Of a stretch of DNA of 33,485 nucleotides, positions 1 through 33,485 are shown in pieces. Numbering within the stretch: position 1 is the first letter of the stretch; the number at the start of each line of letters is the position of its first letter. This DNA is from Patescibacteria group bacterium (GTDB taxonomy: Bacteria; Patescibacteriota; Patescibacteriia; JAHIZJ01), in contig JAHIZJ010000031.1 of NCBI GenBank assembly GCA_018814765.1, positions 1 through 33,485 on the forward strand. Reading direction: 5' to 3'. A program made the translations under genes and the position numbers. The notes below the pieces were generated by a model. The model was given only the letters and a program-made list of their open reading frames with translations, made no database searches and was not told where the DNA came from.

Positions 1-171
1 AGTCTCCTCCAGCTTTTTCTTATGTCCCTCAACATCTTCCCTGACATGTTAAGAAATAAGAAGGTATAGTAAGAAAAACAAAATCATGACTCTTGGCATA
101 GAGATTATGACGTTGATTAGAACTATTAAAGCATCGTAACTATACTTTCAATAGATTGTATTTATCATTTA

Positions 172-180
172 TGTTATAAT
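172..180 (+). promoter_or_regulatory. Extended -10 promoter (TGTTATAAT) for the HAD-like gene
   Basis: TGnTATAAT match about 30 bp upstream of ATG 209; no clear -35. Confidence 0.5.
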
Positions 181-208
181 TTTAGCATTAAACTTTTTAC
201 ATATCATA

Positions 209-818
209 ATGTCTAAAGCTATCATTTTTGACTGGCATGGAGTTCTTGATGAAATTGATTATAGAGATTCAACGGATACTCTAGCTGATATCCTTTATAG
301 TTCATTATCAAATAAAAAAGTAAATATTGTTGATTTTCGGAATGATATTTTTAAGAAATATCATCCTGCTGGTTGTGACTATTATGCTAATATCATAAAA
401 CCAAAACAATATTGGTCTAGACTTCTTAAAGAAACTTCAAAAAAAGCATCAGATGAATCAAGAAATTGCATGTTGACTATACGAAAAATTAAAAACATTT
501 GGTCTAACATTCCAAGGCTTAAGAAAAAATATAAGTTAGCAATACTGGCTGATTGCCCAAAAGATAAGGCAATAATAATTTAAACAAACTGTGAACTTAT
601 CAATTTTTGATGTAGTGCTTTTTTCATATGACTATAGATTATTAAAAAGTAGAAATTTAAACTTTTTTCAGATGATTGTTGATAAACTAAAGCTTCCTGC
701 TCAAGATTGTTTAATGATAGATGATTCTAAAAAAAATATTGAACATGCAAAAAAAGTTGGGCTAAAGGTTCAATTATACAAAAAAGGGGCTAATTTAAAA
801 ATTACCTCATTCAACTGA
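209..818 (+). pseudogene. HAD-superfamily hydrolase-like gene, split into two ORFs (209..583 and 591..818) by a +1 frame change
   Basis: ORF1 starts FDWHGVLDE (HAD motif I-like); ORF2 carries SIFDVVLFSYDYRLLKSRNLNFFQMIVDKLKL...CLMIDDSKKNIEHAKKVGL (motifs III/IV). Removing one T from the TTT at 579-581 gives continuous KAIIIKQTVNLSIFD. Confidence 0.7.
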
Positions 819-882
819 GCTCATTGCTAAAAGCTAATCTCGTCTTTGCTACTTTAAAGATAAACTAAATACTTTTAACTCA

Positions 883-909
883 CTCACATATTAGTAAGTG
901 TTTTTTTGT
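883..909 (+). terminator. Possible intrinsic terminator after the HAD-like gene
   Basis: Short CACT...AGTG hairpin followed by TTTTTTT at the convergent gene junction. Confidence 0.4.
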
Positions 910-911
910 AC

Positions 912-3900
912 CTAAGACCCGACCAATGCTCCAGTGCCAGTATAAGACACTACATAAGGCGGTCCGTTGGAAGCGGATATGGCTACTATTTCGTCCACGC
1001 CATCGCCATTTATATCACCAGAAGCGATATTAGCTGCTCCCTTAAAATCCCTGGAATAAAGATAAAAACTATTTACATATGTATCCCCATAGTCTTCATA
1101 GACTTTGAGCATGGCTTCGGATTCAGGTCCGGGAGTAATCAGCATCTCATCCAAGCCATCTCCATCAACATCTCCCCCTGCTACAGATAATCCCCCACTA
1201 AAGCTAGGATCAAAGACAAATGTTCCTGGAGTTATTTGATGTCCCTTGCCTGTAAATATCTGTACATGCGGACCACCCTGTTCAGGACCGGTTATTACTT
1301 CCATTATTCCATCACCATTTAAATCTATTGTGTCTATTTTAATTCCCCCTCGGAAAGTTGGCGCATAGGCCATAAAATTACCTATTAGCGAACCATCTGC
1401 TTCGTGTACGGTAACATGTGGGCCACCACCCGGACCAGCTGCTACTAATATTTCTCCTAAACCATCTTCATCAATATCTCCACAGGCTATATTGGCTCCT
1501 CCTAGAAACTGACCATCAAGCGCAAAAAAGCCATTCTCTACCGTAGGATTACCGTAAGCATCAAAGATTCTAATATGGGGTCGGCCGCCTGGTCCCGGGG
1601 CTGTAACAATCTCATCACGACCATCACCATCCAAATCACATGAAGCAACACGCACCCCTGATCGTAAGAACGAATAATATGCAAAAAACTGCGATTTAAC
1701 ATTTCCTTCTCCATCAAACACTCTCACCTGGGGTCCAAATCCATTACCCGTCCCGGTAATAATTTCCTCATTACCATTTCCAATTACATTGCCGGTAGTA
1801 ATATAATAGCCTCCGGATAGACTACTGTCATAGGCATAAAAACTGCCTGATCGTTCAACAGAATAGACTACTGCAGGCACCTGTCCATCATTGTTCATGA
1901 TTCCAATACCTGAAGCTAATACTGCCGTTTGTCCGTCTATATTACTGACAGACACATCATACCAGCCGGGTGACATTACGCTTAACGGAAGTTCTACTAC
2001 CAGCTCGGTTGAGCTGACAACATATGTAATCACGGCCTCATGGCTGGCAAAAGTGACCGTAGCGCCATGACGAAAATTTGTTCCCAGAATATTCACTCTC
2101 AGACCATCTCCCTTGTCCCAAGAGGGTGATACCTCTTTTGGATTAACCGATGTAGCAGTTGGAGCAGAATCAGTGTAAGGGGCTGCTCCTGTTATATCTA
2201 TTTGACGAATAACATCGTTATATGAATCAGCTACTAGTAAGACATTAGACTGACGATCTACTATAAGGCCTTTTATATTATTAAACTTAGCTGATGTCCT
2301 CGATCCATTATGATAGCTCCGTTCTCCTGATCCAGCAACCAATTTTGTTATGTGAGTGTTTGCTTCAATAATTCTTATTCTGTGAGAACCTACTTCACTT
2401 ACATATAAATTCCCGATACTATCGATAGCTATATATTCAGGATAAGAAAAGACTGAATTTGTACCAATAGCATCTGAATACCCGGCAGAGCCCGTTCCTG
2501 CTATTGTTGTCACTGAATTACTGCTTAAGTTAATTCTTCTGATTGTATGGTTATTTTCATCCGCTATGTATAAGTTATGCCCACTAGAGTCAATTGTAAT
2601 GCCAAATGGTTTGTTAAACATAGCTGCACTCTCTACCCCGTCCTGATTTCCCGCTTCTCCTGAGCCGGCAATAAGGCTTGTTTGACCGGTAGCGATCTCT
2701 ATTCGACGCACACGGTTATTTCCAGAATCAGTCACATATAAATATCTGTCATCTGGAGAAATGGTAATGCCACCCGGATGATTAAACCGCGCTGACTCTC
2801 CCACTCCCTCCAAATAACCATTTTCATCATCACCTGTAGTATTATCAAGTCCTCCACCGGCCAATAACGTGCTGGTTTGAGTAGATAAATCAATTTTCCT
2901 AATCCGATTATTCCAGCGATCTGTTACATATAGATTATCACCGGCTGAATCAATAGCTAATGAAGTAATATTACTAAATCTGGCAGACTCAGCCACACCT
3001 TCGATATAGTAATCCACACTGCTTCCGATTACATGCGTGGTTTCTTTTGTGCCATAATCTATTCTTCTGATTTTGTTGTTTTCAGCCAAGTAAAGCCACT
3101 CTCGATCGGGGCTTAACACTATGTCCCAGGGTCGTCCAAAGAGTACTTCATCAGCTTCACCATTGCGATAACCAAATCTTTCAGAGCCTGCAAAATCTTC
3201 ATTTAGATCATCAGGATCAGTCAAATCAAATTTTCTAACAGTACCAATTCCTTGGTTTGTGACATAAATACTGCCATCATATACCACCAAACCGCTAGGG
3301 AAGTTAATACTGGCCATAACCTGATCCAAAGCCAATAACGAAGTTTCATTTGTACTTAGATCAATCACTCTTAACTTGTCGTCAAAACCATCTCCATCAG
3401 AGATATATAGCTTGTTATCAAAATATGCTACGCCCCAAACATTTTCAAAACCTGCTTCACCACCAACACCTTCTGCATATTCTTCAGTACCTGTGCCAGC
3501 AATATCTGTAATATCGGCGGTCACACGATTTACTCTTTTTACTTTATAGCTACCACTGTCCGCCACATAGATATATGTACCGGTGTCATCAATAGCTAGC
3601 TTTTTTGGAGCATTAAGATCGTTTGTAAGAACTTCAAGATCGCCACTATCCAAATCAACTTTTTTCAAGGCATTATTATTAGTATCTGCAACATACAAGT
3701 ATTCTCCATACACAGCCACACCTTGCGGACTATTTAGATCTGTACCAACCAGCGTGGAAACAACACCATAAATATCCACTTTTCTTATCATGTTATTAGC
3801 CGAATCTGCTATATAAAGATTGCCATCACCATCTAATGCAACTCCCTTCGGTAGAGCAAATTCAGCATGAGTGCTAGCGCCATTAGTAGAGCCATAGGCG

Positions 3901-4163
3901 CCTGTACCCGCATAAGTTGATATGATCCCACTTGTGTTTATCTTTCGGATAACATGGTTTGAAGTATCAGCAATATAAAAATTACCTGAACTGTCCACTG
4001 TTATATCTTCAGGAAAATCCAAATAGGCTTCTAGTGCTTGTCCACCATCTCCATTGTACAGCTCACCCAAATATGTCGTGGTGTCCCCATAACTAGCTAA
4101 TACTCCTTGACCAATAAAAAAAATCCCCCCAATAGCACTCAGGGCAATGATTATCTTTCTCAT
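912..4163 (-). CDS. Secreted NHL beta-propeller protein with IPT/TIG domain and C-terminal FG-GAP/VCBS-like repeats
   Basis: Signal peptide; repeated IADTSNHVIRKI / YVTDSGNNRVRRIE NHL motifs; PTATSVNPKEVSPSW...ILGTNFRHGATVTF (IPT/TIG); repeated DLDGDGRDEIVTAPGPGGRPHIRIFD. Confidence 0.85.
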   Translation of the reverse strand: MRKIIIALSAIGGIFFIGQGVLASYGDTTTYLGELYNGDGGQALEAYLDFPEDITVDSSGNFYIADTSNHVIRKINTSGIISTYAGTGAYGSTNGASTHAEFALPKGVALDGDGNLYIADSANNMIRKVDIYGVVSTLVGTDLNSPQGVAVYGEYLYVADTNNNALKKVDLDSGDLEVLTNDLNAPKKLAIDDTGTYIYVADSGSYKVKRVNRVTADITDIAGTGTEEYAEGVGGEAGFENVWGVAYFDNKLYISDGDGFDDKLRVIDLSTNETSLLALDQVMASINFPSGLVVYDGSIYVTNQGIGTVRKFDLTDPDDLNEDFAGSERFGYRNGEADEVLFGRPWDIVLSPDREWLYLAENNKIRRIDYGTKETTHVIGSSVDYYIEGVAESARFSNITSLAIDSAGDNLYVTDRWNNRIRKIDLSTQTSTLLAGGGLDNTTGDDENGYLEGVGESARFNHPGGITISPDDRYLYVTDSGNNRVRRIEIATGQTSLIAGSGEAGNQDGVESAAMFNKPFGITIDSSGHNLYIADENNHTIRRINLSSNSVTTIAGTGSAGYSDAIGTNSVFSYPEYIAIDSIGNLYVSEVGSHRIRIIEANTHITKLVAGSGERSYHNGSRTSAKFNNIKGLIVDRQSNVLLVADSYNDVIRQIDITGAAPYTDSAPTATSVNPKEVSPSWDKGDGLRVNILGTNFRHGATVTFASHEAVITYVVSSTELVVELPLSVMSPGWYDVSVSNIDGQTAVLASGIGIMNNDGQVPAVVYSVERSGSFYAYDSSLSGGYYITTGNVIGNGNEEIITGTGNGFGPQVRVFDGEGNVKSQFFAYYSFLRSGVRVASCDLDGDGRDEIVTAPGPGGRPHIRIFDAYGNPTVENGFFALDGQFLGGANIACGDIDEDGLGEILVAAGPGGGPHVTVHEADGSLIGNFMAYAPTFRGGIKIDTIDLNGDGIMEVITGPEQGGPHVQIFTGKGHQITPGTFVFDPSFSGGLSVAGGDVDGDGLDEMLITPGPESEAMLKVYEDYGDTYVNSFYLYSRDFKGAANIASGDINGDGVDEIVAISASNGPPYVVSYTGTGALVGS

Positions 4164-4225
4164 AATTATTCGTTTAATGCTTATAGCTTAAGTATACCAC
4201 CAATACAAATCAGCATCAATCTGAG

Positions 4226-5074
4226 TTATTTTTGCCAAATATCTTGTCCATCGCTTTCCAAAACAACATCTCCATCCAGGTCATTTCGAAATGTTTTTAT
4301 TCCCATCTCTTCCAACAGGCCAATAACTCTTGCTCCCGGATGACCGAATTTATTATCAGCTCCAACCTGGATAACGGCTATTTCCGGTCTAACTGCTTCA
4401 ATAAACTCGTCTATTGAAGAATCTTTACTGCCATGATGCGCAACTTTCAATACATTCGCGGATACATTAATCCCACGTTCAAGTATTTCCAGCTCCTTGT
4501 CACCGGTTATATCACCTGTGAATAAAAAAGATGCGTCATTGTACTTCAATAGATTTACCACAGAGGAACTGTTCAGGTCATCAACCTCCTGACCTTCATA
4601 ACTAGTAAAAGGATATAGCGTAGATAGCTCAATGCCTCCCGCTATCGAGTACTTTAATCCTGATACAGCAACTGTACTGTCTATCCCCTGCTCTTCAATC
4701 AGCTCCAACCAACGCTCATAGGCGCTGTTTTTATATTCCACGTAGTTATGCAAAACATGTTTCACTTTATAACGTTTTAATACCTCAACCAGTCCATTAA
4801 CATGATCAGCGTGCGGATGTGTCAGAATCATTAGCTCAATGGTTCGATCATAAAATGGCATATATTCACCCAATTTTTCTACAACTGTATCATTGGGTCC
4901 TCCATCGATAAGAATTTGGAAGTCTTCTGGGGCATCTATTAATATCGAATCACCCTGACCCACGTTAAAGTAGATTATCCGAATAGTATCCTGACCCGAT
5001 TGAAAAAATAGTATTACTAAAAGACCAGCCATTATAATCACTAATCCGATAATAATTTTTACTCTATTGTTCAT
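4226..5074 (-). CDS. ComEC/Rec2-type metallo-beta-lactamase protein (stand-alone C-terminal half with its own TM helix)
   Basis: IRIIYFNVGQGDSILID...ILTHPHADHVNGL...LFTGDITGDKE...VLKVAHHGSKDS...AVIQVGADNKFGHPG. Confidence 0.9.
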   Translation of the reverse strand: MNNRVKIIIGLVIIMAGLLVILFFQSGQDTIRIIYFNVGQGDSILIDAPEDFQILIDGGPNDTVVEKLGEYMPFYDRTIELMILTHPHADHVNGLVEVLKRYKVKHVLHNYVEYKNSAYERWLELIEEQGIDSTVAVSGLKYSIAGGIELSTLYPFTSYEGQEVDDLNSSSVVNLLKYNDASFLFTGDITGDKELEILERGINVSANVLKVAHHGSKDSSIDEFIEAVRPEIAVIQVGADNKFGHPGARVIGLLEEMGIKTFRNDLDGDVVLESDGQDIWQK

Positions 5075-5081
5075 TACTCTT

Positions 5082-5110
5082 TTGACAAAAAATATTAATA
5101 TTGCTAAGTT
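5082..5110 (+). promoter_or_regulatory. Candidate sigma70-like promoter of fbp (TTGACA-N17-TAAGTT)
   Basis: TTGACA 5082-5087 with 17-nt spacer upstream of fbp. Confidence 0.4.
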
Positions 5111-5169
5111 ATAGTCCTGAAAATATTTGCCCTTTACATCCCGTAGTTACCTAGGATAAGGAGGTCTGT

Positions 5170-6153
5170 ATGTCGATTGAGATAGGGACGAGCGTGATGG
5201 AATTCATTGCTGCCCAGCAGCTTGGACACCCCCAGGCTAAAGGTCGGCTAACGCTGGTGCTGGCTAATATTCTTGCCGGTTGTCAGTTTATCCATCGGCA
5301 AGTCAATAACGCTGGCCTGGCAGGTGTGTTGGGAGCTACTGGCGGTATCAATGTTCAAGGCGAGGAGGTACAAAAACTTGACGTACTTGCCCGTAATACG
5401 CTAGTGAATCACCTTATACCTTGTGAAGGTGTTGCAGCCATCTCAACTGAAGAGGATGAAGGAATCATTCTATCAACCACCCCGGGTAATTACCTGACGG
5501 TTCTCGACCCCTTGGATGGTTCTTCTAACATTGATGTTAACGTAAGTGTTGGCACGATCTTCTCCATTCTCCCCTGCCCTCAATTTGACAGAAAGGTTCA
5601 ACCTCAGGATTTCTTACAGCCAGGCAAAAATCAGATAGCAGCTGGTTATGTCATTTATGGCTCAGGCACAATGCTGGTAATGACACTCGGTAATGGAGTT
5701 CATGGTTTTACCCTCGACACCGGTTCAGGTCTGTTTCTCCTCTCGCATCCGAACATCCGTTTTCCCAGACCGAGTAAGTACTACTCGGTCAATGAGGGTA
5801 ACCGGCATAGCTGGGATCCAGTTATCCTCCGTCTCATCTTCGAACTCAGCAGAGACCGCAGTGCTCGGTATATCGGTTCTCTGGTCGCTGACTTTCACCG
5901 TAATCTGCTGGCTGGTGGTGTCTTTCTCTACCCTCCGGATTCTAAGAGTCCTAAAGGTAAACTGCGCTGTCTAAGTGAACTTTCAACTATGGCTATGATA
6001 GCTGAACAAGCTGGTGGTCGTTCAAGCAATGGACGCGAGAGCACTCTCAATCACATGCCAACAGCCCTGCACGAACGAGCCCCCTTCTATGTTGGGCCAC
6101 CAGATGACATCGCCCTGATTGAAGCAAGGCTCGCGGAGATGTATCAGGGGTAA
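5170..6153 (+). CDS. fbp: Fructose-1,6-bisphosphatase, class I
   Basis: LDPLDGSSNIDVNVSVGTIFSI, AISTEEDE, GYVIYGSGTMLVMTLGNGVHGFTLD, YIGSLVADFHRNLLAGGVFLYP; SD AAGGAGG upstream of ATG. Confidence 0.95.
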   Translation: MSIEIGTSVMEFIAAQQLGHPQAKGRLTLVLANILAGCQFIHRQVNNAGLAGVLGATGGINVQGEEVQKLDVLARNTLVNHLIPCEGVAAISTEEDEGIILSTTPGNYLTVLDPLDGSSNIDVNVSVGTIFSILPCPQFDRKVQPQDFLQPGKNQIAAGYVIYGSGTMLVMTLGNGVHGFTLDTGSGLFLLSHPNIRFPRPSKYYSVNEGNRHSWDPVILRLIFELSRDRSARYIGSLVADFHRNLLAGGVFLYPPDSKSPKGKLRCLSELSTMAMIAEQAGGRSSNGRESTLNHMPTALHERAPFYVGPPDDIALIEARLAEMYQG

Positions 6154-7644
6154 TCATCTGCCCCCAGATATCCGCTGACGCTTTATTAACGACAGCGGAT
6201 TTTTTATTAGACTGAAAATGAACAAATATCCAACAATTAATACAGCTATTGGCATCTGAGGAATCTCAATGGAAGCAAAGCCTAATCCCGAAAACAATTT
6301 AACCACAATAATTACATAGCTTAATAGCAACCAAGCCATCCAAATAACCACCTGACCCAGGCCAATCCAGACAAATCCCAGCATCGCCGCTCCAAAACCA
6401 ATCGCCATAATAATAGGGATAAACGGTAATATCATTATATTGGCTATTGGCGCTACCAATGACAATCGGCCAAACTGATAGACAATCAATGGCAAAGTTA
6501 AACAAGTGGCTGACAGAGTACAGACCAATGACTCACGTAAACTCATATGTTCCGGTACCCACTGAAAATATTTTTCCATTTTAGGAACTAAATAAACCAG
6601 CCCGATCGTAGCTAAAAATGACAGCTGAAAACCGGCGTCATAAGCCAGCACTAACGGATTTACCAAAACCATAACCCATGCAGCTAAAACCATTACATTC
6701 CCAACATTACTAAGACGCCCTACTTGTCGCGCCAATAAAACAACTATGCCCATTATTGTTGCTCGTATGACTGACGCTTGTGCGCCTGTAATCACAGCAA
6801 AAAATCCCAGCGCTAACAGAACCAACCAAAAGGCTCTTTTTCGTCCGATATACTTCTGAGTTAAACCAAGTACTATCGAAGCAATAATAGTTATATTATA
6901 GCCAGAAATCGCAATAATGTGCGTAACGCCTGTACGATTAAATGCTTCCAAAAGATTGTCGGGAATCCCCCGACGAGCTCCCACCAGTAATCCTGCTAAA
7001 AAAGCAGCGTGCGGCTCCCCCATCATTCTGTTTACAATGTTGATTAAAGAATGCTTCGCTTTATAAATAAGTGAAAACACAATACTACCTTCATTTTGAG
7101 ACGTTATTTCAATTTTTGGGCGATAGCAGATTGAATAAACTCCCGTCAGTGCCAAATACTTATCATAGGCAAAATCCTCGATCGGTTCCGGAGCAACCAG
7201 CCGACATGAAATATCCAGCTCATCACCATATTCATACTCAGGATAAAGATCCGCGTTAACTAATACTCGTCCGCTAACCGGCTTATCAGTTCCATCAATC
7301 TTAATGGTTTTAGTGCTTAATACTATTTTCTGTTTATCGCTCCGACGATCCACTTCTGTTGAGATTGTCCCTGAAAACGTTGACCACTCATCGTTGTAAT
7401 ACTGTATGGCTTTTGGTGTTTCTATAGGCAGCCTTAAAACATAATAAAATCCGCCCAGCGCAAAAAACACCAGTCCAATACCAAGCAATTTATATACCCT
7501 ATGCCTAATCACTACAAACATTAATATTCCAACAACCACAACAAAAAGAGATACACTTTCAGGCCATACATAAAACGAGTGTACAAACACACCCGTCAGA
7601 AATCCTATTAAACTATTTGTGAATATTATTGACTTGTGGGGCAT
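6154..7644 (-). CDS. comEC: ComEC/Rec2 competence membrane channel (DUF4131-like N-terminal plus competence domain; lacks the MBL domain)
   Basis: GLLVGARRGIPDNLLEAFNRTGVTHIIAISGYNITIIA, ITGAQASVIRATIMGIVVLLARQVGR, multiple TM helices. Confidence 0.9.
   Translation of the reverse strand: MPHKSIIFTNSLIGFLTGVFVHSFYVWPESVSLFVVVVGILMFVVIRHRVYKLLGIGLVFFALGGFYYVLRLPIETPKAIQYYNDEWSTFSGTISTEVDRRSDKQKIVLSTKTIKIDGTDKPVSGRVLVNADLYPEYEYGDELDISCRLVAPEPIEDFAYDKYLALTGVYSICYRPKIEITSQNEGSIVFSLIYKAKHSLINIVNRMMGEPHAAFLAGLLVGARRGIPDNLLEAFNRTGVTHIIAISGYNITIIASIVLGLTQKYIGRKRAFWLVLLALGFFAVITGAQASVIRATIMGIVVLLARQVGRLSNVGNVMVLAAWVMVLVNPLVLAYDAGFQLSFLATIGLVYLVPKMEKYFQWVPEHMSLRESLVCTLSATCLTLPLIVYQFGRLSLVAPIANIMILPFIPIIMAIGFGAAMLGFVWIGLGQVVIWMAWLLLSYVIIVVKLFSGLGFASIEIPQMPIAVLIVGYLFIFSLIKNPLSLIKRQRISGGR
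6170..6209 (+). terminator. Intrinsic terminator of fbp, located inside the 3' end of the comEC CDS
   Basis: ATCCGCTG...CAGCGGAT stem followed by TTTTTATT. Confidence 0.8.
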
Positions 7645-7676
7645 GGTATAAACACACCCCCTGCCGTCTTTCTATC

Positions 7677-9176
7677 TTATACTATATTCAAATATCCGCC
7701 GAATGATTCTATAAAATGCAACTTGGTTAAAAATATCAATCCTGCCAATGCTATTACTAAAAGTGTATGAAAAATAGTTGGATAATGCTGTGTTCTTATC
7801 TCAATAAATATATTCATTACCAAAGATACTACCAGGAAAATCAATAATAGCAGAAAAAATACTTGTGAATAATAGATCAGCTTACCTTCAAAACCTGTAT
7901 TTCTTTCTATCTTGGCTTGCTCAACTAAAGTCTCTCCATCTGGTGATAGCGAAGTAGCCACTGGAGTAGAACTAACCTCTTCGTATATGTTTTGTTCTTC
8001 GTCCGGTGTGGCAACGGTTTCAGCCGGTTTTACCGACGCTGGATTGGATACAATTATTGGTACAACAAAAGTGCCACCGTCAATCCAGGTCAGATTTTCG
8101 GCCACTAAACCAAAACCTTCGTTATATGTTCCTGATTCTTCAGGTGCTAAGACAGGAAATTCAAAACGTTCAATTTCACCAGGTTTTATATCTGCCTCAC
8201 CCATTACAATTGGACGAAATGGTTCCACCCAATCATTGTGCCTAAAGACACTATCCCGTCCTGTTGGGTTCGTTAAATTCAATGCCACAAAGTGCGGTCC
8301 ATAGTTAGTCCATGTGACATTTCCAGTATTTTTAAACTCTGCCCAGATAGTTGTTTCGACACCACTAGCCAGCTGCATTGAATCATCACTTTGGTCTACC
8401 AATTCAGCTGAATAAACTTCAGGCTCAGGCTCTGTAACCGGTGTGGGAGTTGGAACAGGCTCTGGAACTGGCGCTGGAGTTGGTGTTGGTTCTGGAGTAG
8501 GAACAGGTGTGGGCTCGGGTGCTGGTTCGGTAACAATTGTTTCACTGGCTGCCTCAACTGGTTCTGGCTCATATACCGCACCAAAGAATTGGACCATAAC
8601 CACTGTCTGCTTGCCGTTCATGCTACCGTCCGCCACAGCAACTCCAATATTAGTATAGTTTCCATTTAGAATATTCTTTCGATGACTTGGGCTATTCATT
8701 AGTGCGGTCACGGTGCTACTGGCACTGGTAAAGTCTTTTGCTAGATTCTCACCGGCATATAAATAAGCATAGCCGGTTGCTGATATCCAATCCCACGGCC
8801 TTGTTCCATCAGGACCCGTATGATCAAAATAACCATTGGCTAACATATCCTGGGCCTTGTTTGAGGCCGCTTGTGATAAAGCATTATTTTGGCTTAACGT
8901 TCCTAAGCCATTTTTCTGTCGTTCTTCATTGGTTAGCTGTATTATTTGATCTGAAGTAAATGAAGCAAATTGACCCTGTGTCGGATATGAGACAAACAAG
9001 AACCCTGTTACAAAAATCTTTACCAATATTAAGAGAACGCTGTATGTACGTAACAAATTTGGGCGTAAAATTCTAGGACGATGCTGATTACCGTCATTGG
9101 GAATAAAATAATGCCGGAAGTAGTGAGAACTTCTTTCATGGGCTAATCGAATGTTTTTGTATATTCTATCGGCCAT
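7677..9176 (-). CDS. CAP/SCP (YkwD-like) domain membrane protein with Pro/Thr-rich linker and NBR1-like Ig domain
   Basis: LTNEERQKNGLGTLSQNNALSQAASNKAQDM...GYFDHTGPDGTRPWDWI...GENLA...SPSHRKNILNGNYTNIGVAV; PTPEPTPTPAP linker; TTIWAEFKNTGNVTWTNYGPHFVAL; TM helices at both ends. Confidence 0.88.
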   Translation of the reverse strand: MADRIYKNIRLAHERSSHYFRHYFIPNDGNQHRPRILRPNLLRTYSVLLILVKIFVTGFLFVSYPTQGQFASFTSDQIIQLTNEERQKNGLGTLSQNNALSQAASNKAQDMLANGYFDHTGPDGTRPWDWISATGYAYLYAGENLAKDFTSASSTVTALMNSPSHRKNILNGNYTNIGVAVADGSMNGKQTVVMVQFFGAVYEPEPVEAASETIVTEPAPEPTPVPTPEPTPTPAPVPEPVPTPTPVTEPEPEVYSAELVDQSDDSMQLASGVETTIWAEFKNTGNVTWTNYGPHFVALNLTNPTGRDSVFRHNDWVEPFRPIVMGEADIKPGEIERFEFPVLAPEESGTYNEGFGLVAENLTWIDGGTFVVPIIVSNPASVKPAETVATPDEEQNIYEEVSSTPVATSLSPDGETLVEQAKIERNTGFEGKLIYYSQVFFLLLLIFLVVSLVMNIFIEIRTQHYPTIFHTLLVIALAGLIFLTKLHFIESFGGYLNIV

Positions 9177-9212
9177 CTAATTAAATATTACCTTGTTTTG
9201 TAGAAACAGTAA

Positions 9213-9241
9213 AGGATAACATGCTTTACAGGTTTTGTCAA
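9213..9241 (-). promoter_or_regulatory. Promoter of the CAP-domain gene (TTGACA-N17-TATCCT)
   Basis: Minus strand: -35 at 9241-9236, 17-nt spacer, -10 at 9218-9213; gene starts at 9176. Confidence 0.65.
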
Positions 9242-9273
9242 CCCCGTCAGTCTCGACTGACGGGGTCAACCCC
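9237..9273. repeat. Palindromic repeat, copy 1, overlapping a -35 box
   Basis: GTCAACCCCGTCAGTCTCGACTGACGGGGTCAACCCC; perfect 11-bp stem ACCCCGTCAGT/ACTGACGGGGT; near copy at 18632-18668. Confidence 0.8.
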
Positions 9274-9320
9274 TTAAAATAAATTTAATGTATTAAACAT
9301 CAATAAAGTACCAACAAAAC

Positions 9321-9451
9321 GCGCCGCCAACTGTTTGACCCCGTACCGCGCGCTTACGCGCTGGTACGGGGGAGTTTGGCGGCGCTTGATTCTTTTTTTA
9401 CCCGTTTTTTCTAATCAAGTAGAAAAAATGGGTGTCCCGCCGGCGAGGCGG
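9321..9451. repeat. GC-rich composite hairpin element (three consecutive hairpins)
   Basis: 65-nt hairpin 9321-9385 (GCGCCGCCAA...CCCCGTACC..GCGC ttac GCGC..GGTACGGGG...TTGGCGGCGC) followed by T-rich tract; hairpin 9400-9433 (ACCCgTTTTTTCTA/TAGAAAAAAtGGGT); CCGCC ggcga GGCGG 9437-9451. Confidence 0.65.
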
Positions 9452-9532
9452 TTAAAAACTCTACAGAGAATAAATATATATAATTCCAATATATTACCAA
9501 CAATACAACGTATTATCAATTTAATACTAAGA

Positions 9533-10135
9533 TTAATATTCTAGCAACGTACCTATCACCACCAACCTTTGAGCTGTAGAAAACAATGGAGTACAAGTGA
9601 AAATTGTAACGCGGCTATCCTCTGTGTTATCTTGTATTTCTACAGCTGTCGGCTCTACTACCTTCGTTTCAAAAATCTCATAATCATATCTAATTTTTTC
9701 CCAATAAATAGTGAATTGATCACCTATTTCCATTTTGTCTAAAAGGTAGAATGTTTCACTGCTGGGTGGAAGAAATTTGAATCTGTGCCCACTAACGACA
9801 GTATTTCCTCCCAGATCAGGCTCTGAAGTATGAGGTATGCGCCAGGCACCATCATCCAAGGCTGACTCATCCTCACCCTCTACTATTGGCATCTCAACTC
9901 CAATTTTGGGAATTACCAATGTATTTATGTCCGGTGCATTTTCATCAATTCTACGGCCCGGTTCTTGCGGTACTAACGATACAATTGTTTCGTTTTTATC
10001 GCCGATCAATCCCAGCTCATATTGCAGAGTAGGAAAAAAGGGATAAGCCAGTACTCCCAGCGCAATTATAGCAACGATAGTTAAGACTAATCGAAATACT
10101 AAAACCTTGCGGGATAAAGCTTTCCCTTTTTTCAT
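9533..10135 (-). CDS. Sortase
   Basis: LVIPKIGVEMPIVEG...GAWRIPHTSEPDLGGNTVVSGHRF...DQFTIYWEKIRYDYEIFE...VTIFTCTPLFSTAQRLVVIG (catalytic His and TCTP Cys); N-terminal TM. Confidence 0.9.
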   Translation of the reverse strand: MKKGKALSRKVLVFRLVLTIVAIIALGVLAYPFFPTLQYELGLIGDKNETIVSLVPQEPGRRIDENAPDINTLVIPKIGVEMPIVEGEDESALDDGAWRIPHTSEPDLGGNTVVSGHRFKFLPPSSETFYLLDKMEIGDQFTIYWEKIRYDYEIFETKVVEPTAVEIQDNTEDSRVTIFTCTPLFSTAQRLVVIGTLLEY

Positions 10136-10159
10136 ACTTGAATTGTTATATCGAATTGT

Positions 10160-12475
10160 TTAAGTTCGGGAATATTCTCGTTGTCGAATCAATAGAAATC
10201 CAGCACCTGCTAAAACCATACCAGCTAAAGCCATCATCAGATAATCAAGTGTACCGGTACTGGTTTCTGCTAATGTTTCTGGTCCACTGGCGACTGTTTC
10301 CGCACCCAAGACCTCTGCTTCACGAACTTCAAGGCCTATGGTTGCTGTAACCTCATCATGATTGTCAGCCGATACTGTAGCTACATTGTTGTATGTATTA
10401 GCCGTAACGCTGGCATCAATGACTGAAGCATATGTAACCGTAGTTGATTCACCGGCTTCCAGATCACCTAATTTCCATGTTCTATTATCACCGCCTGTTT
10501 CAGCAAAAGTGAATCCAACTGGCAAGGTGTCTGTTAATACTGTATTTACGGCCCGACCATCGCCATTGTTGGTTATTGTTACTGTGTAGTTAACCGTATC
10601 ACCAGGATTAGCAAATGGAGCATCGACTGATTTATTAACACCCAGGCTTGGCAACACTTCTTCTACAGTTGTAGCTGCTTGAACGGTAACCGGTGCTGTA
10701 GCAGTAATAGTTCCATGATTATCAGCTGTTAATGTTGCTGAATTGGAGTAAGTACCAGTTTTTGTACCGGATTTTACCGTTACAGGATAGGTAAATGACA
10801 TACTGTCACCAACCGCCAGATTACCGCTGGAAGATAGTGTTCTGGTATTGCCTAATACGTCGCCATAATAGAGTTCACTGTCTAATTCATCGATTAACTG
10901 AACATTGACAGCATCGGCATAGCCTTCGTTAATGACTTCGACTGTGTAATTGATACTGTCTCCTGGAGATACCAGTGTTTTATCAACTGATTTAACCAGT
11001 GTTAACATTGGAGTATTTGATACATCCACTAGTACGCTTGCAGAAACAGCCTCGGTTTCATTGCTATTAAGTGTTGCCACTGACTCTAATACTGTACCAT
11101 CAGCAGTGTTTGAATCTACTGAGACAGTATATGTGGCAATGCCTGAAGTACCAACAGCTTTATTACCTAATTCCCAGGTAACCATATTTGTTGATAAATC
11201 ATATTCACCATTGTTGACTGTGGCAATACTTGCCTCAGCGCTATCCATAACAGAAACAATGCCTGTATTTTCTGGAAGTTCAGCTTTAAGAACTAGATTT
11301 GTTACATCAGCATCAACGACAGCCCAGTCTACCGTGTAAACTACATTACTACCGGCAGGGACCATGTCTTGATCGCTGGCTAAGTCTAATCTGATAACTG
11401 GAGTTACTTCAACAGGGTCATCTTCTTCTTCCTCTTCTTCTGCTGGCTGATAGTTACCAAAGTCTTGTGAAAGACTGGCACCTGAAGTTACAGTCTTAGA
11501 AACAGGCTGATTATCACCTGGAAATGACTGTGCCCAATCTACTTGCATAACCTCATTAACCATATATGTACCAGGCTCTAGTCCAGTAAATGCATAAGCA
11601 CCTACTGAATTAGTCATCTGTGTGTCTAATACTAATGGTTCCGATGGTGTTATGTTGTCATATGGTTCTTCATCGTCGAAATGAGTAAATACATAGTTAA
11701 AACACTTTAAGTCAGGCAAGCTTACATAACCGTCTTGGCTTAAATCAGCCGAATCATCTTTGTTGCTATACAACTGACCAAACATAGTGAAATCAGCTAA
11801 GGTTACAGTTTTTGGATTACTTAAATTATCATAGTCATAATGGCTAAGATTACTAGAACAGTTCGTCATTAGATTTATAGTCCAGCTCTCTAGACCATCT
11901 TCTGTAGAAGGTTCCCAAACTGTATTAGCATTCTTATCTTCCCATTTGTTTACGTTAATTGCACCATAAGTGTAATTACCAAAATTATAGTCTCCAAGCA
12001 TTACAGGTCCTATATGTGTAGTATCTTTGATTGGTTCAATTGTCACTTCATGACAAGCTGGATTAGTTGGATATGTTTGTACCTTATTTGTATCAGCACT
12101 AATATCCTCACATATAGTGTAAGTTCCTACTCTAAGTCCTTTAAACTCATAGCGCCCAACAGGTGCTACATTATTTGAAGTTGTCTGCCTAGATACTCCA
12201 TTACCTTCAATCGTAACGATCACGCCACCTTGACCCGGTTCTGTTGAACTTTCCCAAGCACCATTCATATCTATATCATCTCCGACAAATCCATGTATCA
12301 GATATAAGACCCCTTGATCAGTCGGTGGCTTAGAAAGGGTAGCACCGTTAAGTCCAATTGTGGACTCTTGAGCATTCACTGAAACAGGCATTATAAACGC
12401 GCCTACTCCGGAGAAATAAGCTATTAAGGCTACTTGGGCTACTATATTTACGCCCTTAACAAATGATTTACTCAT
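10160..12475 (-). CDS. Surface protein with SdrD-like/DUF11 repeats, dockerin-like segment and C-terminal TM anchor; likely sortase substrate
   Basis: DUF11 repeats (LTLVKSVDKTLVSPGDSINYTVEVINEG; LGVNKSVDAPFANPGDTVNYTVTITNNG); SADLSQDGYVSLPDLKCF dockerin-like; C-terminus LAETSTG-TM-RQREYSRT. Confidence 0.85.
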   Translation of the reverse strand: MSKSFVKGVNIVAQVALIAYFSGVGAFIMPVSVNAQESTIGLNGATLSKPPTDQGVLYLIHGFVGDDIDMNGAWESSTEPGQGGVIVTIEGNGVSRQTTSNNVAPVGRYEFKGLRVGTYTICEDISADTNKVQTYPTNPACHEVTIEPIKDTTHIGPVMLGDYNFGNYTYGAINVNKWEDKNANTVWEPSTEDGLESWTINLMTNCSSNLSHYDYDNLSNPKTVTLADFTMFGQLYSNKDDSADLSQDGYVSLPDLKCFNYVFTHFDDEEPYDNITPSEPLVLDTQMTNSVGAYAFTGLEPGTYMVNEVMQVDWAQSFPGDNQPVSKTVTSGASLSQDFGNYQPAEEEEEEDDPVEVTPVIRLDLASDQDMVPAGSNVVYTVDWAVVDADVTNLVLKAELPENTGIVSVMDSAEASIATVNNGEYDLSTNMVTWELGNKAVGTSGIATYTVSVDSNTADGTVLESVATLNSNETEAVSASVLVDVSNTPMLTLVKSVDKTLVSPGDSINYTVEVINEGYADAVNVQLIDELDSELYYGDVLGNTRTLSSSGNLAVGDSMSFTYPVTVKSGTKTGTYSNSATLTADNHGTITATAPVTVQAATTVEEVLPSLGVNKSVDAPFANPGDTVNYTVTITNNGDGRAVNTVLTDTLPVGFTFAETGGDNRTWKLGDLEAGESTTVTYASVIDASVTANTYNNVATVSADNHDEVTATIGLEVREAEVLGAETVASGPETLAETSTGTLDYLMMALAGMVLAGAGFLLIRQREYSRT

Positions 12476-12624
12476 TGTTTTATTGCTTAATTTTTTAATT
12501 ACTTCGATAACTTATATATAAACAAAACTAACCACGCTTATGGTTAGCTAATATTAGTGATTTTACTTATTTTTCCTAACAATCTATACATTCGGATAAA
12601 CAACTAATGTTTAAATAATACTTG

Positions 12625-12653
12625 ATAATATAGTATAACTCAACATTTGTCAA
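12625..12653 (-). promoter_or_regulatory. Promoter of the DUF11 surface protein gene (TTGACA-N17-TATTAT)
   Basis: Minus strand: -35 at 12653-12648 overlapping the upstream stop codon, -10 at 12630-12625. Confidence 0.7.
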
Positions 12654-13201
12654 GCCCCTTGATCATCTTCTTTATTTTCCGGCTGTTCTTCAACGATATT
12701 TTGATTTTTTCTTTTAGGTTTAACTAACAACCATAAACCTAAAACAATTACAACCGCTGGCCAGATAAAATCCCATTTGATGGTTGTCGTGAATAATATT
12801 ATTAAACTAACGATCGTCAATATCCAGGCCGGTACCAAAAAACCTCTACTCCTGTTACCAAATATATGAGCAGAAAAAAATGATAAAGCCACAATAATAA
12901 TATAAATAAATGAAGTTTCACCGGAGTATTCCCAATCATTTATCTCCTGATACATAAAAAACGCACCCAGTAGAGTCAGTATTGTTCCTGGAATGAGAAG
13001 GCCTTCAATACCCCTTCGTCCTCGTCTAGAGAAAAACAGGAACCATAGTCCAATACCAGGAACTATTAAAAACAAATATCCGAAAAATCCAATATCAACA
13101 ATGACATCCATTTTATGCAGTAAGAACACTACCCCAATTAATATGATCACTATCCCCCAGAAAGTACGAGCACCATATCCTTTTTTATTGTCTTCTGTCA
13201 T
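12650..13201 (-). CDS. Multi-TM membrane protein (LiaF/DUF5668-like TM region); start probably internal Met at 13201
   Basis: Several TM helices with IVIILIGVVFLLHKMDV; putative -10 TATAAT at 13235-13230 lies downstream of the longest-ORF start, favouring MTEDNKKG start. Confidence 0.65.
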   Translation of the reverse strand: MTEDNKKGYGARTFWGIVIILIGVVFLLHKMDVIVDIGFFGYLFLIVPGIGLWFLFFSRRGRRGIEGLLIPGTILTLLGAFFMYQEINDWEYSGETSFIYIIIVALSFFSAHIFGNRSRGFLVPAWILTIVSLIILFTTTIKWDFIWPAVVIVLGLWLLVKPKRKNQNIVEEQPENKEDDQGA

Positions 13202-13797
13202 ATTTATATAGTTAATTAACACTGTTGATATTATACAATATTTACTTGGTATAGGAAAGGGTATCAATTATAGGTATGACTTATTGATTAAAAGCTTCTA
13301 TACTCCACAGTTCTGTCATACCGGACCTAGATCCGGTATCTCAAATTGAACTACGCCTTGAAGCAAACAATAACCCAATATTCGCATTGTTAATATTTGC
13401 CGAGCAGGGACACTCGGCGAGCTGTTTGAGAAGTAACTTGGTATTCATTAATATATACCCGCTGCTCAGCATGAATAGTGATGGTGTTTTAAGTAGTGGC
13501 TAACAATGGGTGAACTATGGATTGTAAAGCTTCAGCCTGAAACACTAAAGAAAGCAAATACTCACACCATTTATTTATATTACTCGTGAAACTTTAATGG
13601 TTGATTCTTTGCAGCCCGCCTCACTGAGATGCGAGTCGAGGCGGGTGGCTAAAGAAATAATCAGATCCGCCTATGTCATGATAGACCATTGTCATGGGTC
13701 AAGTAATTGACTTCGGCGGATTATTTACGGTGGCTAAAGGAAGAGCTGACACTTATTGTTTACAATCATTGAATTCCTTTAATGGTTGGCTCTATGT

Positions 13798-13839
13798 AAA
13801 TAAAAAAGGGGCTCGCAGGAAATGAATCCTGGGAGTCCC
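13798..13839 (-). terminator. Intrinsic terminator for the 13847..14782 gene
   Basis: Minus strand: GGGACTCCCAGGA TTCATT TCCTGCGAGCCCC followed by TTTTTTATTT. Confidence 0.85.
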
Positions 13840-13846
13840 ATATTGG

Positions 13847-14782
13847 CTATACTATTCTCCTGTACCCGGTAAAAGGGTTGGAAAACGTACAGTCTTTATG
13901 AAGTCGCCCTTTGAAACCCTTGAGTCCTTTCAGAAAGACTTCACGGGGATCAATCACCACTGGTGACAACCAGTCGACGCGACCGCCCACGATTACTCTG
14001 GATAGTCCTTCGACTGACCCCGTCGCCCAAGGCGGCGTAGCGGCTGAAGGAACAATACGTCCTCCTTTTTTGACTGCCAGACGATCCTGTCTTTCGTCTT
14101 TACGTACGATAACGTTTGGATCATGTCGATGTGACCAAAGCCCACCGCGTCGTGTGATACGATCAAGACGATAATGAACCGTTCTCTGCGCATGGTCTCC
14201 GACCTCTTCCCACGGGACTTCCCATGGTACATCAGCATATACACGGCTCGGTATCAGCACCATGCGCTGATCCCATCCTCGGTTGGGATTGAACGGTCTT
14301 TGACCATGTCCGCCACTCTGTACATGTACTCTTGGCCTTTTCGAATTCGGATCCAGCATGAGTGGCATGTAATCATAGAATATTCCGCGTGGCTTGATTC
14401 CACTCTTAGGTTCGGATGACCAGTACCAAAGATGATGAAATAGGGTCATACCCGCCACAACTTCCTCGGACTCAGTATCCCACAGGAACATGGACCATTC
14501 GAGATCCTGCGGATGGCTTCCGATGCCTAAGAATTTTCGATCAATCGGATGGTACAGGGTGAATAAAAACACCCAATACCTCAGATATTTGGTAACATCC
14601 CAGTAAACCCAAGCAGGCATATCCTTTTCTAGCGCCAGTTCAGGGTTCGTGCTGACCAAGTCCCAGCCAAGAAAATCAACTCTGGTTACCGCATCAACCT
14701 GATCAACATTACCGACATCATGGAAGAATAGCGGTGCTACTCTCCACAAAACACTCTGAGTACTGAGTTTCCCGCGTGTCAT
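13847..14782 (-). CDS. Uncharacterised protein, weak resemblance to Vps62-like family; likely start at internal Met 14782
   Basis: SD AGGGGTGA upstream of ATG 14782 (MTRGKLSTQ); TM-free; YWVFLFTLYHP...DLEWSMFLWD...VHVQSGGHGQRPF pattern; visibly more GC-rich than neighbours. Confidence 0.6.
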   Translation of the reverse strand: MTRGKLSTQSVLWRVAPLFFHDVGNVDQVDAVTRVDFLGWDLVSTNPELALEKDMPAWVYWDVTKYLRYWVFLFTLYHPIDRKFLGIGSHPQDLEWSMFLWDTESEEVVAGMTLFHHLWYWSSEPKSGIKPRGIFYDYMPLMLDPNSKRPRVHVQSGGHGQRPFNPNRGWDQRMVLIPSRVYADVPWEVPWEEVGDHAQRTVHYRLDRITRRGGLWSHRHDPNVIVRKDERQDRLAVKKGGRIVPSAATPPWATGSVEGLSRVIVGGRVDWLSPVVIDPREVFLKGLKGFKGRLHKDCTFSNPFTGYRRIV

Positions 14783-14864
14783 CAGATTCACCCCTTTCGG
14801 TATGTGCCAAACCCAAATACCTCCTCTTGAGCAGAAGGTATATTTACATTTCAAAGAACAATGT

Positions 14865-14893
14865 ATTGTACGCCTAGTAGCTCAAATTGTCAA
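14865..14893 (-). promoter_or_regulatory. Promoter TTGACA-N17-TACAAT for the 13847..14782 gene
   Basis: Minus strand: -35 at 14893-14888, -10 at 14870-14865. Confidence 0.65.
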
Positions 14894-14912
14894 GCCTTTG
14901 ACCGCTTGACAA
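14887..14912. promoter_or_regulatory. Inverted repeat TTGTCAAGC-N8-GCTTGACAA spanning both divergent -35 boxes
   Basis: Perfect 9-bp inverted repeat between divergently transcribed genes. Confidence 0.65.
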
Positions 14913-14935
14913 CTTACATGCTACCTTATTATTAT
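14906..14935 (+). promoter_or_regulatory. Promoter TTGACA-N18-TATTAT for the wHTH-PEP-utiliser gene
   Basis: -35 at 14906-14911; TATTAT at 14930-14935; ATG at 14975. Confidence 0.55.
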
Positions 14936-14974
14936 TGTATTATATACAATAACTATTCACTTTTTCACAACAAC

Positions 14975-16789
14975 ATGTTAGACAAGCTATTCAACTCCTC
15001 CACCCGAGTAAAGGTATTAGAGCTTTTTTTCAATAATAAAGACAGGTCTTTTTATACTCAGGAAATTATTAAGAAAACCAAGACTGACCCTGCCAACACT
15101 CATCGTGAATTATTAAAGCTAACAAAGCTGGATATTTTATTGGAGTATAAAAAGGGACGAAAAGTGTTTCATTCACTTAATATTAAATCTCCTTATTACA
15201 GAGCATTATCTGAACTTTTTAAGGCACATATCAAGGATTCTTCAAAAGAGCGTTGGATTGTCATTGAAGAAATGCCTAGATATTATCCTATGATGGTTGC
15301 AGTTGCTTGGAATACCCATAGTGCAAATGCTTTATTCAAAAATCTAGGAATATCCAATCGTTTTTCAAAACTACTAGCTTTTTACCGTAATGATATGTGC
15401 TCTATCACAGTAATAAAAAGTGAGTTTAATAAAATTTCAAATGAGGTTTTAGAAAAAGCTATCAATGATCTTGCTTGGGGTAAAAAATATATTAAGTATT
15501 TAGAAAAACAACAAGACTATTTAATCTCTGAAACTGACAAATTGAAAAAAACTAATTTAGCAAGTCTTACAAAAAAACAGCTTTTTTCTCTCTTTAAATA
15601 TTACTATCAGGCATATAGTGATCTACATATGTGTCATTGGATACAAACAACCGTTGATTTTGGTGAAAATGTTTTATCAAATTATCTCATGGATTATTTA
15701 TCTAAGCTTGATAACGTAAAACAGAAATCACCAGGCGAGGTTTTTTCTATCCTTACATCTCCTACTAAAGATGGTAGCGGTGCCAAAGAAAATAAAGATC
15801 TTCTATATATTCTTCAATACATATATAAAAATGCTAAATTAAAGAATTATTTTAAGAATACTGAGACTCGTATAATTGTAAACGATCTATACAAAGTTGA
15901 TAAAACCCTACTAAAACTCATAGATTCTCACACAGAAAAGTATGGTTGGATCGGCTATGGTACCATTGGTCCGAGCTGGAACAATGATTACTTTATCGAT
16001 ATTTTATGTAGTCTGGTTAGGCAAAATACTGATCCTAAAAAGACATTAAAAGATTTGCATCGCAACAAAAAGAATTTATTACGTTCACAGTCTCATTTAG
16101 AGAAGTTATTAAAAATCGATATTACACATAAAAACTTATTTGCTTTTGCCAGAGACATTGTTTTTACAAAAGCAACTCGTAAGGACTCTATGTTTTACAG
16201 CTATTCCACAATTGAAAACCTATTCAAAGAAATTGGTAAAAGGTATTATCTTTCAACAATGCAAATACGTTTTATGTATCCAAACGAATTCAAAAGCTTA
16301 TTACTTACAAATAAATACTCCGCGTCAATATTGAATGAACGGATAAAACTAAGCCTACAATATTCTGTTGGTAAGCTTGAAAGTGATTTACTATTAGAAG
16401 GAGCCAAGGCTGATCGTTTCCTGAAAGCATTGAATTTCATTAAGGAAGATATTTCAAATATTGATACGCTAAATGGTGATTGTGCTTCACCGGGTCGTGC
16501 CAGAGGCAGAGTGGCAATAGTTAATATTCCTGCCGATATACAAAAACTGCAAAAGGGAGATATTCTGGTTTCGATAGCAACCCACCCTGACTTAATTCCT
16601 GCAATTAAGAAGGCTGGAGCTATAATTACAGACATTGGAGGAATTACCTGTCACGCTGCTATTGTATCTCGTGAACTAAACATTCCCTGCGTTATAGGAA
16701 CAAAATATTCTACAAAAGTATTGCGTGATGGAGACTTAGTTGATGTAGATGCTACTCATGGGAAAGTGACAGTAATAAAGAAAAAATAG
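14975..16789 (+). CDS. Winged-HTH domain fused to PEP-utiliser (PEP synthase/PPDK-type) phosphohistidine mobile domain
   Basis: MLDKLFNSSTRVKVLELFFNNKDRSFYTQEIIKKTKTDPANTHRELLKL (wHTH); C-term GDILVSIATHPDLIPAIKKAGAIITDIGGITCHAAIVSRELNIPCVIGT; start at internal Met after the promoter. Confidence 0.85.
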   Translation: MLDKLFNSSTRVKVLELFFNNKDRSFYTQEIIKKTKTDPANTHRELLKLTKLDILLEYKKGRKVFHSLNIKSPYYRALSELFKAHIKDSSKERWIVIEEMPRYYPMMVAVAWNTHSANALFKNLGISNRFSKLLAFYRNDMCSITVIKSEFNKISNEVLEKAINDLAWGKKYIKYLEKQQDYLISETDKLKKTNLASLTKKQLFSLFKYYYQAYSDLHMCHWIQTTVDFGENVLSNYLMDYLSKLDNVKQKSPGEVFSILTSPTKDGSGAKENKDLLYILQYIYKNAKLKNYFKNTETRIIVNDLYKVDKTLLKLIDSHTEKYGWIGYGTIGPSWNNDYFIDILCSLVRQNTDPKKTLKDLHRNKKNLLRSQSHLEKLLKIDITHKNLFAFARDIVFTKATRKDSMFYSYSTIENLFKEIGKRYYLSTMQIRFMYPNEFKSLLLTNKYSASILNERIKLSLQYSVGKLESDLLLEGAKADRFLKALNFIKEDISNIDTLNGDCASPGRARGRVAIVNIPADIQKLQKGDILVSIATHPDLIPAIKKAGAIITDIGGITCHAAIVSRELNIPCVIGTKYSTKVLRDGDLVDVDATHGKVTVIKKK

Positions 16790-16973
16790 GTATTAAATAT
16801 ATTCAAAATTCGAAGCATGAATATCGAAGGAAATTCTAATGCTTTAATGTTAAATGTTCAATATTATATTTTTAAAGGAATTATTTTGATATTATAATTT
16901 TGTCATTCGTCATTCCTTCGGATTTAGGATTTATATATTAGATAGTCATTTAATAATTTTAATTTATCACTAC

Positions 16974-17006
16974 AAAAAAACAGCGCACTTGGCTGTTTTT
17001 ATTTTT
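16974..17006. terminator. Bidirectional intrinsic terminator
   Basis: AAAAACAGC gcacttg GCTGTTTTT with A-tract and T-tract between convergent genes. Confidence 0.75.
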
Positions 17007-17014
17007 ATTTAAAT

Positions 17015-18448
17015 CTAATATATAAATATTGGCGTACCTACACTGACTCGCTCAAAAACCACCTTTGATCCGGGTACTGGTAGTCTGACACATCCATGAG
17101 ATACTTTCAAACCCAGATGATTCTCGCCTTCATAATAAACCCCCCCGCCCCGCAAACGCCAGAATGGTAAACCGTGCAATCCATGACCTTGACTGGTAAA
17201 ACCCATCCAATTCGGCATCCAGAGCGCATAGGGTGCTGAGTATGCCAGAGGCGCTTTATTCATAATATGGTATGTCCCGGTTGGAGTATCCATGCCTGGT
17301 TTTCCGCTAGAGATTGTGTATTCAACTGTCTTTATACCATTCTCATAAAGCATTAACTTTTGTTCAGCAAGATTTACCTCAATATATTGTGGAATATCAA
17401 CGCGTCCTTCTGCAATTTGTTTGCTTGGCAAAGTAAATACTTCTGCGCTGGGGCTTCCCGTAACATTTGCAGCAGCAATATGAACGCCCCCTCGAAAATC
17501 TTCTTCATAGGCAAAAAAGCTTGGTCGGAGTTCTTTGCCATAAGCTTCATATGTTCTTACATGAGGACCACCTCCTGAATTAGCAGCTACAATTATTTCA
17601 TCAAAACCGTCACCATCAATATCCCCTCCAGTTAAATTAACCCCGCCTTTAAATGTTTCTGGAAAAGCTAAGAATTCTCCCAGAACAGTCTGATGTCTAT
17701 CATTTTTATATACTTTTACCAAGGCTTGATCATATGAGTTTACTCCCATGACTAGCTCTTCTTTTATTCCTCCATCAACATTTGCACAAGCAACTGAAAC
17801 ACCTCCCTGATGATTTTCTGAAAAAGGTCTATATTCAGTACCAGTATATTTTCCGTAGCGATTGAACACTCTTACATGAGGCTGGCTATTGTACCCTGTT
17901 CCCACAACTATTTCGTCCTGACCATTACCATCTGTGTCACATGCAGTTAAATGAACACCACCTCTATAATCGGTATGAAAAGCAAAAAATCCTGGATTAA
18001 ACTTTATATTTCCAAGACCGTCGAAAATTCTTATTTGAGGCCCACCTTTGAAACCAGGTGCTGTAATAATTTCATCGATACCATCACCATCCAGGTCTCC
18101 TGTTGTTACCTCAACGCCACCAGTAAAATTTTCAGGATAGGCATAGAAACTTTTTATGGCTGAGCCATCCAATCTAAAAATACGTATTTGAGGTCCACCC
18201 CCTGCCCCGGCACCTACAATGATCTCAGGAACACCATCACCACCCAAGTCACCAACTGCGACAGTCCCACCACCTTTGAATTCCTCGTCAAATACCAAAA
18301 AACTATTTTCTATTGCTAGAGACGTTGGATCAACAATTTTCAATAACGGTTCACGTGTTTGTTCCGCCTTAGTTTCTGTGGCAAATAAAAAAGTCGCACC
18401 TGTTAGAATGCTACTTACAATACTAAATAATATTAACTTGCGTAACAT
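17015..18448 (-). CDS. Secreted FG-GAP repeat protein with C-terminal YkuD L,D-transpeptidase domain
   Basis: Repeated GDLDGDGIDEIITAPGFKGGPQIRIFD; C-term IEVNLAEQKLMLYENG...TPTGTYHI...HGLHGLPF...SHGCVRLPVPGSKVVFERVSVGTPIFIY. Confidence 0.93.
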   Translation of the reverse strand: MLRKLILFSIVSSILTGATFLFATETKAEQTREPLLKIVDPTSLAIENSFLVFDEEFKGGGTVAVGDLGGDGVPEIIVGAGAGGGPQIRIFRLDGSAIKSFYAYPENFTGGVEVTTGDLDGDGIDEIITAPGFKGGPQIRIFDGLGNIKFNPGFFAFHTDYRGGVHLTACDTDGNGQDEIVVGTGYNSQPHVRVFNRYGKYTGTEYRPFSENHQGGVSVACANVDGGIKEELVMGVNSYDQALVKVYKNDRHQTVLGEFLAFPETFKGGVNLTGGDIDGDGFDEIIVAANSGGGPHVRTYEAYGKELRPSFFAYEEDFRGGVHIAAANVTGSPSAEVFTLPSKQIAEGRVDIPQYIEVNLAEQKLMLYENGIKTVEYTISSGKPGMDTPTGTYHIMNKAPLAYSAPYALWMPNWMGFTSQGHGLHGLPFWRLRGGGVYYEGENHLGLKVSHGCVRLPVPGSKVVFERVSVGTPIFIY

Positions 18449-18476
18449 TTTGTTTTTGTTTTTTACCTCAAATAGA

Positions 18477-18589
18477 ACTGGGTAGCGTGGAGAGAAATCG
18501 AGGAAATAAGGCTAGGCATCGCAGTCCCAGTGGCCTTTTGTAGGCCTTTGAGGCTAGTAAGACACCTAGCCTCTGTTTGTTTTTATTTT
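18477..18589 (+). ncRNA. Candidate structured RNA (or antisense of a structured leader) ending in an intrinsic terminator
   Basis: ACTGGG/CCCAGT closing stem, GCG/CGC inner stem, GGCC/GGCC hairpin, then GAGGCTAG taagacac CTAGCCTC with TGTTTGTTTTTATTTT. Confidence 0.4.
18550..18589 (+). terminator. Strong plus-strand intrinsic terminator with no plus-strand CDS upstream
   Basis: Perfect 8-bp stem GAGGCTAG/CTAGCCTC followed by U-rich tract. Confidence 0.7.
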
Positions 18590-18607
18590 GATTTCCCTCT
18601 GATACTA

Positions 18608-18636
18608 ATATTAGCAGATTTTTCTGTCTTTGTCAA
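18608..18636 (-). promoter_or_regulatory. Promoter of the FG-GAP/YkuD gene (TTGACA-N17-TAATAT)
   Basis: Minus strand: -35 at 18636-18631, -10 at 18613-18608. Confidence 0.7.
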
Positions 18637-18668
18637 CCACGTCAGTCGCGACTGACATGGTCAATCCC
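18632..18668. repeat. Palindromic repeat, copy 2, overlapping a -35 box
   Basis: GTCAACCACGTCAGTCGCGACTGACATGGTCAATCCC; same length and register as 9237-9273. Confidence 0.8.
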
Positions 18669-18719
18669 TATTTACCCATTACATGCAATTGCCTAAGTTA
18701 GTTACATCATTCTTTCTTC

Positions 18720-18750
18720 ACGTCCCCGAAATTTCAAATTGCGGGGACGT
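18720..18750. terminator. Hairpin, possible terminator of the minus-strand operon
   Basis: ACGTCCCCG...CGGGGACGT perfect 9-bp stem just past the 18771 stop; no clean U-tract. Confidence 0.4.
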
Positions 18751-18770
18751 TTATCTACACTTATATATAT

Positions 18771-19262
18771 CTATATAACCAACTCTCGTAAATAACTTTT
18801 CATACTAGCAATAAATTTCTCAGGGTGCTTCTCTTGCTCATCAAGAAATTCCTTTTTTGTGAACCACTTTATTCTCACAACTTCATCTTTCTGAATTGTA
18901 AATTCTTTAATGTTTTTATTTGTGTTCAGTAAATACCATTGACAAAAATAATGATATTTTATTTTAATTTCTATTTTTGGTCCTTTGGTAAATTCTACTC
19001 CATTTATGCCCAACTCCTCATCAGCTTCTTTGTATATATTATCATCGTAACCTTCTCCTTCCTCGACCGTTCCCGCAACAGCCGGGCCCCATTTACCCGG
19101 ATCATGAGTTTTATTTGCATGACGCTTAGCTAATAATATTTCATCATTACTGTTAGTAATCCATAGGGCAGTTACACGATATATGTCGTTCTGATCAATC
19201 GTTGCAATGTCCTTTAAGCCAATAGGTTTATCATCTTTATCAACAATTATTATTCTTTTCAT
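18771..19262 (-). CDS. NUDIX hydrolase (IPP isomerase-like subgroup)
   Basis: KWGPAVAGTVEEGEGYDDNIYKEADEELGI NUDIX box; start probably MKRIII at 19262. Confidence 0.88.
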   Translation of the reverse strand: MKRIIIVDKDDKPIGLKDIATIDQNDIYRVTALWITNSNDEILLAKRHANKTHDPGKWGPAVAGTVEEGEGYDDNIYKEADEELGINGVEFTKGPKIEIKIKYHYFCQWYLLNTNKNIKEFTIQKDEVVRIKWFTKKEFLDEQEKHPEKFIASMKSYLRELVI

Positions 19263-19272
19263 GTTAATGCCT

Positions 19273-20058
19273 TTAATCATTAAAATGTTTTTTTATCCAA
19301 CTATCAAGATAATCCTTTACTTCATCTAAGGCCCCATCTTCTCTAAAGCAATGAGTAGCCCCCCTAATCATATGAAGTTCTTTTTGTCCTTTTAATTTCT
19401 CATATAACTTTTGCTGTACGGGCAGAGAAATATCGTCTTTGTCCCCTACTATTAGAACTACGGGCATATTAACTTTCTCTAGCTTATCCAACACATCATA
19501 TTCTAACATTTCTTCCATGAATGACCACGGTATCCTGATTGTTGTTCTCGGTTTTGATTTACTCTCTCTGGTTTGCCAACCGGACTTTTTCCAAGCAGCT
19601 AACTCTTCTTTTGGAAAGTATATGAACAATAATTCACCGGATACATTTGTGGCTATTGGTGCCAGGCCCTTTACAGCCTCGGGGTGTTTTTCAGCATACA
19701 AAATAGTACACAAGCCTCCCATACTATGCCCAGCCAGAAAAAACGGCTCCATATAAAAATCCTGTGACTTGGCCCAGTCAATAACATCTTCCAAGTCTTC
19801 AATCGACCCCTTTACTGATATATTTTCCACCTTGCCGTCACTCTCACCAATCGTATTTGTTGTATCAAGTCTGACGGTAGTGATATTATTCTTGTTAAAA
19901 GTTTCTGCAAAGCCTACTATATGGTTTTGCTCTTTAAATCCACCCAGACCATGCATGATAAAAGACAATCCTTTCGGATTATCAACTTCATCGACAATAA
20001 GTACTATGTTCTTATTATATCTGTTTTTAATTGAAATCTTTTTATGATTTTTTTCCAT
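19273..20058 (-). CDS. Alpha/beta hydrolase
   Basis: MHGLGGFKEQN, GHSMGGLCTILYAEKHP, VVLIVGDKDDISLP, GATHCF. Confidence 0.88.
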   Translation of the reverse strand: MEKNHKKISIKNRYNKNIVLIVDEVDNPKGLSFIMHGLGGFKEQNHIVGFAETFNKNNITTVRLDTTNTIGESDGKVENISVKGSIEDLEDVIDWAKSQDFYMEPFFLAGHSMGGLCTILYAEKHPEAVKGLAPIATNVSGELLFIYFPKEELAAWKKSGWQTRESKSKPRTTIRIPWSFMEEMLEYDVLDKLEKVNMPVVLIVGDKDDISLPVQQKLYEKLKGQKELHMIRGATHCFREDGALDEVKDYLDSWIKKHFND

Positions 20059-20440
20059 TCTTCCTGTAGTCTTTTTTTATACGCCAATAGTCAGAGTCTT
20101 CTCCTGTGCCAGGATCACCTTTAGAATCTTTACGCATGAGCTTAGCCGGATATTTCTTGTTCACATGATCAAGCTTTTCAAGAATTGCTTTTTCTGAATC
20201 GATGCCTAAAAGCACAGCCATTTCTATGGTGTATATAAGCACATCGGCTAGTTCTTTTTTTATCTCGTTTACTTTCTTTTTATCACGCTTAATATCTTTA
20301 AGCGGAAGGTTCTCCCATTGAAACAACTCTAATAGCTCTGCCCCTTCGATCATAATAGACTTGGCGATATCTGAAGGACGCAGATTGTCCCAGCCACGAT
20401 CTTTTAGGTGTTTGATGATTTTCTTTTCTATGTTCTTCAT
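20042..20440 (-). CDS. MazG-like nucleotide pyrophosphohydrolase
   Basis: SIMIEGAELLELFQWEN...KKELADVLIYTIEMAVLLGID; start probably MKNIEKK at 20440. Confidence 0.85.
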   Translation of the reverse strand: MKNIEKKIIKHLKDRGWDNLRPSDIAKSIMIEGAELLELFQWENLPLKDIKRDKKKVNEIKKELADVLIYTIEMAVLLGIDSEKAILEKLDHVNKKYPAKLMRKDSKGDPGTGEDSDYWRIKKDYRKNGKKS

Positions 20441-20448
20441 TAAATCTC

Positions 20449-20895
20449 TTAGTTGCGTATTTTCTGTATATATTCTTTTACGCCTTTTAACCATCCTCCA
20501 TTAAAATAATTTTCTGGTATAAAGTTTTTTATATCAACCCACTGATGTTCTATATGATTTTTACCAAGCATTACTTCTCCACTCAAATATTCCGCCTTAT
20601 ATCCAACGGCAAATATTCTTCGTTCGGCTTTTTCGCCAGATGATAAAACTTCTAAACGTTCGTGTCTCATAAAAACAATCGGAGCATCAATACGATAATC
20701 CAGTTCATCTCCCAGCTCTTCATTAATTTTTCTTTCAATAACCTGCTCCAATGGGGTTTCAAAATCATTGGGTTTCAAACGACCACCAGGAATATCCCAA
20801 CCATCGTTAAACCTATCCTTGGTGATCAGTAATTTACCTTTCTTGTTACGTAGAAAGACTTTTACTGCTACATAATATAGGTCTTTATTTTCCAT
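20449..20895 (-). CDS. NUDIX hydrolase
   Basis: GWDIPGGRLKPNDFETPLEQVIERKINEELGDEL. Confidence 0.88.
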   Translation of the reverse strand: MENKDLYYVAVKVFLRNKKGKLLITKDRFNDGWDIPGGRLKPNDFETPLEQVIERKINEELGDELDYRIDAPIVFMRHERLEVLSSGEKAERRIFAVGYKAEYLSGEVMLGKNHIEHQWVDIKNFIPENYFNGGWLKGVKEYIQKIRN

Positions 20896-21367
20896 TTGTT
20901 GTTTGTTCTTTCCTTAATTCCATCCAAATTTTGCCAATCATATTCTTACCATCATTGTCTGGACCGTTCCCCCAAAAATTATCAACCGGAGAATTCTCTA
21001 TAATCTCTTTATTACCGGATCGCTGTAACGCTTTTTGTACATCATGATTTTGCTCAGCTTTTGCACGAAGAATTTCTTTCATAATGGCTACTTTCTGATC
21101 ATGCCATCCCTGTGGTATTTGATCTCTATGCTGCTTCCCTATTTGATTGGCTTTCTCCGGACTACGGGCTAAAAGTATTTGATTAGATATATCTTTATTA
21201 TGATTAAATTTTTTACATTGATAGGCATGTTCAGCGGTTGGAAAACTTATATTCCAAATATCTATCCTATGAGCTGAAAAATTGTCCAGTGGATGAAATG
21301 ACGGTGTAAAGAAAAAGATTGCTTTATTATTCTCTTTGTTGAGTCCCTCACTTGAATCTGAGTACAT
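20885..21367 (-). CDS. NADAR family protein (YbiA/RibX-like)
   Basis: FFFTPSFHPLDNFSAHRIDIWNISFPTAEHAYQCKKF...KANQIGKQ...W...NFWGNGPDNDGKNMIGKIWMELR. Confidence 0.88.
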   Translation of the reverse strand: MYSDSSEGLNKENNKAIFFFTPSFHPLDNFSAHRIDIWNISFPTAEHAYQCKKFNHNKDISNQILLARSPEKANQIGKQHRDQIPQGWHDQKVAIMKEILRAKAEQNHDVQKALQRSGNKEIIENSPVDNFWGNGPDNDGKNMIGKIWMELRKEQTTNGK

Positions 21368-21649
21368 GTTATTTAAGTCATATTATATACTAATTTATTT
21401 GTTGATTTTGTTTTTCAGAATACCATCCAATTTTTCAAACAATGTTACGCCCCAAACAAGTTTCTAAGCTTCTTGCACATTCTGCTAGCTTAATCATCCT
21501 AACACCAGATTTCTTTTTCAGTAATCCGGCAATTATAAAACGCCAACACCATTCGAAATGCCATTGGTCCACAACTGTTTTCCTTTTGTTTGTACAGTGG
21601 GACATTCATATACTTCAATTATACTTTTTAATTTTTAAATTGCTATACT

Positions 21650-21754
21650 CCATGACACTTCTTAAACTTCTTGCCACTACCATCCACCTTCGTACTCTGT
21701 ACTTCGGCGGATTCCACTCTTTCAGTATTTATTTAAAAGTTATTTTCCATGACA
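21650..21754. repeat. 105-bp direct repeat, copy A (3' end of the SEC-C/HEAT-like gene)
   Basis: Identical by eye to 23147-23251 (offset 1497). Confidence 0.95.
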
Positions 21755-22960
21755 ATGTTTAAATTTTATCGATGTTCCGTCTGATTTAGTCGCTCCACAC
21801 GGACAAGGATCGTTGCGTCCAATCTTTCTCTTCAGACCAATTTCAGATATTTCAATTGGCATCAATCCCTGAAATTCCTCTCTGGGCGTGTTGTTCCATA
21901 GATTCTGAAATTTGATCGTAAATTCGTTCATTCCTTCCCTGCTGGGTAATTCGTAATCTCCCAAAATTTTATTCAGTGCCTCTGAAGGGTTAGTTGTACT
22001 ATTAATAACTTTTTGAACATCTTCCACGCTATATAAATCACTTAAACCTGAAATAAGCAAGGCAGACTGAAAATCATATTCAACCTCTCCTCGTTCTCTT
22101 ATTTTAAGATATTCGTTTAAACTAAAATTATCCAAAGTATAATTATCCCGCATAGAATTATGTTCCTCGACTTCCTTTATAAGTTCTTTATCTTTGAAAT
22201 TTTTATTTATAGCAGAGAATTTATTTTCGTAATATTTATCTATCTCTTGATCGTTTTTTCCCAGCTCGTTTAATTTATCAGACCATCGCTCCTCCCATGG
22301 CTGTTTTCTTAAATAATTATCATCGTAATTCTGCTGATACACGCCGGCTAGCAAACAATACGAATCTCTCAATTCTTTTTCTCTGTCGTAATCTTTATCA
22401 CGATGTGCATATTCTATTGCTCGCCGGAATATAGATAATACCTTTTTATCTCCAAACCGAATTAAGTCATAGGCGATTGACTCGCACCAGACATTATCAA
22501 GCTCCATGGCTCTGATTAAAAAACGTTTACTCCGTTCGCTATCAGTTAATACAGCAATCGGGCCATAAGCATATAAGCGTGAGTCATATGGATCGTGGCC
22601 TAATCGTTCCTCTATGAACTGCTCAATTGGATCAAGAACCGATTCACCATGTTCTTCGACAATTCGCTCCAGTGCTTCAAGCGCTGCTTCTGCCCAAATA
22701 TCTGCGTCTGAATCAAAAACATCAAGCAACAAATTAATAGCTGACCGAGAATAGTGCAATCCCAATATGATTATACTCCATAAAGGTGCATAGCTTTCAT
22801 CGTTCCTCCAGTTTTTCAGTATATCTAACAATTCCTGCTCAACAGACATATTTTTTGCCTTGATTAATTCATTTACCGTTTTAACAACTATCGCCTTATC
22901 TTCCGAATATAAAGTGGTAGTGAATTTTCTTTCTGCAGGTGTATTGTCTTTCTTAAACAT
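21740..22960 (-). CDS. HEAT-like repeat protein with C-terminal SEC-C zinc motif
   Basis: Helical repeats (WAEAALEALERIVEEHGESVLDPIEQFIEE); C-term KIGRNDPCPCGATKSDGTSIKFKHCHGK. Confidence 0.75.
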   Translation of the reverse strand: MFKKDNTPAERKFTTTLYSEDKAIVVKTVNELIKAKNMSVEQELLDILKNWRNDESYAPLWSIIILGLHYSRSAINLLLDVFDSDADIWAEAALEALERIVEEHGESVLDPIEQFIEERLGHDPYDSRLYAYGPIAVLTDSERSKRFLIRAMELDNVWCESIAYDLIRFGDKKVLSIFRRAIEYAHRDKDYDREKELRDSYCLLAGVYQQNYDDNYLRKQPWEERWSDKLNELGKNDQEIDKYYENKFSAINKNFKDKELIKEVEEHNSMRDNYTLDNFSLNEYLKIRERGEVEYDFQSALLISGLSDLYSVEDVQKVINSTTNPSEALNKILGDYELPSREGMNEFTIKFQNLWNNTPREEFQGLMPIEISEIGLKRKIGRNDPCPCGATKSDGTSIKFKHCHGK

Positions 22961-23146
22961 TTTTTTAATGATTCGCTAATTAATATTGAAATATCGGAAC
23001 ACTTATATAACTTAATTTTACATTATACGTTATTAATTTTTAATCTCTTCACATCCGCAAATACTCCGCTCCTAATTAACCCCGGCTTTGCCAAATCAAG
23101 CAAGGCTTGACAATCAACTAATTAACAAACAGCTCGCAACTATTTC

Positions 23147-23251
23147 CCATGACACTTCTTAAACTTCTTGCCACTACCATCCACCTTCGTACTCTGTACT
23201 TCGGCGGATTCCACTCTTTCAGTATTTATTTAAAAGTTATTTTCCATGACA
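23147..23251. repeat. 105-bp direct repeat, copy B (3' end of secA)
   Basis: Identical to 21650-21754; minus strand reads ...ESAEVQSTKVDGSGKKFKKCHGK* as an out-of-frame SEC-C remnant. Confidence 0.95.
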
Positions 23252-25990
23252 TTTCTTGAACTTCTTACCTGACCCACAAGGACAAGGATCGTTGCGTCCA
23301 ATCTTGGCGCCATCCTTCATCCGTATTTTTCCTCCCTTGATAACTGTACCATCAACTGGGCCTGGTTTGGTCACGGTTTCTTCTGGATCTTCTTTTTTAC
23401 CATCCTGCTTGGGTTCTGCTGGCTGGATCTGCTGAAACTGTCCTCTCCCCTCTAACATTGTTTTGGTCGGGCCTGACTCAATTATCTGTCCCTGTTGCAT
23501 TTGGTCTGGCGTCATTTCTTTAGCTTGACCTACCTTAAAAATACTATATACCACCTGACTCTGAATGCTACCCACCAGCTGTGAAAACATTTCATAAGCT
23601 TCTTTTTTGTATTCAACTAGCGGGTCACGCTGTCCATATCCTCTTAAACCAATTCCTCTGCGTAAATAATCTATATGCTCTAAGTGTTCCATCCATAATA
23701 CGTCAATACTTCTTAGGACAATTGATTTTTCTATCTGACTAATCATTTCTGGATTATTGATTTGTTCCGTGATTTTATCATAAGCTGTATTGGCTAAGTC
23801 AAAACAATAATTTATTAATTCTGTTCTCAGCTGAGCCACCTGAAGCTTATCTTTTGCTTCACTCATAATTTCATTTAGCCTCTTACTGGCATCTATGTCA
23901 GTTGGAAACATGGTCTTTAGCACTTCACCAATTTCTTTTATATTCCATGACTTTCCACTTTCGTCGGCTGTGTGAAATAATATTACTTGCTCAATCTCAT
24001 TATTTACCATTTCCAGTATTTTTTCACGTAATTGACCTTCGTGTTTTGCCGCTTGAAGTATTTCATTACGCTTTTTGTATACCACTTCCCTGTGTTTATT
24101 TATCACGTCATCATATTCAACCAGCCTCTTTCGTACATCAAAGTTATAACCCTCAACTTTTTTCTGAGCTGACTCAATAGATTTTGATATCATTTTATTC
24201 TCGATCGGCATATCATCAGGTACGCCTAAGCGCTCCATAATGCTTTTTATTTTGTCTGATCCGAAAATTCTCATCAAGTCATCTTCCAGTGAGACAAAAA
24301 AGCGCGACTCACCGGGATCACCTTGTCTACCTGAACGACCTCGCAACTGATTATCAATGCGTCGCGATTCGTGCCGTTCAGTACCAATCACATACAAGCC
24401 ACCCAATTCAATAACTTTTTTTGCCTCTGCTTCATTATACGGATCCCCACCCAGCTTAATGTCAACTCCACGACCTGCCATGTTTGTAGCTATTGTAACC
24501 CCACCGACCCTACCGGCCTGCGTGATAATATCAGCCTCTTTAGCATGCTGTTTGGCATTTAACATCTGATATGGGACGCCTTCACGCTCCAGTAACTGAC
24601 TTAGTAGCTCGTTCCTTTCGATCGATATAGTACCCACCAAGACCGGTCGTCCTGTCTCATGCTGACGCTTAATGTCCTGTACCACTGCTTTGTACTTAGC
24701 CTCCACTGATTTATATATCAAATCACCATTGTCTTTACGAACCATGGGTTTATGAGTAGGAATGATGATGACATCGAGATTATAAATCTTAGAAAATTCT
24801 TCTGCCTCTGTCGCAGCAGTACCTGTCATGCCTGATAGTTTGTCATACATGCGAAAAAAGTTTTGGAAAGTGATTGTCGCCATGGTACGGCTTTCCTGTC
24901 TTATTTTGACGTTTTCCTTTGCTTCAATTGCTTGATGCAAACCCTCTGAATACCTTCGTCCGGGCATCATTCGTCCTGTGAATTCATCAACAATGATTAC
25001 CTCACCTTCTTTAACTACATAATCACGATCCAGCTTAAATAATGTATAGGCTTTTAGTGCTTGTTCAATATGATGAATTTGTTCAATGCCTCCCTCAACA
25101 TAGATATTTCCTACACCTAACCATTGCTCCATCTTTTCAATGCCACCTTCTGTTAGTGTGGCTGATTTCATCTTTTCATCAATGTTAAAGTCTTCGTTCT
25201 CTTTAAGTCGTGGTATTAATCTGGCAAACTTATAATAAAGGTCAGCTGATTCTTCAGCCGGCGCAGAGATAATTAATGGTGTTCTTGCTTCATCAATCAA
25301 GATGCTATCAACCTCATCGACTATCGCATAATTAAGCTGCCGCTGAACTTTTCGCTCAAGACTGGGCACCATGTTATCACGCAAATAATCAAAACCAAAT
25401 TCATTGTTTGTACCATAAACAATGTCTGCTTGGTAAGCCTCGGCTCGACTAACAGGTCGTAGATATTTTAGCTGCTCTTCTTCCGCATCAAACTCCGGAT
25501 CATAGACGTAGGCAGTATCATGCTGAATACAGCCAACCGATAAACCAAGATTATAATAAACCGGGCTCATCCAAACCGCATCACGTCGTGCTAGATAATC
25601 ATTGACTGTAACAAGATGAGCGCCTTTTCCTTCTAATGCGTTTAAATACAACGGGAGTGTAGCAACCAAAGTCTTACCTTCACCCGTTCGCATTTCTGTT
25701 ATTTTTCCCTGATGTAAAACTAACCCACCCAAAATCTGAGCATCGAAGTGGCGCATTGCAACCTGTCTCTTAGCTGCCTCTCTCACTACAGCAAAAGCTT
25801 CGTGTAGAATGTCGTCTAATGTTTTTCCGTCTTTAAGTCGCTGTTTGAATTCATCAGTTTTTTTCTTTAAGCCTTCATCGCTTAATTTTTTTATATCCGA
25901 TTCAAGCGCATTTACAAGCTCGACTTCTTTTTGGAGACCATTAATAATACTTTGATTAGCATCACCAAATAATTTAGAAAATATTGACAT
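23237..25990 (-). CDS. secA: Preprotein translocase subunit SecA
   Basis: MRTGEGKTLVATLPLYLNAL, VDEVDSILIDEARTPLIIS, TNMAGRGVDIKLGG, RRIDNQLRGRSGRQGDPGESRFFVSLEDDLM; SEC-C tail GRNDPCPCGSGKKFKKCHGK. Confidence 0.99.
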   Translation of the reverse strand: MSIFSKLFGDANQSIINGLQKEVELVNALESDIKKLSDEGLKKKTDEFKQRLKDGKTLDDILHEAFAVVREAAKRQVAMRHFDAQILGGLVLHQGKITEMRTGEGKTLVATLPLYLNALEGKGAHLVTVNDYLARRDAVWMSPVYYNLGLSVGCIQHDTAYVYDPEFDAEEEQLKYLRPVSRAEAYQADIVYGTNNEFGFDYLRDNMVPSLERKVQRQLNYAIVDEVDSILIDEARTPLIISAPAEESADLYYKFARLIPRLKENEDFNIDEKMKSATLTEGGIEKMEQWLGVGNIYVEGGIEQIHHIEQALKAYTLFKLDRDYVVKEGEVIIVDEFTGRMMPGRRYSEGLHQAIEAKENVKIRQESRTMATITFQNFFRMYDKLSGMTGTAATEAEEFSKIYNLDVIIIPTHKPMVRKDNGDLIYKSVEAKYKAVVQDIKRQHETGRPVLVGTISIERNELLSQLLEREGVPYQMLNAKQHAKEADIITQAGRVGGVTIATNMAGRGVDIKLGGDPYNEAEAKKVIELGGLYVIGTERHESRRIDNQLRGRSGRQGDPGESRFFVSLEDDLMRIFGSDKIKSIMERLGVPDDMPIENKMISKSIESAQKKVEGYNFDVRKRLVEYDDVINKHREVVYKKRNEILQAAKHEGQLREKILEMVNNEIEQVILFHTADESGKSWNIKEIGEVLKTMFPTDIDASKRLNEIMSEAKDKLQVAQLRTELINYCFDLANTAYDKITEQINNPEMISQIEKSIVLRSIDVLWMEHLEHIDYLRRGIGLRGYGQRDPLVEYKKEAYEMFSQLVGSIQSQVVYSIFKVGQAKEMTPDQMQQGQIIESGPTKTMLEGRGQFQQIQPAEPKQDGKKEDPEETVTKPGPVDGTVIKGGKIRMKDGAKIGRNDPCPCGSGKKFKKCHGK

Positions 25991-26396
25991 TGTTGCGTTT
26001 AATTAATTTTACGAACTGCTCAGGAGTATCAGCGTCTAGAGATAGCTTTTCCATTGGACATAGCTCCTTCTTTTCTCTGTCTAATATTCTATCTACTCTT
26101 TCCAGGTATGATACCGGGATTTTACGCTCTCTCAATATCTCCAATGCGGCAATACTTATAACTGGGGTATTAACACGACGAATGCCGCCATATACCGCTA
26201 AGAATGCTGCAGCCCTGCCTACCACCTTATCAAATAGTTCAGATCCTGCAATCTCCTCACCCAGTTGGTTTAATGCTTGCAGTAGCGGATTTATCCCGCC
26301 CATGTTTGATCTATAAATCAACTTTTTACTTTTGGTAACATAAATGGACCAGGGGCAATCTCTAAACTCTTGTAATTCAGCTTTAGTTTTTGTCAT
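25974..26396 (-). CDS. DUF1893-like protein
   Basis: GINPLLQALNQLG...DKVVGRAAAFLAVYGGIRRVNTPVISIAALEILRERKIPVSYLERVDRILDREKKELCPMEKLSL. Confidence 0.7.
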   Translation of the reverse strand: MTKTKAELQEFRDCPWSIYVTKSKKLIYRSNMGGINPLLQALNQLGEEIAGSELFDKVVGRAAAFLAVYGGIRRVNTPVISIAALEILRERKIPVSYLERVDRILDREKKELCPMEKLSLDADTPEQFVKLIKRNNVNIF

Positions 26397-26945
26397 CTAA
26401 TCGGTACCTTTCATATACTGACCAAGCCATTTCACTAATAAGGGAATAAACGCCACCTGTATCAGTATGCCGAGCCATCCAAGGTTTACTACATTAATAA
26501 CATAATCTATTGGACCAAGCTTAAATCCAATAATATATACAGCTAGACCAAGAATTATTCGTCCGATCAACATTGCGCTCAACAAAGAAACCCATAAATT
26601 GAAATGCCACTTTTTATATAATAACCCTATAAATAAACCATAGGTTGCAATTTCAAAGGTTATGAATGGCAAGTGGCTAACTATGGGCATACCAGAAATA
26701 AAATAACTGACCAATGGCGACATTATACCCACACTTAGCCCCACTCGCCAACCAAATAGCAACCCAGCCACGAGAACAAAAAAATGCATGGGTAAAAAAA
26801 CTGAACCAGCTAAAGAAAACTGATGCGTTATCCAGGGAGTAACCACCGACAATGCTGTAAAAACTACAGTAAACAAGGCCCATCTCAAAACAGACGGTTT
26901 TACCATGGAACGATCATCCAGTTTAGCCATTTCTTGTTTATACAT
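26397..26945 (-). CDS. ECF-type transporter substrate-binding (S) component-like membrane protein
   Basis: Six TM-like segments; FLPMHFFVLVAGLLFGWRVGLSVGIMSPLVSYFISGMP. Confidence 0.7.
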   Translation of the reverse strand: MYKQEMAKLDDRSMVKPSVLRWALFTVVFTALSVVTPWITHQFSLAGSVFLPMHFFVLVAGLLFGWRVGLSVGIMSPLVSYFISGMPIVSHLPFITFEIATYGLFIGLLYKKWHFNLWVSLLSAMLIGRIILGLAVYIIGFKLGPIDYVINVVNLGWLGILIQVAFIPLLVKWLGQYMKGTD

Positions 26946-26949
26946 GTTT

Positions 26950-27501
26950 TTAAATTAAATCTCTTGGAAGCAAATATATAATAATTGCGCTTACAAAGCA
27001 AAAAATAGCCATAATAACGAATAATGATGTAAATCCATATATCGTGGCTACAACACCGCCTGCCAAGGCTCCCAGAGCCGTTACAATGTAATCCGTACTC
27101 TCCCAGCTACCCCACTGTGAAGCATATTTACCTGTTTCCAGGTGCCGTGTAAAAGAAGCTGAAAATGCGGGTGAAGAAATTGCAAAACCCAATCCGATTA
27201 TTATCTGAACTATAAATAAAGATAAAACCGAAGATACCATCAGATAGCCTAAATATCCTACACCGATGATAAAATAACCCAGAGAAATCGCCAGCTCCTG
27301 CTCTTTAACCTTATCCTCCATCTTTCCCATTAAAAAAATAACCACCCCGGCGACTAAAGTAAATATGGCCCAAGATTGTGAAGCAGACAGAATATCACCG
27401 CCGATTTCTTCAACAAATACCGCATAAATCGGCGTTAGCATTGCCGTTGAAAACATTACCATAGTATCGAATAGCAATAAGAGCTTCAGTGCTTTTTTCA
27501 T
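26950..27501 (-). CDS. Half-size MFS transporter-like protein (about 6 TM)
   Basis: TPIYAVFVEEIGGDILSASQSWAIFTLVAGVVIFLMGKMEDK...GLGFAISSPAFSASFTRHLETGKYASQWGSWESTDYI. Confidence 0.75.
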   Translation of the reverse strand: MKKALKLLLLFDTMVMFSTAMLTPIYAVFVEEIGGDILSASQSWAIFTLVAGVVIFLMGKMEDKVKEQELAISLGYFIIGVGYLGYLMVSSVLSLFIVQIIIGLGFAISSPAFSASFTRHLETGKYASQWGSWESTDYIVTALGALAGGVVATIYGFTSLFVIMAIFCFVSAIIIYLLPRDLI

Positions 27502-27558
27502 TTCCCGTCAAATTTCATATGATTAACTCTATTATTATAGTTATTTCATTGCTTTTAA

Positions 27559-29157
27559 TCAAGGTCGCGTGTTATTATTTTTCTTTGGCTTGGTAATGTT
27601 TGGCTTTCTATTATAAAAAGGTATTATCGTTTTATCCGGTTTTAAACGGTTAGTTAGAATCTTATTTATTATTGATTCTGGATTGAACTTATCGTTTTTT
27701 TTTAATCCGTATTTATTTACTCCTAGAGCCAAGCCTAAACTATTTGCGATAGTAACCCCCACCCTGACTGATGTAAATGGGCCTGGACCTTTTACCACTG
27801 CAATATGCGTAAGTTCGTTCACTTTGATATGATATCTTGTTATGAAATGATCAATTGTCTTTAATAAATCATCCCTCTTAAGCGCCGTGATAGTTTTATT
27901 GTATATATGAATCTTCGGCCCCTTTTTCAAATATAACTTTATCGTGTTAAATTCGGTTGTATCTATTAATAATATATTTGGGCTGTTCTTTTTCATGCTT
28001 GTCCATAACTCTTTAATCGTTCTGTCCATATGAGTTACATGTTTATACTTATGAAAAACCACCGGATCAATCCAGCGATAATCAGAATGCTCCCAGTCTA
28101 ACCTTATTGTTTTACTTTTAGTTTCAAACATAAACGGGTGAACAATCCATTTGTGCTTCCCATCGGCATGGTTAATATACTTTTTTCCTTGAACCATCAA
28201 CTTGAGCTGGTTCTTCTTAAGGCCTGTTTCTTCTTGTATCTCCTTATATGCTTGCTCTAGTGGTTTGTTGTCATTATCATAGCCTGCAACAACGTGCCAA
28301 TATCCAGGAAATTGACCAATCTTCTTCGAGCGCTTCATGATTAATATCTTGTCTTTGTGTCTTATTGACACAACTACAATGCTTGATTCTTTATTAATCA
28401 AATACTTCTTACACCAACCGATAGACTGTCTTGCCACTTCCTTTTCATGACCGCGCAACTGGTGATAACAATTTTTCAATACTACCAGCTTTTTGGCATC
28501 ACACGATATATACGCAAAAGCCTTTTTAACTTCTCTTACCTTTACAACATCATCTCTGTCTCCTACAAAATAAAGCGTCGGAATTTGAATATGGCCCGCT
28601 TCTTTAACCATGTTATATTTTTTTGAATCGTTAAACAGTTTTGGGTCTACAGTGTGTTTAATCTCAGGATTTCTTTTATCGTAAACTATTCTATATTTTT
28701 TTCCGTTTTTTTTATCAAGATGTGTAAACAAACGCGAATAAGTCTTGATCATGCTTGATACAGGAGAGAGGCCTATTAACACTTTAATGTTATGATCTCG
28801 TACTGTTCTAAGCGCTGCTATTGCTCCCCCCATACTATGTCCCACTAAACCAATGTTGTTAATACCTCTTTTTCGCAAATACTCAATAGCCGATTTCAAA
28901 TCATTTAGTAATCGAGTATATGTAACTGAACTAAACTTTCCTTCTGATTCACCTAACCCGGAAAAATCAAATCTTAACGCACAAATTGACTCCTGTTCCG
29001 CTAGATCTCCTATAATTTTTAATAATCTTTTTTCTTTGTAGTCATTGTAACCGTGACAGATAACTAGACCTGCATTATTAATTGGTCTTTTCGGCACATG
29101 AAGAACTCCAACCAATCGCTCACCTCTATTGTTTTTGAAATATATCTTTTTAATCAT
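27559..29157 (-). CDS. Three-domain fusion: alpha/beta hydrolase - NUDIX - TsaB-like
   Basis: ICHGYNDYKEKRL...GHSMGGAIAALRT...VGDRDD...CYHQ; VSIRHKDKILIMKRSKKIGQFPGYWHVVAGY...KEIQEETGL; LLIDTTEFNTIKLYL...HIAVVKGPGPFTSVRVGVTIANSLGLALGV. Confidence 0.88.
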   Translation of the reverse strand: MIKKIYFKNNRGERLVGVLHVPKRPINNAGLVICHGYNDYKEKRLLKIIGDLAEQESICALRFDFSGLGESEGKFSSVTYTRLLNDLKSAIEYLRKRGINNIGLVGHSMGGAIAALRTVRDHNIKVLIGLSPVSSMIKTYSRLFTHLDKKNGKKYRIVYDKRNPEIKHTVDPKLFNDSKKYNMVKEAGHIQIPTLYFVGDRDDVVKVREVKKAFAYISCDAKKLVVLKNCYHQLRGHEKEVARQSIGWCKKYLINKESSIVVVSIRHKDKILIMKRSKKIGQFPGYWHVVAGYDNDNKPLEQAYKEIQEETGLKKNQLKLMVQGKKYINHADGKHKWIVHPFMFETKSKTIRLDWEHSDYRWIDPVVFHKYKHVTHMDRTIKELWTSMKKNSPNILLIDTTEFNTIKLYLKKGPKIHIYNKTITALKRDDLLKTIDHFITRYHIKVNELTHIAVVKGPGPFTSVRVGVTIANSLGLALGVNKYGLKKNDKFNPESIINKILTNRLKPDKTIIPFYNRKPNITKPKKNNNTRP

Positions 29158-29368
29158 GTATTTATATCATCTAATAACTCTGGATAATTCAATGATGTGT
29201 ATTGCCAATTGTTTGGCAGGTTATGTTTTTGGTAATTATATTTAGTATATTTCATATGGTTTAATAAGTCTTCTTCATCGCGAATTATATGATCATAGAA
29301 AGATTTTTGCCAATAGAAACGAGGATGAGTTTTGTTACATTTAATAATCAATTTATTGCCCTGTAGAC

Positions 29369-29384
29369 GAGGTGGCGCCACCTC
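29369..29384. repeat. Perfect 16-bp palindrome GAGGTGGCGCCACCTC inside the RAYT CDS
   Basis: Self-complementary by inspection; preceded on the plus strand by GTAG (29363-29366). Confidence 0.8.
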
Positions 29385-29413
29385 TATGTTATCACCCCCA
29401 CCCTCTTCATGTT

Positions 29414-29439
29414 GGCGAGATTCCGTAATCTCGCCTACG
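29414..29439 (-). repeat. REP-like hairpin GTAG-GCGAGATT-ACGG-AATCTCGC inside the RAYT CDS
   Basis: Perfect inverted repeat GGCGAGATT/AATCTCGCC with 4-nt loop; 5' GTAG tetranucleotide on the minus strand; translated in frame as VGEITESR. Confidence 0.8.
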
Positions 29440-29766
29440 ATGAGACTATTTGCATCCCGTGTAAATTCTTTCTTTAGTGATTGAATAATCTTTGAAATAT
29501 TATATATTCCATTTGGCTTTAGTAATAGATGGAAATGATCCAATAGTAAATAAAAATCATATAACTCAAATATTTTTATACGTTTACATACCCTTAGCTC
29601 TTCAATAAATAGTTTACATAACTCTTCTTTCTTAAAATACGGGAAACCATTATGTGTCTTTGTTGTGATAAAACAAACAGCGTTTTCTATATAAAACCGC
29701 TTTGGATGACAAGATGGAATTGCAATCATTAATGTAGCTGCTCATCTCCCTGCCGATATCCGGTGA

Positions 29767-30342
29767 TTATTTCTTCTTTTTAGGTTTGGGTAATTTATCG
29801 ATAACTACCACTTTTTTGTTCTCCAGAACATCATAGAGAAACCGATCGGTCAACTCACGTCTAAACTCAAACTCTTTTGTTGTCATTACAGTATAATTTA
29901 TGTCCTTATCAAAATATTCCTGAAACTTGTGTAATAACCTCTTCAATTTTAATCGATTTACCTTGCCTACCACCAGCATATCAGTAGTCGCCTCTTTTCT
30001 TCCCATAAATATTCCGGTCAAGGCTAAATAACGAACCTGTCCTATTTTCTCTATTGAGGTAACAAAGTCTTTTTCCAGCATTAACTGTGCTTTTAACATC
30101 AGTGATTTGAGCTCAGAATAGAGTGGAAAATCCTTTCTCAATGTGTAGTATTTTTTTCTGTTCTTGTCGACCTGCTCAACTATTCCTATTTGTTCCAAGT
30201 TTTTTAACTCTTGACGTATACTATTGATACGTTGATCTAATTTCCTAGTTAATTCCCGAACAAAATATGGCTGATCCGGATTTGAAAAAAACAGTCGTAA
30301 CAATTTAACTCTTGTAGCTGAACCAAATAGTTGTTCAAGCAT
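29767..30342 (-). CDS. Winged-HTH regulator with C-terminal nucleotidyltransferase-like domain
   Basis: MLEQLFGSATRVKLLRLFFSNPDQPYFVRELTRKLDQRINSIRQELKNLEQIGIVE; YLALTGIFMGRKEATTDMLVVGKVNRLKLKRLL. Confidence 0.8.
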   Translation of the reverse strand: MLEQLFGSATRVKLLRLFFSNPDQPYFVRELTRKLDQRINSIRQELKNLEQIGIVEQVDKNRKKYYTLRKDFPLYSELKSLMLKAQLMLEKDFVTSIEKIGQVRYLALTGIFMGRKEATTDMLVVGKVNRLKLKRLLHKFQEYFDKDINYTVMTTKEFEFRRELTDRFLYDVLENKKVVVIDKLPKPKKKK

Positions 30343-30419
30343 ATTTCTATCTTCATATATTAATCTTATAATTATATTATATGTATTTTCCTACATACTG
30401 TAAAGACAATGACTATTGC

Positions 30420-30448
30420 TTGATTATTTCACGAATTTGTAGTATAAA
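30420..30448 (+). promoter_or_regulatory. Promoter TTGATT-N17-TATAAA for the 30482..32773 gene
   Basis: -35 30420-30425, -10 30443-30448; TGTAGTAT direct repeats at 30438-30445 and 30453-30460. Confidence 0.55.
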
Positions 30449-30481
30449 TATATGTAGTATCACAATCGTTCTATATTGATT

Positions 30482-32773
30482 ATGTCATATATAAAAACTG
30501 AAATTAGCCCATTTTTACTGCATGGTCCGCACCAAGAAAATGAAGCTATCTCACTATTAGTATCTCGTCCAACACCTCAAGAGGTGGAATCATTGGGACG
30601 CCTTTTTATGATATTAAAAGTCTCTCCAGCAAACGAACAAACAAAAAAAATTATTAGCTCTATACAGCAAGAAGGTAAAAACTTTTACTACCAACAGTTA
30701 GAATCAAATACTGAATTGGCTTTTGAGGCCATGTTAAAAAAACTAAACGAGTTATTAAGTGGTTTCCTGAAACATTCATCATCAGAATGGCTAGATAACT
30801 TTAGCGCAATTGTCGGCGTAGTAAAAGATACAGAATTATATTTTACACAAATCGGTGATCTGTCCGCTTTCCTGATTCATCAAAATCGCATTGTAAATAT
30901 TTTAGATAAAACCAAAGGTGCAGAGGCACGCATCAATCCTCTAAAAATATTTTCTCAAACCATTTCAGGACAACTCTCTCCAAATGACTCTCTTGTTTTT
31001 ACTAGTAATAGTATCCTTGACTTCATATCCTTGGAGCGCTTACGCACAATAATTCAGAGTGGCTCCCCTCATCAGGCCAATCAGACCCTGGAAAGCTTGC
31101 TGGCCCCTAGCCAACACACACAGGGTTTCGCAGCTTTAACTATTGGACTTCTTCCTGAAACTACTCAGGTTCAACCTTCTCATAAAAATACTCAGCCTAC
31201 CTATAGCGGACTGTCTTCACAAGAGTCAATGAATAAGCTTGTTTCCCGTGAAGAGTCTACCGACCAGCTTCTAACTCCATCTACCTGGTCATATTTTTAT
31301 CGTATTGTTAAACCCATTGGAACCAAGGGTAATGAATTGCTACAGAAAGTTGGCTTTAAATCACAGCACACCTCCAGACGCATACAAAGCCCAACCCAAT
31401 ACTATGTCCCGGTTCGCGATACATACAAACCAACTCGTCATGTCAAATACCCATCACGCTTTGTCTTTGTATTAGGAAAATTATTAACTGGCATTGAATA
31501 TATTTTTTCATTTATTAAGGGCCTAGTTATGTCCTTGATAAATCTAATCAGCGGACGTAAAAATGTTAAACACAAACTACAACATTTACCAACTACCGCA
31601 ACAAATACCGTCTCAAAAAGAATCATTTTATTTCAAAAACTTTCCAAACAAAGAAAAATCATACTCATCATTATAATAATATTGGTTTTTGTTTTTGCTC
31701 AAAGTATTATATACATCGGCCGTCGTGATGAAACACAAAAGCAGTCAGACATCTACGACCAGTCGTTGGCTCAAGCGATCACAAAACAAGAAGAAGCAGA
31801 AGCAGCTTTACTATATGGTGACGAAGAAGGAGCTCGTTTACTCCTGAAACTATCCGAAGAGCTGATCCTTAGTATTCCTGAAAAAGAAAGAGAAAAGAAG
31901 TATCAGGATGAAATAGCAGGACTGGATACAAAAATACAAGCTCTCTATACCAAAACAAAACACATAAATACTATTGCTGAGCCAACCGTCGCGGCTGACT
32001 TAACTACCATAAAGAATGATATTTCAACGGGCGGTCTGATAGGTTTATTTGGCGAAGAATTAGTTGTGTACTCATCCACACAACCAGAAATTTATAAGAT
32101 CAACCTAACCTCAGGAGATGCTACGGCTGTTCCCTACTCTGATACTGCCGAGCAATTAACCAGCTTAGCTTTACCAACTGGCAATTCAGTTGGTACTCTG
32201 GCGCTGTCAAATGATTCAATTCTTCAATACGATTCCGCTTCAAATACTTTTACAGCCATACCTATCGAATACGAAAATCAGGACAAAAATCTGGTGGATG
32301 TCTTTGCTTATGCCAGTAGACTATACTTCCTTGATGCAAAGAATAATCAAATATTCCGCCATCAAAAAGTGGGCAATCAATATCAAAAAGGTACCGGTTG
32401 GATAACACAGGAAGATATAGATGTAACTAATGGCGTGTCTTTGGCCATAGACGGGTCGGTCTATGTCCTGCGTTCCGATGGCGTTCTGTCAAAATTCTTC
32501 CAAGGTTCAGCAGATGACTCCTTTAGTCTTCAGGAGATCGATCCAATCCTGACCAATCCAACATCATTTTTCACTGATGATGAAACCGAATATTTATATG
32601 TATTGGAGCCCCAAAATAAGCGCTTATTGGTCTATTCAAACAAAGGCAACCTGAAAAATCAATATACTTCAGATTCTTTCAACAACCTGACTGATATGAT
32701 AATCAAAGAGGATGGTAAAAAAGCTTACCTCTTAAACGGTAGCAAAGTATTTGTTGTTGATTTGTTGGAATAA
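30482..32773 (+). CDS. Membrane protein with degenerate PP2C-like N-terminal domain and C-terminal beta-propeller-like domain
   Basis: ELYFTQIGDLSAFLIHQNRIVNI (PP2C GD motif-like); TM IILIIIIILVFVFAQSIIYI; propeller-like repeats near C-terminus (SVYVLRSDGVLSKF, EYLYVLEPQNKRLLVYSNKGNL). Confidence 0.65.
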   Translation: MSYIKTEISPFLLHGPHQENEAISLLVSRPTPQEVESLGRLFMILKVSPANEQTKKIISSIQQEGKNFYYQQLESNTELAFEAMLKKLNELLSGFLKHSSSEWLDNFSAIVGVVKDTELYFTQIGDLSAFLIHQNRIVNILDKTKGAEARINPLKIFSQTISGQLSPNDSLVFTSNSILDFISLERLRTIIQSGSPHQANQTLESLLAPSQHTQGFAALTIGLLPETTQVQPSHKNTQPTYSGLSSQESMNKLVSREESTDQLLTPSTWSYFYRIVKPIGTKGNELLQKVGFKSQHTSRRIQSPTQYYVPVRDTYKPTRHVKYPSRFVFVLGKLLTGIEYIFSFIKGLVMSLINLISGRKNVKHKLQHLPTTATNTVSKRIILFQKLSKQRKIILIIIIILVFVFAQSIIYIGRRDETQKQSDIYDQSLAQAITKQEEAEAALLYGDEEGARLLLKLSEELILSIPEKEREKKYQDEIAGLDTKIQALYTKTKHINTIAEPTVAADLTTIKNDISTGGLIGLFGEELVVYSSTQPEIYKINLTSGDATAVPYSDTAEQLTSLALPTGNSVGTLALSNDSILQYDSASNTFTAIPIEYENQDKNLVDVFAYASRLYFLDAKNNQIFRHQKVGNQYQKGTGWITQEDIDVTNGVSLAIDGSVYVLRSDGVLSKFFQGSADDSFSLQEIDPILTNPTSFFTDDETEYLYVLEPQNKRLLVYSNKGNLKNQYTSDSFNNLTDMIIKEDGKKAYLLNGSKVFVVDLLE

Positions 32774-32826
32774 TATTAGACAATTAACCTAATCAATAAA
32801 CCAAATATTGGATTTATTTTATTTAT

Positions 32827-33300
32827 ATGGACATCCTAAAACTAACAAAGGAGTTCGCAAAAAAAGAATATGCCAAGCAGGACAAGGAACATGGCTGGAA
32901 GCACATATCCGAAGTAATGGATACAGCATTACAATTAGCAAAATCTTATCCAGAAGTTGATCTGGAAATTCTAAAGCTAGCAGTCTTATTACATGACGTC
33001 AGTTATTTTAATTACGAAACACATGTTGAAGAGTCTATTAAAACTGCAGAAAAGTTTTTGCATAACAAGGCTTATCCTAAAGATAAAATCAAGAAGGTAC
33101 TTGATGTAATGATTGCTCATTCCGGCCCACACAGAAGGAAGCTTGGTGATACGAAGTTAATAGAAGGAAAGATTATCTACGATTCTGACAAATATGTGCG
33201 TTCCCATACTCTAGAAGGAATGCAAAAATACTATCCCAGGTTTTATCTTAATGAGACTAGAGAGTTATTGAAGAAAACTCGTCCTGAATTATTTAAATAA
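32827..33300 (+). CDS. HD-domain phosphohydrolase
   Basis: KEHGWKHISEVMDTALQLA...LKLAVLLHDVSYF...IAHSGPHRR...IYDSDKYVRS. Confidence 0.85.
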   Translation: MDILKLTKEFAKKEYAKQDKEHGWKHISEVMDTALQLAKSYPEVDLEILKLAVLLHDVSYFNYETHVEESIKTAEKFLHNKAYPKDKIKKVLDVMIAHSGPHRRKLGDTKLIEGKIIYDSDKYVRSHTLEGMQKYYPRFYLNETRELLKKTRPELFK

Positions 33301-33333
33301 TCTATTGACGGCGTTTTAACGCCGGTGAATAGA
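33301..33333. other. Strong nested hairpin directly after the HD gene
   Basis: TCTATT..CGGCGTT tt AACGCCG..AATAGA; no U-tract. Confidence 0.5.
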
Positions 33334-33447
33334 ACTTCAGTTCGTAACACTAAACATAGCTAAAGCTGGGTCTTTGACGAGTCTTTTGCAATAAAAACAG
33401 CTGTATCGCTCCAGCTATGAAAAATATATATTCTAATTAAATATAAA

Positions 33448-33485
33448 CGTAAAAAAAGGCCGCCAAGCTAATAAGCTCAGCGGCA
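33448..33485 (-). terminator. Intrinsic terminator of a minus-strand gene beyond the window edge
   Basis: Minus strand: GCCGCTGAGCTTATTAGCTTGGCGGC followed by TTTTTTT. Confidence 0.8.

Follow-up and report, generated by a model that had tools for sequence, protein, structure and literature searches.

The window analyzed here, a 33,485-nucleotide stretch of DNA from a Patescibacteria group bacterium, contains a RAYT transposase gene with a REP carried in frame inside its own coding sequence, and we put at roughly 60% the probability that this is the cognate REP of the enzyme, an old fixture throughout the clade that is kept matched to the dispersed REPs of the same genome. RAYTs have been described as domesticated transposases, and the benefit that they bring and the way in which the right REP is kept are open questions. 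The evidence set out below favors an old, co-evolving cognate REP carried in cis over a chance insertion.

The RAYT (TnpA-REP) gene lies on the minus strand (29154..29729) and encodes a protein of 191 aa. RAYTs (REP-associated tyrosine transposases) are single-strand HuH transposases, and REPs are the short palindromes that they are known to recognize. The sequence-only reading had called the gene a RAYT, and the protein does score above the cut-off for NCBIfam NF047646 (REP_Tyr_transpos; 84.6 bits, cut-off 80, range 10–174); the Pfam Y1_Tnp score of 23.9 is barely over its cut-off of 23. The best PDB match of the AF2 model (pLDDT 82) is 4er8_A (E 1.4e-8, TM 0.62/0.68), the E. coli RAYT in complex with a REP hairpin. 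The HuH motif aligns as D64-H-F-H67, and the catalytic tyrosine is probably Y161, with N165, an assignment made by homology and from the motif spacing given in PMC6006769; H57, Y153 and N157 of the trimmed homologue alignment (add 8 for ORF numbering) are invariant or near-invariant. The RAYT/TnpAREP features found are thus a curated family score, HuH and Tyr motifs on a Y1 fold, and GTAG-tagged REPs in the genome. In the AF2 model, pLDDT falls below 50 at model residues 92–112 (ORF residues 100–120), a stretch positioned between helix 70–90 (alphaC) and strand 137–140 (beta4), and the REP-encoded residues 98–123 are predicted to fall in this disordered alphaC-beta4 loop. At its 3′ end, the RAYT ORF shares 4 bases with the start of a 532-aa ORF on the same strand (27559–29157), in which an alpha/beta hydrolase, a NUDIX domain and a TsaD/TsaB-like segment are joined.

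The GTAG-tagged hairpin described in the sequence-only reading is present on the minus strand inside the RAYT ORF, where 29438 to 29415 reads GTAG, GCGAGATT, ACGG and AATCTCGC, and it is translated in frame as V98-G-E-I-T-E-S-R. The stem is perfect, as claimed, but its length is really 9 bp counting a shared base (GGCGAGATT/AATCTCGCC, 29414–29435), closed by an ACGG loop. This element, REP-1 (GTAGGCGAGATTACGGAATCTCGCCAAC, 29411..29438, minus strand), has its GTAG foot at 29435–29438 and encodes residues 98–107. A second palindrome, REP-2, had been overlooked at 29363–29384 on the plus strand, in which a GTAG (29363–29366) is followed by AC and an 8-bp palindrome (GAGGTGGC/GCCACCTC, 29369–29384). 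Since this GTAG palindrome is oppositely oriented to the first, what the gene contains is a complete pair of inverted REPs, a REPIN-like element of 76 nt (29363..29438, minus strand) with GTAG at both outer ends that encodes residues 98–123.

A chance hairpin is ruled out by shuffles of the window, by synonymous-codon shuffles of the gene and by the ssDNA folding score. The REP-1 hairpin pattern has one match in the window and none in dinucleotide shuffles of it, and as ssDNA the 32-nt hairpin has a folding energy of −10.2 kcal/mol (z = −5.2). When the codons of the RAYT gene are shuffled synonymously, 2.9% of the shuffles have a stem of at least 9 bp, and only 0.05% combine two stems of at least 8 bp, as the real gene does. 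The window's longest perfect stem belongs to a separate 12-bp hairpin at 9241–9266 (ACCCCGTCAGTC-TC-GACTGACGGGGT), perhaps a terminator.

The window is contig C120 of a 1.38-Mb genome in 139 contigs (G000), and the hairpin proves to be a REP, as had been proposed, and to belong to a family dispersed in that genome. The 28-bp unit GTAGGCGAGATTCCGGAATCTCGCCTAC or close variants of it are found in five dispersed copies (C91, C97, C100, C114 and C130), and C126 has a weaker one, whereas reversed-pattern controls on the same genome gave no copy; the flanks of the dispersed copies are unrelated, and the 28-mer is therefore the repeated unit. The internal REP of the window is slightly decayed (2/14 pairs mismatched), and its center is unlike that of the dispersed copies. 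REP-2, searched separately with up to 3 mismatches allowed, has one near copy (C135:131–152), and the matches do not include another copy of the pair. The second RAYT of the genome, on C73, carries a different palindrome in the same loop.

The RAYTs sampled came from 95 relatives, from 380 genomes of the phylum and from named genome contigs, the contig homologues being found by an alignment-based scan where a single-protein scan gave none. Most close homologues have a near-perfect palindrome of 10–26 bp with a G-N-A-G foot in the alphaC-beta4 loop, the stem differing each time, and synonymous shuffles of their genes seldom come near the observed palindromes. In a tree of 94 proteins, the clade of the window RAYT (SH-aLRT 90), which covers Patescibacteria, Cloacimonadota and Marinimicrobia, has a REP in this loop in 34/34 sampled members, and 56 of the 75 rows on the larger side of the tree have an internal REP. 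In nearly all members of the clade, the first base of the 28-mer falls on codon position 1. Relatives thus bear palindromes at the same spot, each with its own matching sequence, and enzyme and target therefore appear to have been kept physically together. In a further group of RAYTs (L041, L042, L043, L072, L073 and L076), the alphaC-beta4 loop is occupied by complete inverted REP pairs, most of which show a GGGTAG foot that is read in a different frame.

What is conserved at this site is base pairing. Over 34 distinct 28-mers, complementary pairs occupy 98.3% of pair cells (69.6% in shuffles), double changes number 129 (35 in shuffles), and covariation reaches 0.71 against 0.15; kinship alone can beat such shuffles without any structure, yet slid controls, which retain the relatedness, clearly fail (at most 0.12). 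Protein-level selection on GEITESR is rejected, as the palindrome persists though the peptide varies freely. The sequence-only reading had tied the nucleotide palindrome to this segment, and of the two only the palindrome is kept in homologues. Both grounds on which the hairpin might have been dismissed, a lack of other genome copies and homologues encoding the same peptide without a palindrome, accordingly fall away. The sister pairs L035/L037 and L101/L135 show synonymous changes in about 40% of same-amino-acid codons outside the REP and in 0/24 inside it (Fisher p about 1e-5).

These observations bear on the proposal that a RAYT inserts REPs time and again into a tolerant loop of its own gene, where they serve no function and are left to decay. 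The predicted disorder of the loop would suit such a hotspot, REPs do occur inside many genes (PMC3733652), the subclass 2.4 tnpAREP genes discussed below among the hosts (PMC6006769), and the internal-REP label takes about 13 changes over the whole 94-protein tree. Decay is also seen, the palindrome of the sister gene L122 being reduced to a remnant. We nevertheless regard this proposal as rather unlikely, given the 34/34 presence in one clade at a constant register and frame, the perfect stems of most members, and the absence of synonymous change inside the REP of the two sister pairs. The loss in L122 by decay does indicate that the internal palindrome is dispensable for the protein, and because the decayed remnant is retained, no insertion boundary is readable from the comparison of L125 with L122. 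Most genes with an internal REP have no second REP in the examined flank (up to 1 kb), whereas for three close relatives in the clade whose internal palindrome is not perfect (L122, L131 and L132), a REP flanks the gene at about 100 bp or less; this pattern, a small count, would fit an arrangement of one REP in cis.

The arms of the palindrome extend by at least 3 bp beyond the 28-bp REP into unique flank in 14/32 perfect internal copies, and extensions of 3–12 bp are observed both in internal copies (L125, L137, L117, L114 and L126) and at dispersed sites (L196, L197 and L205), as if REPs landed at hairpin tips or were lengthened by fold-back copying. Covariation could in that case arise without selection, through fold-back (quasipalindrome) templating or conversion from dispersed REPs. 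The extensions, which are far above chance, and the complementary center of the palindrome, which a hairpin loop does not need, are what such mutational upkeep would produce, but it leaves unexplained why the loop retains a REP with a G-N-A-G foot and a GGCG base, and four RAYTs (L122, L130, L131 and L132) are without a perfect palindrome. As an account of the whole pattern we consider it improbable.

The lowest probability is given to a regulatory hairpin, in which the internal REP would be a RAYT site controlling its own mRNA or the replication fork, or a roadblock to translation or transcription; we regard this as very improbable. The element folds stably as ssDNA, and RNA structure is known to control IS200-type transposases (mentioned in PMC3733652), but G-U pairs fill only 2/476 cells of the 34 28-mers, and the element is positioned mid-gene, away from the start codon. 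Because G-U pairs are almost absent and the center is fully complementary, the constraint acts on DNA and not on mRNA. An mRNA hairpin is disfavored as the conserved entity on the same grounds, and RAYT autoregulation through the internal REP is not favored.

The favored reading, a cognate REP held in cis, draws additionally on comparisons within single genomes. Dispersed REPs were located by pattern searches in 12 genomes and compared with the internal REPs of 19 RAYTs. In at least 10/19 RAYTs, the internal 16-nt core has an exact match among the dispersed REPs of its own genome, and in at least 14/19 it is within 2 mismatches of one, with cores taken by hand from match lists and some “dispersed” copies possibly lying in coding frames. 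Among the matches listed, 5/19 RAYTs have no same-genome dispersed REP within 2 mismatches, and there is no exact match between an internal core and a REP from the genome of another family. One genome (G055) contains three RAYTs (L061, L031 and L066), each of which matches its own REP set among the matches listed. A clade whose members each have their own REP in cis, and in which the matched pairs differ even within one genome, would represent a set of natural enzyme-substrate pairs that can be read from sequence, and these pairs would let REP specificity be decoded computationally.

REPs in frame inside a tnpAREP gene are already known from a sister subclass: in subclass 2.4, which corresponds to Bertels group 4, they are positioned between the HuH and Y motifs, as in the window gene, and Quentin et al. 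(2018, PMC6006769) regarded them as insertions that are tolerated. The insertion in subclass 2.4 lies between beta3 and alphaC and its motifs are NH[IFV]H, WQ and YIxNNP (PMC6006769), whereas that of the window gene lies between alphaC and beta4 in the AF2 model and its motifs are DHFH, WQ and YTKYN, of which only WQ fits. The window lineage fails both the site and the motifs of subclass 2.4 and is therefore a variant at another loop. Members of 2.4 type in our sample (L054, L059, L049 and L176) group apart as a clade of their own in the tree, and their palindromes occupy the beta3-alphaC site. Two RAYT lineages have internal REPs, each at its own loop, and a single lucky insertion would hardly account for this. 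The additions made here are the alphaC-beta4 site, the lineage, the conservation of base pairing and the matched pairs within one genome; a literature search that excluded preprints and most subscription papers found no report of the alphaC-beta4 form or of internal REPs in Patescibacteria RAYTs. The separate clade, which also includes L183, L157, L098 and L184, has palindromes of 20–44 bp, mostly GTAG...CTAC 28-mers, between HuH and alphaC, the location described for subclass 2.4.

Other described systems have parts of this arrangement in common with the window gene. The fold, the HuH and Tyr motifs and a GTAG-tagged hairpin are found in E. coli TnpA-REP (YafM, PDB 4ER8) and REPtrons, where REPs flank the gene, while the window gene has its REP inside. 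The inverted pair of GTAG-tagged hairpins is that of REPINs/BIMEs (Bertels and Rainey 2011, PMC3116915), though the window pair is inside a coding sequence, at low copy number and in a 1.38-Mb genome. The intragenic REPs and RPEs described by Di Nocera (2013, PMC3733652) are likewise translated in frame as an extra peptide, but are spread over unrelated genes, whereas the type seen in the window occupies a conserved site in a transposase. For RAYT groups that co-evolve with REPs, biochemical evidence comes from flanked RAYTs (PMC8266576).

The arrangement can be put together as follows. The RAYT gene bears what is probably its cognate REP, as an inverted pair, in the predicted disordered alphaC-beta4 surface loop, where the extra residues would be harmless. 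The internal REP drifts in sequence, yet remains palindromic and matched to the dispersed REPs of its genome. By analogy with the E. coli RAYT, the enzyme is predicted to recognize the folded, single-stranded form of the REP at the GTAG foot, the copy in its own gene included, and cleavage would presumably act on the same structure. The in-gene copy may thereby serve as a resident REP that links enzyme and substrate through divergence and horizontal transfer, any benefit lying in that linkage, and it could be a source from which dispersed copies are made. A stronger version, which we advance only tentatively and hold to be clearly the less probable, is that of a transposase clade (Patescibacteria, Cloacimonadota, Marinimicrobia and others) with an obligatory in-frame master REP, in which specificity and REP co-evolve as an overlapping unit and the dispersed REPs descend from that master copy.

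One of the genomes (G438) has a second family of REP-like dimers, back-to-back pairs of about 50 bp (GAAGGCGCGGAT...GGCGCGATT...) that are found at C18:2707–2756, C30:28015–28064, C31:5264–5313 and C45:22182–22231.
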